A DNA stretch of 64,000 nucleotides from Niastella koreensis GR20-10 (GTDB lineage: Bacteria > Bacteroidota > Bacteroidia > Chitinophagales > Chitinophagaceae): the NCBI RefSeq assembly GCF_000246855.1, contig NC_016609.1:1178001-1242000 (forward strand), read 5' to 3'. This document shows positions 1 to 64,000 of this stretch, one piece after another. The position numbers were made by a program, and so were the translations under genes. A model generated the notes under the pieces. The model had not been told where the DNA came from. It searched no databases and saw nothing but the letters and a program-made list of their open reading frames with translations. The stretch's first letter is position 1. Each line of letters starts with the position of its first letter.

Positions 1-2
1 TC

Positions 3-920
3 AAAAAAGACAGGATCAGCAAGGATGTAATGGAGCATTACGGTTTTGACGATGAACTGATCCCTGAAATCCAGGATGTATTTTCAGACCATGGACGTTT
101 AAAAGAAAGCATTGCCGCTTCCTTATCGTTAAAGGCCGGTATTCCGGTAACTTATAAAGCAGGCGACCAGCCCAATAATGCCTTGTCGTTAAATGTGCTG
201 GAACCTGGTGAGGTGGCCGCCACCGCTGGTACCTCCGGCGTTATTTATGGCGTAAGCGACGAACTTACCTACGATCCCGAATCGCGTGTAAATACTTTTG
301 CGCACGTTAACTATACCAATGATGAAAAGCGGTTGGGCGTACTGTTATGCATTAACGGCACTGGTATTTTGAACCGTTGGGTTAAAAATATCTTTACACC
401 CGCCATCAGTTATAGCCAAATGAACAGCGAAGCGTCTAAAGTGCCCATTGGGGCCGATGGTTTACGCGTGCTGCCTTTTGGCAATGGCGCTGAACGCATG
501 CTGAACAACCAGATCATTGGCGTGCATTTCCATCATATTGATTTAAACCTGCATACACAGGCGCATTTGTTCCGCGCCGCCCAGGAAGGTATTGCCTGCG
601 CATTCCGCTACGGACTGGATATCATGCGCGAGAATGGCATGAACCCACAGGTGATACGGGCTGGTAAAGCCAACCTGTTCCTGAGCGACCTGTTTGTAGA
701 AGCCTTTGTAAATACCACACATGTACCGGTTGAATTGTACAACTGCGATGGCAGTGTGGGCGCCGCCATAGGCGCGGGCATTGGCGCAGGCGTTTATAAA
801 ACTCCAAAAGAAGCATTCACCCAGGTAAAACCATTGACAGTAATTGAGCCGGATAAGAAGAAGGAGTATAAAGTAGTGTATGAAGAGTGGAAGGGTTTAT
901 TGGACAATATACTGAAGTAA
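3..920 (+). CDS. xylB: Xylulokinase, C-terminal part (cut by the window edge)
   Basis: FGGY-family carbohydrate kinase that phosphorylates D-xylulose in the cytoplasm after xylose isomerase. The reading frame is open to the left edge, so about the first 190 residues lie outside the window and the ATG at 30 is internal. The visible 305 codons cover the end of the first FGGY domain and the whole second domain. The second domain shows the ATP-binding stretches 'ATAGTSGVIYG' and, near the end, the glycine/alanine-rich 'GSVGAAIGAGIGAG'. Xylose isomerase follows 165 bp downstream on the same strand, which supports xylulokinase over other FGGY kinases such as ribulokinase or glycerol kinase. The substrate assignment rests mainly on that neighbour. 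Confidence 0.9.
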   Translation, partial: KKDRISKDVMEHYGFDDELIPEIQDVFSDHGRLKESIAASLSLKAGIPVTYKAGDQPNNALSLNVLEPGEVAATAGTSGVIYGVSDELTYDPESRVNTFAHVNYTNDEKRLGVLLCINGTGILNRWVKNIFTPAISYSQMNSEASKVPIGADGLRVLPFGNGAERMLNNQIIGVHFHHIDLNLHTQAHLFRAAQEGIACAFRYGLDIMRENGMNPQVIRAGKANLFLSDLFVEAFVNTTHVPVELYNCDGSVGAAIGAGIGAGVYKTPKEAFTQVKPLTVIEPDKKKEYKVVYEEWKGLLDNILK

Positions 921-985
921 GTTGACCAGTTAACAAGTTAACACGTTGACGGAGTTGACAGGGTTGATAACGTTGATAAGGTAGG
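921..985. repeat. GTTGAY octamer/nonamer array
   Basis: Seven consecutive units of the form GTTGAC/GTTAAC/GTTGAT plus two or three spacer bases, with period 8 then 9, fill the start of the xylB-xylA gap. The same unit type recurs near 4899, 45803, 45983 (inverted), 54541 and 54735. Confidence 0.85.
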
Positions 986-1085
986 TGGAATGCCCGCCTG
1001 AGGGGAATTGTTTGCCGTTTGCCGTCTGCGGGAACGGCTACTTAAAATCGAAAAATCTTCTCACGTAAATAATAAACACAAGAAT

Positions 1086-2414
1086 ATGAAAATCATTACA
1101 GGCGAAAAAGAATTCTTTAAAGGCATTGGCCAAATCAAATATGAAGGCGTGGAGAGCGATAACCCACTGGCCTTTAAATGGTATGATGAAAACAGGGTAG
1201 TGGCTGGTAAAACCATGAAAGAGCATTTACGTTTTGCAGTGTGCTACTGGCATACGTTCTGTAACACGGGAGCCGATCCGTTTGGTCCAGGTACAAAACA
1301 TTTTGCGTGGGATGCAAATACCGATGCCGTAGCACGTGCTAAAGATAAAATGGATGCTGCGTTTGAATTCATCACCAAACTGGGTGTTCCTTATTATTGT
1401 TTTCACGATATCGACCTGGTTGATGAAGGCGCCAACATCAAGGAATATGAAAGCCGTTTGCAAACTATTGTAGATTACGCCAAACAAAAACAGGCTGCCA
1501 GCGGTGTGAAATTATTATGGGGAACTGCCAATGTGTTCAGTAATCCCCGTTACATGAACGGTGCTTCTACCAATCCTGATTTTGCTGCAGTAGCTTATGC
1601 GGGTACGCAGGTAAAAAATGCGCTGGATGCTACCATCGCCCTGGGTGGTGAGAATTATGTGTTCTGGGGTGGCCGCGAAGGTTATATGAGCCTGCTGAAC
1701 ACGAACATGAAACGTGAGCTCGATCACCTGGCGCAATTCCTCACTATGGCGCGTGATTATGCCCGCAAACAGGGTTTCAAAGGTGTGTTCTTTATTGAAC
1801 CCAAACCTTGCGAACCTACCAAGCACCAATACGATTATGACAGCGCAACCGTGATCGGTTTCCTGCGTCATTACGGGCTTGATAAAGACTTTAAACTGAA
1901 TATTGAGGTAAACCATGCCACGCTGGCCGGGCATACCTTCCAGCACGAATTACAGGTAGCTGCCGATGCAGGTATGCTGGGCAGCATCGATGCCAACCGC
2001 GGCGATGACCAGAACGGCTGGGATACCGATCAGTTCCCGGTTGACCTGAACGAGCTGGTAGAAAGCATGCTCATCATCCTGGAAGCAAAAGGCTTTGCCG
2101 GTGGTGGAATTAACTTCGATGCCAAGACCCGCCGTAATTCAACCGACCTGGAAGATATCTTCATGGCGCACATTGGTGGTATGGACACTTTTGCCCGCGC
2201 CCTGGTAATTGCGGATAAAGTAATGCAGAAATCGCCTTACCTGAAGTTCCGCAAAGACCGCTATGCTTCTTTTGATAGCGGTAAAGGAAAAGAGTTTGAG
2301 ACCGGCGCTTTAAAGCTGGAAGACCTGCGGGAGTTTGCCCTGTCGAATGGCGAACCCAAACAGACCAGCGGTAAGCAGGAGTGGCTGGAGAATATCATCA
2401 ATCAGTACATCTAA
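1086..2414 (+). CDS. xylA: Xylose isomerase
   Basis: Interconverts D-xylose and D-xylulose using two divalent metal ions; cytoplasmic. The chosen ATG at 1086 gives 442 residues, the usual length for class II enzymes. The frame extends upstream to a TTG at 1008, but that stretch has no family resemblance. Visible active-site pieces are 'CFHDIDLV' (His107 base, Asp110), 'FIEPKPCEP' (Glu238 and Lys240), '[12 protein letters not shown]' (Glu274, His277) and '[17 protein letters not shown]' (metal-binding aspartates around 302-313). The gene lies between xylulokinase and a sodium/sugar symporter on the same strand, forming a xylose-use operon. No xylose regulator is visible in the window. A hairpin immediately after the stop may reduce read-through into the symporter gene. 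Confidence 0.97.
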
Positions 2415-2422
2415 TTCCGAAG

Positions 2423-2452
2423 AAGGAAGTCTGCAGTCAGACTTCCTTTCTT
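2423..2452 (+). terminator. Hairpin between xylA and the symporter gene
   Basis: An 11-bp perfect stem (2423-2433 with 2438-2448) and a CAGT loop, followed by a T-rich run. It sits 9 bp after the xylA stop and 30 bp before the symporter start. It could be a partial terminator, or a stabilising hairpin on the xylA 3' end. Confidence 0.6.
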
Positions 2453-2477
2453 ATTTATAAAACTAAACGCTTGCCAT

Positions 2478-4106
2478 ATGCATTTTCTTGGTCCGATCGA
2501 CTGGTTATTCGTAGGCCTGTACCTTGCCGTAATTGCTGCGATCTCCATCTGGTCAATAAAAAAAGCAAAGGATTCACCGTCCGATTACTTTCTGGCCAAC
2601 CGTAACCTGGGCTGGTTTGTGATCGGTGCATCGATCCTCGCCTCAAACGTAGGTTCTGAACACATTGTAGGTTTAGCCGGAACTGCCGCCAGTACAGGGG
2701 TTGTGATGGGGCATTATGAACTGCACTCCTGGATCATTCTTACGCTGGGTTGGGTGTTTGTGCCCTTCTACATGCGAAGCATGGTCTATACTATGCCCGA
2801 GTTCCTGGAAAGACGTTTCAATGCAAAAGCAAGATGGCTGTTGTCTATCATCCAGCTCATCAGCTATGTAATTGCCAAAGCCGCCGTAACTATTTATGCC
2901 GGTGCCCTGGTGTTTAACTCCCTGCTGGGCGTTGACTTCTGGACGGGCGCCATCATCCTGGTAGTGGTAACGGGGGTATATACCATCTTTGGCGGCTTAC
3001 ACGCGGTAATGTATACCGAAGCCATCCAGGCCATTGTGCTGCTGGCAGGTTCTGCCGTATTGCTGTTTATTGGTTTGGATAAAGTAGGTGGCTGGGGCAC
3101 GCTGATGCACTCGCTGCCCAAGGAAAAGCTGAATATGTTCCAGCCTTTGTCGAATCCTGATTTTCCGTGGGCCGGTATTTTGTTTGCCTCGCCGATAGTG
3201 GGGCTATGGTACTGGTGTACCGACCAGCATATTGTACAACGCTGTCTGGCGGCCCGCAATGAAAAAGAAGCAAGAAGAGGAACCATCTTTGCTGCGTACT
3301 TAAAGCTGATGCCGTTTTTCATCTTCATGATCCCCGGGTTGATTGCCTACACCTTACATCAGCAGGGAAAGATCAATATGACAGATACCGATGTGGCGTT
3401 CCCCACGCTGGTAAAAGAGATCATGCCGGTTGGGTTGCGGGGATTATTGGCGGGTGGCCTGCTGGCCGCATTAATGAGCTCGCTGGCCTCTGTGTACAAT
3501 GCCTGTTCAACGCTGTTCACCATGGATATTTATAAGAAAATCAAGCCGGAGGCCTCCAACCACGAACTGGTTAGGGTAGGCCGCATTGCAACGGGTATTG
3601 TGGTGTTGCTGGGAATGATCTGGATCCCGTTAATGAAAAACATCTCAAAAGGCTTGTATGGCTATCTGCAAAGCGTACAATCGTACCTGGCGCCGCCTAT
3701 TGCCGCTGCCTTTTTGCTGGGGGTATTCTCCAAACGCATCAACGCAAAAGGCGCCTATACCGCTATGGTGGTTGGGTTTATAATCGGGATACTGAAGCTG
3801 ATATTTGAATTATTGAAAGGTCATTTGGGGGCGGGCCTATTGTACGATTTCGCTACCATGAATTTCTTATACTTCTGTATTGCCCTGTTTGTGTTCTCGG
3901 TAGTGCTGATGGTGGTGATAAGTCTGGCTACTCCCGCACCGGATGAAGCGCATTTAAAAGGATTGACGTTTGCTACAACGGTTGCTGAAGATAAAAAAGC
4001 ATCACGGGCAAGCTGGAGTCAGAAAGATGTGCTTTTGACCTTATTGGTGCTGGTGTTTATTATTGCCATATTTATTTACTTCTCACCATTGGGAATTGCG
4101 AAGTAA
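2478..4106 (+). CDS. Sodium/solute symporter (SSS/SLC5 family), probably xylose uptake
   Basis: Inner-membrane symporter of 542 residues with about 14 hydrophobic helices, starting near residue 8 ('WLFVGLYLAVIAAIS') and ending with a helix near residues 520-537. Family features visible are the N-terminal 'DYFLANRNLGWFVIGAS' and 'SNVGSEHIVGLAGTA' segments, which carry the sodium and substrate site in SGLT-type proteins, and 'DQHIVQRCLAARNEKEA' after the sixth or seventh helix. The position directly behind xylA and xylB suggests xylose as the sugar. SSS proteins also carry other sugars or inositol, so the substrate is inferred. The stop is followed by a wobble-paired hairpin and T run. Confidence 0.9.
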   Translation: MHFLGPIDWLFVGLYLAVIAAISIWSIKKAKDSPSDYFLANRNLGWFVIGASILASNVGSEHIVGLAGTAASTGVVMGHYELHSWIILTLGWVFVPFYMRSMVYTMPEFLERRFNAKARWLLSIIQLISYVIAKAAVTIYAGALVFNSLLGVDFWTGAIILVVVTGVYTIFGGLHAVMYTEAIQAIVLLAGSAVLLFIGLDKVGGWGTLMHSLPKEKLNMFQPLSNPDFPWAGILFASPIVGLWYWCTDQHIVQRCLAARNEKEARRGTIFAAYLKLMPFFIFMIPGLIAYTLHQQGKINMTDTDVAFPTLVKEIMPVGLRGLLAGGLLAALMSSLASVYNACSTLFTMDIYKKIKPEASNHELVRVGRIATGIVVLLGMIWIPLMKNISKGLYGYLQSVQSYLAPPIAAAFLLGVFSKRINAKGAYTAMVVGFIIGILKLIFELLKGHLGAGLLYDFATMNFLYFCIALFVFSVVLMVVISLATPAPDEAHLKGLTFATTVAEDKKASRASWSQKDVLLTLLVLVFIIAIFIYFSPLGIAK

Positions 4107-4130
4107 GGAGATTGCTAATATATTTCAGAT

Positions 4131-4163
4131 GCCATCCTGGTTACCGGGGTGGCATTTTTCTTT
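4131..4163 (+). terminator. Terminator of the xylose operon
   Basis: A 10-bp stem (4131-4140 with 4144-4153, with G-U pairs) and a 3-nt loop, followed by ATTTTTCTTT. It lies 25 bp after the symporter stop. A second hairpin-like stretch rich in CCCGCC/GGCGGG follows at 4165-4192. Confidence 0.7.
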
Positions 4164-4201
4164 GCCCGCCATAGCTTTAGCGGAGGCGGGTTTTTCAGGA
4201 A

Positions 4202-4777
4202 TTACCAGTTGTGCCTGGCGATAATAACGCAGATATAGGATTGGTACTTACTACCATCGCATTTTACAAACCCGATGCCTATATCATGCAGGGAAGCGTC
4301 CCAGTCGCCAATACCCAGCACATGATCGCGGTGGCCCATGCCGGCGTCCTCCGCATCGATGATCATGGCTTTAATGGCATCTGTGCCGGAATCGTGACCC
4401 GAGCCGATCGATTCAAAGAAGTTTTCCTTTTTATCTTTTAACCAGTCGGTATTTAGGGTATACCCACTCTGGTTGATGAAATAATTGATGCCCAGTCCGT
4501 CGGGATTAACATGCTCAAAGTAATTGCGTTTGGCCATATCAAGTGCTTTGGCTTCGGCCACCCTGGCCAGCGTATCGTTCCAACGCAGCGGAGTTTGGGT
4601 GATTTTTAGTTTTGAGTTGAGGTGTAATTCCTTGTAATACCTTTCGGGATTGCTACGAATAGTATTCAGCAATTGAAACGCCTGTTGTGCTTCTTCTTTT
4701 ACCACAAAGGGATTGTTATTATACAGGAACGACAATAATAACATGACTACTGGCACCATGTAGGAGACTGCTTTCAT
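4202..4777 (-). CDS. Secreted CAP-domain (SCP/PR-1-like) protein
   Basis: A 191-residue protein with an N-terminal signal peptide ('MVPVVMLLLSFLY') and one CAP domain. CAP-type features are 'AFQLLNTIRSNPERYY' (first helix), 'LRWNDTLARVAEAKALDMA', 'NYFEHVNPDGLGINY' with its conserved His, 'FESIGSG', and 'GHRDHVLG' with 'DIGIGFV' near the end. Bacterial CAP proteins are exported and usually of unknown biochemical role. The His/Glu cavity residues seem to be kept. The gene is a single unit convergent with the xylose operon. No TAnnTTTG promoter is visible just upstream. Confidence 0.85.
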   Translation of the reverse strand: MKAVSYMVPVVMLLLSFLYNNNPFVVKEEAQQAFQLLNTIRSNPERYYKELHLNSKLKITQTPLRWNDTLARVAEAKALDMAKRNYFEHVNPDGLGINYFINQSGYTLNTDWLKDKKENFFESIGSGHDSGTDAIKAMIIDAEDAGMGHRDHVLGIGDWDASLHDIGIGFVKCDGSKYQSYICVIIARHNW

Positions 4778-5109
4778 AAGAAGTACGGTATGGTTCTGAA
4801 ATGAAATATCGCTCTTATTCTAAATATAAGCATTGCCGGCCGTAAATGCAATAGCGGGAGTAAATGGAAACATGGATTTAACATAATGGATTATAGTAGT
4901 TGATCAGTTAACCAGTTGAACAGTTGACCAGGAAAGACAGGTTGATAGAGTTGACAGGGTTGATAAAGTTGATAGGGGAAGAAATGAGGAATGAAAATAA
5001 AAAACAGAGAAATGAAAAAGGGAAATACAAGTCGAATATCGAATGTCCAATATCGAATGTAGAAGTGAGGCTCAGGTTTCGGGAACCCTTTCACGTTTCA
5101 CGATGGCAA
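4778..5109. other. Gene-free stretch, mostly short dispersed repeats
   Basis: Holds the upstream region of the CAP gene, a GTTGAY array (4899-4974), an A/G-rich stretch, and an AATATCGAATG-type repeat (5029-5068). The same repeat type recurs near 20.4, 35.3 and 58.1 kb. No credible gene or promoter was seen. Confidence 0.7.
4899..4974. repeat. GTTGAY array
   Basis: Repeated GTTGAT/GTTAAC/GTTGAA/GTTGAC units with 2-4 base spacers, the same vocabulary as at 921. Confidence 0.8.
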
Positions 5110-5406
5110 TTATTTCTCATGATACAGCCCCTCTTCGCCCGTAGCCAGGGATTGAATCGTAATATCATTGTTATTGCCCAACAGATCGCCGGAGCTCATT
5201 ACTACCACTGCAACCGGCAGGTTACTCTTCATAATGGTATCGCCATTAAAGCTGAAGGTTGTGTTGTCAAATTGTAACTGGTCGCCAATGCGGTAACCCT
5301 GGCCGTAGAGCCATTGATGGCCTCTGATGTGTTCCGTGCTTAAGGTGGTACAGGAGGTGGTGAAGAGTAGGAGAGAAAGGGCGGTGAGTGCGGTTACTGT
5401 TTTCAT
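5110..5406 (-). CDS. Small lipoprotein of unknown function
   Basis: A 98-residue protein with a lipoprotein signal: a hydrophobic segment ending 'LLLFTTSC' with Cys19 as the likely lipidation site. The remaining 79 residues contain 'WLYGQGYRIGDQLQFDNTTF' and look like a small beta-rich domain, vaguely META-like, but I do not recognise a family. The acceptor context suggests export to the periplasm or outer membrane. It is a single gene between repeat-rich DNA and the rRNA operon. Its upstream region (5407 onward) lacks a clear TAnnTTTG element. Confidence 0.7.
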   Translation of the reverse strand: MKTVTALTALSLLLFTTSCTTLSTEHIRGHQWLYGQGYRIGDQLQFDNTTFSFNGDTIMKSNLPVAVVVMSSGDLLGNNNDITIQSLATGEEGLYHEK

Positions 5407-5843
5407 AAGTAAGAAGTTTGGTAAAAGAACAGAAGCAAGAACCGGGCCGGTTGGAAGCGGTGTTTGGGGCGTGGGGCTGGCGTTTGTAAACTACTTATGG
5501 GCAAGGATTATATACTACCTGTGTTAAGTGATTTTGCGTATTTGGGATAATTGTAATGTAAGCCGGCACTGCCGGTTTTTTATTTGTTTTTATTTTTCGG
5601 CCGCATATTAACACATCAAATTTTACAGGTAGAATTCATAAACGAATAAGGACTGATGATGAACAATGGGCGTTTCGGGGTTTCCGGAATGCCCTTTTTG
5701 TTGGCAAAACCATGTGTGAACCATGTGTCAACCATATGTGCTTCATTGGGAAAGTACCCCATTTGACACATGGTTCACACATGGATGAGGCCAGGTTTAC
5801 ACCTGGTAGACCCCAAAAAACAGGAATAATATTCAAAAGATAT
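5407..5843. other. Gene-free stretch upstream of the rRNA promoters
   Basis: Contains a hairpin near 5562-5582, a perfect 22-bp inverted repeat (5710-5731 with 5763-5784) and a small palindrome (5791-5806, CCAGGT/ACCTGG). Protein-like frames here are short and follow the repeat, so no gene is called. Confidence 0.7.
5708..5784. repeat. 22-bp perfect palindrome with a triple 11-bp repeat
   Basis: The left arm starts as AACCATGTGTG, AACCATGTGTC, AACCATATGTG: three direct 11-bp units from 5708. Bases 5710-5731 are repeated exactly in inverted orientation at 5763-5784, around a 31-base loop. It lies 60 bp upstream of the first rRNA promoter. Confidence 0.9.
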
Positions 5844-5873
5844 TTTGCAATATGGAAAATCCGGCTACCTTTG
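5844..5873 (+). promoter_or_regulatory. rRNA promoter P1
   Basis: TTTG at 5844-5847 (-33 element) and TACCTTTG at 5866-5873 (-7 element, perfect TAnnTTTG), 18 bp apart. The predicted transcript begins with a CCCCG/CGGGG hairpin (5876-5880 with 5890-5894). Confidence 0.8.
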
Positions 5874-5968
5874 CACCCCGATTAAAAAACGGGGCAGTGT
5901 AAAAGGAGAAACGGAAAGAAGAGAAAAGAGAAAGCACTGAAAATTAGTTCTTAAAAAGTTAGAAAAGA

Positions 5969-5999
5969 TTTGGTGGAATGATTGAAACTCCTACCTTTG
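5969..5999 (+). promoter_or_regulatory. rRNA promoter P2
   Basis: TTTG at 5969-5972 and TACCTTTG at 5992-5999, 19 bp apart. Downstream CCCC/GGGG hairpin and the 'GGGGCAGTG' text repeat those of P1. Confidence 0.85.
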
Positions 6000-6117
6000 C
6001 ACCCCCAACGAAAACGGGGCAGTGAAAAAGAGGAAGAGAAGCGAGATGAATCACTGAAAATCAGCTCTTAGAAAAGAAAGTGAGAAAGGAAAAAAGAAAG
6101 AAAAAAGTGAGAAAAGA

Positions 6118-6148
6118 TTTGGTGAAATGAAAGAAACACTTACCTTTG
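6118..6148 (+). promoter_or_regulatory. rRNA promoter P3
   Basis: TTTG at 6118-6121 and TACCTTTG at 6141-6148, 19 bp apart. It is the third copy of the module and the one nearest to 16S. About 275 bp of leader follow. Confidence 0.85.
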
Positions 6149-6278
6149 CAACCCCAATCGAAAAGATAGGGAAGTGAGGAAAAGAAGAAGAGGCGAGAGC
6201 GCAAAGAAACGAAGTAGATAATAACGAATGAGTGAGAGTGGACAGAGGTAAAGGAAACATAACATACGATATTTAAAG

Positions 6279-6294
6279 ATCTTTGAAAGTTTGG
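6279..6294 (+). promoter_or_regulatory. rRNA leader box before 16S (antitermination-like)
   Basis: 'TCTTTGAAAGTTTGG' resembles 'TCTTTGACATATTGG' found before 23S at 8461. The same kind of text in front of both large rRNAs suggests a boxA-like antitermination or processing site. Confidence 0.45.
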
Positions 6295-6423
6295 AAGCAA
6301 CAGCACTTGAATAATTTCAAGTAAATTAATCAAGGTAAGAATCTAGCGACTCGAAAAAAATTAACACGATTCACAAAGTTGATTTTCTTATTGAGAGAAT
6401 TTAGCTAAGTGATCAAAACTCAT

Positions 6424-7957
<1,534 letters not shown>

Positions 7958-8089
7958 AGAGATGCTCGCAGATAACAAATCTTTTTGGTTGTTGCTTCAC
8001 TTAACTTTCATAGAATACTTTATAAGTTCTTTTTTATAGTAACCCGGCAAGAGGGATTCGATATAACCTGGATCGGGCTACAATCAAAC

Positions 8090-8163
8090 AGATCCGGTGC
8101 TTATACTGGTTAGAGCATCCCGATGGTAATCGGGAGGGTCAGCTGGTCAAAGCGAAAGATCTA
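8090..8163 (+). pseudogene. Decayed tRNA-Ile copy in the 16S-23S spacer
   Basis: This 74-base stretch copies the neighbouring tRNA-Ile in blocks: AGATCCG at the 5' end, CTGGTTAGAGCA in the D arm, GGGTCAGC after the anticodon arm, and a shared 3' ATCTACT/GTCTACT. The anticodon arm is replaced by a TCCCGAT-GGTA-ATCGGGA hairpin (8118-8135), the T arm no longer pairs, and two acceptor pairs are lost. It cannot be a working tRNA. It lies 8 bp upstream of the intact tRNA-Ile, which suggests a tandem duplication followed by decay or hairpin insertion. Confidence 0.75.
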
Positions 8164-8171
8164 CTTCAAAC

Positions 8172-8246
8172 AGATCCGTAGCTCAGCCTGGTTAGAGCAC
8201 TACACTGATAATGTAGGGGTCAGCAGTTCAAATCTGCTCGGGTCTA
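8172..8246 (+). tRNA. tRNA-Ile (GAT)
   Basis: Acceptor AGATCCG pairs with CGGGTCT. The anticodon loop CTGATAA carries GAT, and the T arm is 'CAGCAGTTCAAATCTGCTC'. CCA is not encoded. Standard position in the 16S-23S spacer. Confidence 0.97.
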
Positions 8247-8255
8247 CTAAAACTT

Positions 8256-8329
8256 GGGGGGTTAGCTCAGTTGGCTAGAGCATCTGCCTTGCACGCAGAG
8301 GGTCATCGGTTCGACTCCGATATCCTCCA
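8256..8329 (+). tRNA. tRNA-Ala (TGC)
   Basis: Acceptor GGGGGGT pairs with ATCCTCC, including the G3-U70 wobble that defines alanine tRNAs. The anticodon loop contains TGC ('CTTGCAC'). CCA is not encoded. It is 9 bp after tRNA-Ile. Confidence 0.97.
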
Positions 8330-8460
8330 CAACAAAAGTTCTTTCAAACGGATGTGACATAAAGGTCTAAAGGTTCGCAACCTTAACATCAGCAACAAAC
8401 GTTGAATCTCGCAGGAGACTAAACGTTCTCTCTTGCCCCTTTAGGGGTTGAGGGGGTAGT

Positions 8461-8476
8461 TCTTTGACATATTGGG
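8461..8476 (+). promoter_or_regulatory. rRNA spacer box before 23S (antitermination-like)
   Basis: 'TCTTTGACATATTGGG' matches the box at 6279 in front of 16S in most positions. Confidence 0.45.
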
Positions 8477-8515
8477 ATAATAAAAGTTGTAAATACCGAG
8501 TAATAGTAATAACTC

Positions 8516-11395
<2,880 letters not shown>

Positions 11396-11523
11396 TTTTT
11401 TTTAACAATTTTGAATACAATGGATTTATATTGTTAGTTCTGTTACTTGCATTTACAACTTCCCAATATGTAACTTATTACGGTAGAGAGATAATCTGAG
11501 AAGATAACTCACACCAAAGATCT

Positions 11524-11634
<111 letters not shown>

Positions 11635-11642
11635 TTTATTGT

Positions 11643-11685
11643 AAAAAGCCTCTTGACACAAATCAAGAGGCTTTTTGCTTTTTAG
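11643..11685 (+). terminator. Terminator of the rRNA operon
   Basis: A perfect 14-bp stem (11643-11656 with 11663-11676) with loop CACAAA, then a T-rich run. It starts 9 bp after 5S. Confidence 0.95.
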
Positions 11686-12024
11686 GAATGCAGCCTCAAG
11701 CTTCAAGCTTCAAGCTTCAAGCCATAAGCCATAAGCAATACACTTCTGCGCAGACACGAAAGGCAACGGGCTCCCGATAGCCATCGGGATTCAGTAGGCA
11801 GTAGTAAAACGGCAAAGGGCAAAGGCAAAGGGCAAAAGGCAAAGGGCAAAAGACAAAGGGCAAAGGCCGCGACGCGGCAAACCGGTGCTCACCGTCAGAA
11901 CAAAGAACTCAAAAACCTGGAACCTGGAACTCCGAACTAACGACCTCAATAACTTAAGAACCTACCAACCCAATAACCTAATAACAGAACTCAAAACTTG
12001 GAACATAAAACTTAAAACATAGAA
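11686..12024. repeat. Gene-free stretch of short tandem repeats
   Basis: Contains AAGCTTC units (11697-11722), a TCCCGAT/ATCGGGA hairpin (11772-11789), degenerate AAAGGGC/AAAGGCA units (11812-11866), and GGAACCT/AACTTA-type text (11910-12020). No gene was seen. Confidence 0.75.
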
Positions 12025-13080
12025 CTATTTACATCCACTTCCCCCAACAGCTTCATCAACCGCTCCTTTAAACTGAATAGCCACATCTTTCTTCTGCTCA
12101 TTCAGTAACGACTTCACAAAAATAATAGCAGCGTAATGACGGCATTTGTCAACATATGGCCAGGTACCAAACAACCCGGGACTGCTAACTACGGTACTGT
12201 TACCACTGGCGTCTTCTTCCTGGATCCATTCGCCCAGCCCATAATGAAAACCTTCTGCTACTTTGGGCGTAAACTTAACCGGCAGGTTAGGGAACTGAGG
12301 CTTTTGCATTTCTTCAATCGACTTTTCGCTCAGGATCCTTTTTCCCTCAAACATTCCCTTGTCAAGGATCATCGCTAAAAAGTTGATATAATCATTGGCT
12401 GTGCTGCGGGCGCCACCGGAAGGGTTGGGCGCATAGCCGTTTTCATCCATGAAAGAAGTCTGTTTCATTTTCAGGGGACGCAATAATTTCTCCTGAATAA
12501 GGCGATCAAAAGGTTTTTTAGAGATCACTTCCAGCACACGGGCGGCAACGTTCAATCCAATACCACCATAATGAAATTCGGTGCCTGCATTGTTGGAGAT
12601 CTCTTTGGCCGCAAAGGCGTTTACCTCTTCTTCCAGCGTCATGTATTTGCTGCGCTGCATCATCTTCAACAAATTGCCTTTATCGTTCTCAATCCCGGTT
12701 GTATGCGCCAGGCACATGCGGATAGTTACATAATTCTTCATGTATTTTTCAAATACAGGCAGGTACTTACTAACCGGGTCATCAAGGTTCAGTTTGCCTT
12801 CATCCACAAATTGCATTACCAAAGCGGCGGTGAGCCACTTGCTGCAGCTGGCAATGGGCGCCTGGGTTTTGGCATTGAACTCACCCAACTCTTTGGTGTG
12901 AACCACCTTACCATCCTTATATATAATAGCTACTACATCGTTGCCCAATGTTTTCTGGTTTTTTTGTAACAGGGCGTCTGCCGCGCTGAAATCTGACTGG
13001 GAAAAGGAAAACTGAAAGAATAACAGGAACAGGGATAAAATACTGCAACTGAGGCAGATGGAGTTCGATTTTAATGACAT
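12025..13080 (-). CDS. Exported serine hydrolase, beta-lactamase (class C)/esterase fold
   Basis: A 351-residue protein with a signal peptide (hydrophobic residues 9-26, cleavage near 'FSFSQS'). The active-site SxxK is Ser78-Cys-Ser-Lys81. The second motif position reads Tyr171-Gly-Gly173 where class C beta-lactamases have Tyr-x-Asn, and a 'HYGLGEW' stretch (279-285) stands where KTG or HxG is expected. The altered second and third motifs fit the broad PF00144 group of esterases and peptidases better than an antibiotic-degrading enzyme. It is a single gene, divergent from clpB across about 180 bp. Substrate unknown. Confidence 0.85.
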   Translation of the reverse strand: MSLKSNSICLSCSILSLFLLFFQFSFSQSDFSAADALLQKNQKTLGNDVVAIIYKDGKVVHTKELGEFNAKTQAPIASCSKWLTAALVMQFVDEGKLNLDDPVSKYLPVFEKYMKNYVTIRMCLAHTTGIENDKGNLLKMMQRSKYMTLEEEVNAFAAKEISNNAGTEFHYGGIGLNVAARVLEVISKKPFDRLIQEKLLRPLKMKQTSFMDENGYAPNPSGGARSTANDYINFLAMILDKGMFEGKRILSEKSIEEMQKPQFPNLPVKFTPKVAEGFHYGLGEWIQEEDASGNSTVVSSPGLFGTWPYVDKCRHYAAIIFVKSLLNEQKKDVAIQFKGAVDEAVGGSGCK

Positions 13081-13259
13081 AAATGCATGAATTTAAGGCC
13101 TGGATTATGATTTGCAGGTACAATACAGCTCTTGAAAATGATGGCACTGATTGAACCGGACCCGTAACTTTTACGTTCAGTAAAAGAAAAAGGTTGGTTG
13201 AAAGATCCTGGCTACCATTTTCAGGCATATTAATTTATAATATTTTCAATTAACACGCT

Positions 13260-15872
13260 ATGAACTTAGGAAATTTTACCATTAAGGCAGCAGAAGCGTT
13301 TCAACAGGCACAACAATTAGCGTTTAATTCACAGAGTCCTAATATAGAAACGGAGCATGTGTTGAAAGCTTTGCTCGACCAGGAAGATTCACCGGTTGAA
13401 TACTTATTAAAAAAGAACAATGTAACGGTGAACCTGCTGGAGAACAAGTTACAGGAATCTATCAATAAACTGCCCAAAACAAGCGGCGATGCCGCCCAGT
13501 CGGTAAGCAGGGAAGCCAATAACGTGGTGTTACGCGCAGGCGCCGTATTAAAACAATTTGGTGATGAATTCATTACCCCCGAGCATTTGCTGCTGGCAAT
13601 TGTACAGGGTAACGATTCAACCGCCCGGTTATTAAAAGAAGCCGGGTTAAGCGAAAAAGGGCTGGTGACGGCTATCAAAGAATTGCGCAAGGGTGAAACC
13701 GTGCAATCCCAAACCCAGGAAACAACTTTCAACGCGCTGAATAAATATGCACGTAATCTGAATGATCTGGCCCGCCAGGGGAAATTAGACCCTGTAATTG
13801 GCCGTGATGAAGAAATACGCAGAACGTTACATATTCTGTCGCGCCGTACCAAGAACAACCCGATCCTGGTAGGTGAGCCAGGTGTAGGTAAAACCGCTAT
13901 CGCCGAAGGCATTGCCCATCGCATTGTAAATGGCGATGTACCCGAGAACCTGAAAACAAAAGTGATCTATACCCTCGATATGGGCCAGTTGATTGCCGGC
14001 GCCAAATATAAAGGTGAGTTTGAAGAAAGGCTGAAAGGCGTAGTAAAGGATGTGACCGAAAGCAATGGCGAGATCATTTTATTCATCGATGAGATCCATA
14101 CCCTGGTAGGGGCTGGTGGCGGCGAAGGCGCCATGGATGCCGCCAACATTTTGAAACCCGCTTTGGCGCGTGGCGAATTGCGGGCTATAGGCGCCACTAC
14201 CTTAAATGAATACCAGCGCTATTTTGAAAAAGATAAAGCCCTTGAACGCAGGTTCCAGAAAGTAATGATAGATGAACCATCGGTTGAGGATGCGATATCG
14301 ATTCTGCGTGGGTTGAAAGACCGTTATGAAACGCACCACCATGTGCGCATTAAGGATGAAGCCATCATTGCGGCAGTGGAATTATCGAGCCGGTACATTA
14401 CCGACCGCTTTCTGCCCGATAAAGCGATTGACCTGATTGATGAAGCAGCAGCGAAATTGAGGTTGGAGATGAATTCGATGCCTGAGGAACTGGATCATCT
14501 GATACGGCAAATACGGCAGCTGGAGATTGAACGCGAGGCTATTAAACGTGAGAATGATGAGGAGAAACTGAAGGAACTGAATACCGAGATTGCCAATCTG
14601 AGTGTGCAACGCGATACCCTGAAAGCCAAATGGCAGGAAGAAAAAGAGCTGGTTGATAAAGTGCAGGATGCCAAGGCGCAGGTAGAACAATTGAAAGTGC
14701 AGGCAGAACAGGCCGAACGTAATGGTGATTATGGAACGGTGGCCGAGATCCGCTATGGCAAAATAAAAGAACAGGAGCGTTTGATTGGTGAGTATTCGCA
14801 GCAGTTGAATGCCATTAGCGAAAATAAACGGTTGATGAAGGAAGAAGTGGATGCAGAAGATATTGCCGAAACAATAGCAAAATCTACCGGCATACCGGTA
14901 AGCCGCATGTTGCAGAGTGATAAAGAGAAATTGTTGTACCTGGAAGAAAAACTGCACGAGCGGGTAGTAGGGCAGGATGAAGCGATAACTGCCGTAGCCG
15001 ATGCTATTCGCAGAAGCAGGGCGGGATTGCATGATCCTAAAAAACCGATTGGTTCATTTATATTTCTGGGAACAACCGGCGTGGGTAAAACGGAGCTGGC
15101 AAAAGCCCTGGCCGATTACCTTTTCGATGATGAAAGCATGATGACCCGGATAGATATGAGCGAATACCAGGAAAAACATACCGTTAGCCGGTTAGTAGGT
15201 GCGCCTCCGGGTTATGTAGGATATGAAGAAGGCGGTCAACTTACGGAAGCTGTACGGAGAAAGCCTTACAGCGTGGTGTTGCTCGATGAAATTGAAAAAG
15301 CGCATCCCGATGTTTGGAACGTATTGTTACAGGTACTGGATGACGGCCGCTTAACCGATGCCAAAGGCCGGGTGGTTAATTTCAAGAACACCATCATCAT
15401 CATGACCAGCAATATTGGTAGCCACCTGATCCAGGAAGCATTTGAAAATGTGAAAGAGAATGATGTGGAAGCGGCTACTGAACGCGCAAAAGTAGAAGTA
15501 ATGAACCTGTTGCGGCAAACCATCAGACCTGAGTTCCTGAACCGGGTAGATGAAGTGATCATGTTCCAGCCATTGCTGAAGCAACAGATCATGGGTATTG
15601 TGCAGATCCAGTTGAACAGCCTGAAAAGGCAGGTGGCTGAAAATGGCATCGATCTGCGGTTCAGCAATTATGCCCTGGAATACCTGGCCGAACAGGGATT
15701 TGATATTCAGTTTGGCGCCCGGCCGTTAAAACGGTTGATCCAGAAAGAGATCGTTAATCCGTTGAGTAAAAAGATCCTGGCTGCCGACATCGATAAATCG
15801 AAACCAGTAATGGTCGATGTGTTTGATGGGGTAGTAGTATTCAGGAACGAGGCGCCCGAAAAGGTAAAATAA
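13260..15872 (+). CDS. clpB: ClpB disaggregase (AAA+ chaperone)
   Basis: An 870-residue Hsp100 chaperone that, with DnaK, pulls proteins out of aggregates in the cytoplasm. Domains in order: Clp-N repeats (residues about 1-145), first AAA+ with Walker A 'GEPGVGKTA' near 205-213, the coiled-coil middle domain (about 405-525, rich in Glu/Lys/Gln, including '[19 protein letters not shown]'), and second AAA+ with 'GTTGVGKTE' near 603-611. No ClpP-docking loop is apparent, as expected for ClpB. Length matches E. coli ClpB (857). It is a single gene ending in two successive hairpins. No heat-shock operator was identified upstream. Confidence 0.98.
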
Positions 15873-15971
15873 TAATGAATCGTTAAAAGGAATGGATTTG
15901 CTATTGGCTGAGAACTATATCGAAAGGGGAACGTTATATTAAAGTGAGTGAGATAGAACCTGTGATAAAAG

Positions 15972-16030
15972 CCTGTCAGGTCGGTTTTCAATGAGGCATT
16001 TGATTTGGGGAGACCTGACAGGTTTATTTT
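15972..16030 (+). terminator. Hairpin after clpB
   Basis: An 11-bp perfect stem (15972-15982 with 16012-16022) with a 29-base loop, followed by TTTATTTT. Confidence 0.6.
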
Positions 16031-16066
16031 AATCAGGTAATTGGGATGAAGTTATTTTTTTAGACC

Positions 16067-16101
16067 AGGGCCACTCTGCTGTAAGTAGAGTGGCCCTTTT
16101 T
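16067..16101 (+). terminator. Second hairpin after clpB
   Basis: A perfect 11-bp stem AGGGCCACTCT/AGAGTGGCCCT (16067-16077 with 16087-16097) followed by TTTTT. It is the stronger candidate for the end of the clpB transcript. The 305-bp clpB to 16178 gap otherwise holds only a partial TCCGCCA-type inverted repeat at 16107-16133. Confidence 0.8.
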
Positions 16102-16177
16102 ACTGCGTCCGCCAAAGTGTTGGCGCAGGCGGAATCAATACTGTAAAACACGAAAACAAATTGAAAGAGGAGCAATT

Positions 16178-16735
16178 ATGCCTATAAAAAATGACAAGAA
16201 CAAGGAGATTATTTCTACAAAAGGATTGTGGGCCGGTGACCCCGAAGCACCGGTGAGTCTGGTTTTATATGGCGATTATGAGAGTGAAGAGTGTGGCAAA
16301 GTTCATAGGGTGATAAATAAGTTGTTGGAATCGCATGGCAAGAAGATCAGATTCAATTACCGGCATTTTCCGCTAACCCAGATCCACCAGCATGCGCATA
16401 AGGCGGCGGAAGCGGCAGTGGCAGCAGCCCAGGAAGGAAAGTTCTGGGAAATGCACAACCTGTTGTTTGCACATCCGCATCGTTTGGGATCGATCAGTTT
16501 ACGCGAGTATGCCCGGGAAGTAGGGGTTACCAGTAAAAACTTTCTGCCGGATTTGGTGGAGAGCAAATACGGCTGGACGGTAAGAACAGATTTACTCGAA
16601 GGCTTGGATAAAGGCGTTCGTAACGTACCCACGTTGTTTATTAACGACCGCGAGTATCACGGAAGGCTTAGTCAGCCCGAATTAACAAAGGCCATAGATG
16701 AAGAGTGCCATGGTGCAAAACGAAAAAGGGCCTGA
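16178..16735 (+). CDS. DsbA-fold thioredoxin-like protein with SxxC active site
   Basis: A 185-residue protein of the DsbA/thioredoxin_4 fold with no signal peptide, so probably cytoplasmic. The beta strand before the active site reads 'VSLVLYGDYESEECG', where relatives have a CxxC after 'DFE'. Here the first Cys is Ser36 and only Cys39 remains. The helical insert (about 67-125) and the cis-proline loop 'VRNVPTLFIN' (Pro151) are intact. The fold is therefore kept but a dithiol reaction is not possible. It may act as a monothiol, glutathione-linked or isomerase/chaperone-type protein. The start is supported by an unusually good ribosome binding site, AGAGGAG at 16166-16172. Followed by a terminator. 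Confidence 0.85.
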   Translation: MPIKNDKNKEIISTKGLWAGDPEAPVSLVLYGDYESEECGKVHRVINKLLESHGKKIRFNYRHFPLTQIHQHAHKAAEAAVAAAQEGKFWEMHNLLFAHPHRLGSISLREYAREVGVTSKNFLPDLVESKYGWTVRTDLLEGLDKGVRNVPTLFINDREYHGRLSQPELTKAIDEECHGAKRKRA

Positions 16736-16758
16736 GAATAAGGTGTGTAAGGATTGAA

Positions 16759-16790
16759 AGGTGTTCGCCAGTTGGCGGACACCTTTTTGT
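16759..16790 (+). terminator. Terminator after the DsbA-fold gene
   Basis: Stem 16759-16770 with 16773-16784, one G-U pair, then TTTTTG. The core TTCGCCAGTTGGCGGA resembles the one at 22702. Confidence 0.85.
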
Positions 16791-17028
16791 GTTTAACCCG
16801 TTTTTTTGCCCCGGAACACCCGTAAAAGCACGGTTTTCTAAAAAAAATAAAAATATTTTTTGACTTATTTCGTTTTTTGAACATTCATTAATAAGTCAGA
16901 TATTTTCCGGATTTTGTATTAATGAGAGTATGTTAACTGAAATTTAATAGTGGTTATAACAGAAATAACATAAAGAAATAAATTCCAAGTTCGGAAAAGT
17001 AAATATGAAATAAAATATAATATCATGT

Positions 17029-17109
17029 ATGGGAGGGGTGGCTACCTTGAAATCCGTGACTAACACTTGTTTGATTGGCAAGAAAAAAGAAACTTTGATA
17101 CATCATTGA
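17029..17109 (+). other. Possible 26-residue peptide or small RNA upstream of an orphan terminator
   Basis: ATG at 17029 is preceded by no clear ribosome site. The frame reads MGGVATLKSVTNTCLIGKKK and six more residues, then TGA, and a strong terminator starts 26 bp later. The peptide matches nothing I recognise. The transcript could equally be a non-coding RNA, or the terminator could belong to read-through from upstream. Confidence 0.2.
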
Positions 17110-17134
17110 AAATTATAACGATTGCCTGTTCATA

Positions 17135-17160
17135 CGCCCCGACACGTCGGGGTTTTTTTA
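17135..17160 (+). terminator. Orphan terminator
   Basis: CCCCGAC/GTCGGGG stem (17137-17143 with 17146-17152) followed by seven T. It is more than 340 bp after the previous gene, which already has its own terminator. Confidence 0.8.
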
Positions 17161-17270
17161 TGCCCCTCCTTCGCTAAAGCTTGCGCCTCCGCTAAAGCTT
17201 CAGCGACATGCGGACGGCGGGCAAGGTCCTGAAATGAAAAGAGAAGGCAGTGTAGAAACACCGCCTTGAT

Positions 17271-17321
17271 GAATGAATGAATGAATGAATGAATGAATGA
17301 ATGAATGAATGAATGAATGAT
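17271..17321. repeat. GAAT tetranucleotide microsatellite, about 12-13 copies
   Basis: Perfect (GAAT)n run, likely to vary in copy number. It lies 22 bp from the tRNA-like gene. Confidence 0.95.
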
Positions 17322-17342
17322 TGCTTGCCATATGAAAAACAG

Positions 17343-17413
17343 CAGTTACGGGTGGGATCGAACCACCGTAAGAGGGTTTGCTAGCCTCCGCCTCTCCGCT
17401 CGGCCACGTAACT
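17343..17413 (-). tRNA. tRNA-like gene with an aberrant anticodon loop (Cys GCA register)
   Basis: On the minus strand, acceptor AGTTACG pairs perfectly with CGTAACT. The D stem is GCC/GGC with loop GAGCGGAGA. The T arm GGTGG-TTCGATC-CCACC is perfect, and the variable loop is short (TTAC). The anticodon stem pairs GAGG/CCTC but has a C-C mismatch at 31-39. The loop reads TAGCAAA, so in the normal register the anticodon is GCA (Cys) with A instead of the near-invariant U at position 33. The discriminator is G, whereas Cys tRNAs have U. CCA is not encoded. Either an odd functional tRNA or a decaying copy; the amino acid is uncertain. Confidence 0.6.
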
Positions 17414-17477
17414 CATTTTATAGGTCAAAGCCCAAAAGATTAAAGCCTAAAGCCTGGCTTTGTTTTTGACTTTCACT

Positions 17478-18701
17478 TTAGCCTTCAACTGTATATACCC
17501 ATCGTAAGTACCAGTTCCGGATGTCTTCAAAATACCATGTGAACAGTACAGCTGCAGCCGGAATAAGCAAGATGCTGTACCACCAGGTTGAATAGGCGAT
17601 CATAACGCCGATAGTAACCGTTAACAGTCTTAAGAACTCCAAATACACCACCCACTTCTTTTGCTCCATAATAGCCCCACAATTGATCAGGGTAAGTAAC
17701 AAGGCTATGGTGATGAGCACCTGTTGGTGAACGGGCAGGTATTTTTCAAACAGTATGAATACAAACAACAACACAATGCCTCCTGCCACCTGCCATACTA
17801 CGTACCGGTTAAGGGGTTTATCAACCGGGATATCATTTTTTTGCACCAGCAGCTTTTCTTCCGCTTGTTCCCTGAAGCGATGATCTACCAGGTTGGGCCG
17901 GCCAAAGATCAGTTTCGCCTTGTTTGTTATTCCCCTGGTTTTGCGGGCGGCCAGGATCAGCTCGGCAATGAAATGAAAATGCTGCCATAAAAAACTATAA
18001 CTCTTCAGGGGATGGGTTAATCCGTATTGAATGGGTACATCATCCTCTTCCTTCTGAAAGGTGCCAAACAGCTTATCCCAGATAATGAACACATCGCCAT
18101 AATTTTTGTCCAGGTACTTTTCATTACTGGCATGGTGAACACGGTGGTGCGAAGGCGTTACCAGGATGTATTCCAGCAAACCCAGTTTTCCGATCAATTG
18201 GGTATGTATAAAGAAAGGGTACAACCCGTGCACCAATAAAAGACAGGTGATCATCGGCGCCGGAAAGCCAAGTATGGGCAACACGGCCCAAAAACCGGTT
18301 CTTACAAATGCCTGTAATACCGTAATGCGAGCCGATACCGTATAATTAAAATCCTCACTTTGGTGATGCACCACATGCACGGCCCAGAAAAGAGTCACTT
18401 CATGCGCCAGACGGTGATACCAGTACCAGAGAAAATCTGTGCACAGCAACAACACGATCCACAGCAGCATACCGGGTTGAATATGGAATAACCCAAAGTG
18501 CCTTTGCAAATAATCGTATATAAAAAAGAACAAACCGGTTACCCATACATCCAGCAACCGCTCGGCAATTCCTACACTGATGTTGGCAATGGAGTGATGC
18601 AGGTTAAATATGGGTTTCTTTTTTTGACGGGCAATGAAAAACTCCAATGCCATGAACACAACAAAAAAAGGTACTGCCAACGCAAGCAGGTTTAATTTCA
18701 T
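17478..18701 (-). CDS. Sterol desaturase/fatty acid hydroxylase family membrane enzyme
   Basis: A 407-residue integral membrane di-iron enzyme. The three His boxes are His96-x3-His100 ('HRLAH'), His109-x2-His-His113 ('HVVHH') and His186-x2-His-His190 ('HRVHH'). Several hydrophobic helices surround them (about 6-23, 50-66, 78-95, 125-165), and there is an extra C-terminal group of helices (about 310-395). The layout and length resemble alkylglycerol monooxygenase (TMEM195) type proteins, which cleave or hydroxylate lipid ethers, but hydroxylation of another lipid is equally possible. It is a single gene or is co-transcribed with the small exported protein upstream (18733-19056), 31 bp away. 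Confidence 0.88.
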   Translation of the reverse strand: MKLNLLALAVPFFVVFMALEFFIARQKKKPIFNLHHSIANISVGIAERLLDVWVTGLFFFIYDYLQRHFGLFHIQPGMLLWIVLLLCTDFLWYWYHRLAHEVTLFWAVHVVHHQSEDFNYTVSARITVLQAFVRTGFWAVLPILGFPAPMITCLLLVHGLYPFFIHTQLIGKLGLLEYILVTPSHHRVHHASNEKYLDKNYGDVFIIWDKLFGTFQKEEDDVPIQYGLTHPLKSYSFLWQHFHFIAELILAARKTRGITNKAKLIFGRPNLVDHRFREQAEEKLLVQKNDIPVDKPLNRYVVWQVAGGIVLLFVFILFEKYLPVHQQVLITIALLLTLINCGAIMEQKKWVVYLEFLRLLTVTIGVMIAYSTWWYSILLIPAAAVLFTWYFEDIRNWYLRWVYTVEG

Positions 18702-18732
18702 AGCCGGTAATGATTGGTGCGGATAATTAGCT

Positions 18733-19056
18733 TTATGGTTTCGGGTCTAGTTTTATAAGCTGATATTGCGATGCATCTGTGATGCGGATCTTTTTTTGTT
18801 TATATACCGGGTGTTCAATTACCAGGGTAACCGGAAGGTCCTGCCAGGTTGAAATAGTGAACGCCCCTTTATTGTTGGAAAGCGCTTCTTCCTCCCCTGA
18901 TGTAATATAGATATATACATTCTCGATGTACTTATCAGTAGCGCTGTTCTTTACTGCGCCTGCTATCGTATGTGGCCGTTCCGGGTAAATTTCCGATGTA
19001 TGCAAAATAAGGGCTGGCAACGCAATCAGCCAGCTATTGCGATGTATGCGATTCAT
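18733..19056 (-). CDS. Small exported protein with a carboxypeptidase-regulatory-like domain
   Basis: A 107-residue protein with a signal-like N-terminus ('WLIALPALILHTSEI'). The rest, 'HTIAGAVKNSATDKYIENVY' onward with a 'SNNKGAFTIS' turn, follows the pattern of the beta-sandwich CarbopepD_reg domain found at the N-terminus of many Bacteroidota outer-membrane proteins. Here it stands alone, without a TonB receptor. It precedes the hydroxylase-type gene on the same strand. Function unknown. Confidence 0.65.
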   Translation of the reverse strand: MNRIHRNSWLIALPALILHTSEIYPERPHTIAGAVKNSATDKYIENVYIYITSGEEEALSNNKGAFTISTWQDLPVTLVIEHPVYKQKKIRITDASQYQLIKLDPKP

Positions 19057-19434
19057 GCGACAATAATTAATGGTTAAAAAATGTATCCCTGTATTAGTAA
19101 TACATCATCAACATCGTTCTTTTGAATTATATAGTTGCATGGTGGTGTAATTCATCACAATGATACATCAAAATAACAAGTCTACAAAAAAGGTGGACTA
19201 AAAATATATAAAAATAGCCCAACTAGGCGTGTGGTTAGACTGACGGTTTTGCGAAAGGTTTAATGCTGTTTTTGTTAATCGTTTGTGAATCGGAACTTAT
19301 TTATTCCGTGTACGTTACATGTGTAATAACGTTGGGTAGGTGCAAACATATATAGTTGTAATTTTTAACGACAAAGGCACGGAAATTGTTAAACCTCTGT
19401 TGAAATGTTTTTGATTCAAAACAAACCATCGAAT
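19057..19434. other. Divergent intergenic region, AT-rich
   Basis: Upstream DNA of two divergent genes. I see AT-rich text and near-palindromic bits (for example ACACATGTAACGTACAC-like around 19311-19325) but no clear TAnnTTTG element and no gene. The frame of the next gene extends to an ATG at 19405. Confidence 0.5.
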
Positions 19435-20280
19435 ATGAAATCAATGAGAAACCTGTTTAAGTATGTAATGATTGTTGCTGCAGGTGCAATCGTTTTTTAT
19501 GCGTGCTCCAAAGACAAGTCGGAAAGTTCAACAGTGCCTTCGGGTAAACAACAGTTGAGTCTTTATCTTACTGATGGCCCCACCGATTTTTTTGACAAAG
19601 TGAACATCGACATCAAATCAGTAAAGGTATTGGTTGATACCTGTGATAAAAGTCGCAGACGACGTGAAGATGACAGCGTTCAATGTAAGGTATGGGATTC
19701 GCTGAGCATAAAACCAGGTGTTTACGACCTGCTGTCTTTACGTAACGGTATCGATACCTTGCTTGCAGGCGGTGTGGTTACAGATGGTTCCATCAGAAGA
19801 ATTGTTATTACGCTTGGAACCAATAACTCAATTGTAAAGGACAGCGTTAATTACCCGCTGAATTTATTGAATGGCCAAACCATTACCATTAAATTGTATG
19901 GTAACGAGTGGGAGAACTTCTCTACCGGTCACTACCGTTTATGGCTCGACTTTGATTGCGGCCGTTCAATCGTTCAACTGCGCAACGGTCAGTTCAGCCT
20001 GGTGCCATTTATCCGTGCATTCATCGTTAAAGAATCCGGTGCTGTAAAAGGCGTAATTAAACCAGGTAATTCAAGATCAATTATAACTGTGTTCAATGCT
20101 ACCGATACTGCTTATGCATTGCCATTTGGCGATGGTGAGTGGAAAGTGCGTGGGTTGAATACAGGAACTTATTCTGTGTACGTTAATGCCGGCAACGGTT
20201 ACCAGGATACAACTATCAACAATGTTTCGGTGACTGTAGGTAAGGAAACAAACGTAGGAACAATTACCCTGCATAAGTAA
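19435..20280 (+). CDS. DUF4382 lipoprotein
   Basis: A 281-residue predicted lipoprotein. The start at 19435 gives a signal peptide ending 'AIVFYACSK', with Cys as the lipidation site; an ATG ten codons upstream is less likely. The first domain, 'LSLYLTDGPTDFFDKVNIDI' to about residue 190, is the DUF4382 pattern, a beta-sandwich common in Bacteroidota surface lipoproteins. The remaining 90 residues ('GAVKGVIKPGN..', 'YSVYVNAGNGYQDTTI') look like a second small beta domain of the carboxypeptidase-regulatory kind. An Arg-rich stretch, 'DKSRRRREDD', interrupts the first domain. Function unknown. A terminator follows 22 bp after the stop. Confidence 0.85.
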   Translation: MKSMRNLFKYVMIVAAGAIVFYACSKDKSESSTVPSGKQQLSLYLTDGPTDFFDKVNIDIKSVKVLVDTCDKSRRRREDDSVQCKVWDSLSIKPGVYDLLSLRNGIDTLLAGGVVTDGSIRRIVITLGTNNSIVKDSVNYPLNLLNGQTITIKLYGNEWENFSTGHYRLWLDFDCGRSIVQLRNGQFSLVPFIRAFIVKESGAVKGVIKPGNSRSIITVFNATDTAYALPFGDGEWKVRGLNTGTYSVYVNAGNGYQDTTINNVSVTVGKETNVGTITLHK

Positions 20281-20301
20281 ACTGTCACGGAAAAACCATA
20301 C

Positions 20302-20339
20302 AAACCCCGGCGGTTCATTCTGCTGGGGTTTTGCTTTTA
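20302..20339 (+). terminator. Terminator after the DUF4382 gene
   Basis: A 10-bp stem AAACCCCGGC/GCTGGGGTTT (one G-U pair; 20302-20311 with 20322-20331) followed by TTGCTTTT. Confidence 0.8.
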
Positions 20340-20361
20340 GGCAGAAGGCAAATACAACAAA

Positions 20362-20470
20362 TAATGAATATTGAATAATGAATTTCGAATGTCGAAGTGG
20401 AAATCCAGTAACGGTTATGGGTTTTCCACTTCGATATTCAACATTGGACATTCAATATTCAATATTCATC
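20362..20470. repeat. AATATTGAATG/GAATGTCGAAGTG palindromic repeat
   Basis: A long imperfect inverted repeat whose inner 12 bp are perfect (TCGAAGTGGAAA 20392-20403 with TTTCCACTTCGA 20423-20434). It shares text with repeats at 5029, 35318 and 58096. Confidence 0.8.
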
Positions 20471-20518
20471 CTTCGTCAACTACCTGACGAAAGTCAGGTT
20501 CTTTATCCATTTCTTTCC

Positions 20519-20526
20519 TAATTTTG
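20519..20526 (+). promoter_or_regulatory. -7 element of queD
   Basis: TAATTTTG is a perfect TAnnTTTG only 7 bp before the queD ATG, so the transcript should be leaderless or nearly so. Confidence 0.7.
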
Positions 20527-20532
20527 CGCCCT

Positions 20533-20889
20533 ATGCTGCTTTATAAAGAATTTACCTTTGATTCAGCCCACTTTTTACCCAATGTGCCCGAGGGGCATAA
20601 ATGTAAAAACATTCATGGCCATACTTACCGGCTGCGTGTGTGGCTGAAAGGCAAACCCGATCCTAAATTTGGTTGGATCATTGATTTTGCAGAGCTGAAA
20701 ACCATCATCAAACCGGTGGTAACACAACTCGATCATAAACTCATGAACGAGATACCAGGTTTGGAAAACCCCACCTGCGAACTGATTGCCGTTTGGATCT
20801 GGGACAGGCTGAAGCCATCATTGCCCGCCATGCACCGGATCGAGCTGCATGAGACCCCTACTTCGGGAGTGATTTATGAAGGTGAATAG
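20533..20889 (+). CDS. queD: 6-carboxytetrahydropterin synthase-like protein (QueD/PTPS)
   Basis: A 118-residue T-fold enzyme of the 6-pyruvoyl-tetrahydropterin synthase family. In bacteria it usually makes 6-carboxy-tetrahydropterin for queuosine (tRNA modification). The zinc ligands are His13 ('DSAHFLP') and His28/His30 ('NIHGHTY'), and the catalytic Cys is Cys24 ('GHKCKN'). The C-terminal substrate-anchoring Glu is in 'LHETPTS'. The ATG at 20533 fits the family start; a TTG at 20524 overlaps the promoter element. No other queuosine gene is in the window, so a folate or biopterin role is not excluded. It is convergent with the DoxX gene, with 5 bp between stops. Confidence 0.9.
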   Translation: MLLYKEFTFDSAHFLPNVPEGHKCKNIHGHTYRLRVWLKGKPDPKFGWIIDFAELKTIIKPVVTQLDHKLMNEIPGLENPTCELIAVWIWDRLKPSLPAMHRIELHETPTSGVIYEGE

Positions 20890-20894
20890 CCTTC

Positions 20895-21326
20895 TTAGGC
20901 TTCGTGCTTTTTGAAGAAGTTGTCGAGCGATATAGGTCCGCCTCCTTCAACCAGGAAAAAGATCAGCAACAACAACACGATGAGTGCAAATGGCAATTCA
21001 AAATTGCCAAACGACTCCCGTTGGGTATTGATGAAAATTATGGCGCCCATCAGGATGGGGACGTTCAGCAGGGCTGCCCACCGGGTCAGCAATCCGATGA
21101 TGATAAGAAAACCGCCCAGCAGGTGCGACCAGGTAATAAAGATCACCATCCAGTCGCTGCGATTGGCAACCAGGCTACCCCTTACCAGTTCTTCGAGTGT
21201 TGATGTATTTGCCAGGAAGAAGATTCCTTTAAAGAAGAGACATACCCCTAAAGCTACCCGCAATACAACCAGCCAGCTGGGATGGTGTGTGAGGCTCCAC
21301 CGTTGAATTTGTTGAAGCGTACCCAT
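20895..21326 (-). CDS. DoxX-family membrane protein
   Basis: About 143 residues with four hydrophobic helices, the DoxX-like layout: 'LVVLRVALGVCLFFKGIFFL', 'WMVIFITWSHLLGGFLIIIG', 'LLNVPILMGAIIFIN' and 'LPFALIVLLLLIFFLVEGGG'. The ATG at 21326 is preferred; another lies three codons upstream at 21335. Members are linked to quinone or thiosulfate metabolism or to redox stress, but most are uncharacterised. It ends 5 bp from the queD stop on the opposite strand, so the two transcripts must overlap at their ends. The 295 bp upstream (21327-21621) hold no gene. Confidence 0.85.
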   Translation of the reverse strand: MGTLQQIQRWSLTHHPSWLVVLRVALGVCLFFKGIFFLANTSTLEELVRGSLVANRSDWMVIFITWSHLLGGFLIIIGLLTRWAALLNVPILMGAIIFINTQRESFGNFELPFALIVLLLLIFFLVEGGGPISLDNFFKKHEA

Positions 21327-21621
21327 GGCAAACAATTTTAAAGATTTGTAAAAATTGCTAATGGGTAAACCCGTTAATTATTAACTGGTTTGCCCGCTAA
21401 CCAATTAACGCTCTATAAAGTTACACTGGTTTTGTCACTATAAGCCTGCGGCCGCATTAAAATTCAAATGTCAACAACTTGCTAAAACCCGCACCCGTGC
21501 TAAAATATATTCACACATAATGCGTTGTTAGCAAATTACCCGACCTTTACGCCTTTCCGTAGAGCAACGAATGAATCACCCAAATAAGGCCTGGTGGCCT
21601 GCTGTTAAAACATCAATTACC

Positions 21622-22668
21622 ATGAAGAAATCTGCCCTCATTTGGACAGGCGCGCTATTAGTACTTTCCCTTTCAACTTTATCGTTCAGCATGTGCAAAC
21701 CCGACAGTGCCAAGGGACAAACCGGTCCGGCTGAGGGCGATGGTAAAGCCAAAAGCGATACCGAGGTTGTAAAACCGGCAGCTCCTCCGCTGGATACTGC
21801 TTTATTCATGGCTAAACTGAATTGGAACGCCAATGGCGATACAAGCGGCATGTGGCCGGTTAAAGGGGCCTATCCCAATGCAGGTGCTCTTTTGCCCTTT
21901 AAACGCATTGTAGCCTATTATGGGAATTTCTACTCCAAGAAAATGGGCGTACTGGGCGAATATTCCGAAGACGTGGTAATTGAAAAATTAAACGGTGAAA
22001 TTAAAAAATGGCAGGCAGCCGACACTACAATGGAGGTAATCCCCGCCATTCACTACATAGCTGCTACTGCGCAGGGCGCTCCCGGCGATGCGGGCAAATA
22101 CCGCCTGCGCATGCCTGCAGCGCAAATTGACAAAGCCATAAAGATGGCGCAGAAAATGAATGCGTTGGTGTTCCTCGATGTACAAATAGCTTTAAGTACC
22201 CTGCCCGAAGAGATCCCTGTTCTTGAGAAATACCTGAAAATGCCAAACGTGCACCTGGGTATTGATCCCGAATTCTCTATGAAAACCGGTAAAAAGCCCG
22301 GTTCGGTTATCGGTACCATGGATGCTGCAGATATTAACTGGACCTCAGATTACCTGGCCAAACTGGTAAAAGCCAACAACCTGCCGCCCAAGATCCTGGT
22401 GGTGCACCGCTTTACCAAAGCCATGGTTACCAACTACAAACAGATCAAATTGCAACCTGATGTTCAGATAGTAATGGATATGGATGGTTGGGGACACCAG
22501 GCCCGTAAGTTCAATACATACAAGCAATTCATTTATAAAGAACCTGTACAGTTCACCGGGTTCAAGCTTTTTTACAAAAATGACCTGCGCGAACCCAACA
22601 GCCGCGTATTAACGCCTGCTGAAGTGTTGAAATTAAAACCACAACCTATTTATATTCAATATCAGTAA
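21622..22668 (+). CDS. Exported protein of unknown function, probable TIM-barrel
   Basis: A 348-residue protein from the ATG at 21622. An upstream ATG at 21571 would add 17 polar residues before the signal and is less likely. The N-terminus is a signal peptide ending 'STLSFSMCKPD'; Cys25 could be lipidated, although the lipobox is poor. A low-complexity linker (about 26-60) precedes the globular part. Strand-like segments 'RIVAYYGNFYS', 'MEVIPAIHYIA', 'ALVFLDVQIA', 'VHLGIDPEFSM', 'KILVVHRFT' and 'VQIVMDMDGWG' alternate with helices, as in a TIM barrel, with acidic residues at strand ends as in glycoside hydrolases. I cannot name a family. A perfect palindromic terminator follows. Confidence 0.8.
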   Translation: MKKSALIWTGALLVLSLSTLSFSMCKPDSAKGQTGPAEGDGKAKSDTEVVKPAAPPLDTALFMAKLNWNANGDTSGMWPVKGAYPNAGALLPFKRIVAYYGNFYSKKMGVLGEYSEDVVIEKLNGEIKKWQAADTTMEVIPAIHYIAATAQGAPGDAGKYRLRMPAAQIDKAIKMAQKMNALVFLDVQIALSTLPEEIPVLEKYLKMPNVHLGIDPEFSMKTGKKPGSVIGTMDAADINWTSDYLAKLVKANNLPPKILVVHRFTKAMVTNYKQIKLQPDVQIVMDMDGWGHQARKFNTYKQFIYKEPVQFTGFKLFYKNDLREPNSRVLTPAEVLKLKPQPIYIQYQ

Positions 22669-22696
22669 ATATAGGTTCGAAATAAAATATTAGTTG

Positions 22697-22724
22697 AATG
22701 GTCCGCCAGCTGGCGGACCATTTC
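22697..22724 (+). terminator. Palindromic terminator
   Basis: AATGGTCCGCC-AGCT-GGCGGACCATT (22697-22722), followed by TTCTATTT. The core TCCGCCAGCTGGCGGA is shared in part with 16764 and 16107. Confidence 0.8.
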
Positions 22725-22785
22725 TATTTGGGACGAGTAGTATGGCGTAATTCTTGTCAAAGAAGCAGTTATAATCCCTGTTCAT

Positions 22786-23787
22786 ATGAAAACGAATTTC
22801 CTGGTGGCGAAAACAACAACCGCTTTTGCCCTTCTGGTTTTTTTAGCTGTTTCCTGTAAGAAAGATAATAAGAATGCTACCGGCTCAGATGACGGCGGCG
22901 GTGACCAATCGGGTTGCACTGTCAGTAAAGCCGATGCTGAAAGCATTGCTATTTTCCCGGCCGACAATCCCTGGCGCACAGATATTTCACAGGCAGCCAT
23001 TGATCCCTATAACACTCAAATTATTACTGCCCTGGGCAGCTATGTGATAAAAGCCGATTTTGGCAGCGGGTTGTGGGAAGGCGCACCCATCGGTATTCCT
23101 TATGTGGTAGTATGCGGCAGCCAGACAAAATACCCGGTAACTTTCAGGGGCAATGACTATGATGATAATTATGGCGATGAAAGTGATGCCGGCCCTTATG
23201 CCATTCCGTTGACTGCGCCCATTGAAGGCAATGGTACCGGCGGTGACAGTCATGTGATAGCCGTTGATAAGGATAACAAAGTGTTATATGAGTTGTACAA
23301 TGCTTCCAAAAAGAGCGATCACTGGGAAGCTTCCTCTGGCGCCATCTTCGATCTGAAATCAAATACACTTCGTAAGGAAGGGAATACTTCAGCCGATGCG
23401 GCCGGTTTGCCCATTTTCCCAGGATTGGTTCGTTATGAAGAGATCGGGAAAGGCGAGATCGATCATCCCATCCGGTTTACGCTGGAAAAGGGTAATGTTA
23501 AACCAGCATATATTTCTCCTGCCTGTCATAAGGTAGGGAGTACCGGTGGTCAGTATTCATTGCCTTTTGGCGCCCGCATCAGGTTAAAAAGTAGTTTCGA
23601 TATCAGTAGCTATTCCGCTACCAACCAGATTATTTTAAAAGCCATGAAGAAGTATGGGCTGATCCTGGCCGATATCGGCAGCAATCTGTACATTACCGGC
23701 GCGCCCGATGATCGTTGGAACAATGATGACCTGCAGAAGCTGGGAAGGATAAAAGGATCTGATTTTGAAGTAGTGAAGTTTAACTAG
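22786..23787 (+). CDS. Lipoprotein of an uncharacterised exported family
   Basis: A 333-residue protein with a lipoprotein signal ('LLVFLAVSCKKD', Cys24) and a Gly/Asp-rich linker. The globular part begins 'IFPADNPWRTDISQ' and contains 'DSHVIAVDKDNKVLYELYNA', 'GLPIFPGLVRYEEIGKGEID', 'DHPIRFTL' and 'LPFGARIRLK'. These motifs, especially the NPW-x-D opening and the isolated His residues, belong to a family seen in secreted proteins of several phyla for which I know no function. A fold acting on cell-surface polymers is a guess. It follows the TIM-barrel-like gene on the same strand but has its own 117-bp gap with a terminator in between. Confidence 0.8.
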   Translation: MKTNFLVAKTTTAFALLVFLAVSCKKDNKNATGSDDGGGDQSGCTVSKADAESIAIFPADNPWRTDISQAAIDPYNTQIITALGSYVIKADFGSGLWEGAPIGIPYVVVCGSQTKYPVTFRGNDYDDNYGDESDAGPYAIPLTAPIEGNGTGGDSHVIAVDKDNKVLYELYNASKKSDHWEASSGAIFDLKSNTLRKEGNTSADAAGLPIFPGLVRYEEIGKGEIDHPIRFTLEKGNVKPAYISPACHKVGSTGGQYSLPFGARIRLKSSFDISSYSATNQIILKAMKKYGLILADIGSNLYITGAPDDRWNNDDLQKLGRIKGSDFEVVKFN

Positions 23788-23816
23788 TTTAAAGTTCAAA
23801 ATTTAATGTATAAAGT

Positions 23817-23850
23817 AAAAGGCACGTCCTGTTTGGAGCGTGCCTTTTAT
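23817..23850. terminator. Bidirectional terminator between the lipoprotein gene and pyk
   Basis: AAAAGGCACG (23817-23826) pairs with CGTGCCTTTT (23839-23848), so T runs lie on both strands. It serves two convergent genes. Confidence 0.85.
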
Positions 23851-23878
23851 ATTGAACTTAAAACATCATACTTTCAAC

Positions 23879-25372
23879 TTACTCAACCTTCGTAATTTTC
23901 AATACGTTGGTAGGGATGTGCAGGTGTACCGGTGTACTACCTGTATTCACTACTACATCGCCGGTTTTGAGGAAACCTCTTTCTTTCAGGATCTTGATCT
24001 GATCGAACATGATCTCATCCAGGCTTTCTTCTTCATCGTAAAAGAAGGCACGTACGCCCCAGCTTAAGCTCAGCTGGTTTACCAGCGTTCTTTCTTTGGT
24101 GAAGATGTATAAAGGCGAATAAGGACGGTAGCTGCTCAGCACGAAAGCGGTGTAACCACTTTGCGTCATTCCGATCAGGGCATCAGCCTTGGTGTCTCTC
24201 GACAGTTTACAGCCATTATAACAAATAGCGTCGCTCAGGAACGAAGGCGAGTGAGGCAATGGTTTCAGGTCCTCTTCGCGGTTATAGCGATATTCGGTGC
24301 GTTCAACTTCCAGGATGATCTTGCGCATGGTTTCTACCACCAGGGCCGGGTGTTTACCAGTGGCGGTTTCACCACTCAGCATCACGGCATCGGCGCCTTC
24401 CAGTACGGCATTGGCCACGTCGGTGATCTCGCTGCGGTTAGGTTTTACGCGGTCGATCATGCTTTCCATCATCTGGGTAGCAACGATCACCGGTTTGGCA
24501 CGGTGAATACATTTACGGATGATATCCCGTTGCGCCATTGGAACTTTTTCAACCGGCAGTTCCACACCCAGGTCGCCGCGGGCCACCATTACACCATCCG
24601 ATTCCAGGACGATGTTGCGGAGGTCAACCAGGGCCGAGGGCATTTCTATTTTGGCAATTACTTTCGATTTGCTGTTAGCTTCGTGTAATCTTCTCTTCAG
24701 ATCAACGATATCTTCTGCTTTACGTACAAAAGAAAGCGCTATCCAGTCAACCTGCTGGCCAATGATGAAATCCAGGTCAGCCAGGTCCTTTTCAGTTAAG
24801 GCCGGCAGGGATATTTTAGTATCTGGCAGGTTTACGCCTTTTTTAGGCAGCAGTAAACCACCATAAGTAACTTGTACTTTAACATCGCCGGCCTTGGTAA
24901 TTTCTGTTACCACTACTTCCAGCTTACCATCGTCGATCATGATCTTGTTACCTACTTCCACATCTTCGTGCAGGTTAGGGTAGGAGACATAGATCTTTTC
25001 TTTGGTACCAACTACTTTTTCTTTGGAAGTAAAGGTGAGAATATCGCCGGGCTCAATCAGCAGGGCGCCGTTCTCAATTTCACCCACGCGTAATTTGGGG
25101 CCCTGTAAATCGGCGAGTATGGAAATGTTGTATGGTTCTTTTGAATTGATGGCACGGATATGCTCGATGATCTGGGCTTTGTTTTCGTGTGTGCCGTGCG
25201 AGAAGTTGAGGCGGAAAATATTAACCCCTGCTTTTACCAACTCCAGCAGTTTCTCATACGTGTCGCAGGCAGGCCCTACGGTAGCTACGATTTTCGTTCT
25301 ATGTATTGTATGTTGAATGCCTGCTTCCTTATCCATTTCATTGTGCAGGTACTTGGTAATATCTCTTGCCAT
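23879..25372 (-). CDS. pyk: Pyruvate kinase
   Basis: Converts phosphoenolpyruvate and ADP to pyruvate and ATP, the last step of glycolysis. It is 497 residues, with the N-terminal barrel opening 'TKIVATVGPACDTYEKLLEL', the 'FRLNFSHG' motif, the active-site signature 'KVIAKIEMPSAL' with its Lys and Glu, 'GVMVARGDLGVELP', and 'VIVATQMMESM'. The C-terminal allosteric domain (about 375-497) is present but short, with no extra PEP-utiliser domain. It lies 68 bp downstream of pfkA on the same strand, so the two irreversible glycolytic steps are probably co-transcribed. Confidence 0.98.
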   Translation of the reverse strand: MARDITKYLHNEMDKEAGIQHTIHRTKIVATVGPACDTYEKLLELVKAGVNIFRLNFSHGTHENKAQIIEHIRAINSKEPYNISILADLQGPKLRVGEIENGALLIEPGDILTFTSKEKVVGTKEKIYVSYPNLHEDVEVGNKIMIDDGKLEVVVTEITKAGDVKVQVTYGGLLLPKKGVNLPDTKISLPALTEKDLADLDFIIGQQVDWIALSFVRKAEDIVDLKRRLHEANSKSKVIAKIEMPSALVDLRNIVLESDGVMVARGDLGVELPVEKVPMAQRDIIRKCIHRAKPVIVATQMMESMIDRVKPNRSEITDVANAVLEGADAVMLSGETATGKHPALVVETMRKIILEVERTEYRYNREEDLKPLPHSPSFLSDAICYNGCKLSRDTKADALIGMTQSGYTAFVLSSYRPYSPLYIFTKERTLVNQLSLSWGVRAFFYDEEESLDEIMFDQIKILKERGFLKTGDVVVNTGSTPVHLHIPTNVLKITKVE

Positions 25373-25440
25373 TGTATTTGTTTCTTGATTCTAAAATTCA
25401 GGTTTATACGATACGGGGTTTCAAGTTAGCTCAAAACCGG

Positions 25441-26424
25441 TTAGCTTGCCAGGATCTTTACAATCTTAATCCATTCATCACTTATCTTTTGTTTAGATTT
25501 TACGGCTCTTTCCAACAGGGTATAATGCATCCGGTTGTTCAGAATGCCCACCATTACATTATGCCGGCCTTCGAGCAGCGACTCAACAGCAGCATAACCC
25601 ATACGGCTGGCAATAAGCCTGTCTAAACAGGTAGGCGAACCACCACGTTGAATATGGCCCAGGATGCAAACCCGGGTATCAGTTGTCGGGAGGCGTTCCT
25701 TCACCACTTTGGCTACCTCATTGGCGCCGCCAAACTCATCGCCTTCGGCCACTACCACCATATTCACCAGTTTTTTGCGGCGTTCTTTTTCCTGAAGCGA
25801 CGCAACCAGCTCTTCAATATCTGTTTTACGTTCTGGTATCAAAATGTGTTCCGCACCGGTGGCAATACCACTGTGCAGGGCAATATAACCGGCATCGCGG
25901 CCCATTACTTCAATAATGAATAAGCGATCGTGCGCATCGGCTGTATCGCGAATTTTATCAATTGCCTCAACGGCCGTATTTACAGCAGTATCAAAACCAA
26001 TGGTGAAATCGGTTCCGGCAATGTCTTTATCAATAGTACCGGGTAAACCAATACAGGGGATGTCGAACTCACGGCTGAAGATATCGGCGCCTCTGAATGA
26101 ACCGTCGCCACCGATGATCACCAGGCCATCGATACCCAGCTTTTTGAGGTTATTATATGCTTTCAGTCGTCCTTCGGGAGTAAAGAATTCTTTGCACCGG
26201 GCTGTTTTCAGTATGGTGCCGCCGCGTTGGATAATGTTGGCCACACTGCGCGAATGCATTGGCACAATATCGTTATCAATAATTCCGCTATAACCGCGCA
26301 TGATACCAAACACTTCCAATCCATAATAATTTCCGGTTCTCACAACTGCCCGTATCGCGGCGTTCATACCCGGAGAATCTCCTCCCGAGGTAAGTACACC
26401 GATTTTAGTCACCTTTTTTGCCAT
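25441..26424 (-). CDS. pfkA: 6-phosphofructokinase, ATP-dependent type
   Basis: Phosphorylates fructose 6-phosphate with ATP; 327 residues, the usual bacterial length. Motifs are 'LTSGGDSPGMNAAIRAVVR' at the start, 'IIGGDGSFRGA' (Asp107, Gly108) and 'PGTIDKDIAGTDFTIGFDTA' (Gly129, Asp132 as the base). Gly at the 108 and 129 positions is the ATP-dependent pattern; pyrophosphate enzymes carry Asp and Lys there. The base segment reads TIDKD where most bacteria have TIDND, which looks like a lineage difference. 'MGRDAGYIALHSG' and 'ILGHIQRGGSP' are also intact. First gene of a pfkA-pyk pair. Confidence 0.97.
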   Translation of the reverse strand: MAKKVTKIGVLTSGGDSPGMNAAIRAVVRTGNYYGLEVFGIMRGYSGIIDNDIVPMHSRSVANIIQRGGTILKTARCKEFFTPEGRLKAYNNLKKLGIDGLVIIGGDGSFRGADIFSREFDIPCIGLPGTIDKDIAGTDFTIGFDTAVNTAVEAIDKIRDTADAHDRLFIIEVMGRDAGYIALHSGIATGAEHILIPERKTDIEELVASLQEKERRKKLVNMVVVAEGDEFGGANEVAKVVKERLPTTDTRVCILGHIQRGGSPTCLDRLIASRMGYAAVESLLEGRHNVMVGILNNRMHYTLLERAVKSKQKISDEWIKIVKILAS

Positions 26425-26767
26425 GAATAAAATCTGTTTTATTTAAAAATCTTCTAATCTGCAAAGGAATTCGTTAAAGGCTTTCTACCAACTTTGGAAA
26501 GGCGGCCCAAAAATAAGGTTTTGTTTTGATACACGTATTAAGTACACACCCGCTCAAAAAAACACTAAAATTGTTCTGTAAAGTGATGCTTTTTTTGCGA
26601 AACACTATTTTTTTTAACCATTATTGTGCTTTTATACAGGAAACGAGTTTAGCACACGGTTGCATAAATTCGCGTTCGGGCTTCAAGATAATGAATGTGT
26701 TATAAAGATTGGTGTAAAGAAATTGAGATTATTGTAATTGAAATAAAACGAAATAATAAATTATCAA
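26425..26767. other. Divergent promoter region of pfkA and the RmlD-like gene
   Basis: 343 bp, very AT-rich. TAAATTCG near 26665 is one base from TAnnTTTG but lies about 100 bp from the plus-strand start. No gene or clear terminator was seen. Confidence 0.5.
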
Positions 26768-27652
26768 ATGAAAGTGTTAATCACCGGCGCTAATGGGTTA
26801 TTAGGGCAACACCTGACCAAATTATTACTCGATAAGAACTATCAGGTAGTGGCCACCGGCCGCGGCGAATCGAGGTTACCGTTTGAACCATCCGGTAATT
26901 ATTCCTATCATTCAATGGATATTGCTAATGCATTTGATACTTATGCCGTCATGAACCGGGAACGGCCCGATGTAGTAGTGCACGCAGCTGCCATGACGCA
27001 GGTGGATGAATGTGAATTGCAGCCTGAGCAATGCGACCGCATCAACGTACAGGGCACTGCGCAGATCCTCACTGATGCTGAAACCTTTAGCAGTCACTTC
27101 ATTTATATCTCCACCGATTTTGTGTTTGATGGCGAAAAGGGAAATTACAGTGAAGATGATGAACCCTTACCCATCAGCCTGTATGGGTTTACCAAACTAC
27201 AGGCGGAAAGCATGGTGCAAACAAGTGAGCTGCCATTTGCCATTGTACGCACGTGTTTGGTATATGGCAATTTGTTAAAGGGTACCCGCAGCAATATTGT
27301 CAGCTGGGCTAAAGACAGCCTGGAACAAGGCAAAACCATACAGGTGGTAAGCGACCAGGTACGCACACCTACTTATGTTGGCGACCTGGCAAAAGGTATT
27401 GTACTTATTATTGAAAAGAAGGCAACAGGCATTTATAACATATCTGGTAAAGACTGGTTAACGCCATATGATATTGCTATAAAGACGGCCAATAAATATC
27501 AGCTCGATGCCGGCAGGATCGTAAAGGTAGATGCATCAACCTTTAAACAACCGGGCCGCCGTCCTTTAAAGACCGGGTTTGTTATTGAGAAGGCAAGGAA
27601 GGAGTTAGGATACGAGCCTATGTCGTTTGATGAGGGGCTAAATCTGATGTGA
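26768..27652 (+). CDS. RmlD-like NAD(P)-dependent sugar reductase (extended SDR)
   Basis: A 294-residue extended short-chain dehydrogenase of the dTDP-4-dehydrorhamnose reductase group. It opens with the nucleotide-binding 'MKVLITGANGLLGQHL'. 'VVHAAAMTQVDECE' is the usual NAD-binding segment, 'IYISTDFVFDG' carries the catalytic Ser/Thr, and 'SLYGFTKLQAE' is the YxxxK pair. 'GIYNISGKDWLTPYDIA' belongs to the substrate domain. No other rhamnose genes are nearby, so the substrate may be another nucleotide sugar. The gene stands alone and is convergent with the arginine-degradation pair. Confidence 0.88.
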   Translation: MKVLITGANGLLGQHLTKLLLDKNYQVVATGRGESRLPFEPSGNYSYHSMDIANAFDTYAVMNRERPDVVVHAAAMTQVDECELQPEQCDRINVQGTAQILTDAETFSSHFIYISTDFVFDGEKGNYSEDDEPLPISLYGFTKLQAESMVQTSELPFAIVRTCLVYGNLLKGTRSNIVSWAKDSLEQGKTIQVVSDQVRTPTYVGDLAKGIVLIIEKKATGIYNISGKDWLTPYDIAIKTANKYQLDAGRIVKVDASTFKQPGRRPLKTGFVIEKARKELGYEPMSFDEGLNLM

Positions 27653-27763
27653 TAATTTGCTAATTAGATAATGTGATAATGCCTGATATTCCGGAATGCC
27701 AGGCAATAGCAGCATTATAAATATTCTGCCTTCCATTATCACATTATCAAATTATCGAATTAG
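27653..27763. repeat. Long imperfect inverted repeat between convergent genes
   Basis: AATTTGCTAATTAGATAATGTGATAATG-type text (27656-27681) is repeated inverted as CATTATCACATTATCAAATTAT and AATTAGCTAATT (27737-27770). It could work as a bidirectional terminator for the RmlD-like gene and ctlX. Confidence 0.65.
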
Positions 27764-28675
27764 CTAATTCCGTTTCAAAAACACCTCCGCCATCATACAG
27801 CGCGCACTGCCGCCGCCATTGGTTTCAATGGTAGTTAGTGGTGCATGCAGAATGCGGTTATAACTTTCCAGTTTTTTTATTTGTTCCGGTTGTAATGAGT
27901 GATAGGCCTGGCTCGACATCACCAGTAACTTTTCTCCGGCTTTGTCGTGCACCTGTAGCATGTTGCCGGCAAACCGGTTCATTTGGTCAAGACTAATGCG
28001 GATCAGTTCTTTGCCACTGTTACCGATCATTTCCTGCACCATTTTGTTTTCTTCGTGGTTAGGCAATGAATCCAGGCAAATCACTACATAGCGGTCGGCT
28101 ACGCACATGATCACATTGGTATGGTATACGGCCTTACCGCCTGCATCAACAGCAGTGAACAGCACGGGCCGGTAGCCCATCTTTTTACAAAAATCATCCA
28201 GCACCTGTTGATGTGTGCGTGGTGAAAGACAGGCATAAGCCAGCTTGTTCTCGCGGTCCAATACCATACTGCCGGTGCCTTCCAGATACAGGTTTTCCTT
28301 TTCGTAACCGGTGAAGTCGAGTGTATTAATTATAGAAAACGATCGTTGCACCTGTTCAATTACCGCAGGTTTCCGTTCCTGCCGCCGGTTTTCAGCAAAC
28401 ATGGGATACAAACAAATAGTACCGCCATCATGGAACGAGATCCAGTTATTGGGAAAAATAGAGTCGGGGGTATGTGGCTCGGGCGTATCGTTGATAACAG
28501 TTACAAAAACACCGTGTGAGCGGAGTGCTCTTACAAAATTATCAAACTCCATCTGCGCCTTTTCCTGGGCAGCAATATCTGGACCTGCCACCTGGAAAGC
28601 ATTGTTCACGGCCGTTTGGGCGTTGAAGCCAAAATTCACCGGCCTTATCATCAATATATGTGAAGTGGTTTGCAT
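27764..28675 (-). CDS. ctlX: Citrulline hydrolase CtlX-type (amidinotransferase fold)
   Basis: A 303-residue protein of the guanidino-group-modifying superfamily. It is predicted to hydrolyse citrulline to ornithine, ammonia and CO2. Superfamily pieces are 'SIFPNNWISFHDGGTICLYP' (substrate Asn/Asp region), 'YLEGTGSMVLDR' (the conserved E-G-x-G), 'VYHTNVIMCV' (catalytic His) and the C-terminal 'TNGGGSARCMMAEVFL' with the nucleophile Cys293. It lies 18 bp after the arginine deiminase-like gene on the same strand. Together they would turn arginine into ornithine without carbamoyl phosphate. The name is from my recall of the CtlX family; dimethylargininase activity is the main alternative. Confidence 0.85.
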   Translation of the reverse strand: MQTTSHILMIRPVNFGFNAQTAVNNAFQVAGPDIAAQEKAQMEFDNFVRALRSHGVFVTVINDTPEPHTPDSIFPNNWISFHDGGTICLYPMFAENRRQERKPAVIEQVQRSFSIINTLDFTGYEKENLYLEGTGSMVLDRENKLAYACLSPRTHQQVLDDFCKKMGYRPVLFTAVDAGGKAVYHTNVIMCVADRYVVICLDSLPNHEENKMVQEMIGNSGKELIRISLDQMNRFAGNMLQVHDKAGEKLLVMSSQAYHSLQPEQIKKLESYNRILHAPLTTIETNGGGSARCMMAEVFLKRN

Positions 28676-28693
28676 AGAAAAAAAGCTAAAGTA

Positions 28694-30148
28694 TTAATCA
28701 ATATCTTCTCTTAACAGGGGCATACTCATACAATGAAAACCGCCCCGCGCGCGTGACAGCTCGGCCGATGGGATCAGGATCAGCGTATCTTCCAGTTCAT
28801 CGGGCGTTGTTTCTTCCTTCTCAAACTGGTCAAGCAGGTCTTTAACATGTACAATGGTAAAACCGGCTTCGCGAAAGGCTTCCACCGTTTTATCGTTGCG
28901 ATCGTAGCCCAGCACCACGCCTTCCTTCAGGGCCAGCAGGTTGCAGCTGTCTGTCCATTGTTCACGGGTATCAAAGGGAAACTTGTTGTTGCCCGAATAA
29001 ATGAATTTTACTTTCTCCTTACAGTCAAGGTCCTTCTCACTGATATCGGTTAACAGGTCTTCCAGGTTATCGAAATAAACCGGGTTTTCCGGGTCTTTCT
29101 TTTTAAACTGGATGATTTTGATCTTGTCTTCTTTTTTTTCTTTGCCTTCGAGTATGCGCTCGATCGGATCTGCCCCTTCGTGTTTAATAACTTTTTTACT
29201 AAAGGCGCCCAGCATTACCCACATGTTCCGTTTAACCTGGGTAAAGATGGTATCGATGTGCATGTAGTCGCGGCGTCGGGGGATCTTGATGATCGTTATC
29301 TTTTTAACTATGTTCTTTTCAAACAACATATTAACCACCTGGTGGGCGGCTTCCATCGTGGTGCGTTCGCTTATGCCCACCAATAGGTGATCCTTGTGCA
29401 CAACCATTACATCACCACCTTCAAGGGTTACCTTTTTTTCATCGCCATCACGAGGTAATAAGAAATGGTGGGCGGTATCGGGGATTTCCAGCACATTATC
29501 GCGATAGGCTGCAAACAAAGGATGGTTAAAGAATATATATTTAGCCAGCAGAGCTTCCCGCAGGCGGGCGGTTTTAGCCGGTTTGTTCAACAGCACGTAT
29601 TCATTGATAACAATTCCAATATCGCGGGTAAAAATGAAGTTGGGAATGGGCGGAAAGATCAGCCGGTCATCTTCAATTGTACCGGTGATGATAACTTTGG
29701 AGAGTTGGGTAGGGGAGAGCTCCAGCAACTCATTTTGGGTGGCGTAAGAACAACCTTCCACCGCGCACACCGAAGCAATGAGCTTCAGCTTTATTTCCTG
29801 GTCCTTCAACACATCGGCCAGCAGCCATTCCAACTCCACCACTTTCTCTGATTTATAAAACTCCGGTTTCTCGGGTTTATAAAAATCGCGATTGTTTTCA
29901 GGCGCGTCTATCTGGTGCAGGCGGCCGCGGATCTTTTCCGGGTCCAGGAAATACATCAGTACCTTGGTATAATAGTCATATTCTTTCCTGCGCATGGTTT
30001 CCAGGTGCACAATATCCTCAAATAACCAGTCCTGCGCTTTTGAGGGCACTACCTTGCCCAATCCGCTATCGGGACTATGTACCAATAATCGTCGTAACCG
30101 GCCTACTTCAGATGTTACCTGAACTACTTTCTTTTCTTTCGGGGACAT
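28694..30148 (-). CDS. Arginine deiminase-like protein
   Basis: A 484-residue guanidino-modifying enzyme predicted to convert arginine to citrulline and ammonia. Motifs are 'IGRL/VGRLRRLLVHSPD' at the start, 'NFIFTRDIGIVI' (FTRD), 'TLEGGDVMVV' (EGGD), 'DYMHIDTIFTQV' (catalytic His) and the C-terminal 'RGGFHCMSMPLLRED' with nucleophile Cys473. Classical ArcA has about 410 residues. The excess here includes a charged Lys/Glu-rich insert ('ILEGKEKKEDKIKII', about 345-375) and a longer helical region (about 60-130). First gene of a two-gene operon with ctlX. No ornithine carbamoyltransferase or carbamate kinase accompanies it, so this is not the usual ATP-yielding arc operon. Confidence 0.88.
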   Translation of the reverse strand: MSPKEKKVVQVTSEVGRLRRLLVHSPDSGLGKVVPSKAQDWLFEDIVHLETMRRKEYDYYTKVLMYFLDPEKIRGRLHQIDAPENNRDFYKPEKPEFYKSEKVVELEWLLADVLKDQEIKLKLIASVCAVEGCSYATQNELLELSPTQLSKVIITGTIEDDRLIFPPIPNFIFTRDIGIVINEYVLLNKPAKTARLREALLAKYIFFNHPLFAAYRDNVLEIPDTAHHFLLPRDGDEKKVTLEGGDVMVVHKDHLLVGISERTTMEAAHQVVNMLFEKNIVKKITIIKIPRRRDYMHIDTIFTQVKRNMWVMLGAFSKKVIKHEGADPIERILEGKEKKEDKIKIIQFKKKDPENPVYFDNLEDLLTDISEKDLDCKEKVKFIYSGNNKFPFDTREQWTDSCNLLALKEGVVLGYDRNDKTVEAFREAGFTIVHVKDLLDQFEKEETTPDELEDTLILIPSAELSRARGGFHCMSMPLLREDID

Positions 30149-30280
30149 GGGTATAATTAATTTGTTATATCAAAGGAAAATTGAAAGGCAAGATAGCGAA
30201 TCCCCTAAAATTACTACGAACGAATGTTAGTTTTTGAAACGAAAACTATTATCTTGCGGGCAGTTAATTAAATTCGTGAT

Positions 30281-31435
30281 ATGCAATTTCAACTTACCGA
30301 AGAACATTTAATGATTCAAAAAGCTGCCCGCGATTTTGCCCAGTACGAGTGCCTGCCAGGGGTGATTGAACGCGACGAGCATCAGAAATTCCCCAGGGAA
30401 CAGGTCTTAAAGCTGGCGGAGCTCGGCTTTATGGGTATGATGGTGAGCCCTGATTATGGGGGCGCCGGGATGGATACCATCAGCTATGTGCTGGCTATGG
30501 AGGAGGTGAGTAAGATTGATGCCAGCGTAAGCGTATGTATGAGTGTGAACAATAGCCTTGTTTGTTGGGGCCTGGAGAAATTTGGCAATGAAGAACAAAA
30601 ACAAAAATACCTGGTGCCTTTGGCGCAGGGCCGCAAAAACGGCGAGCTGCATATTGGCGCATTCCTGTTAAGCGAACCGGAAGCAGGCAGCGATGCCACT
30701 TCACAACGCACGTTTGCCGAAGACAAAGGCGATCATTATATCCTCAACGGTACCAAGAACTGGATCACCAATGGTTCCTCAGCTTCTACATACCTGGTAA
30801 TGGCCCAGTCGGATGTGGCAAAGGGCAGCAAGGGCATCAATGCCTTTATTGTTGAAAAAAGCTGGCCTGGTGTGGCTGTAGGCGCCAAGGAAAACAAACT
30901 CGGTATTCGTGGCAGCGATACGCATACTATTTCATTTACCGATGTAAAAGTGCCAAAAGAAAATCGCCTGGGCGGCGATGGCTTTGGATTCACCTTTGCC
31001 ATGAAAACGCTGGCCGGCGGCCGTATTGGTATAGCCTCCCAGGCGTTGGGTATTGCCAGCGGCGCGTATGAACTGGCGTTGAAATATTCAAAAGAAAGAA
31101 AAGCCTTTGGTAAAGAGATCATGCATCACCAGGCCATTCAGTTCAAACTGGCCGATATGGCTACCAAGATTGAATGTGCCCGTTTATTGTGTTTAAAAGC
31201 TGCCTGGGAAAAAGACCAGCACCTCGACTATACATTAAGTTCATCTATGGCCAAAGTGTTTTCCAGCGAAACCGCTATGTGGGTGGCCACAGAAGCAGTG
31301 CAGGTACACGGTGGTTATGGATTTGTAAAAGAATATCATGTTGAACGCCTTATGCGCGATGCCAAGATCACCCAGATCTATGAAGGTACCAGCGAAGTAC
31401 AACGCATTGTGATCAGCCGCTCGATTTTGAAGTAG
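30281..31435 (+). CDS. Acyl-CoA dehydrogenase
   Basis: A 384-residue FAD enzyme that introduces the alpha-beta double bond in acyl-CoA. The family signatures are complete: 'GAFLLSEPEAGSDATSQRT' (flavin and substrate binding), 'NGTKNWITNGSSAST', 'GRIGIASQALGIASGAYELA', and the C-terminal 'AKITQIYEGTSEVQRIVISR', in which Glu368 is the catalytic base at the short/medium-chain position. Length and base position fit a short-chain or branched-chain enzyme. It is a single gene, divergent from the arginine deiminase pair, with a near-consensus TATCTTG at 30255 upstream. A hairpin terminator follows. Confidence 0.95.
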   Translation: MQFQLTEEHLMIQKAARDFAQYECLPGVIERDEHQKFPREQVLKLAELGFMGMMVSPDYGGAGMDTISYVLAMEEVSKIDASVSVCMSVNNSLVCWGLEKFGNEEQKQKYLVPLAQGRKNGELHIGAFLLSEPEAGSDATSQRTFAEDKGDHYILNGTKNWITNGSSASTYLVMAQSDVAKGSKGINAFIVEKSWPGVAVGAKENKLGIRGSDTHTISFTDVKVPKENRLGGDGFGFTFAMKTLAGGRIGIASQALGIASGAYELALKYSKERKAFGKEIMHHQAIQFKLADMATKIECARLLCLKAAWEKDQHLDYTLSSSMAKVFSSETAMWVATEAVQVHGGYGFVKEYHVERLMRDAKITQIYEGTSEVQRIVISRSILK

Positions 31436-31460
31436 CAAATACAAGTTACTGGCTTTCGGT

Positions 31461-31502
31461 TAGTAGTTAACTAAGTATCTAATTAACTACTAAATTCTTT
31501 TT
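31461..31502 (+). terminator. Terminator after the acyl-CoA dehydrogenase gene
   Basis: TAGTAGTTAA (31461-31470) pairs with TTAACTACTA (31483-31492), followed by AATTCTTTTT. Confidence 0.7.
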
Positions 31503-31784
31503 ATGATAGAAAAAGGTATGCTGTTGTTGGCATTGATGACGATTTTAAATCATTCAGGTTTATTAGTGAAGGTCCGAAGGGTTCTATAATAAAGGGTGTT
31601 CAGTAGAAAGGCGTAAAATTGCCTAAACTTTAATTCTACCTTAAGTAGATTCCTTCTCTATTCAATTCCTCTCCGCTTATTATTTTATCTCCTTCCATCT
31701 AATCGAAAAGCGTTGATTGCTTTTCCCATTACCTTTGCCGCGGCATACAATTTTGTTTGTATCATATCCTAAACAGAACAATCA
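31503..31784. other. Remainder of a 349-bp gene-free gap
   Basis: A 28-codon frame at 31503-31589 (begins MIEKGMLLLALM) is the only coding candidate and has no ribosome site or family support. The promoter of the next gene lies at 31730. Confidence 0.5.
31730..31737 (+). promoter_or_regulatory. -7 element of the YggS-type gene
   Basis: TACCTTTG, a perfect TAnnTTTG identical to the rRNA promoters. It lies 48 bp before the ATG. Confidence 0.65.
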
Positions 31785-32462
31785 ATGGCGGTAAATACAA
31801 CAACTTACCTGGAAATAAACGAGCAATTAAAGGCACAACAAGTGACGCTGGTGGCTGTATCAAAAACCAAACCGGTAAGCGATATACAGGAGTTATACGA
31901 CCTGGGACAACGTGATTTTGGAGAGAACTATGTACAGGAACTGGCCGAAAAACAACTACTGATGCCCAACGACATTCGCTGGCATTTTATTGGTCACCTG
32001 CAATCGAACAAGGTTAAATACATTGCCCCTTTTGTGCACCTGATCCATGGGGTGGATAGCTATAAATTATTGCTTGAAATTGATAAGCAGGCCAAAAAGG
32101 CCGACCGTATCATCAACTGCCTGTTACAGGTGCATGTGGCCCAGGAAGAAACCAAATTTGGGTTTAACGAGATTGAGCTAATGGCGGCTATGGAAGATAT
32201 TCATAAGTATAAACTCTTAAATCAGCTCCAAAACGTGCAGGTAGCAGGCCTGATGGGCATGGCTTCCCTTACCGCAGACGAAGAACAGGTTACCAAAGAG
32301 TTTGCTTTCCTGAAAATGATGTTCGACCACTTCGCCAACCAACCCGGAAACGATCAATTCAGGGTTTTATCTATGGGTATGAGTGGTGATTACCAGTTGG
32401 CTATAGCCGAAGGCAGTAACCTGGTGCGCATAGGCAGCCTGTTATTCGGGTCCCGCCAATAA
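31785..32462 (+). CDS. YggS/PLPBP-family PLP-binding protein
   Basis: A 225-residue cytoplasmic protein with the fold-III PLP barrel. It has no known enzymatic reaction; the family keeps vitamin B6 and amino-acid pools in balance. The PLP lysine is Lys27 in 'TLVAVSKTKP'. Family text includes 'DFGENYVQELAEK', 'RWHFIGHLQSNKVKYIAP', 'IHGVDSYKLL', 'VHVAQEETKFGF', 'GLMGMASLT' and 'LSMGMSGDYQLAIAEGSNLVRIG', the phosphate-binding end. It is complete and typical in length. Single gene with its own promoter. Confidence 0.95.
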   Translation: MAVNTTTYLEINEQLKAQQVTLVAVSKTKPVSDIQELYDLGQRDFGENYVQELAEKQLLMPNDIRWHFIGHLQSNKVKYIAPFVHLIHGVDSYKLLLEIDKQAKKADRIINCLLQVHVAQEETKFGFNEIELMAAMEDIHKYKLLNQLQNVQVAGLMGMASLTADEEQVTKEFAFLKMMFDHFANQPGNDQFRVLSMGMSGDYQLAIAEGSNLVRIGSLLFGSRQ

Positions 32463-32599
32463 TAGCTTATCGGTTTTTCGGGATGATTCGTCGGCGAATT
32501 ATATTCAAACATCGAATTGATTATGACCACGGCATCCCACTGTATATCTTTGACTTACATAATTAAATAGTGTTTTTCATAGGTTATTGATTAATGGTA

Positions 32600-32630
32600 A
32601 AGGGCTGTGTCTACAGCTCTTTTTTCTTTT
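32600..32630 (+). terminator. Terminator, stem AAGGGCTGT/ACAGCTCTT
   Basis: A 9-bp stem with loop GTCT (32600-32608 with 32613-32621), followed by TTTTTCTTTT. Confidence 0.8.
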
Positions 32631-32848
32631 ATACCCTTTCCCGCTAAAAAAGCACTCAACCCAGGAATATTATTACCCGCATCACACTTTAGTGCATAGA
32701 AAGCCATTTACTAACAAATAGGTTTATACGAAATGGTGAAGAACGCTAAGGTACTTGTACTTGTTAAAACCCAATAGGGGCGTATATTACCGTAATATTA
32801 TTTTAGTCACAATACATACAATTGGGTTACCTTTTTCCGTTTTTTGTA

Positions 32849-32856
32849 TAAATTTG
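32849..32856 (+). promoter_or_regulatory. -7 element TAAATTTG
   Basis: Perfect TAnnTTTG, 129 bp before the ATG at 32985. Confidence 0.6.
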
Positions 32857-32984
32857 CATACGAATTAAGCGTTCTTTTTAACTCTTCTTTTTTAACACTG
32901 CTTGCCTTCTCTTGTAAATCAACAGCTTGCCCGGTTATCTTAACGATTCGCTTTCATATTATTAAATTTTGTAAAACAAAGAAT

Positions 32985-33398
32985 ATGAAAACAATCATGC
33001 TTAAAGCCTTTTCTTTAGTAAAGAAAACTGCTTTCGTGTTGCTGGTGCTGTCAATAACCTATGTATCTGCAACAGCTAACACTTCTGATTCAACACCTAC
33101 ACGTGATGATGATGAAAACGCTTCTGTATCCTGTCTGAAAATGGAAGAAGGCCAGGTTTACTTTAATGTAAAGTTTGAGAACGCCGATGGTGGCCGTTTC
33201 GACATCCTGGTTAACGATATCAATGGCGATAACCTGTACCGTTCTACTTTCACCGGCAAGAACTTCAGCAGAGTGTTCCGTGCTCCGGTTGAAAATGGTA
33301 AACTGGTAATCATCATCCGTGACAACAAAGGCAACCACAAATTTGAGTTGACCACTGAATCTAAAATGGTTCAGGAGATTCTCGTAAAGAGAATGTAG
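32985..33398 (+). CDS. Small exported protein of unknown function
   Basis: 137 residues from the ATG at 32985, which is preceded by 'AAAGAAT' as in several starts here. The frame continues 47 codons upstream, but only the inner start gives a clean signal peptide ('AFVLLVLSITYVSATA'). After an acidic spacer ('TPTRDDDENAS') comes a compact domain: 'GQVYFNVKFENADGGRFDI', 'DINGDNLYRSTFTGKNFSRV', 'PVENGKLVIIIRDNKGNHKF'. This is an all-beta pattern like that of small periplasmic proteins common in Chitinophagaceae. I know no function. It is a single gene with a long leader. Confidence 0.75.
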   Translation: MKTIMLKAFSLVKKTAFVLLVLSITYVSATANTSDSTPTRDDDENASVSCLKMEEGQVYFNVKFENADGGRFDILVNDINGDNLYRSTFTGKNFSRVFRAPVENGKLVIIIRDNKGNHKFELTTESKMVQEILVKRM

Positions 33399-33604
33399 TT
33401 CCATCCATTGATCAATAACGATAACTTTTGTCATTCCTGTCCTTAGTTTCATTCCGGTATTTCGGAATGAAACTCACCGGAAGGGAAGGCCCGTCTTTCT
33501 CTTTCATTTTGTGCCAAAGGCACGCCGGTAGACCCTCCCCCTAAAAAAGCTTCCTGCCTGCGAGAACTGTTCATTTAAGCCTCCGCTTACACGCCAGAAT
33601 TTTG

Positions 33605-33612
33605 TAAATTTG
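33605..33612 (+). promoter_or_regulatory. -7 element of glnS
   Basis: TAAATTTG, 21 bp before the ATG, implying a leader of roughly 16 bases. Confidence 0.7.
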
Positions 33613-33633
33613 CCATATTCAATTTATTGAGCT

Positions 33634-35316
33634 ATGGCAGAGATCAACACACCGGAAGAGAAAAGTTTGAATTTTTTGGAAGAGATCATTGAAGAGGATC
33701 TGAAATCGGGCAGGTATACCACCATTGCTACCCGTTTTCCACCCGAACCCAATGGCTATTTACATATTGGCCATGCTTCAAGCATCTGTTTAAACTTCGG
33801 GCTTACCCAAAAGTACCCCGGCTATACCAACCTCCGTTTCGACGATACCAATCCCGAAACAGAGAAAACAGATTATGTAGAAAGCATAAAGGATGATGTG
33901 CGCTGGCTGGGTTTTGAATGGAAAAATGAACTGTACGCCTCTGATTACTTCGACCAGATGTATGAATTCGCTGTTACGCTTATTCAGAAGGGCCTGGCTT
34001 ATGTAGATGATTCCACTTCCGAGGAGATCAAGGCCATGAAAGGTACCCATACCGAACCGGGCAAGAATAGTCCTTACCGCACCCGTTCTGTTGAAGAAAA
34101 CCTGGACCTGTTTACCCGCATGAAGAACGGGGAATTTCCCGACGGCTCCCGTACCCTTCGTGCTAAAATTGATATGGCGCATACGAATATGCTGATGCGC
34201 GACCCGGTATTGTACCGCATTAAACATGCGCATCACCACCGTACCGGCGACAAATGGTGTATTTATCCCATGTACGATATGGCGCATGGTCAAAGCGATT
34301 CCATTGAGCATATTACGCACTCTATTTGTACGCTGGAGTTTGTACCCCATCGTGAGTTGTACGACTGGCTTATAGAGAAACTGGGCATTTACCCATCGCA
34401 TCAATATGAGTTTGCCCGCCGTAATTTGAACTATACCGTTACCAGCAAAAGAAAACTGCTGAAACTGGTAGAAGATAAATTTGTAACCGGCTGGGATGAT
34501 CCGCGGATGCCAACGATTTCCGGTTTACGCCGCGCAGGCTATACCCCCGAAAGCATTCGTGAGTTTTGCGATCGTATTGGTATTGCCAAACGCGAGAATA
34601 TGATCGATGTGTCGCTGCTTGAATTTTGTGTGCGTGAACAACTGAACAAGATCGCTATGCGCCGCATGGTGGTGTTTGATCCGTTGAAGGTAGTGCTCAC
34701 CAACTATCCGGCCGACGGAACGGTTGAAATGGTAAAAAGCGAAGACAATCCGGAAGATCCTAATACTACTTACCGGGAAATTCCTTTTACCCGTGAACTA
34801 TACATCGAGCGGGAAGATTTTATGGAAAACCCGCCCAAGAAATTCTTCCGCCTGGCGCCCGGTCAAATGGTGCGGTTGAAAAGCGCCTATATCATCAAAT
34901 GTGATGAAGTGATAAAAGACAGCAATGGCAATATCACTGAAATTCACTGTTCATACCTGCCCGAAAGCAAAAGCGGCGCCGATACCTCAGATATTAAAGT
35001 GAAGGGTACCCTGCACTGGGTGAGCGTGGCACAGGCCATTAGCGTTGAAGTACGGCTGTACGACCGTTTGTTCAGGGTAGAGAACCCTGCAGCCGCAGAA
35101 GGTGATTTTAAGGATTATATCAATCCTAATTCATTACAGGTTATCACCACTGCTTTTGCAGAACCTTCTTTGAAGAACATCCGGTTCAGCGACCGCTGCC
35201 AGTTTTTACGCAAAGGCTATTTCTGCCTCGATAAAGATACCAGTGAAGATAAAATGGTCTTCAACAGAACCGTTACGTTGAAAGATACCTGGGCGAAAGA
35301 ACAGAAGAAAGCATAA
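33634..35316 (+). CDS. glnS: Glutaminyl-tRNA synthetase
   Basis: A 560-residue class I synthetase that charges tRNA-Gln. It has the HIGH motif in 'PPEPNGYLHIGHASS' and a KMSKS-type motif 'YTVTSKRKLLKLV'. 'RFDDTNPETEKTDYVESI' is typical of GlnRS/GluRS, and the two C-terminal beta-barrel anticodon-binding domains occupy about residues 340-555. 'FVPHRELYDWLIEKL' and the length favour GlnRS over GluRS. Its presence implies direct Gln-tRNA charging rather than sole reliance on the GatCAB amidotransferase. Single gene with a close promoter and a palindromic repeat as terminator. Confidence 0.97.
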   Translation: MAEINTPEEKSLNFLEEIIEEDLKSGRYTTIATRFPPEPNGYLHIGHASSICLNFGLTQKYPGYTNLRFDDTNPETEKTDYVESIKDDVRWLGFEWKNELYASDYFDQMYEFAVTLIQKGLAYVDDSTSEEIKAMKGTHTEPGKNSPYRTRSVEENLDLFTRMKNGEFPDGSRTLRAKIDMAHTNMLMRDPVLYRIKHAHHHRTGDKWCIYPMYDMAHGQSDSIEHITHSICTLEFVPHRELYDWLIEKLGIYPSHQYEFARRNLNYTVTSKRKLLKLVEDKFVTGWDDPRMPTISGLRRAGYTPESIREFCDRIGIAKRENMIDVSLLEFCVREQLNKIAMRRMVVFDPLKVVLTNYPADGTVEMVKSEDNPEDPNTTYREIPFTRELYIEREDFMENPPKKFFRLAPGQMVRLKSAYIIKCDEVIKDSNGNITEIHCSYLPESKSGADTSDIKVKGTLHWVSVAQAISVEVRLYDRLFRVENPAAAEGDFKDYINPNSLQVITTAFAEPSLKNIRFSDRCQFLRKGYFCLDKDTSEDKMVFNRTVTLKDTWAKEQKKA

Positions 35317-35317
35317 G

Positions 35318-35380
35318 AAATATTGAATATCGAATGTTGAATATTGAATGTCGAAGTGAATTCACTTCGACATTTGTTTA
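35318..35380. repeat. AATATCGAATG repeat ending in a perfect hairpin (glnS terminator)
   Basis: Tandem ATTGAATATCGAATGTTGA-type text leads into AATGTCGAAGTG-AATT-CACTTCGACATT (35347-35374), a 12-bp perfect stem followed by TGTTTA. The repeat family appears to double as a terminator here. Confidence 0.8.
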
Positions 35381-35417
35381 TAAGATAAACACCCTAAGCT
35401 ATTCCATAAAGGTTGTT

Positions 35418-36737
35418 CTATTTTTTACTGCCTACGGCTTTCGCATAATCAAACACCCAGTTACAAAACGCTTTAACACCTACATCGAGGCGGCTGTCGT
35501 CAATGTAAAAATCCGGGGTGTGATGGGGTGGGGCTTTTGACTTATCGGCGCCTTTAGGCATACCGCCAAAGTATACAAAAAAAGAAGGCGCTTTCTCTCC
35601 GTAAAATGAAAAGTCTTCAGAACCTGTTACCCATTCGCGCTCTCTTACATTTTCTTTCCCGGCTGTTCTTTCCAAAGTGGGCACCATCATTTTTACCAGT
35701 ACGGGATCGTTGTAGGTGACCAGTGTTTTATTTTCAAATGTAACGTCTGCTTTAGCGCCCATGGCGTCTGCAATGGTGGTTGCCATTTTCCGGATGCGGT
35801 CAAAGGTTTCTTTTTGCATTTTACTATCCAGGGTACGGATGGTGCCCTGCAATACCGCGTCTTCAGGAATTATGTTCGGCCGAACGCCACTATGAAATTT
35901 ACCTACCGTAATCACCACCGGCGCCTTGGTCAACTCCGATTGTCGGCTTACAATAGTTTGCAACGCATTCACGATCTCGGTTCCCACCACAATAGGGTCT
36001 ATACCTTTCCAGGGTTGTGAACCATGGCTTTGTTTTCCTTTGATGTTTATGGTGAACCAGTCAGACGAAGCCATAAAGGCGCCTGATTTATATTCGAAAT
36101 TACCTACCTCAATATCCGACTCAATATGCATTCCAAACACCGCATCTACTTTGGGGTTATCCATACAACCTTCTTTTACCATCAGGGGCGCGCCGCCTTC
36201 TTCTGTTCCGGGCGGACCTTCTTCTGCCGGTTGAAAAAAGAACTTAACTGTGCCGGGTACGTCCTTCTTCACGGATGCCAGTATTTCTGCAGCACCCATC
36301 AGCATGGCCACATGGCTATCATGTCCGCAGGCATGCATAACAGGCACCGTATCGCCCATATACTCCGCCCGCACAGTTGATTTAAAGGGCACCTCCACTC
36401 TTTCCTTTACCGGCAAAGCATCCATATCTGCCCTTAATGCCACCACAGGGCCTGGTTGTCCGCCCCGAAGGATGGCCACAACGCCCGTTTTTGCCATGGT
36501 TTGTACTTCCATCCCCAGTTTTTTTAAATGATCGGTGATGTATTGGGCGGTCTGGTATTCGCGGTTGGAGAGCTCGGGATGCTGGTGCAAATAGCGCCGC
36601 CACTCAATGACTTTGGGTAGAATGGCCGTCGCCTGTTTATCGATCGTTATGGGCTTATTTTGCTGTGCCTGTAGGGTGGTTACAAAGATCAAAAGGGTAG
36701 GTAGAATGATCCACTGGTTGAACTGTTTTAGCTGCAT
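35418..36737 (-). CDS. Exported M20-family amidohydrolase (hippurate hydrolase-like)
   Basis: 439 residues from the ATG at 36737, which places a signal peptide ('WIILPTLLIFVTTLQAQ') at the N-terminus. Longer frames upstream add 40 residues with no support. M20D metal and catalytic motifs are 'MHACGHDSHVAMLMGAAEIL', 'FFQPAEEGPPGTEEGGA' (Glu-Glu), 'FGMHIESD' and 'WVTGSEDFSFYGE'. The dimerisation domain (about 215-330) is present. Relatives remove N-acyl groups from amino acids or split indole-amino-acid conjugates. Export to the periplasm suggests scavenging. Convergent with glnS and divergent from the next gene. Confidence 0.92.
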   Translation of the reverse strand: MQLKQFNQWIILPTLLIFVTTLQAQQNKPITIDKQATAILPKVIEWRRYLHQHPELSNREYQTAQYITDHLKKLGMEVQTMAKTGVVAILRGGQPGPVVALRADMDALPVKERVEVPFKSTVRAEYMGDTVPVMHACGHDSHVAMLMGAAEILASVKKDVPGTVKFFFQPAEEGPPGTEEGGAPLMVKEGCMDNPKVDAVFGMHIESDIEVGNFEYKSGAFMASSDWFTINIKGKQSHGSQPWKGIDPIVVGTEIVNALQTIVSRQSELTKAPVVITVGKFHSGVRPNIIPEDAVLQGTIRTLDSKMQKETFDRIRKMATTIADAMGAKADVTFENKTLVTYNDPVLVKMMVPTLERTAGKENVREREWVTGSEDFSFYGEKAPSFFVYFGGMPKGADKSKAPPHHTPDFYIDDSRLDVGVKAFCNWVFDYAKAVGSKK

Positions 36738-36916
36738 GCCGGATGATTTTGCTGAATGTAGAAAAAAATAATGAGCCTGTAACAGGACTAAACATATGAT
36801 TTTTAATCTACTGTATATAGTGTTTATCTTGTTTATAAAGCATTGAGATACATACATGTAATAAGTAAATATATTTATCGTTTATTAAGTGTTTTAATCC
36901 CGAAAACTGTCCCGAG

Positions 36917-38092
36917 ATGCCCGTCCCTATTACCCAAACCGCCATTACCGGCGGCAGGCCAGCATGGTCTATGTCCGTTGGTAAGTATGTATGTAGTTTA
37001 CTGCTGCAGGCGTTTATAGTCATTCCCTGTTTTTCACAAGCAATAGGTAACTGGAATTTCAATAATACAACTTCAGGCACGGGTGGTACCAACAATACCG
37101 TTTCTATTGCCGATTTCAGCGCTGCTATCCCCACCAAAGCATATAATGGCAGTACGGTGTATTACGGTGAAGGCGGCTGGCCTTCCGGCGCGCCGGATCT
37201 CACTGCATACCTGGAATTTACCATAACTCCCAATACAGGTTATCAGCTCGATATCTCCAACGTTGTATTAACTATGCGACGCAGTACAACCGGTACGGCA
37301 GCTGGTTCAGGCCCTACGACCTGGAGCCTGCGTTCGAGCGTGGATGGTTATGCCTCAGATCTTGGTTCAAACAGTTTAACAACCACCGTTCAGAGTTTTA
37401 CAGTTAATTTGAGCAGTGCCTTTTTGATGCGGCCCACGGGTGTTACTTTTCGTTTATATGGATACAATTCCGTTGTGACAAGCGGCGGATTGAACCGTTT
37501 GGTGATGGATAATGTTACCATTAATGGAATAGGAACAGTATTGCCGCTTACTTTTACGGGCGTGCAGGCCTTACGCAACAATGATAAAACCATTTCCCTG
37601 AAGTGGCAGATGGCCAATGTGGGCGGAGGCAATGTGTTTAATGTAGAACGGTCGCTGAATGGAACCGACTTTACCACCCTCAACCGGTTTACGCAAACGG
37701 AGAATCAGTCAACAGGTTCATATCAATACAACGATAACCAGGCGCCCGGCAATGCACCGGCCATCTACTATCGCATAAAAATAAACGAACCCAGCGGTTG
37801 GACCTATTTCTCCTGGCTGGTTAAGGTGAATAACAACAACGCAAAACAGCTTGTTATAAACTATGCTAACCTTACCGGTCAATCACTGGTAACTTCATTA
37901 CAGGTTTCTGAAAAGGGATCATACATGCTGTCTGTTGTAACCATGAATGGCGTGGAGCTTCAACACCAGCCGTTTGAACTGGATGCCGGCGTGCATGTGA
38001 TTACAACAACTTTACCATCCTTATCGCATGGGACGTATATTTTAAAGCTGGTTGGTAAAGAGGGTTTAAGTAGTAAGAAGTTTGTATGGTAA
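36917..38092 (+). CDS. Secreted protein with type IX secretion C-terminal sorting domain
   Basis: 391 residues. The ATG at 36917 puts 18 residues before a signal peptide ('YVCSLLLQAFIVIPCFSQA'); the ATG at 36971 would give a normal signal and may be the true start. The body (about 45-215) is a beta-rich, Thr/Ser/Gly-rich domain with 'AYLEFTITPNTGYQLDIS', as in secreted adhesin-like proteins. A fibronectin-like segment follows ('LTFTGVQALRNNDKTISLKW'). The last 75 residues, ending 'HGTYILKLVGKEGLSSKKFVW', fit the type A sorting signal for type IX secretion. No enzyme motif was seen. Confidence 0.85.
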   Translation: MPVPITQTAITGGRPAWSMSVGKYVCSLLLQAFIVIPCFSQAIGNWNFNNTTSGTGGTNNTVSIADFSAAIPTKAYNGSTVYYGEGGWPSGAPDLTAYLEFTITPNTGYQLDISNVVLTMRRSTTGTAAGSGPTTWSLRSSVDGYASDLGSNSLTTTVQSFTVNLSSAFLMRPTGVTFRLYGYNSVVTSGGLNRLVMDNVTINGIGTVLPLTFTGVQALRNNDKTISLKWQMANVGGGNVFNVERSLNGTDFTTLNRFTQTENQSTGSYQYNDNQAPGNAPAIYYRIKINEPSGWTYFSWLVKVNNNNAKQLVINYANLTGQSLVTSLQVSEKGSYMLSVVTMNGVELQHQPFELDAGVHVITTTLPSLSHGTYILKLVGKEGLSSKKFVW

Positions 38093-38115
38093 ATGATTGA
38101 TGCAGCCCGAGTGCA

Positions 38116-38190
38116 AAGAGACTGTTACAGGTTACAAGTAACAGGGTTCAAGTTCAAAGTTCAGAGTTTCCTGGAACCTGGAACTGTTAC
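38116..38190. repeat. GTTACAGGTTACAAG/GGAACCTGGAAC short repeats
   Basis: Degenerate 8-9-base units between two convergent genes. CTGTTACAGG/CCTGGAACTGTTAC text can fold back on itself. Similar text occurs at 52983-53010 and 53205-53232. Confidence 0.7.
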
Positions 38191-38204
38191 CTGATAAACT
38201 GTAA

Positions 38205-39764
38205 TTATTTATATTCTCCAAAAACCTCTCTTAAGGTATCCGCAATCTCCCCCAACGTACACTTTTGCTCAACTGCTTCAATAACGGTGGGCATAATGTT
38301 TTCGCCGGCAGTTGCTTTGTCGCTCAGGCCCTGTAAAACCTGGTCGCATTTGGCCGGGTTGCGGTTATTGCGCAGCTGGGCCAGCTTCTGGGTTTGGATC
38401 TGGCGAATGGAATCGTCTATCCTGAAAACCGGCGTGGTATCTTTTTCTGTGGTTTGAAATTTATTAACGCCTACAATGATCTTTTCGCCGCTCTCTATCT
38501 TTCGTTGATAGTCGTACGAACTGCGGGCAATGGCATCCTGGATGAACCCTTCTTCAATGGCCGATACACTGCCACCCATAGCGTCGATGGTAGCTATTAA
38601 TTCGTAGGCTTTTTGTTCTATTTCATGGGTCAGCGATTCAATGTAGTAAGAACCGGCAAGCGGGTCAACCGTATCGGCAGCGCCACTTTCAAAAGCAATG
38701 ATCTGCTGGGTGCGTAAAGCAATGCGGGCCGCTTCTTCGGTAGGCAGGCTCAATGCCTCATCAAACCCATTGGTGTGCAGCGATTGAGTGCCACCCAATA
38801 CGGCAGCGAGCGATTGTACGGTAACGCGTGCAATGTTGTTTTGCGGTTGTTGGGCGGTTAACGTGCTACCCCCGGTTTGGGTATGAAAACGCAGCATCAT
38901 GGCTTTAGGGTCAGTCGCGCCCAGTTCTTTCATTATACTGGCCCACATGCGGCGGGCTGCCCTGAATTTGGCTATTTCTTCAAACAGGTTATTATGCGAG
39001 TTAAAAAAGAACGACAGGCGGCGGCCGAATACATTAATATCGAGCCCTTTTTCCAACGCGGCCTTTACATAGGCCTTCCCATTGCTTAACGTAAAGGCAA
39101 TTTCCTGTACCGCAGTACTGCCTGCCTCGCGAATATGGTAGCCCGAAATGGATATGGTGTTCCATTTAGGCAGTTCCTTACTGCACCATTCGAAGATGTC
39201 GGTAATGATGCGCATGGAAGGCTGGGGGGGATAGATATAGGTCCCCCTGGCCGCATACTCTTTCAGGATGTCGTTTTGAATGGTACCGGTGATCTTGTTC
39301 AGATCGGCGCCCTGTTGTTTGGCCAGGGCTACATAAAACGAAAGCAGGATGTATGCGGTGGCATTGATGGTCATGGAGGTGGACACCTCTTCCAGCTTAA
39401 TGCCGCTGAAAAGGGTTTGCATGTCCTCAAGGCTGTCGATGGCCACTCCTACTTTTCCCACTTCGCCTTCAGCCAGCGCGTGATCGCTGTCGTACCCGAT
39501 CTGGGTGGGCAGGTCAAAGGCCACGCTCAGCCCCATTACCCCCTGGGAAAGCAAATAGTGGTACCGTTTATTACTTTCCTCGGCCGTGCTGAACCCCGCA
39601 TACTGGCGCATGGTCCATAGTTTCCCCCGGTACATATCTTCCTGTACGCCCCGGGTAAATGGGAACTGGCCTGGCATTTCCTGTCGATCGCAGGCAGGTA
39701 CATCGGCAGCGGTGTACACTTCTTTTATTTCAATGGCGCTATCGGTAGTTACTTTTTTGGACAT
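38205..39764 (-). CDS. Methylmalonyl-CoA mutase catalytic subunit, lacking the B12 domain
   Basis: A 519-residue acyl-CoA mutase barrel that rearranges methylmalonyl-CoA and succinyl-CoA with adenosylcobalamin. Only the substrate domain is encoded; the usual C-terminal B12-binding domain (DxHxxG) is absent and must come from a separate subunit not in this window. Tyr55 ('RQYAGF'), Arg173 ('[10 protein letters not shown]') and His210 ('SISGYH') align at a constant offset of 34 with Tyr89, Arg207 and His244 of the classical mutase. Tyr/Arg is the methylmalonyl-CoA pattern; isobutyryl-CoA mutases have Phe/Gln. It follows a small membrane protein gene by 26 bp on the same strand. Confidence 0.9.
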
Positions 39765-39790
39765 GTAGTTTTTGTTGGACTTGATGCTGA

Positions 39791-40321
39791 CTATGACATT
39801 AATTTCTTGGCTTCATAGCTCAATACATCGGCTACCACGTTGTGCAGCGATGCCTTGGGCGATTGCATCAGCATTTCCAGAATGCTGCGGCTAAGGTCCT
39901 GGCCGGTGGCCTCGGCTGGCAAAAATGAAGAGATCTGGTTGACGATCATTATGTTCTGGTCCTTCAGGTTACGTACCGCTTCCCATGATTGCTGCGATAC
40001 ATAGATCTGCTGGGTAACATTGTATTCAAACTCAGTGCGAATGGTTTGGGTAAGCAATAGCTGCATATCGCGGGCGCTCAGTCCGGCAGTGGAGGTACGG
40101 CTGATTACGTTGGGCAATGCAATGCGGTCAACCAGTAAGATCAGGCGTTCATAGGCCTGTAATTGAAGCGGTTGGGTGGCCGGGGGAGCAGTTTTTGCTT
40201 TCTCGTATTGTTCCTCCAGCACTTTAGCCTCTTTACGTTGTTTCCAGAATAAAAAAGCCAGAACGCCGCCAAGCGTAAGAGCAATTGCAATTGAAATTAC
40301 CATTTCAGTGGTACTGAGCAT
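39791..40321 (-). CDS. Small membrane-anchored protein of unknown function
   Basis: A 176-residue protein with one N-terminal helix ('[20 protein letters not shown]') followed by a Lys/Glu-rich coiled-coil-like stretch ('[16 protein letters not shown]') and a helical cytoplasmic domain ('[19 protein letters not shown]', '[17 protein letters not shown]'). It looks like a family restricted to Bacteroidota, and I know no function. It lies upstream of the mutase gene in a likely two-gene operon, with its own TATTTTTG promoter close to the start. Confidence 0.8.
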
Positions 40322-40340
40322 TCATTAGGTTTTAGGTGAG

Positions 40341-40348
40341 CAAAAATA
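40341..40348 (-). promoter_or_regulatory. -7 element of the membrane protein-mutase operon
   Basis: CAAAAATA on the plus strand is TATTTTTG on the minus strand, 20 bp before the start at 40321. Confidence 0.65.
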
Positions 40349-40530
40349 CAGTTCTTAGTACTAAGTTGCTTAAGAACAATAAACAAGGCTTCTGGAAACG
40401 AACAATATGCTGAATTAATTGTTTTTGTTATCAGTTTCCGGTTTTCCGGTTTCCGGGTCGAATAAAGAATTGGCCTTTATTACTGGTAACCGGCAACGGC
40501 CAGTTACTACCCGGTAAGCTCTTTTTATTG

Positions 40531-40538
40531 TAAATTTG
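40531..40538 (+). promoter_or_regulatory. -7 element of the IscA-type gene
   Basis: TAAATTTG, 22 bp before the ATG at 40560. Confidence 0.7.
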
Positions 40539-40559
40539 CCTTATAAAATTGATGTAAGT

Positions 40560-40904
40560 ATGGAAATGACAACGGCTGTTCCTGTGAGTTTTACTGCCGG
40601 CGCGCTCAATGAGATCCGCCGCCTGATGAACGCCCCTGAGTTCGACACCACCAAGTTTTTGCGGATTGGGGTAAAGGGTGGTGGTTGTTCCGGCCTGTCG
40701 TATGTGCTGGGTTTCGATGATAGACAAGCCGATGATACCGAGTTTGAATTTGAAGGACAATCCTTTATCATGAATAAATCGCACGCCATTTACCTGATGG
40801 GGATGCAAATTGACTGGGCCAATGGCTTAAATGCCCGGGGCTTTACGTTTAATAACCCCAATGCCAGCAAAACCTGCGGCTGCGGAACCTCTTTTGCGGT
40901 TTAA
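40560..40904 (+). CDS. HesB/IscA-type iron-sulfur cluster assembly protein
   Basis: A 114-residue A-type carrier that receives Fe-S clusters and passes them to target proteins. The three conserved cysteines are Cys43 ('VKGGGCSGLSY'), Cys106 and Cys108 ('KTCGCGTSF'). The ATG at 40560 is preferred; ATG 40566 is also possible, and a TTG at 40536 falls inside the promoter. Whether it is IscA, ErpA or SufA type cannot be told from sequence alone. No isc or suf cluster is adjacent, so it stands alone as ErpA often does. Confidence 0.93.
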   Translation: MEMTTAVPVSFTAGALNEIRRLMNAPEFDTTKFLRIGVKGGGCSGLSYVLGFDDRQADDTEFEFEGQSFIMNKSHAIYLMGMQIDWANGLNARGFTFNNPNASKTCGCGTSFAV

Positions 40905-41039
40905 AAAAATATAGTTGTTTTATTGTATATTTGGTTATTCCTGCCTTTTCAGTACCAGCTTACTTCTGCAATCCGGGGATAATTAATGATGCGCATGTAG
41001 AATGGGTATGACTATTTATTACCATTAAAAATTTAAAGC

Positions 41040-41342
41040 ATGCGCACGCTACTTAAAGTCACCATGGATGTGGTTGCTGCCAACAATGGCATTAAAGACG
41101 GTTCTCTTCCCAAAATGATGGAGGCTACCATGGAAAAATTAAAACCTGAAGCCGCCTATTTTACTGCTATGGATGGTTATCGTACTGCCCTGATCATATT
41201 CGACCTGAAAGATCCTTCGGAAATGCCCGCCATTTCTGAGCCCTTTTTTATGCATATGAATGCCAGGGTGGAAATGAGCCCGGTGATGAATGCCGAAGAC
41301 CTTAAAAAAGGCCTGGCGACGTTACAGAGTATGCAGAAATAA
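41040..41342 (+). CDS. Small protein of unknown function, ferredoxin-like fold
   Basis: A 100-residue cytoplasmic protein without a signal peptide. The pattern 'MRTLLKVTMDVVAANNGIKDG', then a helix 'LPKMMEATMEKLKPEAAYF', 'YRTALIIFDLKD' and 'ISEPFFMHMNARVEMSPVM' alternates beta-alpha-beta, as in dimeric alpha-beta barrel proteins of the DUF3303 kind. I cannot name the family firmly. Separate transcription from the IscA gene is likely because 135 bp lie between. A strong terminator follows. Confidence 0.7.
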   Translation: MRTLLKVTMDVVAANNGIKDGSLPKMMEATMEKLKPEAAYFTAMDGYRTALIIFDLKDPSEMPAISEPFFMHMNARVEMSPVMNAEDLKKGLATLQSMQK

Positions 41343-41353
41343 TAGACGCTATA

Positions 41354-41385
41354 AGAGCCCCCGCCGAGGGGGCTTTGCATTTTTA
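41354..41385 (+). terminator. Terminator, stem AGCCCCC/GGGGGCT
   Basis: A 7-bp GC stem (41356-41362 with 41368-41374) with loop GCCGA, followed by TTGCATTTTT. Its T run reaches the convergent porin stop. Confidence 0.85.
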
Positions 41386-42693
41386 CAACTGCAAATGCGC
41401 CCGCACCCCAATAATGTGCACCGGCCCGCGGTCTTTGTTGTAGGCGGGGTTTAACACAAACTGGTAATCGGGACTAAGTGATAAAAATATAACGGGAATG
41501 CTGAATTTGTAGTAGGTCTCAAAAATGGCTTCATGGCCATAGTTCAGGTTGCCATCACCGATAATAAAACCATACCCACCGGCTTTCAGGTAATTGCGGT
41601 GGGGATCTGAAATACCGTTTACCACTACAGCGGCGCCCCATTCATCTTTCTTTCTGGACCAGCTTGCGCCATTCCATACGATGCCACCGGACAGGGATTC
41701 GTCGATTTCGGTAAAGGCCCAGGTTTCATTTTGGCCATCATTCCAGCTTCCCCGTACAAAAATGCCGGCCTGGCTGGTGATCTCTTGTTCCAGTGAAACG
41801 CCAAACCCGTTCTTTGAGCGCGGATCGCCGCGTACGGCTACTATATCGGGCGGTATGGTGTTCTTTACCGCATCTTCATAGTTGCCCATTTTGGCCAGGT
41901 TATGGAATAATAACAGCCTTACAATGCCCGAACGGTCGTTGATGTGGAGGTTCTTTTCGCCCTCAACAGTAATGCCATGCGCTTTGCCGATGTTATTATC
42001 CAGCGTAGGGCCATTGGCATAGGTTGGCATTTGCGTCATGCTTGCCCTAACCGCCCATTCAGGGGTGTGATATTCCACTACTGCACCAATAGTATAACCG
42101 CGGGTGTTGGCGGGGTAATCCCAGGCGCCATAGCTCATCAGGCTCCAGTTCATGAACTGCTCACGCGGGTCGTGGCTGTAACTGTTGTTGTCGAAAAAGT
42201 CGGCAATGCTGAATTTACCGGCCCTGATGGAGATGTACCTGGCAGGGGTATGTTGTTGTATTTGGTTCAAATCGTCGGGGTCCCAGCTGGTTTCTTTACC
42301 AATGGCAAACTTCTGTTCCAGGAACAGGCGGGCAACATACAATTTCAGTTGTTTACTGCCTATGCGAAAGGTTTCGCCATTGGGAAAGCCCGCCACACCT
42401 GTAGCCGAACTCAATCCGCTGCCACCGGCCACTTCGGGATTAAAATAAATGCTCGCGTTCTTCCACAATCTTCGCCCGGCAAAAAAGGTGCTGGTAAAGG
42501 AAACCTGTCCGGGTTCCGATGTATGTAAACTGTTTTTACCGGTATAGTTTGCGGAAAAATCGGGATGGTACTGCCAGATGGAGGTTGCCTGTCCATGAAA
42601 GCTCCAGCCGCGGTCCTTTACGGAATCGCCGGGCGTTTGGGATAAAGCAAACTTACATACAGTGAGTAAAAAAAGGGTAGAAAGGATTCGCAT
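41383..42693 (-). CDS. Carbohydrate porin (OprB-like outer-membrane protein)
   Basis: A 436-residue outer-membrane beta-barrel with a signal peptide ('LFLLTVCKFALSQ'). OprB-type features are 'WSFHGQATSIWQYHPDFSA' at the start, 'LYVARLFLEQKFAIGKE', 'RYISIRAGKFSIADFFDNNS', 'RGYTIGAVVEYHTPEWAVRA', 'GFGVSLEQEITSQAGIFVRG' and a final strand ending 'IIGVRAHLQL' with the terminal hydrophobic residue. OprB porins pass sugars, so this is probably an uptake channel. The gene follows the response regulator by 12 bp, so kinase, regulator and porin form one operon. Confidence 0.88.
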   Translation of the reverse strand: MRILSTLFLLTVCKFALSQTPGDSVKDRGWSFHGQATSIWQYHPDFSANYTGKNSLHTSEPGQVSFTSTFFAGRRLWKNASIYFNPEVAGGSGLSSATGVAGFPNGETFRIGSKQLKLYVARLFLEQKFAIGKETSWDPDDLNQIQQHTPARYISIRAGKFSIADFFDNNSYSHDPREQFMNWSLMSYGAWDYPANTRGYTIGAVVEYHTPEWAVRASMTQMPTYANGPTLDNNIGKAHGITVEGEKNLHINDRSGIVRLLLFHNLAKMGNYEDAVKNTIPPDIVAVRGDPRSKNGFGVSLEQEITSQAGIFVRGSWNDGQNETWAFTEIDESLSGGIVWNGASWSRKKDEWGAAVVVNGISDPHRNYLKAGGYGFIIGDGNLNYGHEAIFETYYKFSIPVIFLSLSPDYQFVLNPAYNKDRGPVHIIGVRAHLQL

Positions 42694-42705
42694 ATTTTGA
42701 TAAGG

Positions 42706-43404
42706 CTAGCTCACTTCTGCATTGAAGCGGAATCCAACGCCGTGAATGGTTTCGAGAATAATATTGGGATCAGCTTTGAAGTACTTGCGTAATTTGGTCA
42801 TAAACACATCCATACTTCTTCCCAAAAAATAATCGTCTTTGCCCCACACGTTCAACAACACCTCATCACGCTTTAAAATGTGGTTGGCATGCTCGCACAG
42901 AAACTTCAACAGGTCTGCTTCTTTTTGGGTAAGGGTAAAAGTTTCTGCGGCTGTATGTAATTTCAGATCGGTATAGGAAAACTTCATTTGTCCTATGGAA
43001 TACTGCTGCACCAGGTCGGCATGCAGTTTTTTTGACCGGCGGATGAATACGTCCATCCGCAGCAGCAGTTCCTGCATGCTGAAGGGTTTGGTAATGTAAT
43101 CGTCGGCGCCAGACAAAAACCCTTTTACTTTATCTTCTTCCATCGATTTAGCGGTAAGGAAAAGGATAGGGACCATATCGCTTTGCTGACGGATCTTGCG
43201 GGCTACCGTAAACCCGTCTTTATTGGGCATCATTACGTCGAGCAAACAAATGTCGTATTGGGTTTTATCAAACTTCTCAATAGCGGTTTGGCCATCGGGG
43301 CATAACACTACTTCATAGCCTGCGTCCTGAAGATTGTCTTTTATCACATATCCTAAAGACATATCGTCCTCGGCCAATAGTACTTTAACTTTTTTTGTAG
43401 CCAT
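42706..43404 (-). CDS. OmpR-type response regulator, RprY-like
   Basis: A 232-residue two-domain regulator. The receiver (about 1-120) has acidic residues 'LLAEDD', phospho-acceptor Asp in 'ICLLDVMMPNKDG', Thr in 'ILFLTAKS' and Lys in 'DDYITKPFS'. The winged-helix DNA-binding domain (about 135-232) includes 'DDYFLGRSMDVFMTKLRKYF', text I associate with RprY of Bacteroides. ATG 43404 is preferred over the TTG at 43410. The gene lies 2 bp from the kinase stop, so translation is coupled. Confidence 0.93.
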   Translation of the reverse strand: MATKKVKVLLAEDDMSLGYVIKDNLQDAGYEVVLCPDGQTAIEKFDKTQYDICLLDVMMPNKDGFTVARKIRQQSDMVPILFLTAKSMEEDKVKGFLSGADDYITKPFSMQELLLRMDVFIRRSKKLHADLVQQYSIGQMKFSYTDLKLHTAAETFTLTQKEADLLKFLCEHANHILKRDEVLLNVWGKDDYFLGRSMDVFMTKLRKYFKADPNIILETIHGVGFRFNAEVS

Positions 43405-43406
43405 GA

Positions 43407-44720
43407 TCAACTGTTTACAGATGCTGGAAGAATAAGCCTGAACTCGGTTCCAATACCAGGCAGGCTGTTTATTTTAATGGATCCGTGGTGGGCGTCGATG
43501 ATCCTTTTTACAAAGTTCAATCCCAATCCAAATCCTTTTACATTGTGTACATCGCCGGTGGGTACGCGATAAAATTTCTTGAACAATCGTTTCTGGTATT
43601 TCTTTTCAATACCAATGCCATTATCTTTTACTGAAATGTAGATGTTTCCATCTTCATGACCTATTGAAATAATGATGTGTGGCTTTTCTGAGAATTTAAG
43701 GGCGTTCTCCAGCAAATTTACGACAGCCAACTCCAAATGCGCCCGGTCTGCATACAATTCAATATTCTGTTCTTCTTCTATCGGGATGTTCACTTCTGCC
43801 TTTTTCTCGTCAATCAGTGGTTGCATTTTGGCAACGGCCTGTTCTATCAGTTCTTTTAAGGTCACCTGTTTTTTCTGAATGGGCAGGTCTTTCCGGTCGC
43901 TGCGGGCAATCTGTAACAGGCGCTCTACCTGTTCCTGCAGGTGCTGGGTTTGATTCTCAACGATAGTGGCGTATTTACGCAAACGATCAGGCTGGGTAGC
44001 AATTTTATCATTCAGCAACACCTCGGCCGAAATTTTCATTACCGCCAGCGGGGTTTTAAATTCATGGGTGAAATTGTTCACGAAATCCTTCTGCACCTCG
44101 GCCAGGAACCGTTGCCGGTAAAAGAAGAACAGGATCACCGCCAACCCAATCAATACTACAAACAAAATGGCGCTGCTGATAAACCAGAAATTCATCTGCT
44201 GCAGCACGTATTTGTTGCGGTGGGGAAAATACAGCATCAGGTAACTATGGTTACGGTGATATACCGAAAGGTTAATACCTTCCGAACTATACCGCGAAGC
44301 TGCTGCATTGATGTATTTTGTGTAGGTATAATCCCTATTGCCGGCACTGTAATAACCCAGGTAGGCATCGGTGAGCACATCAAAATCGTTCAGTTCATGT
44401 TTCAGGTAAGAGGCAATGCTGTCTTCGGGATAATAGTTCTCTACCCTGAACAAATAATAATCGGTATTTGGGTGTTCAATTAAGTCCTGTAAATGGTTGG
44501 AGCGGGTGTCGGCAAGATCGATGTCTTCGTAAAGGCCCCGGATACTTTTTACAACGTTTGTATTAAAAGTTTTTTGCTCGAATGAATACACTTTATTCAG
44601 CCAGAACAACTGAACGGCAATTATCAGCATTATTAAAATGCTGGCTAAAAGCACCAGCCATCTGAGTGTTGATGAACGCATAAATTCTGATAAACTCCTG
44701 TTAGCAAATTTGCTATCCAT
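43407..44720 (-). CDS. Sensor histidine kinase, RprX-like
   Basis: A 437-residue inner-membrane kinase. Two membrane helices ('WLVLLASILIMLIIAVQLFW' near 21-40 and 'FWFISSAILFVVLIGLAVIL' near 178-200) enclose a periplasmic sensor of about 135 residues that is Tyr-rich ('NTDYYLFRVENYYPED', 'GYYSAGNRDYTYTKY'). The phospho-acceptor is in 'NNFTHEFKTPLAVM'. The N box 'VVNLLENALKFSE', G1 'VKDNGIGIEKK', F box 'FKKFYRV' and G2 'GFGLGLNFVK' are intact. No HAMP domain is obvious. First gene of the kinase-regulator-porin operon. Signal unknown. Confidence 0.93.
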   Translation of the reverse strand: MDSKFANRSLSEFMRSSTLRWLVLLASILIMLIIAVQLFWLNKVYSFEQKTFNTNVVKSIRGLYEDIDLADTRSNHLQDLIEHPNTDYYLFRVENYYPEDSIASYLKHELNDFDVLTDAYLGYYSAGNRDYTYTKYINAAASRYSSEGINLSVYHRNHSYLMLYFPHRNKYVLQQMNFWFISSAILFVVLIGLAVILFFFYRQRFLAEVQKDFVNNFTHEFKTPLAVMKISAEVLLNDKIATQPDRLRKYATIVENQTQHLQEQVERLLQIARSDRKDLPIQKKQVTLKELIEQAVAKMQPLIDEKKAEVNIPIEEEQNIELYADRAHLELAVVNLLENALKFSEKPHIIISIGHEDGNIYISVKDNGIGIEKKYQKRLFKKFYRVPTGDVHNVKGFGLGLNFVKRIIDAHHGSIKINSLPGIGTEFRLILPASVNS

Positions 44721-44886
44721 TATGCTTACAATTTTTGTAATCTGGTTAAACGGATGTTAAGGAAAGTTACGGATTATGGGAGATTGTTAATCACCAGTTA
44801 AGCAGCCCAAAAAATTTTCCCCGGGTAGCACATTTGAATACTTTCACACCGTCAAATCATTCCCAAACAACCTTCAATATTCACTA

Positions 44887-45066
44887 ATGAAAAAAGTTGT
44901 GTTACTCGCAGGTTTAGCTTTAATGACTGGATATGTTACTATGGCTCAACAACATCACCCAAAGAAAGATTCAACAGGTACAAAACCTGCTCATGTAAAA
45001 GAACCAAAAAAGGCTTCCGACACCACTCACCATGCTGGCGGAATGCACCACAATAAAAAGAATTAA
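44887..45066 (+). CDS. Tiny exported His/Lys-rich protein
   Basis: A 59-residue protein beginning MKKVVLLAGLALMTGYVTMA, a complete signal peptide. The mature part is only about 39 residues and has two His-His pairs near the ends ('QQHHPKKD' and 'TTHHAGGMHHNKK'), with Lys/Thr/Pro between. Such composition suggests metal binding or a charged surface peptide rather than a folded enzyme. It starts 166 bp from the divergent two-component operon and has its own terminator, which supports expression. A link to that sensor is plausible but not shown. Confidence 0.65.
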   Translation: MKKVVLLAGLALMTGYVTMAQQHHPKKDSTGTKPAHVKEPKKASDTTHHAGGMHHNKKN

Positions 45067-45090
45067 ACTAGGTCGGTTTCTTTAGGGTTT

Positions 45091-45125
45091 AAACGTCGCT
45101 CCGGGTGGGCGGCGTTTTTGTTTTT
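45091..45125 (+). terminator. Terminator of the His-rich mini-gene
   Basis: AAACGTCGC pairs with GCGGCGTTT (45091-45099 with 45109-45117, one G-U pair), followed by TTGTTTTT. Confidence 0.85.
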
Positions 45126-45213
45126 AGTACCCAGGCAACAAGGGAACAAGGCAACAAGGCATCGGGAGAAGGTGGATTTCCCTTGCCGCGAACAGCTCGT
45201 TGCCTGGTTGCCT

Positions 45214-45795
45214 TTATGCCTTTCCTCCCTTATCATTCCCATTGTGCTTCGTATTTTCCCTGATGATACTTTGCAATAACTTAATCTGCTCGGCCTGCGA
45301 TTCTATCAGTTTTTTAAATTGTTCCTGCATCAGCAGGTCTATTTTCTGGTGCAGGGTCCTGATCTCGATCTCTGCTTTCAGGTTCACCACATAGTCGTTC
45401 TCGTTGCGTTTGCGGTCCTTTTCTTCCTGCCGGTTCTGGCTCATCATAATCACCGGGGCCTGAATGGCCGCCAGGCAGGAGAGCAGCAGGTTGAGCAGGA
45501 TAAAAGGATAGGGGTCGAACCGGTCGCGGCTCACAATCAGCAGGTTAAAACCTATCCATAAAATCAACAGGGCCGCAAACCAGGTAATGAACTTCCAGCT
45601 TCCGCCAAAGCGGGCCACCTTATCGGCCAGCCGCTGGCCAAAACTAAGCTTTTCGGTGACTTGCTGTTGCGAAAGGCTCTCCAATAGCAACTTCTCCTGT
45701 TCAATAGACTGTAAAACGATCTCATTCAGCTTCTTCAGGTGATCGTTTTCGGTATTAAGCAGTTCACTGATATATTTTGCTTTTGCAGAATGCAT
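45214..45795 (-). CDS. DUF1003 membrane protein
   Basis: A 193-residue protein from the ATG at 45795. Longer frames to 45966 would translate a GTTGAT repeat array as 'INPINLINAIN' and are rejected. A coiled-coil N-terminal part ('LNTENDHLKKLNEIVLQSIE') is followed by the DUF1003 core: 'LADKVARFGGSWKFITWFAA', two membrane helices ('WFAALLILWIGFNLLIV', 'PFILLNLLLSCLAAIQAPVI'), 'MMSQNRQEEKDRKRNENDY', and a C-terminal coiled coil ('IDLLMQEQFKKLIESQAEQI'). The function of DUF1003 is unknown. Single gene. Confidence 0.9.
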   Translation of the reverse strand: MHSAKAKYISELLNTENDHLKKLNEIVLQSIEQEKLLLESLSQQQVTEKLSFGQRLADKVARFGGSWKFITWFAALLILWIGFNLLIVSRDRFDPYPFILLNLLLSCLAAIQAPVIMMSQNRQEEKDRKRNENDYVVNLKAEIEIRTLHQKIDLLMQEQFKKLIESQAEQIKLLQSIIRENTKHNGNDKGGKA

Positions 45796-45802
45796 GTTTT
45801 TA

Positions 45803-45841
45803 TAGTTGATAGCGTTAATAAGGTTGATAGGGTTGATAAAG
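45803..45841. repeat. GTTGAY array upstream of the DUF1003 gene
   Basis: Four GTTGAT/GTTAAT units with 2-3 base spacers, the same vocabulary as at 921 and 4899. It lies just ahead of the DUF1003 start and may be in its leader. Confidence 0.75.
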
Positions 45842-45982
45842 GCCGGGTCGCGGATTTCAGTTTCAGAATTCAGACTGCAAGTTACAGCGCTTAAACTGAA
45901 AACGGGTACCGGTTGCCCGATACCCGTCGCTGATTCACGGGGACTTAATATTGTCCTAACCTTCAAATAATACTTATTTCCT

Positions 45983-46025
45983 CTATCAACCCTGTCAACT
46001 CCGTCAACTTGTTAACTTTTCAACC
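45983..46025. repeat. GTTGAY array, inverted orientation
   Basis: ATCAACC/GTCAACT/GTTAACTT units, the reverse complement of the other arrays, at the 3' end of the large fusion gene. Confidence 0.75.
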
Positions 46026-46032
46026 AAATCCC

Positions 46033-49000
46033 TTATGCGACCTTATAAGCTCCTTTCGCCGCCTGCACGCTTCCTGTGCGCTTCAGTACACCCCAGCCCT
46101 GTAATTCGCCTTTAATCGCTTTCAGGTAGGCTTTGAACAATACTATCAGCATCAGCCAGCGGTATATAAGCCGTTGTGGTATTAACCATAACAGGCGCGA
46201 TTTCTTTTCTTTTTCAAAATGAAAGGCCATTACCGATACCGCCACATCTACCAGCATGAATAACCCGTAATAAACCAGGATGTGGCCTGCGTTACCGGTA
46301 AGTATGCCAATCAGCATAAAGATATCTGCCACGGGGGCAAAGGCCGGTATAATGAACTGGAACAGCAGGATATTGGGGAACGCCGCCCAGCCCAGGGCCT
46401 TGCACTCTTTATTGAACAACACCTTGCGATGCTTCCAGAAGGTTTGCATTACCCCAAAGCTCCAGCGAAACCGTTGTTTTATGAACATCTTTACCGATTC
46501 TGGCGCTTCGGTAAACGCCAGGGCCTCGTGTTCATTGGCAATGGTATACCCCTGCCGCAAAATGCGTACACTCAGGTCGCAGTCTTCAGCCAGGGTATCG
46601 GTGGTAAACCCGCCGGCGTCCTCAATGGCCTGTTTGCGGAAGGCCCCAATGGCGCCAGGCACTACCGTAATGGCATTCAGCCAGGCAAATGCTCTGCGGT
46701 CGAAGTTCTGGCTGGTAATGTACTCGATACTTTGCCAGCGGGTGAGCATGTTCACCAGGTTACCCACTTTTACGTTACCGGCTACGGCGCCAACGACGGC
46801 CTCCCCCCGGCCCCCTCCGGTGGAGGGGGAGCCAGATACCTCGCGACTAATAGCTTCGGGATCTGAATGCAAGAGTTGGGTGTTGCCAAACTCCTCCCCC
46901 ACCGGGGGAGGCTGGGAGGGGGCCAAATGCCTCATCATCTTAGGTATAGCATCGGGATGCAGGTGCGTATCGGCGTCGATGCATATTACATACTCAGCTT
47001 TCGATTCTTTTATCCCAAAGTTCAGGGCCGATGCCTTGCCGCCATTGGGTTTGGTAAATACTTTTACCCTGGGATGGCCTTTAAAGGCATCGTGTATTTT
47101 TTCATATGTACCATCCTTACTGCCATCATCAACAAAAATGATCTCTGTATTGGGCCAGTTTGTTTTTAATAAGTTGTGTACCGAGTTAACGGCATTCACG
47201 GCCTCGTTGTAAGCAGGTACAATGATGGATACCAGCGGGTAATTGGTGATCGCGGGCCATACCACTAGTTTTTCCCTGCGGCGTTGCCGGGTGGCCAAAA
47301 AGGCCAGGAATGTCAGGCGGGCCATAGACAATACAATGAACACCACAAACAGGAAGAACAGGATCTTGCCGGCCCAATACCCCGATTCGGCCAGCAGGTA
47401 ATTCAATTGTACCAGGTAGTAATCTTTGCCCTTGGGCACAGCCGGCATCAGCTCGGCTTTTTTCTTACCCAGCAGATCAGCAATTGTGGTGAACTGGTAG
47501 CCCCGGCTTTTAAAATATTCAATAATGCGGGGCAGGGCCTTGATGGTTTCACTGCGGGTATCGCCCCCGGCATCGTGCAATAAGATAACGTTACCGCTTA
47601 ACCCGGCAGCTGTAAGGTCCTGTTTGCGTTTGATGGTCCTGGCTACAATGCTGTCTGCAGTTACGCCAGGTTCCCAGTCTAGCGGGTCAACGGATTCCCC
47701 TACATCCAGGTAATTCTTGGTGCGGGCAATGGCCACAGGCAACAGCTCTTCCATTTTCTCCGGTTCAAAATCGGCATTGTAAGGCGCCCTGAACAGGATG
47801 GTGGAGTGGCCGGTAATACATTCCAGCAACAGGCGGGTGCTTTCCATTTCAAGCAGCGCCCGTTTGGGTGAAATCTCTGCCACGTTAGGATGGGTAAAGG
47901 TGTGGTTGCCCAGTTCGTACCCTTCCTTATACATACGTTTTACAATGGGAATATTTTTCTCGGCATTGATGCCCACCAGGAAGAAGGCGGCAGGTACTTT
48001 TTCTTTTTGCAGAATATCCAGCACCTGGGGTGTCCAGGTGGGGTCGGGACCATCGTCAAAAGTAAGCACCAGTTTTTTAGGGTCGGCGGTACCGTATTTT
48101 TTAACCACGAACATGCTTGGCAGGCTATCGTAACGTTCTTCGCTGATGAGCATATCGGAGCTGTCTATCTCAGGCGTAATTTTGCCATCCACTGGTGTGC
48201 TCAGGATATCCAGGATCTCGCCTTCACCCATATAATCCACATCGTTGCTCGATTGTACACGCGTAAATTTTTTAAAGTCGAAGTTAGCCAGCGCCTGTTT
48301 TTCCATGTCCTGGTTGTAGAACTTCCAGATGCGGCTGTCTTCACTGCCCAGGCGCCACAAGGCGGTGCCGGCCAGTCCATATTCAGTAGCAAAACGCAGA
48401 CTGTTAAACGTGCTGGCCGCATCCATAAAATAAACCTGGTGCGGTTTATCATCATCGTCGTAATAACTGTAATGAAGGTTGTATGAGTTGTTATCGAAAT
48501 CGATAACCCCTTCCGATTCACGGGCGGTAGACAGGGCCTGCTGATACGTGATGTTGGTAGCAGCGCCATGCTGCGGCCAGTCGTACCCATATGCCGCCAG
48601 CGACAATATCAATTTGTCGGAGGGGATCTTGCGGGCCACTTTATCAACAGCACTCTCTATCCATTGCTGGTGGGCAATAGGGCCGGGACCGGTATGATCG
48701 GCATACTGGTCGTACGCCATCAAAAAGATGTAGTCGTTGTATTTGGCCAGTTCGTCATAATTGTAATCTTCGTTGAAGGGCGAAATATCCTGGGTTACCA
48801 GCAGGCCTTTTGCGTGCAGGCGGGTATACAGTTCTTTCTGAAAGGCCACCAGGGGCTCATCTGAATCTTCCTTCAGTTCTTCAAAGTCAACGTTCACCCC
48901 AATAAAATGATTCTTTTCAAGGATGTTGATCACATCGTTGATCAGCTTTTCTTTTTTGGCCGCGTTGGTAAGAATGCGGTGTACCGGTTCGCCCAGAAAT

Positions 49001-49560
49001 TCAGTTTTATAGTTGTTGGAGAGAATAGGCATAATGGGCACGCCGCTTTTTTTCATGATGGCCAGCGCCCGGTCATCTACCGAAGTGGTAATGGTATCGG
49101 CCTTGGGATCAATGAACATCCATTCAGGGATCACCAGGTTGAGGTTGGAAATATTCCTTTGCAGCGAATAGAACGATTGCGGGTCCCAGGCTACATAAAA
49201 GGCGGAACGGATACCACAGGGAAACCGGTTGAACGAGGGATAAGCCGGTGGCAACTGGTATTTGGGAGCGGTAGGCGCCAGCAGGGCGGCTTTCTTTTCC
49301 GCGGCTTTCTTTTCTTTATGTCTGATGTATTTCTCAAAACCGGGCGCCCATTTTTTTGAAATGGGTACATCGTTTTTGTCGGGAAGGCCATTGGTTAATT
49401 GCGCCGTGTTCTTATTCAGGTTAGGAATGGCGGGTGTATAAACCTGGTTCAGCGCTACGATCAGCACGGTGGCTGCGAAGATCAGGCCCAGTAGCAAGAA
49501 GAGTAGGGTCCACTTGAACTGGTTCCATCGGGTGGATGAATTGGTCTGGAAAATTTGCAT
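46033..49560 (-). CDS. GH18 domain - polysaccharide deacetylase - GT2 synthase fusion
   Basis: An 1175-residue membrane protein with three enzyme domains. After one N-terminal helix (about 17-38) comes a GH18-type barrel (about 115-430) with the catalytic pattern 'GVNVDFEEL' (Asp225, Glu227). The NodB deacetylase follows (about 490-700) with 'TFDDGPD' (Asp502, Asp503) and 'HTFTH' (His553, His557). After a helix near 735-760 comes a processive GT2 domain with 'FVDDGSKDG' (Asp811/812), 'DAD' (862-864), 'AEDCDLS' and 'QRFRW' (1029-1033), then more helices to the end. It is predicted to make, deacetylate and cut an N-acetylglucosamine-type polymer at one site. Residues about 879-918 look like an inserted repeat. 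Confidence 0.9.
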   Translation of the reverse strand: MQIFQTNSSTRWNQFKWTLLFLLLGLIFAATVLIVALNQVYTPAIPNLNKNTAQLTNGLPDKNDVPISKKWAPGFEKYIRHKEKKAAEKKAALLAPTAPKYQLPPAYPSFNRFPCGIRSAFYVAWDPQSFYSLQRNISNLNLVIPEWMFIDPKADTITTSVDDRALAIMKKSGVPIMPILSNNYKTEFLGEPVHRILTNAAKKEKLINDVINILEKNHFIGVNVDFEELKEDSDEPLVAFQKELYTRLHAKGLLVTQDISPFNEDYNYDELAKYNDYIFLMAYDQYADHTGPGPIAHQQWIESAVDKVARKIPSDKLILSLAAYGYDWPQHGAATNITYQQALSTARESEGVIDFDNNSYNLHYSYYDDDDKPHQVYFMDAASTFNSLRFATEYGLAGTALWRLGSEDSRIWKFYNQDMEKQALANFDFKKFTRVQSSNDVDYMGEGEILDILSTPVDGKITPEIDSSDMLISEERYDSLPSMFVVKKYGTADPKKLVLTFDDGPDPTWTPQVLDILQKEKVPAAFFLVGINAEKNIPIVKRMYKEGYELGNHTFTHPNVAEISPKRALLEMESTRLLLECITGHSTILFRAPYNADFEPEKMEELLPVAIARTKNYLDVGESVDPLDWEPGVTADSIVARTIKRKQDLTAAGLSGNVILLHDAGGDTRSETIKALPRIIEYFKSRGYQFTTIADLLGKKKAELMPAVPKGKDYYLVQLNYLLAESGYWAGKILFFLFVVFIVLSMARLTFLAFLATRQRRREKLVVWPAITNYPLVSIIVPAYNEAVNAVNSVHNLLKTNWPNTEIIFVDDGSKDGTYEKIHDAFKGHPRVKVFTKPNGGKASALNFGIKESKAEYVICIDADTHLHPDAIPKMMRHLAPSQPPPVGEEFGNTQLLHSDPEAISREVSGSPSTGGGRGEAVVGAVAGNVKVGNLVNMLTRWQSIEYITSQNFDRRAFAWLNAITVVPGAIGAFRKQAIEDAGGFTTDTLAEDCDLSVRILRQGYTIANEHEALAFTEAPESVKMFIKQRFRWSFGVMQTFWKHRKVLFNKECKALGWAAFPNILLFQFIIPAFAPVADIFMLIGILTGNAGHILVYYGLFMLVDVAVSVMAFHFEKEKKSRLLWLIPQRLIYRWLMLIVLFKAYLKAIKGELQGWGVLKRTGSVQAAKGAYKVA
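46809..46924. mobile_element. Palindromic repeat element inserted in frame in the GT2 domain
   Basis: 116 bp bounded by 10-bp perfect inverted repeats, GGCCCCCTCC at 46809-46818 and GGAGGGGGCC at 46915-46924. Two internal perfect 8-bp hairpins lie at 46811-46829 and 46893-46911. On the coding strand it is read as low-complexity Pro/Gly/Ser residues ('PSQPPPVGEE', 'SPSTGGGRGE'), which break a domain that otherwise runs from 'MRHL' to 'VGAVAGNVKVGN'. It looks like a small non-autonomous REP- or MITE-like unit. No target duplication is evident. Confidence 0.65.
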
Positions 49561-49879
49561 ACATGTCGGTTTAGTCAGGTGATTGGTCTATTTAATGCAC
49601 CTTATGAATGCAAAGTTGGTAAGAGGATAAATGTTAAAATAAGCGTTAACCGCCGCTTAACTGTTAATTACTCGTTAAGCGTATGTATGTGACTATTAAT
49701 GAGCTGTTTAGTTCAATGTTTTAAGTTGAAAGTTATAAGTTGATGCTTCGGGGTGCTAAGTTTCAGTTAGCAGGTTCGTAGGTTATTTCTCTGCCCTCTG
49801 CCCTTTGCCCCGCTTCTTAAAACTAAAAAAAGCCCCCCGTTACCGGAGGGCCCATATAAAGAATCAACTTGTTCTAAAA
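49561..49879. other. Gene-free stretch between secDF and the fusion gene
   Basis: The upstream region of the GT2 fusion plus the secDF terminator. 49621-49800 is repeat-like AT-rich text (AGTTGAAAGTTATAAGTTGATG). CAAAGTTG at 49613 is close to, but not, a minus-strand TAnnTTTG. No gene was seen. Confidence 0.55.
49824..49853 (-). terminator. Terminator of secDF
   Basis: Read on the minus strand, GCCCTCC-GGTAAC-GGGGGGC (49832-49851, one G-U pair) is followed by TTTTTTT. It lies 26 bp after the secDF stop. Confidence 0.8.
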
Positions 49880-52800
49880 TTATGCTTTATTCGTCACAGC
49901 CGCTTTGGTGGCGGTTGTTCCTGTTTTGGCAGCAGGAGCGGGTTCACCCAGCGGTTTGTCTTTGGCAAAGTCGATGAGGATCGGCGCAGCTACAAAGATA
50001 GAAGAATAAGTACCGGTAATAACACCGATCAACATGGCGAAGGCGAAACCTTTGGTTACTTCACCACCTACCAGGAACAGGATGAGGATGGTGAGGAACA
50101 CGGTGAGCGACGTCATAATAGTACGGCTCAGGGTATCGTTGATCGCTTTGTTAATAATGGTTGTTTTATCGGCGCCGTGCATGGTATGACTGTATTCGCG
50201 GATACGGTCGTACACGATCACGGTATCGTTCATGGAGAAACCAATCACCGTCAGAATCGCAGCAATAAAGTGCTGGTCAATTTCAAGCGGGAAGGGCACC
50301 ACATCTTTCAGGAACGAGAACACTGCCATGGTTACCAGTACGTCGTGCAACAGGGCTACGATGGTACCTAAAGAGTATCTCCAGTCGCGGAAACGGATGA
50401 AGATATAGATGGCAATGATCAGCATTGACCAGAAAGTAGCCCATTGAGCGCCTTTCTTAAGGTCATCGGAGATGGTGGGGTTCACCTTGTTACTACCTAT
50501 CAGTAAACGGGTGTTGAAATCCTGCTGGGTAGTGCCTACAGGTAAGTAAGATTTCAACCCATTGTATAAAGTGCTTTGTACAGCTGAATCCACTGTTATA
50601 CCGGTTTCGCTAACGCGGTAATCGGTAGTGATGTTCAGTTTATCAGGACCGCCATATGTTTTAATGGTAGGTGTGCTGCCGAAGGTTTTTTCCAGCGAAT
50701 TCCGGATCTCTTCAGCATTCACAGACTTACCAAAATTCACTACATAGCTTCTGCCGCCGCTGAATTCAACACCGTATCTGAAACCGTGGAAGAAAGAAGC
50801 TACACCCAGTAATAATACCACTGCAGAAATGCCGTAGGCAACCTTGCGGTACTGGATAAACTTGAACGCCGCGTGTTTGAAGATGCGTTTTGATAAACCG
50901 GTGAAGTATACGAAGTGTCTGTTCTTGTTGGTATAGAAATCAGTGATCAGGCGTGATACCAGGATACCGCAGAACAACGATAACAAAATACCGAGGATCT
51001 GGGTAGTGGCAAAACCTAATACCGGGCCTAAACCATAAATGAACAGGATGATAGCGGTCAACATGGTAGTGATGTGGGCATCGAGTACCGGTGGTAATGA
51101 ACGCAGGTAACCGGCTTTAACGGCCTGTGCGTAGGTATTACCTTTTGACAGCTCTTCTTTAATACGTTCAAAGATGATTACGTTGGTGTCTACCGCCATA
51201 CCAATGGTCAACACCAGACCGGCAATACCGGGTGCTGTTAACGTGGCATTCAGGGCGCTCAGTACGCCGATGGTAAACAACAGGTTCAGTATCAGGGCGA
51301 TGTTGGCTACAATACCGGCGGTATTATAATATACCAGCATCAGGGCGAAGATCACGATAAATGAAATGGCGAAGGCCATAATACCGCCATGTACAGCTTG
51401 TGTACCCAGGGTAGGACCAACCACCTGTTCCTGAACGATGATAGCAGGTGTTTCGAGTTTACCTGCTTTCAGGATGTTGGCCAGGTCATTGGCTTCCGTG
51501 ATAACCAGCTGCTGGTTTTTACCGCCAGAACCCATGGTTACGCGGGAGTGGCCGCCTTCGATCTTTTGAATTACGTTAGGGGCGCTGTAAACGATGTCAT
51601 CCAATACGATAGCAATTGGGTGACCTACATTTCTTCCGGTAAGGGTAGCCCAGTTTCTGGCGCCGGTGGGGTTCATTTCCATGGCAACGGCCACTTCATT
51701 GGTAACCTGGTCAAACTCCTGGCGGGCATCTTCAATAGCGTCGCCTTCCAGAAAAGCTTTGTCTCTGCCGGGAATGGTTTTGATCGCATACAAACGGAGA
51801 AAATTGCTCAGTTTACCATCATCGTCGCGGTCTTGTTTACCCCACAGGAATTTAATGTTTGCAGGGAAATTGTTGCGAACAACCGGCAGGCTCAGGTATT
51901 TATTAACCGCTGCAGTATCGGCTAAAAGGGCTGCACCCAGTGAAGGGGAGTAGCTTACTTTGCCGGTATTGGGGTCCTGTTGCGGAGGAATGAATTTGAT
52001 TTTACTAACCAGCAGGTTTTTGGCAGTAGTATCTTTTTTAGCAACACCATTTGAATCTGTAATAGTAGCGGCCATGTACTCGTCGAGCGATTTAGCTGCT
52101 GTCATTACAGAATTAGACAATTCTTCCAATGTGTATACTTCCCAGAATTGCAGGTGAGCGGTTGATTGCAGGTATTTGCGAACACGGTCTGGATCGCTGG
52201 CGCCGGCCAGTTCCACGGTGATGATACCTTTATTTTCATCGAGGTTGATGTTGGGTTGCGCCACGCCAAACTGGTCAATACGGTTACGCAGCACCTGGTA
52301 GGTCTGTTGCATGGCGGCATTGGCCTGTTCGTGAATGTAGTTCAACACTTTGCTGTCAGTAGCATCGCCGCTCAGTTTGTTATTGGCGTTCACAAACAGG
52401 GGAGCCAGTCTGGCGCCCGGGTTTTGTTCGTGGTAAGAATCAGCAAACAGGTCGATAAAGTTTTTATCGCTGTTAAGCTTTTTTCTTTGCGCATCGGCGA
52501 TAGCGTTCGTTAATCCTGGGTCTTTTTGGTTATTAGCCAGGTTTTTAACAAGGCCGTCCAGGGCAATATCCATCGTTACGTTGATACCACCTTGCAGATC
52601 GAGACCCAGCAACAATTCGCTTTCTTTCGCTTTCTGGTAAGTTTGACCCCACCAGGTAATTTTTTTGTCTCTTGTAGCAGTCAGCAAGCTATCGAGATAA
52701 GCGTCATGTGCGTTGTCCACGGTATCCTTGTAATAGGCGCGGGCTTCAGTGTTGGAGGGGTACTTCTGTTGAGGAGTAAGGGGATAGGTCCGTTTTACAT

Positions 52801-52918
52801 ACATCTCCGCTTTCTTACCCATTTCTTTTTCGTGCTGGTTTACGAACCAGGTAAAGGAAAGCTGGTATAAAGAGATCAGTATCAACAGACCTGCAAAAAT
52901 GCTAACCAGTGCTCTCAT
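49880..52918 (-). CDS. secDF: Protein translocase subunit SecDF (fused)
   Basis: A 1012-residue fusion of SecD and SecF, which use the proton gradient to help pull preproteins across the inner membrane. The SecD part (about 1-640) opens with one helix, then a long periplasmic P1 domain with 'ELLLGLDLQGGINVTMDIAL' and 'VLRNRIDQFGVAQPNI', and five helices with 'GLVLTIGMAVDTNVIIFERI'. The SecF part (about 670-990) has 'GVEFSGGRSYVVNF' and 'AAILTVIGFSMNDTVIVYDRIRE'. Fusion is the normal state in Bacteroidota. The P1 domain is longer than in E. coli SecD. Single gene with a TATCTTTG promoter close by. Confidence 0.97.
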   Translation of the reverse strand: MRALVSIFAGLLILISLYQLSFTWFVNQHEKEMGKKAEMYVKRTYPLTPQQKYPSNTEARAYYKDTVDNAHDAYLDSLLTATRDKKITWWGQTYQKAKESELLLGLDLQGGINVTMDIALDGLVKNLANNQKDPGLTNAIADAQRKKLNSDKNFIDLFADSYHEQNPGARLAPLFVNANNKLSGDATDSKVLNYIHEQANAAMQQTYQVLRNRIDQFGVAQPNINLDENKGIITVELAGASDPDRVRKYLQSTAHLQFWEVYTLEELSNSVMTAAKSLDEYMAATITDSNGVAKKDTTAKNLLVSKIKFIPPQQDPNTGKVSYSPSLGAALLADTAAVNKYLSLPVVRNNFPANIKFLWGKQDRDDDGKLSNFLRLYAIKTIPGRDKAFLEGDAIEDARQEFDQVTNEVAVAMEMNPTGARNWATLTGRNVGHPIAIVLDDIVYSAPNVIQKIEGGHSRVTMGSGGKNQQLVITEANDLANILKAGKLETPAIIVQEQVVGPTLGTQAVHGGIMAFAISFIVIFALMLVYYNTAGIVANIALILNLLFTIGVLSALNATLTAPGIAGLVLTIGMAVDTNVIIFERIKEELSKGNTYAQAVKAGYLRSLPPVLDAHITTMLTAIILFIYGLGPVLGFATTQILGILLSLFCGILVSRLITDFYTNKNRHFVYFTGLSKRIFKHAAFKFIQYRKVAYGISAVVLLLGVASFFHGFRYGVEFSGGRSYVVNFGKSVNAEEIRNSLEKTFGSTPTIKTYGGPDKLNITTDYRVSETGITVDSAVQSTLYNGLKSYLPVGTTQQDFNTRLLIGSNKVNPTISDDLKKGAQWATFWSMLIIAIYIFIRFRDWRYSLGTIVALLHDVLVTMAVFSFLKDVVPFPLEIDQHFIAAILTVIGFSMNDTVIVYDRIREYSHTMHGADKTTIINKAINDTLSRTIMTSLTVFLTILILFLVGGEVTKGFAFAMLIGVITGTYSSIFVAAPILIDFAKDKPLGEPAPAAKTGTTATKAAVTNKA

Positions 52919-52950
52919 TGGATTGTTTCGATTTATTTTTTTAGAGTTGG

Positions 52951-52958
52951 CAAAGATA
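52951..52958 (-). promoter_or_regulatory. -7 element of secDF
   Basis: CAAAGATA on the plus strand is TATCTTTG on the minus strand, 33 bp before the secDF start. Confidence 0.7.
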
Positions 52959-53302
52959 GTGTTTTCGGTCAGGAAACAATACCGTTACAGGTTACAAGTT
53001 ACAGGTTTCATGAGTATTCGGGCCCTTTAGGGGGCCATTTCGTTTGTAAAAACGCCTTTTAGGGGTAAATATGTATTCCGGGCAGGAGAAATAGGTACAG
53101 ATAACCTCATTTAACGGGGTTGCAGCGCAAACGGCGGGCTGGTTTGGGAGCCTGGCAGATGAGAATTTTGCAGATTGTATAAGTTTTTTGCCTTCAGAGC
53201 CGGTAACCTGAAACCGGCAACCTGTAACAGCCCATGACATTTTCAATTTTTCAAATTTTCAACCCCGGGCATTTTCAACCAAGCACTTTATCACATTTGC
53301 AG

Positions 53303-53310
53303 TACTTTTG
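53303..53310 (+). promoter_or_regulatory. -7 element of the aminotransferase gene
   Basis: TACTTTTG, 40 bp before the ATG at 53350. Confidence 0.7.
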
Positions 53311-53349
53311 CGGCACAAAAAAACTACCAACCTAATTTTAGTTATTAGT

Positions 53350-54540
53350 ATGCAACTATCATCCCGTTTACAGTTATTCAACGAGCCGGAAACATTGAAG
53401 ATGGCTAAGTTGGGCCGTGAATTGCGCGCCAAAGGTATTGATGTGATTGACCTGAGCCTCGGCGAACCAGATTTTGATACGCCAGAGCATATTAAAGAAG
53501 CTGCCAAGAAGGCAATTGATGAGAACTGGAGCCACTATACCCCTGTTGCCGGTTATCCTGAATTGCGTGAAGCGGTTTGTACCAAACTGAAGCGTGATAA
53601 TAATTTGTCATATAAGCCTGAAAACATCATTGCTTCTACGGGCGCCAAGCATAGCCTGGCCAATGCCGTATTTGCAACTGTAAGCAAAGGCGACGAAGTG
53701 GTGATCCCTACTCCTTACTGGGTTACCTATTCCGAGATCGTGAAACTGGGCGAAGGCGTGGTGAAACTGGTTCCCACCAAAATTGAGAACAAGTACAAAT
53801 TAACGCCTGCCGAACTGGAAGCAGCGATGAGCGATAAAACAAGGTTGTTTATCTTCTCTTCACCCTGTAACCCCAGCGGCAGCGTATACAGTAAAGCAGA
53901 GCTGGAAGGCCTCGCCGGCGTATTCCGCAAATTCCCTAATTGTTATATCCTGTCTGACGAAATTTATGAATACATCAATTTCGTAGGCAAACACGAAAGC
54001 ATTGCGCAGTTTGAAGACCTGAAAGACCGCGTGATCGTATTGAACGGTTTGAGTAAAGGTTTTGCTATGACCGGTTACCGCTTGGGTTACCTGGCTGCAC
54101 ACCCTGATGTAATCAAGGCCTGTGAGAAATTACAGGGACAGTTTACCAGCGGTACCAACAGTATCACCCAACGTGCTGCCATCACCGCACTTACTACCGA
54201 TCTGAAACCTTCTATGGAAATGACGAAGGAATTTGAACGTCGTAAAAAACGCGTGATGGAGCTGATGAAAGCTATCCCCGGTTTAACTTTCCCCGAGCCG
54301 GATGGTGCTTTCTACGTGTTCCCAACCGTTAGCGCTTTCTTTGGGAAGAGCGATGGCGAAGAAACCATCAAAGATGCCGATGACCTGTGTATGTACCTGC
54401 TGAACAAAGCACACGTAAGTACCGTTACAGGCCGCGCCTTTGGCGAGCCTCAGGCAATCCGCATCTCTTTTGCCAACAGCATGGAGAAAATCGAAGAAGC
54501 CTGGAAGCGGATTACTGCAGCCTTGGCTAAGTTGAAATAA
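53350..54540 (+). CDS. Pyridoxal-phosphate aminotransferase (aspartate aminotransferase, class I)
   Basis: A 396-residue fold-I aminotransferase of the bacterial type Ib aspartate aminotransferase group. It has 'VIDLSLGEPDFDTPEHI' at the start, 'IASTGAKHSLANAV' (phosphate binding), 'FSSPCNPSGSVYS' (PLP Asn), 'ILSDEIYEYI' (PLP Asp) and 'NGLSKGFAMTGYRLGY', with Lys236 forming the internal aldimine. The C-terminal Arg is in 'IRISFANS'. The enzyme links aspartate and glutamate metabolism; prephenate or other substrates are possible in this group. The frame extends to a TTG at 53308 inside the promoter, so ATG 53350 is used. Followed by a GTTGAC array and a palindromic terminator. Confidence 0.93.
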   Translation: MQLSSRLQLFNEPETLKMAKLGRELRAKGIDVIDLSLGEPDFDTPEHIKEAAKKAIDENWSHYTPVAGYPELREAVCTKLKRDNNLSYKPENIIASTGAKHSLANAVFATVSKGDEVVIPTPYWVTYSEIVKLGEGVVKLVPTKIENKYKLTPAELEAAMSDKTRLFIFSSPCNPSGSVYSKAELEGLAGVFRKFPNCYILSDEIYEYINFVGKHESIAQFEDLKDRVIVLNGLSKGFAMTGYRLGYLAAHPDVIKACEKLQGQFTSGTNSITQRAAITALTTDLKPSMEMTKEFERRKKRVMELMKAIPGLTFPEPDGAFYVFPTVSAFFGKSDGEETIKDADDLCMYLLNKAHVSTVTGRAFGEPQAIRISFANSMEKIEEAWKRITAALAKLK

Positions 54541-54584
54541 GTTGACGAGTTGACCCGTTGACGGGTTGATGAGTTAATAAGTTA
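54541..54584. repeat. GTTGAC array directly after the aminotransferase stop
   Basis: GTTGACGA, GTTGACCC, GTTGACGG, GTTGATGA, GTTAATAA: five octamer units. Confidence 0.85.
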
Positions 54585-54590
54585 TATATG

Positions 54591-54620
54591 ACCCTCCCGA
54601 TGCATCGGGAGGGTTTTTTG
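54591..54620 (+). terminator. Terminator, TCCCGAT-ATCGGGA type
   Basis: ACCCTCCCGATGCATCGGGAGGGT (54591-54614) is a perfect palindrome followed by TTTTTG. Confidence 0.9.
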
Positions 54621-54877
54621 TTTGTTGAAACCTGACGCCAGTGCTGCTATTAAGCTACTGTTGCGTCGCAGTATGTTCGTCGTTCAGTAATTCTATTCAG
54701 CAATTCTCGTATGTGATAAAGCATTTATATTACTTGTTAACTGGTTAACGGGGTAACTGGTCAACCTTTCAATCAGCCAACTGAACCAGTTCTTAACCAA
54801 TATTAATGTCTATACGACAATTACATTATCCCTATTCGTTTTTACCGTATATTTAGTACACTAAAACGAGCGCTTCC
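54621..54877. other. Gap upstream of the GH127 gene
   Basis: Contains a further GTTAAC array (54735-54765) and, just before the gene, TATATTTA at 54845, one base from TAnnTTTG. With the preceding array and terminator the gap is 337 bp. No gene was seen. Confidence 0.5.
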
Positions 54878-56893
54878 ATGCTAAAAAGATCACTGTTTGC
54901 TTTAAGCATCCTGGCTGCCAATGCGGTAATGGCCCAACCCAAAAAAGACTATCCCGTACAGGCGGTAAATTTCACCGCCGTTCACTTTACCGATAATTTC
55001 TGGTTGCCGCGGATGAAGATCAACCACTCCGTTACTATTCCGGCTTCGTTTGCCCGTTGTGAAAGCACCGGCAGGATAAAGAACTTTGAAATGGCCGCTG
55101 CCCATAGCGGTAAGTTCTGCACTACATACCCCTTCGATGATACGGATATCTACAAAACCATTGAAGGCGCTTCCTTTTCATTAAGCCTGTTTCCCGATAA
55201 AAAGCTGGAAGCCTACATAGATTCCTTAATAGACAAAATAGCCAAAGCACAGGAGCCTGATGGCTACCTGTATACTGCCCGTACCATTGACCCAACATCG
55301 CCCCATGCCTGGGCTGGCCCCGAACGCTGGGTAAAAGAACGCGAGCTGAGCCATGAGCTGTATAACTCCGGTCATTTGTACGAAGCGGCTTATGCGCACT
55401 ATTATGCCACCGGTAAAAAGAACCTGTTGAATATAGCCCTGAAAAATGCTGATCTCATTTGTTCGGTGTTTGGTCCCGATAAGCGGCACGTAGCACCGGG
55501 CCACGAGATTGTTGAAATGGGACTGGTGAAGTTGTACCGCATTACCGGTAAACCTGAATACCTGCAAACCGCGAAATTCTTTATTGAAGAACGCGGTCAT
55601 TACGACAAATACGATGCTAAAAGCAAAGACCCCTGGAAGAACGGCGCCTACTGGCAGGATGAGATCCCGGTAGTTGACCAGCGCGAAGCGGTAGGGCATG
55701 CCGTTCGGGCCGGCTACCTGTATTCGGCGGTGGCCGATGTAGCGGCCCTCACCGGCGATGAAAAACTGTTGCAGGCCATTGATTCCATCTGGGAAAATGT
55801 AGTTACTAAAAAGATCTATGTACAGGGCGGGCTGGGCGCCATTCCTTCCGGCGAACGTTTTGGTGACAACTACGAACTGCCCAATGCCACGGCGTATAAC
55901 GAAACCTGCGCCGCCATTGCCGGCGTGTACTGGAATTACCGCATGTTCCTGTTGCATGGCGACTCTAAGTATATGGATGTGCTGGAAAAGATCCTGTACA
56001 ATGGCCTCATCAGCGGAGTAGGCCTCGATGGCAAATCATTTTTCTATACCAATGCTATGCAGATCAAAAATGACTTTGCTCACCACAGCATGGAACCGGC
56101 ACGGTCTGGCTGGTTTGAATGTTCGTGCTGTCCTACCAACCTCACCCGGTTGATCCCATCTATTCCAGGCTATGTATATGCCCTGAAAGACGATGCGGTG
56201 TATGTAAACCTGTTTGTATCGGGCAATGCGGCCATCCAGGTACATGGCAAGCCGGTGAATATTGTGCAGCAAAATAACTACCCCTGGGATGGGGCGCTGA
56301 GTTTTACGGTATCGCCGCAAAAAAGCGATGCCTTTAGCCTGCTGGTGCGCATTCCGGGTTGGACTGGCAACCAGGCCATCCCTTCTGACCTGTATACTTT
56401 TAATGACAGCCAGCGCGCAAAAGTGGCTATTTCAATAAACGGCCAGCCGGTTGACTATACCGTTGAAAAAGGCTATGCGGTGATAAAACGCACCTGGAAA
56501 AAAGGCGATGTGCTGAAGGTTGACCTGCCCATGGAAGTGCGCCGGGTGGTGGCCAACGAAAAAGTAAAAGACGACCAGGGCAAAGTAGCCCTGCAACGTG
56601 GGCCGTTGATCTATTGCGCCGAATGGGCCGACAACAATGGCAAGGCGGCTAACATCCTGCTGCCGGCCGATGCCAGTTTTCAGGCATCCTTTAAGCCCGA
56701 CCTGCTAAATGGGGTGGAAGTATTGCAAAGCAACCTGCCGGTAATAAACGTTGATGAAAAAGCTCAAACAGTATCAACCACCCGAAGAATGGTAACCGCC
56801 ATCCCTTATTACGCCTGGGCCAACCGGGGTAAGGGGGAGATGATGGTGTGGTTTCCGGTAAAAGTGAAGGATGTTGATATTATCGGGCAATAG
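54878..56893 (+). CDS. Exported GH127 beta-L-arabinofuranosidase
   Basis: A 671-residue glycoside hydrolase with a signal peptide ('LFALSILAANAVMAQ'). The GH127 active site is complete: Glu342-Thr-Cys344 ('AYNETCAAIA') and Cys415-Ser-Cys417-Cys418 ('FECSCCPTN'). In the family a Cys nucleophile (Cys417 in HypBA1) works with zinc bound by Glu and three Cys. The first part (about 30-440) is the alpha-barrel domain with 'AQEPDGYLYTARTIDP', followed by two beta domains. The enzyme removes terminal beta-L-arabinofuranose from plant or glycoprotein glycans, in the periplasm. It stands alone, not in a polysaccharide-utilisation locus, and is far from the xylose operon. Confidence 0.93.
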   Translation: MLKRSLFALSILAANAVMAQPKKDYPVQAVNFTAVHFTDNFWLPRMKINHSVTIPASFARCESTGRIKNFEMAAAHSGKFCTTYPFDDTDIYKTIEGASFSLSLFPDKKLEAYIDSLIDKIAKAQEPDGYLYTARTIDPTSPHAWAGPERWVKERELSHELYNSGHLYEAAYAHYYATGKKNLLNIALKNADLICSVFGPDKRHVAPGHEIVEMGLVKLYRITGKPEYLQTAKFFIEERGHYDKYDAKSKDPWKNGAYWQDEIPVVDQREAVGHAVRAGYLYSAVADVAALTGDEKLLQAIDSIWENVVTKKIYVQGGLGAIPSGERFGDNYELPNATAYNETCAAIAGVYWNYRMFLLHGDSKYMDVLEKILYNGLISGVGLDGKSFFYTNAMQIKNDFAHHSMEPARSGWFECSCCPTNLTRLIPSIPGYVYALKDDAVYVNLFVSGNAAIQVHGKPVNIVQQNNYPWDGALSFTVSPQKSDAFSLLVRIPGWTGNQAIPSDLYTFNDSQRAKVAISINGQPVDYTVEKGYAVIKRTWKKGDVLKVDLPMEVRRVVANEKVKDDQGKVALQRGPLIYCAEWADNNGKAANILLPADASFQASFKPDLLNGVEVLQSNLPVINVDEKAQTVSTTRRMVTAIPYYAWANRGKGEMMVWFPVKVKDVDIIGQ

Positions 56894-56938
56894 CTATAAG
56901 GAAGGTTCAATTGCAATAAACTGGCATGCTAAAAGCCG

Positions 56939-56991
56939 AAAGCCTAAAGGTCAAAGCAAATACATTTTTTTTGCTTTGACCTTTAGGCTTT
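56939..56991. terminator. 22-bp perfect hairpin made of AAAGCCTAAAGG text
   Basis: Bases 56939-56960 (AAAGCCTAAAGGTCAAAGCA, then AA) are repeated inverted at 56970-56991, around a 9-base loop TACATTTTT. It lies 45 bp after the GH127 stop. It can terminate the GH127 transcript and uses the same words as the repeats at 17438 and 58816. Confidence 0.75.
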
Positions 56992-57078
56992 AACCTTTGG
57001 GCTGTATTCTATGGCATACAATTTTATTTACTGGATAGATTACCAGAACTATTCTTTCCATTTATAAAATTGAGACTC

Positions 57079-58041
57079 ATGAAAAGCGGAACAGTAAAAT
57101 CAGTAATCGACGTCAACTGGTTTACAGTAGCACCAGGGGTATGGGGCCTGCGTGATGGTTATGTAAACGTATACTTAATACATAATGCCGTTGAGAAAAA
57201 GTGGGTGTTGGTAGATGCCGGGTTAAAACGGTCGGCTTTAAAGATCAAAGAACTGGCCGAATACCTCTTTTGGCCCGACTCCAAACCGGCAGCCATTATT
57301 TTAACGCATGGCCACTTCGATCATGTGGGCGCGGCACAGGAGCTGGCGAATGATTGGGATGTACCGGTGTTTGCCCACCTGATGGAAGTACCATATTTGT
57401 CAGGAGCATCGGCTTATCCGCCTCCCGATCCCTGGGCTGGCGGTGGTTTGTTGTCGGCTATTTCGTCGGTTTTCCCTGCCGGACCCATCAACATCAGTGA
57501 ACATCTTCAGATCCTGCCCGATGATGGCAGTCTGCCTTTTTTACCAGATTGGAAATATATTCATACGCCGGGTCATGCTCCGGGACAGATCAGTTTATGG
57601 CGGCGGCGCGACCGTGTACTGCTGGCGGGAGATGCTTTTGTAACCACCCGGCAGGAGTCGGTTTGGTCGGTAATGCGGCAAACCCGCAAGCTGACTGGTC
57701 CGCCGAAGTATTTTACGTACGATTGGGCCGCTGCGGAAAAGTCAGTGAAAACGCTGGCGGTGCTGGAACCGGAGATCGTTGCCACCGGTCATGGCCTGCC
57801 GATGAGGGGTGAAGAAATGCGGAAAATGCTCCACAATCTGGCAGATAACTTTAAAGAACTGGCAGTTCCCTTACATGGCCGCTATACCCGCGAGCCGGGC
57901 ATTGCTGGCACCGAAGGGGTTACGTATGTACCGAAACCTGTAAATAAGATTACGCCTATAGTTGCAGTAGCAGCCGGAGCGGCAGTGTTGGGTTTAACGG
58001 CGTGGTTGATATACCAAAGCAGGAAATCGGAATCGGAATAG
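57079..58041 (+). CDS. Metallo-beta-lactamase-fold hydrolase with C-terminal membrane anchor
   Basis: A 320-residue MBL-fold protein. Metal ligands are in 'LTHGHFDHVG' (His77, His79, Asp81, His82), 'HTPGHAPGQISLW', 'LLAGDAF' and 'IVATGHGLPM'. No signal peptide is present. Residues about 290-314 ('TPIVAVAAGAAVLGLTAWLIY') form a single hydrophobic helix with a short charged tail 'QSRKSESE', so the enzyme is probably tail-anchored with its active site on the cytoplasmic face. The glyoxalase II-like layout suggests a thioester or lactone substrate, which is not known. ATG 57079 is used; a TTG at 57070 is in phase. Single gene. Confidence 0.88.
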   Translation: MKSGTVKSVIDVNWFTVAPGVWGLRDGYVNVYLIHNAVEKKWVLVDAGLKRSALKIKELAEYLFWPDSKPAAIILTHGHFDHVGAAQELANDWDVPVFAHLMEVPYLSGASAYPPPDPWAGGGLLSAISSVFPAGPINISEHLQILPDDGSLPFLPDWKYIHTPGHAPGQISLWRRRDRVLLAGDAFVTTRQESVWSVMRQTRKLTGPPKYFTYDWAAAEKSVKTLAVLEPEIVATGHGLPMRGEEMRKMLHNLADNFKELAVPLHGRYTREPGIAGTEGVTYVPKPVNKITPIVAVAAGAAVLGLTAWLIYQSRKSESE

Positions 58042-58178
58042 AGAAATGAAGAATTAAAAATGAAAAATGAGGAATGAGAAAGTAAAGAACGTAAAATATG
58101 GAATATCGAATCCCGACGAAGCATAGCTTGCCGGGATGCCGACCGCAAGCGTCGGCATATCCACTGACAACTGATCAC
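58042..58178. repeat. Repeat text between the convergent MBL and coaE genes
   Basis: GAATGAAAAATGAGGAATGAG-like text, an ATATGGAATATCGAATCCC fragment (58096-58112), and two hairpins ATCCCG/CGGGAT (58110-58137) and TGCCGAC/GTCGGCA (58137-58159). Confidence 0.65.
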
Positions 58179-58781
58179 TCACCTGCCTGTTGCCTTGCTC
58201 AGAGTTATCAACTGCTCATGTAAAGCAAGCACCTGCGGTATCACCGCCTGCAATTCATCATTAACAATAACAAAATCGCATAACCGCATTTTAATAGATT
58301 CCTGGATCTGTTTGCTCATGCGGGCGAGCACCTGTTCGCGGGTAGAACCATCGCGTTTCATGGCCCGTAAAATACGCAGTGGAGTGGGGGCCGAAACTCC
58401 GATAATATAATCATGCTGGTTCTGGGTACCGCTTTCAAAAATAATGGCCGCTTCCTTAATGACATAAGGCGTGGTTTGTTTGGCCATCCATTCTGCCGCA
58501 TCACGAATAGTAGCAGGATGCACCAGCGAATTCATTAACTCCAACTTTTCTTTATTATTAAATACCTGGCTGGCAATATAGGGCCTATCGAGCTGGTTGT
58601 TTTTGTAGGAAGAAGGCCCAAAATGCTGAATGATCTGCTGGCGCAACTGTTCGTCTTCATTCATCAGTCGGCGGGCTGCTTCATCGGCAGAATATACCGG
58701 AATGCCGAGTACTTCAAATACTTTGGCCACAGTGCTTTTGCCACTGCCAATACCGCCGGTTAAACCAATTCGTAATGCCAT
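58179..58781 (-). CDS. coaE: Dephospho-CoA kinase
   Basis: A 200-residue P-loop kinase that phosphorylates dephospho-CoA, the last step of coenzyme A synthesis. The Walker A 'GLTGGIGSGKSTVAKVFEVL' lies at residues 6-25. 'GIPVYSADEAARRLM' carries the conserved Asp and 'HPATIRDAAEWM' is the CoA-binding part. The lid contains 'RMSKQIQESIKMRLCDFVI' with 'NDEL' near the end. ATG 58781 is preferred to 58808, which adds nine unrelated residues. It is on the same strand as yajC, DUF1573 and nusB but is separated from yajC by about 380 bp of repeats, so it may be expressed separately. Confidence 0.95.
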   Translation of the reverse strand: MALRIGLTGGIGSGKSTVAKVFEVLGIPVYSADEAARRLMNEDEQLRQQIIQHFGPSSYKNNQLDRPYIASQVFNNKEKLELMNSLVHPATIRDAAEWMAKQTTPYVIKEAAIIFESGTQNQHDYIIGVSAPTPLRILRAMKRDGSTREQVLARMSKQIQESIKMRLCDFVIVNDELQAVIPQVLALHEQLITLSKATGR

Positions 58782-58815
58782 AGGGGGCAAGTTAGGAAAA
58801 CAAGGCATAAAGGCA

Positions 58816-58849
58816 AAAGCCTAAAGCCTAAAGCCTAAAGCCTAAAGCA
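58816..58849. repeat. AAAGCCT heptamer repeat
   Basis: Four tandem AAAGCCT units just upstream of coaE. The word also occurs at 17438-17455 and in the hairpin at 56939. Confidence 0.9.
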
Positions 58850-58878
58850 AAACGCAGTATTCGCTTGTGGCTTGTATT

Positions 58879-59085
58879 TGCTTTTAGCTTTCAGCTTTCA
58901 GCTTTCAGCTTTCAGCTTTCAGCTTTCAGCTTTCAGCTTTCAGCTTTCAGCTTTCAGCTTTCAGCTTTCAGCTTTCAGCTTTCAGCTTTCAGCTTTCAGC
59001 TTTCAGCTTTCAGCTTTCAGCTTTCAGCTTTCAGCTTTCAGCTTTTAGCTTTCAGCTTTCAGCTTTCAGCTTACAGCTTTTAGCC
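58879..59085. repeat. AGCTTTC heptamer minisatellite, about 29 copies
   Basis: A run of about 205 bp of TTCAGCT/AGCTTTC units, almost perfect. Variant units lie at the ends (TTTTAG near 58884 and 59043, TTACAG near 59072). Because 7 is not a multiple of 3, all frames repeat every 7 residues and stay open on the plus strand; this is not a gene. Confidence 0.97.
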
Positions 59086-59159
59086 AGCCTCACCACAATA
59101 AAAAAAGGCAAGTCTTTTAACAAGACTCACCTTTGAATATGTTAAGCCGAAACCGGGCC

Positions 59160-59495
59160 TTATTTAGCTGGCGTAGTAACCGCTGTCTTATTTACATTAG
59201 CGGTCATCTCCATAGAGATAGCGCTTTTTTCAATCTTTAAATAGCTGCCTGGGCTGGTTTCGATATCGATGGTGCCATCTTCGTTCATTTTATTTACACG
59301 GCCATGGATACCGGCAATAGTAACGATTTTGTCGCCTTTCTGTAAATTCTCCTGGAATGATTTGGCCTGTTTTGCTTTTTTAGCCTGTGGACGGATCATA
59401 AATAACCAGAATACGAGGATCATACCTACTAAAAGAACCAACTGCATGTATCCGGCGCCGCCACCTGTAGCCTGCAATAAAATAACTGCTGTCAT
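59160..59495 (-). CDS. yajC: Preprotein translocase subunit YajC
   Basis: A 111-residue accessory subunit of the Sec translocon, partner of SecDF. It has one membrane helix ('MQLVLLVGMILVFWLFMIRP', about 17-36) followed by the family text 'QAKKAKQAKSFQENLQKGDK' and 'VTIAGIHGRVNKMNEDGTI'. ATG 59495 gives the standard length. A TACATTTG promoter lies just upstream, so it can be transcribed apart from the DUF1573 gene. The partner secDF is 6 kb away on the same strand. Confidence 0.95.
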   Translation of the reverse strand: MTAVILLQATGGGAGYMQLVLLVGMILVFWLFMIRPQAKKAKQAKSFQENLQKGDKIVTIAGIHGRVNKMNEDGTIDIETSPGSYLKIEKSAISMEMTANVNKTAVTTPAK

Positions 59496-59531
59496 TGTTT
59501 TAATTTGAAAATGTGAAAATGAACAAGAGCG

Positions 59532-59539
59532 CAAATGTA
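59532..59539 (-). promoter_or_regulatory. -7 element of yajC
   Basis: CAAATGTA on the plus strand is TACATTTG on the minus strand, 37 bp before the start. Confidence 0.65.
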
Positions 59540-59575
59540 AGAAAGCCCGTTGCTCATTTTATATATAAAATAATA

Positions 59576-60016
59576 TTATTTACTTGCTGCCTTTTCTACA
59601 TCAACATCAAAATGCACGGTATGGTTCTGGGTGCCTTTGGTATTTGCTTCTATATAAATGGCCTTGTTGTTGTGTCCTTCCTTGCCCTGGCTGTTGAAGG
59701 TAGCTTTGATGGCGCCTTCTGCGCCCGGTGCTATCGGTTCTTTGGGCGGTTCGGCGGCTGTACAACCGCAACCTGGTCTGATTGTACGGATAATCAACGG
59801 TTTATCGCCAGTGTTCTTGAAACGGAATGATACATCCAACTTTTGCCCTTCTGTGATCTTACCGTAATCCTTTGTTGAATCTATCCATTCAATCGTCGTG
59901 AATTTAGTACTGTCGAACGCTTCTTTAGGGATCACAGGGGTTCCCGGAGGCGTTTTATCTGCATAGTCGCAGCCGATAAAGGTGGCTGCAGCTATAAAGG
60001 CCAATAAGTATTTCAT
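59576..60016 (-). CDS. DUF1573 lipoprotein
   Basis: A 146-residue lipoprotein; signal 'LLAFIAAATFIGCDYAD' with Cys16. The rest is a single DUF1573 domain, an immunoglobulin-like beta sandwich: 'EWIDSTKDYGKITEGQKLDV', 'SFRFKNTGDKPLIIRTIRPG', then 'CGCTAAEPPKEPIAPGAEGA'. DUF1573 proteins are very common in Bacteroidota; the function is unknown. ATG 60016 is chosen because it gives a lipobox; the frame reaches 60046. It sits between nusB and yajC, an order often seen in this phylum, but has its own promoter. Confidence 0.93.
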   Translation of the reverse strand: MKYLLAFIAAATFIGCDYADKTPPGTPVIPKEAFDSTKFTTIEWIDSTKDYGKITEGQKLDVSFRFKNTGDKPLIIRTIRPGCGCTAAEPPKEPIAPGAEGAIKATFNSQGKEGHNNKAIYIEANTKGTQNHTVHFDVDVEKAASK

Positions 60017-60033
60017 CAAGGGATAAATTTTTG

Positions 60034-60041
60034 CAAATCTA
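60034..60041 (-). promoter_or_regulatory. -7 element of the DUF1573 gene
   Basis: CAAATCTA on the plus strand is TAGATTTG on the minus strand, 18 bp before the start. Confidence 0.65.
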
Positions 60042-60056
60042 ATCAAAGCAAGTTAA

Positions 60057-61037
60057 TCAGGAAGGTTTATTCGCTGATTGCTGTGGCTGTGTACCATTAG
60101 GGGTGAATGCCACTTTATGCATCTGATTGTCCCGCACCAGGTCTTTATGAATATTATCCAGAATACCATTTACAAACTGACCACTTTGCGGGGTGCTGTA
60201 TTCCTTCGCCAGGTCAATGTATTCATTAATGGTAACTTTCGGGGGAATGGTTTCAAAGAACAGGAATTCGCACACGCCCATCCGCATTAAGATCATATCC
60301 AGGGAGGCGATACGGTCAGGGTCCCAGTTCTTGAGTTTAGGTTTAATATATTGCAACGCCAGCTCTTTCTTTTCCAGCGTGGTTTGCAGCAGATTTTTGG
60401 CAAACTGCCATTTTTCCTTGCTCAGCAATTCCTGGAAGTTGTAGGCGGAAGGTTTGTTCAGGAAGTTCTGCATCAGCACTACCAGCATGTCAGCATCATC
60501 GTCCCAGTTGCTGAAATACTCTTCAATATAACTGGTAAAAATCTCATTGGGTAACAGCAGGGTGTTGAAAATGTACTCCAGCATTTCTTTTTCGTCTTTC
60601 TTATCCCTACCCTGTACGGCAATATATTGCTGGTATTTTTCCGATTCACTCAGTTCCTGGTAGATCTTTTTCAGCATGTCCTGGTCAACCCAGCCTTCAG
60701 GTTTGTCGTCTTTAACGGCCTGTTTGTAGGAAGGGAGCTCAAGGATCTTCCACAGTAATTCGTTACCGGCTAATTTAATATTAACGTTAAGGTCTTCTTT
60801 CGTAGGCAAGTGTTTGGAAGCGCGGTTGCGGGCATCGGTTTCCGCGTAACGGGCCACTTCTGTAACAAAGTGGATCAAATAAATAAAAAGCGAACGGGTT
60901 TGATCAAAATGCTTCTGTAAAATCTTCACGGTATCAACTGGCTTGGCAGGTACTTCGCCACCTGATTCTGCGATCTGACTTTCTACAGAATAAATGGTTT
61001 GCATAACCTTCACACGAATGTTTCTTCTGCTGATCAT
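60057..61037 (-). CDS. nusB: Transcription antitermination factor NusB (long Bacteroidota form)
   Basis: A 326-residue protein whose N-terminal 'MISRRNIRVKVMQTIYSVE' and C-terminal half (about 185-300; 'NWDPDRIASLDMILMRMGV', 'PPKVTINEYIDLAKEYSTP', 'SGQFVNGILDNIHKD') are NusB. E. coli NusB has 139 residues. The extra helical segment (about 25-180) is normal for this phylum and of unknown role. NusB binds boxA RNA with NusE and supports rRNA antitermination, so the boxes at 6279 and 8461 are candidate targets. ATG 61037 is used; the frame runs 24 codons further. Preceded by a TAGCTTTG promoter. Confidence 0.93.
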   Translation of the reverse strand: MISRRNIRVKVMQTIYSVESQIAESGGEVPAKPVDTVKILQKHFDQTRSLFIYLIHFVTEVARYAETDARNRASKHLPTKEDLNVNIKLAGNELLWKILELPSYKQAVKDDKPEGWVDQDMLKKIYQELSESEKYQQYIAVQGRDKKDEKEMLEYIFNTLLLPNEIFTSYIEEYFSNWDDDADMLVVLMQNFLNKPSAYNFQELLSKEKWQFAKNLLQTTLEKKELALQYIKPKLKNWDPDRIASLDMILMRMGVCEFLFFETIPPKVTINEYIDLAKEYSTPQSGQFVNGILDNIHKDLVRDNQMHKVAFTPNGTQPQQSANKPS

Positions 61038-61063
61038 TTTGCAAGAACTTGTTTTTGAGGGCA

Positions 61064-61071
61064 CAAAGCTA
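61064..61071 (-). promoter_or_regulatory. -7 element of nusB
   Basis: CAAAGCTA on the plus strand is TAGCTTTG on the minus strand, 27 bp before the start. Confidence 0.65.
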
Positions 61072-61288
61072 AACGATTTACAGGGTACCCCCAAAATCGT
61101 GTTTATCATCTTTTCTATCTTACCAATTTCTTGTTTAACGACAATTTATTGGGTTAGAAGGGATTGAGTGCTGCAAAAATGACACATTAAAATCCGATAA
61201 ACGGGGCCGCTCTTTTCATTTTTCTGCCATAGTTTGCCAAAAACCCTGAAAAAATGGCCTTTAGCAAAGGATTGGTATAAAATTCGTT

Positions 61289-61296
61289 TACTTTTG
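61289..61296 (+). promoter_or_regulatory. -7 element of groES-groEL
   Basis: TACTTTTG, 79 bp before the groES ATG. Confidence 0.7.
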
Positions 61297-61374
61297 CCGC
61301 CCGGCTTTTTGGCAGGCCAAACCAAAAACCGGCACCTCACATCAACATCATCTAAAATCAAAAATTAATACACT

Positions 61375-61665
61375 ATGGCTAAGAAAGTAGAAGCTATAAA
61401 TGTTACCCCGCTGCACGACAGGGTAATTGTTCGCCCGGCTAAAGCGGAAGAGAAGACCGCAGGTGGTATCATTATCCCCGATACTGCAAAAGAAAAGCCT
61501 CAACGTGGTACGGTTGTAGCAGCCGGTCCTGGTAAAAAAGATGAGCCGGTTACTGTAAAAGTTGGTGATACAGTTCTGTATGGCAAATATGCAGGTACTG
61601 AGATCCAGATCGAAGGTGACGACCTGCTGATCATGCGTGAAAGCGACATTTTAGCTATCGTATAG
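61375..61665 (+). CDS. groES: Co-chaperonin GroES
   Basis: A 96-residue subunit of the heptameric lid of the GroEL chamber; cytoplasmic. It shows '[20 protein letters not shown]' with the mobile loop '[20 protein letters not shown]', '[10 protein letters not shown]', '[15 protein letters not shown]' and the end '[15 protein letters not shown]'. Length and sequence are typical. groEL follows after 78 bp on the same strand. The promoter at 61289 is of the ordinary TAnnTTTG type. Confidence 0.98.
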
Positions 61666-61743
61666 TCAATATGCTGATTAGCTCAGCGCTAATAGGCTAA
61701 GTAAAACAAAGAATTAATTAAGTAAAATTCTCAACTGAATAAT

Positions 61744-63381
61744 ATGGCAAAACAACTTTTCTTCGATATCGAAGCCCGCAATAGAATGAAAAAGGGTGTT
61801 GATGCTCTGGCCAATGCCGTAAAAGTAACTTTAGGCCCCAAAGGCCGTAATGTAGTACTGGAGAAAAAATTCGGTGCTCCTTCAGTAACAAAAGATGGTG
61901 TTACTGTAGCAAAAGAAATTGAACTGGAAGATCCCATTGAAAATATGGGTGCTCAAATGGTAAAAGAAGTAGCTTCTAAAACTGCTGACATTGCAGGTGA
62001 TGGTACTACTACTGCTACCGTTCTGGCACAATCTATCATCAGCGAAGGTTTGAAGAACGTAGCTGCCGGTGCTAACCCAATGGACCTGAAACGCGGTATC
62101 GACAAAGCTGTTGAAGCAGTTGTTGAAAACCTGCAAAGTCAGTCACAAGCTGTTAGTATCAACAGCAAACAAATCCAGCAGGTTGCTTCTATCTCTGCCA
62201 ATAACGACGAAGCTATTGGTAAACTGATCGCTGAAGCTTTCTCTAAAGTAGGTAAAGAAGGTGTTATCACTGTAGAAGAAGCAAAAGGTACCGATACTAC
62301 TGTTGATGTAGTAGAAGGTATGCAATTCGATCGTGGTTATACTTCAGCTTACTTCGTTACCAACAGCGAAAAAATGCAGGCTGAACTGGATAACCCATAC
62401 ATCCTGATCTATGACAAAAAGATCAGCGCCATGAAAGATATTCTGCACATCCTGGAAAAGGTAGCACAAAGCGGCCGTCCTTTGCTGATCATCGCAGAAG
62501 AACTGGAAGGTGAAGCACTGGCTACCCTGGTAGTTAACAAATTGCGTGGTACCCTGAAAGTGGCTGCTGTAAAAGCTCCAGGTTTCGGCGACCGTCGTAA
62601 AGAAATGCTGCAGGATATCGCTATCCTTACCAAAGGTATAGTTATCAGCGAAGAGCAAGGTTACAAACTGGAAGGCGCCGATCTTACTTACTTAGGTCAG
62701 GCTGCTTCTATCACTATCGATAAAGACAATACTACCATCGTAGGTGGTAAAGGTAAAAAAGACGATATCAACGCCCGCGTAAACCAGATCAAAGCTCAGA
62801 TCGAAGTAACCACTTCAGATTATGACAAAGAAAAATTACAAGAGCGTCTGGCTAAATTAAGCGGTGGTGTGGCTGTACTGTACGTAGGTGCTGCTACCGA
62901 AGTTGAAATGAAAGAGAAAAAAGATCGCGTTGACGATGCACTGCACGCAACCCGCGCTGCCGTTGAAGAAGGCATCGTGCCTGGTGGTGGTGTAGCTTAC
63001 ATCCGTGCTATCGCTGGTTTAAACAAACTGAAAGGTTTGAACGAAGATGAGACCACCGGTATTGCTATTGTAAAACGCGCTATTGAAGAGCCGCTGCGTC
63101 AAATCGTTGCCAACTGCGGTATCGAAGGTAGCATTGTAGTACAAAAAGTTAAAGAAGGTGAGAACGATTACGGTTTCAATGCACGTTCAGAGAAATACGA
63201 GAACCTGCTCCGCGCTGGTGTAATCGATCCTACTAAAGTTACCCGTATTGCTTTGGAAAACGCTGCTTCAATTTCTGGTATGGTACTTACCACTGAGTGT
63301 GTAATTGCCGATAAACCTAAGAAAGAAGAACCCCATGTACATGGCGGTGGCGCTCCTGGTATGGGTGGCATGGATTATTAA
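61744..63381 (+). CDS. groEL: Chaperonin GroEL
   Basis: A 545-residue subunit of the 14-mer folding chamber. It carries '[20 protein letters not shown]', the ATP site '[15 protein letters not shown]', '[17 protein letters not shown]', the apical domain ('[18 protein letters not shown]'), the signature '[19 protein letters not shown]', and the flexible Gly-Met tail '[13 protein letters not shown]'. It is the only GroEL in the window and looks like the housekeeping copy. Its codon use is strongly biased, as expected for a highly expressed gene. A TCCCGAT-type terminator follows at 63404. Confidence 0.99.
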
Positions 63382-63403
63382 TCCAAACTCGCTCCAATAT
63401 AGG

Positions 63404-63435
63404 TCCCTCCCGATTGTATCGGGAGGGATTTTTTT
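63404..63435 (+). terminator. Terminator of groES-groEL, TCCCGAT-ATCGGGA type
   Basis: TCCCTCCCGAT-TGT-ATCGGGAGGGA (63404-63428), followed by seven T. Confidence 0.95.
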
Positions 63436-63487
63436 GTCCTGTTGCGAATTCCCTTTTCTGCTAATATCTTGTGACAAATCCCTGCCC

Positions 63488-63949
63488 ATGAAATTCCTCT
63501 TACTCTTAGTGTGTAGCCTGTCTTATGGCTTTTTAACGGCGCAGGATTGCAAGGAACATCTGCTTATGCAAAAAGGAGTTCAGTTGGAATATAGTGTGCA
63601 TTTCCCCAAATTAGATTCCAATGGATACAAACTGGTTTCCCGACTGCTTTTTGAAGTAAACGAGGTGAAGGACAGCGCCGGTGGTAGGTGGAGCTCCATT
63701 ACAAAAAGGGGCTATAGCGTTGCTGAAGAAAAAAAGTACGAACGAAAGATTGTATTGCAATGTGACGGCCAACACCTGCTTATTCCATATGATTTTTATT
63801 ATTACGATACCATTTTTACAAAAGATATACATAAAGCAGGACAGGTGCAGGATGAGTTTGGTTATGTGATAGCGTTTACCCCGCTTACTGATGCAATAAC
63901 CTATATTGTTCCGTTAGCTTTGGACTGTGTTGTTGGTTTGACAGGTTAG
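63488..63949 (+). CDS. Exported protein of unknown function, probably interrupted by an in-frame TAG
   Basis: 153 residues from ATG 63488, with a signal peptide ('FLLLLVCSLSYGFLTAQ'). The text 'HLLMQKGVQLEYSVHFPKLD' and 'LVSRLLFEVNEVKDSAGG' resembles a Bacteroidota family of exported proteins of about 230 residues whose role I do not know. The frame stops at TAG 63947-63949. The same frame then continues to the window edge as 'FWMYFNKETGLVKLQDS', which looks like the missing C-terminal part. The gene may therefore be a recent pseudogene, or the stop may be a sequence error. The end of the gene is outside the window. It follows the groEL terminator by 53 bp. Confidence 0.6.
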   Translation: MKFLLLLVCSLSYGFLTAQDCKEHLLMQKGVQLEYSVHFPKLDSNGYKLVSRLLFEVNEVKDSAGGRWSSITKRGYSVAEEKKYERKIVLQCDGQHLLIPYDFYYYDTIFTKDIHKAGQVQDEFGYVIAFTPLTDAITYIVPLALDCVVGLTG

Positions 63950-64000
63950 TTTTGGATGTATTTCAATAAGGAAACCGGATTGGTAAAACTGCAGGATAGC

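Follow-up and report, generated by a model that had tools for sequence, protein, structure and literature searches.

A palindromic insert read in frame within a glycosyltransferase gene of Niastella koreensis, probably derived from a DUF559 nuclease cassette

The window, meaning the whole stretch of DNA analyzed here, comprises 64,000 nucleotides of Niastella koreensis GR20-10, a bacterium from soil (NC_016609.1, positions 1,178,001 to 1,242,000). It contains a gene for a fusion protein with Pfam matches to GH18 (residues 194-405), Polysacc_deac_1 (491-595), Glycos_transf_2 (778-879) and Glyco_tranf_2_3 (777-1036). A palindromic insert lies between two catalytic motifs of its family 2 glycosyltransferase (GT2) domain. 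The features, in window coordinates, are as follows.

46033-49560, minus strand: host gene, a GH18 - polysaccharide deacetylase - GT2 fusion of 1175 residues (open reading frame and Pfam)
46969-46977, minus strand: DAD motif (residues 862-864), unaltered, on the upstream side of the insert, invariant in 28 orthologues
46462-46476, minus strand: QRFRW motif (residues 1029-1033), unaltered, on the downstream side of the insert; its Q, both R and its W do not vary among 28 orthologues
46798-46926, no strand assigned: in-frame composite palindromic insert, residues 879-921, LAPSQPPPVGEEFGNTQLLHSDPEAISREVSGSPSTGGGRGEA, recognized by its inverted repeats and missing from orthologues except that of N. 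yeongjuensis
46798-46831, plus strand: unit A, GGCCTCCCCCCGGCCCCCTCCGGTGGAGGGGGAG, hairpin core 46811-46829, the "right end" of a cassette, 0 mismatches to the type A consensus
46832-46857, plus strand: right-end tail, CCAGATACCTCGCGACTAATAGCTTC, with 7-nt spacing to CCTCGCGA as in intragenic copies
46891-46924, minus strand: unit B, GGCCCCCTCCCAGCCTCCCCCGGTGGGGGAGGAG, hairpin core 46893-46911, the "left end", sense in the host gene

The insert of 129 bp is an inverted pair of REP-like palindromes, with unit A opposed by the inverted unit B, and encodes 43 residues in the frame of the host gene. Unit A is antisense to the host gene, with the peptide SPSTGGGRGEA. The perfect 10-bp inverted ends (46809-46818 and 46915-46924) and the two hairpins with perfect 8-bp stems (46811-46829 and 46893-46911) are present as described in the first-pass annotation, which had delimited a unit of 116 bp at about residues 879-918. 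The palindrome is real but the unit is larger: additional perfect arms occur at 46799-46807 and 46904-46912, and since a 34-nt inverted repeat with 79% identity spans 46798-46831 and 46891-46924, the bounds were set at 46798 and 46926, corresponding to residues 879-921. The predicted RNA fold of the insert has z values of -4.3 and -5.1, and none of 200 dinucleotide shuffles was equally stable. Translation predicts that trypsin would release the peptides HLAPSQPPPVGEEFGNTQLLHSDPEAISR and EVSGSPSTGGGR from the GT2 protein.

The gain of the insert is seen in the distance from the DAD motif to the following GN: about 40 Bacteroidota orthologues have 27-34 residues there, Longitalea arenae has 42, and N. 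koreensis and N. yeongjuensis, the two species with the insert, have 66. In the approximately 40 other orthologues the loop is present and the insert is absent. The single contig of N. koreensis (9,033,684 bp) was searched by pattern and by BLAST with mismatch limits, and about 57 hairpin cores were found, the majority outside long open reading frames (ORFs). As the reversed pattern gave only 3 matches, compared with tens for the real pattern, the palindrome is not a product of chance. The earlier proposal that the gene acquired a small repeated palindrome in frame, and with it a new linker, is thus borne out by the copies in the genome, many of them intergenic, and by the gap in the orthologues; no homologue was found to share the Pro/Gly-rich loop of the insert with unrelated DNA.

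Two types of unit were distinguished, A (GGCCTCCCCCCGGCCCCCTCCGGTGGAGGGGGAG) and B (GGCCCCCTCCCGGCCTCCCCCGGTGGGGGAGGAG), many of which are followed by a tail containing CCTCGCGA. This motif lies 7 nt from the hairpin in 12 of the 13 intragenic copies with a recognizable tail, and mostly 8 nt from it in intergenic copies. Intergenic units are often followed by tails rich in TTAAC or GTCAAC near gene ends, which are possibly terminators or the marker of another subfamily. Rfam returned only sub-threshold matches to microRNA precursors, chance hits caused by the hairpin. Palindrome copies occur in seven of the ten genomes of the genus Niastella, and close copies are rare beyond it, any being found in 10 of 103 genera, Niastella included.

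In the seven genomes, 42 of 55 copies deep in long ORFs use one of the six possible frames, a count that includes orthologous and hence non-independent copies. After collapsing by gene, 19 of 28 cluster-frame combinations fall in the favored frame (binomial p 2.4e-9 against an expectation of 1/6), which reads SPSTGGGRGEA in type A and SSPTGGGREGA in type B. An artefact of stop codons was considered and rejected as the cause of the bias, since none of the six frames of the unit is closed by a stop; nor is hydropathy clearly worse in the frames other than the favored one. The host proteins include UvrA, alpha-2-macroglobulin, IleRS, MetH, IcmF, PaaB, PaaA/PaaC, MiaB (assigned by its radical-SAM, UPF0004 and TRAM domains), a UvrD-type helicase, a pseudouridine synthase, aspartate-semialdehyde-dehydrogenase-like and FecR proteins, and a ligase-associated helicase together with DNA ligase. 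The neighboring genes for the latter two (6.284-6.290 Mb) carry in-frame palindromes in several species, and in another genus the ligase-associated helicase has a DUF559 cassette at a different site. In orthologue alignments, units are present in some species and missing or decayed in others within the same variable loop; the insert in IleRS, expected to yield the tryptic peptide NSSPTGGGR, was found only in N. koreensis. Loops in genomes without close copies are more similar to the unit peptide than are shuffled versions of the same loops (p 0.001-0.002). Judging from the alignments, roughly 9-20 nt of the host loop seem to have been exchanged for the insert. MetH of Niastella consists of two ORFs, a homocysteine methyltransferase of about 350 residues and a pterin/B12/activation protein of about 912 residues, both of which have palindromic inserts in some species.

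The same palindromes bound a longer element. In IcmF of four genomes, including N. koreensis and N. yeongjuensis, an in-frame DUF559 domain lies between two inverted units, which in N. koreensis have 0 mismatches to the consensus; IcmF of the remaining relatives has a short linker at the cassette site and no DUF559. DUF559 (PF04480) is a Vsr-like PD-(D/E)XK nuclease domain. The icmF gene of N. koreensis (near 8.2325 Mb) is frameshifted into ORFs of 189 and 1162 residues close to an A7 run just after the left palindrome, whereas in three relatives it forms a single ORF of 1281-1294 residues; the frameshift may reflect a mutation, a slippage site or a sequencing error. A tblastn search with the IcmF DUF559 domain gave matches in 101 of 197 Chitinophagaceae genomes, many of them in ORFs of more than 1000 residues. 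DUF559 is found in frame in IcmF, MetH, LeuRS (at two sites), MetG, CinA, adenine deaminase (AdeC), chorismate synthase (AroC), IspG, HsdR and the ligase-associated helicase, and at the N-terminus of a homoserine kinase ORF. One LeuRS contains two cassettes. In most of the proteins scanned the model of the host family is split into at least two pieces around DUF559, and Pfam and NCBIfam scans identified only the host family and DUF559, with no splicing (Hint) domain. Across the phylum, DUF559 occurs in 222 of 395 genomes; by hand count, about one third of the best matches listed lie in ORFs of at least 350 codons. In one LeuRS, a composite without the nuclease, LLPSSSQGGG...SLSFGEGRGEA, adjoins a DUF559 cassette that ends in the same way and closely resembles the window element.

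Hairpins at both ends are common among these cassettes. With a perfect GC-rich stem of at least 7 bp as the criterion, stems were present on both sides of DUF559 at 17 of 24 loci of the phylum sample and at 10 of 25 loci of Chitinophagaceae (on at least one side at 21 of the 25). Among controls, such stems were found at 0 of 22 and 0 of 18 loci and in 10 of 700 random spans. In a separate count of inserted cassettes, hairpins were found on both sides in 27 of 52 and on at least one side in 47 of 52, where shuffles lead one to expect none. Many standalone DUF559 genes of the phylum also have matching hairpins on both flanks.

The palindromes of the Niastella cassettes belong to the same family as the window units, and the window insert has the units and the right tail in common with the cassette without encoding a DUF559 domain. 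All three solo-palindrome sites in Niastella MetH (AKEAV..EFF|, YAIKKYFND| and LADFIKP|) lie within 0-5 residues of positions occupied by DUF559 cassettes in other genera. At the right ends of the IcmF cassettes, CCTCGCGA and the hairpin are separated by 7 nt, as in nearly all intragenic copies with a recognizable tail, and the right tail in the window agrees with the right end of the IcmF cassette at up to 18 of 26 positions, compared with a maximum of 15 in 2000 shuffles. From the MetH sites, the 7-nt spacing and the right-tail match, the window element is most readily interpreted as the two ends of a cassette minus the nuclease. It is probably a MITE-like derivative of a mobile cassette composed of a palindrome, a DUF559 ORF and an inverted palindrome. 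The term non-coding repeat used in the first-pass annotation is then probably wrong for this copy, since it has the tail and the frame of the end of a coding cassette. Arguing against this reading are the weak agreement of the left-end tail with the cassette (9-10 of 26 positions), the lack of a DUF559 cassette in any of the GT2 orthologues examined, the presence of only a single DUF559 gene in N. koreensis, its IcmF ORF being frameshifted, and the lack of close palindromes at the standalone DUF559 genes of Niastella. Three of the ten genomes of the genus (three of the nine relatives) contain no close copies by the pattern used, and orthologue DNA comparisons revealed no clean target-site duplication; both findings also count against it.

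It is rather unlikely that the palindromes spread independently, by replication slippage, gene conversion or another enzyme, with DUF559 as a passenger that tolerates the same loops. The loops of GH43 and IcmF, where one species has type A and another has type B at the same site, fit conversion or turnover. Synonymous divergence of the units is also low, with differences at 30 of 165 fourfold sites as against 249 of 602, but this comparison is biased and was not taken as proof, since the units were picked for their likeness to the consensus. Independent spread does not agree with the paired and often matching hairpins that flank DUF559 throughout the phylum, in frame as well as standalone, nor with the coincidence of solo sites and cassette sites, both of which are in keeping with a cassette origin.

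A classical REPIN, that is two inverted REPs copied in trans by a RAYT (a Y1 tyrosine transposase), would account for inverted REP-like hairpins with a short spacer in tens of mostly intergenic copies, and Y1_Tnp genes do occur in the N. koreensis genome. Nevertheless, in 10 genomes no unit was found within 1.5-4 kb of the Y1_Tnp loci examined, where the best matches were at shuffle level, and none of the 10 genomes lacks Y1_Tnp genes, not even the three without palindrome copies. The units meet the description of a REP in being GC-rich imperfect palindromes of 20-40 bp with many, mostly intergenic copies, but they end in GGCC/AGCC and in GGAG followed by TTGGCAACCTCGCGA and lack the GTAG or CGTC tag. 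An origin by RAYT was rejected, as no unit was found near the Y1_Tnp genes examined and copy number is not linked to the presence of the gene; the REPIN explanation as a whole is unlikely.

We regard it as quite improbable that the insert has been retained for a benefit, as a functional linker or as an mRNA hairpin that adjusts how strongly the synthase is expressed. Its length is identical in N. koreensis and N. yeongjuensis despite a dS of about 0.75 in the remaining gene, its own dS is only 0.19, approximately four-fold lower, and its fold is highly stable. However, its amino acid sequence changes rapidly (dN 0.108 versus 0.040 in the remaining gene), every other relative lacks the insert loop, and the identical peptide occurs in unrelated proteins. 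The combination of low dS and raised dN indicates that the insert evolves unlike ordinary coding sequence, and coding constraint was rejected as the reason for the conservation of the units. Recent turnover, conversion or constraint at the DNA level may underlie this pattern.

Inactivation of the synthase, suggested earlier because the insert sits inside the GT2 catalytic domain, is very improbable and finds no support in the data, as the frame is open, the DAD and QxxRW motifs are unchanged across 28 orthologues, dN/dS between the two species is about 0.05 for the gene minus the insert, and the predicted fold is intact. AlphaFold2 predicts a confident GT2 fold around a disordered loop: residues 884-919, preceded by a helix and followed by a strand, are the sole internal stretch with pLDDT below 50, and further disorder is predicted only at the C-terminal tail. 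By sequence and model, the GT2 synthase carrying the insert is undamaged, and the insert is apparently a tolerated surface loop, predicted to be disordered, in an otherwise intact enzyme. An ordinary expansion of a low-complexity loop with an incidental palindromic look, for which the varying loop lengths of the orthologues might speak, has a negligible probability in view of tens of near-identical copies, many of them intergenic, and inverted units with common tails.

With the cassette origin as the preferred reading, the following course of events is proposed. The DUF559 protein would recognize and cut palindrome-connected DNA and thereby spread the element, so that DUF559 would drive its mobility, and copies devoid of the nuclease would be spread by the protein in trans. 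The cassette ORF would continue through the right palindrome into the host gene in one frame, which would explain why most intragenic copies are in a single frame. Insertions in housekeeping genes would survive only if the frame stays open and a soluble, flexible loop of Ser, Pro and Gly is formed. Loss of the nuclease would result in composites, as in the window, or in solo palindromes, and both would then decay to ordinary loops. A broader interpretation, which we offer tentatively and rate at somewhat below an even chance, is that of a selfish element distributed through the phylum Bacteroidota, in which DUF559 is enclosed by inverted REP-like palindromes and which homes into conserved genes in frame, without splicing, and leaves palindromic coding scars, DUF559 being the mobilizer of one large set of REPs.

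In the "REPtrons" of the REPIN/RAYT system, the gene of the enzyme is flanked by inverted REPs and many copies lack the enzyme. The DUF559 gene is likewise flanked by inverted REP-like units and accompanied by many enzyme-less copies, but its product is a DUF559/Vsr-like nuclease instead of a Y1 transposase, and in many cases the unit lies in frame within a host gene. With MITEs the window element shares the terminal inverted repeats and a longer, gene-bearing relative, the IcmF cassette; a clean target-site duplication was not seen in the orthologue DNA comparisons. As in inteins and homing endonucleases, a nuclease domain resides in frame in essential conserved genes at recurrent sites. The DUF559 cassette differs in that it has no recognized splicing domain in the proteins scanned, is bounded by palindromes and apparently stays in the mature protein. 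This suggests that DUF559 in LeuRS, MetH, MetG or CinA is a guest and not a part of the enzyme, a status with consequences for annotation, for protein engineering and for work on the origin of new loops.

Palindromes in frame have been a curiosity since the Rickettsia palindromic elements (RPEs), and we know of no enzyme that explains them. The literature searched, in which subscription journals were poorly covered, contained no link of DUF559 to palindromes or to in-frame insertion; given this incomplete coverage, it is weak evidence that the tie of the palindrome to a phylum-wide DUF559 cassette is undescribed. Taken by itself, the palindrome is a further example of an already known kind. 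RPEs are in-frame palindromes in unrelated conserved genes and encode a conserved peptide (Ogata et al. 2000, 2002, cited after PMC10969869). By this description the Niastella palindromes resemble them, being in frame in unrelated genes with a conserved peptide, but they occur in another phylum, have units of about 34 nt compared with about 150 bp in RPEs, and are tied to a cassette that encodes a nuclease and has these units as its ends. Intragenic REPs with GTAG/CGTC tags were described in uvrA, DNA ligase and helicases of Opitutus terrae (Di Nocera et al. 2013, PMC3733652). They too are short GC-rich hairpins inside ORFs, single or as inverted dimers, and the classes of host genes are strikingly close (uvrA, DNA ligase, helicase, tRNA synthetase and pseudouridine synthase; PMC3733652). 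The Niastella units differ from them in having neither the tag nor a RAYT, with the DUF559 nuclease in its place; cassettes that end in the same palindromes and occupy the same sites in housekeeping genes offer a testable source for intragenic REPs.
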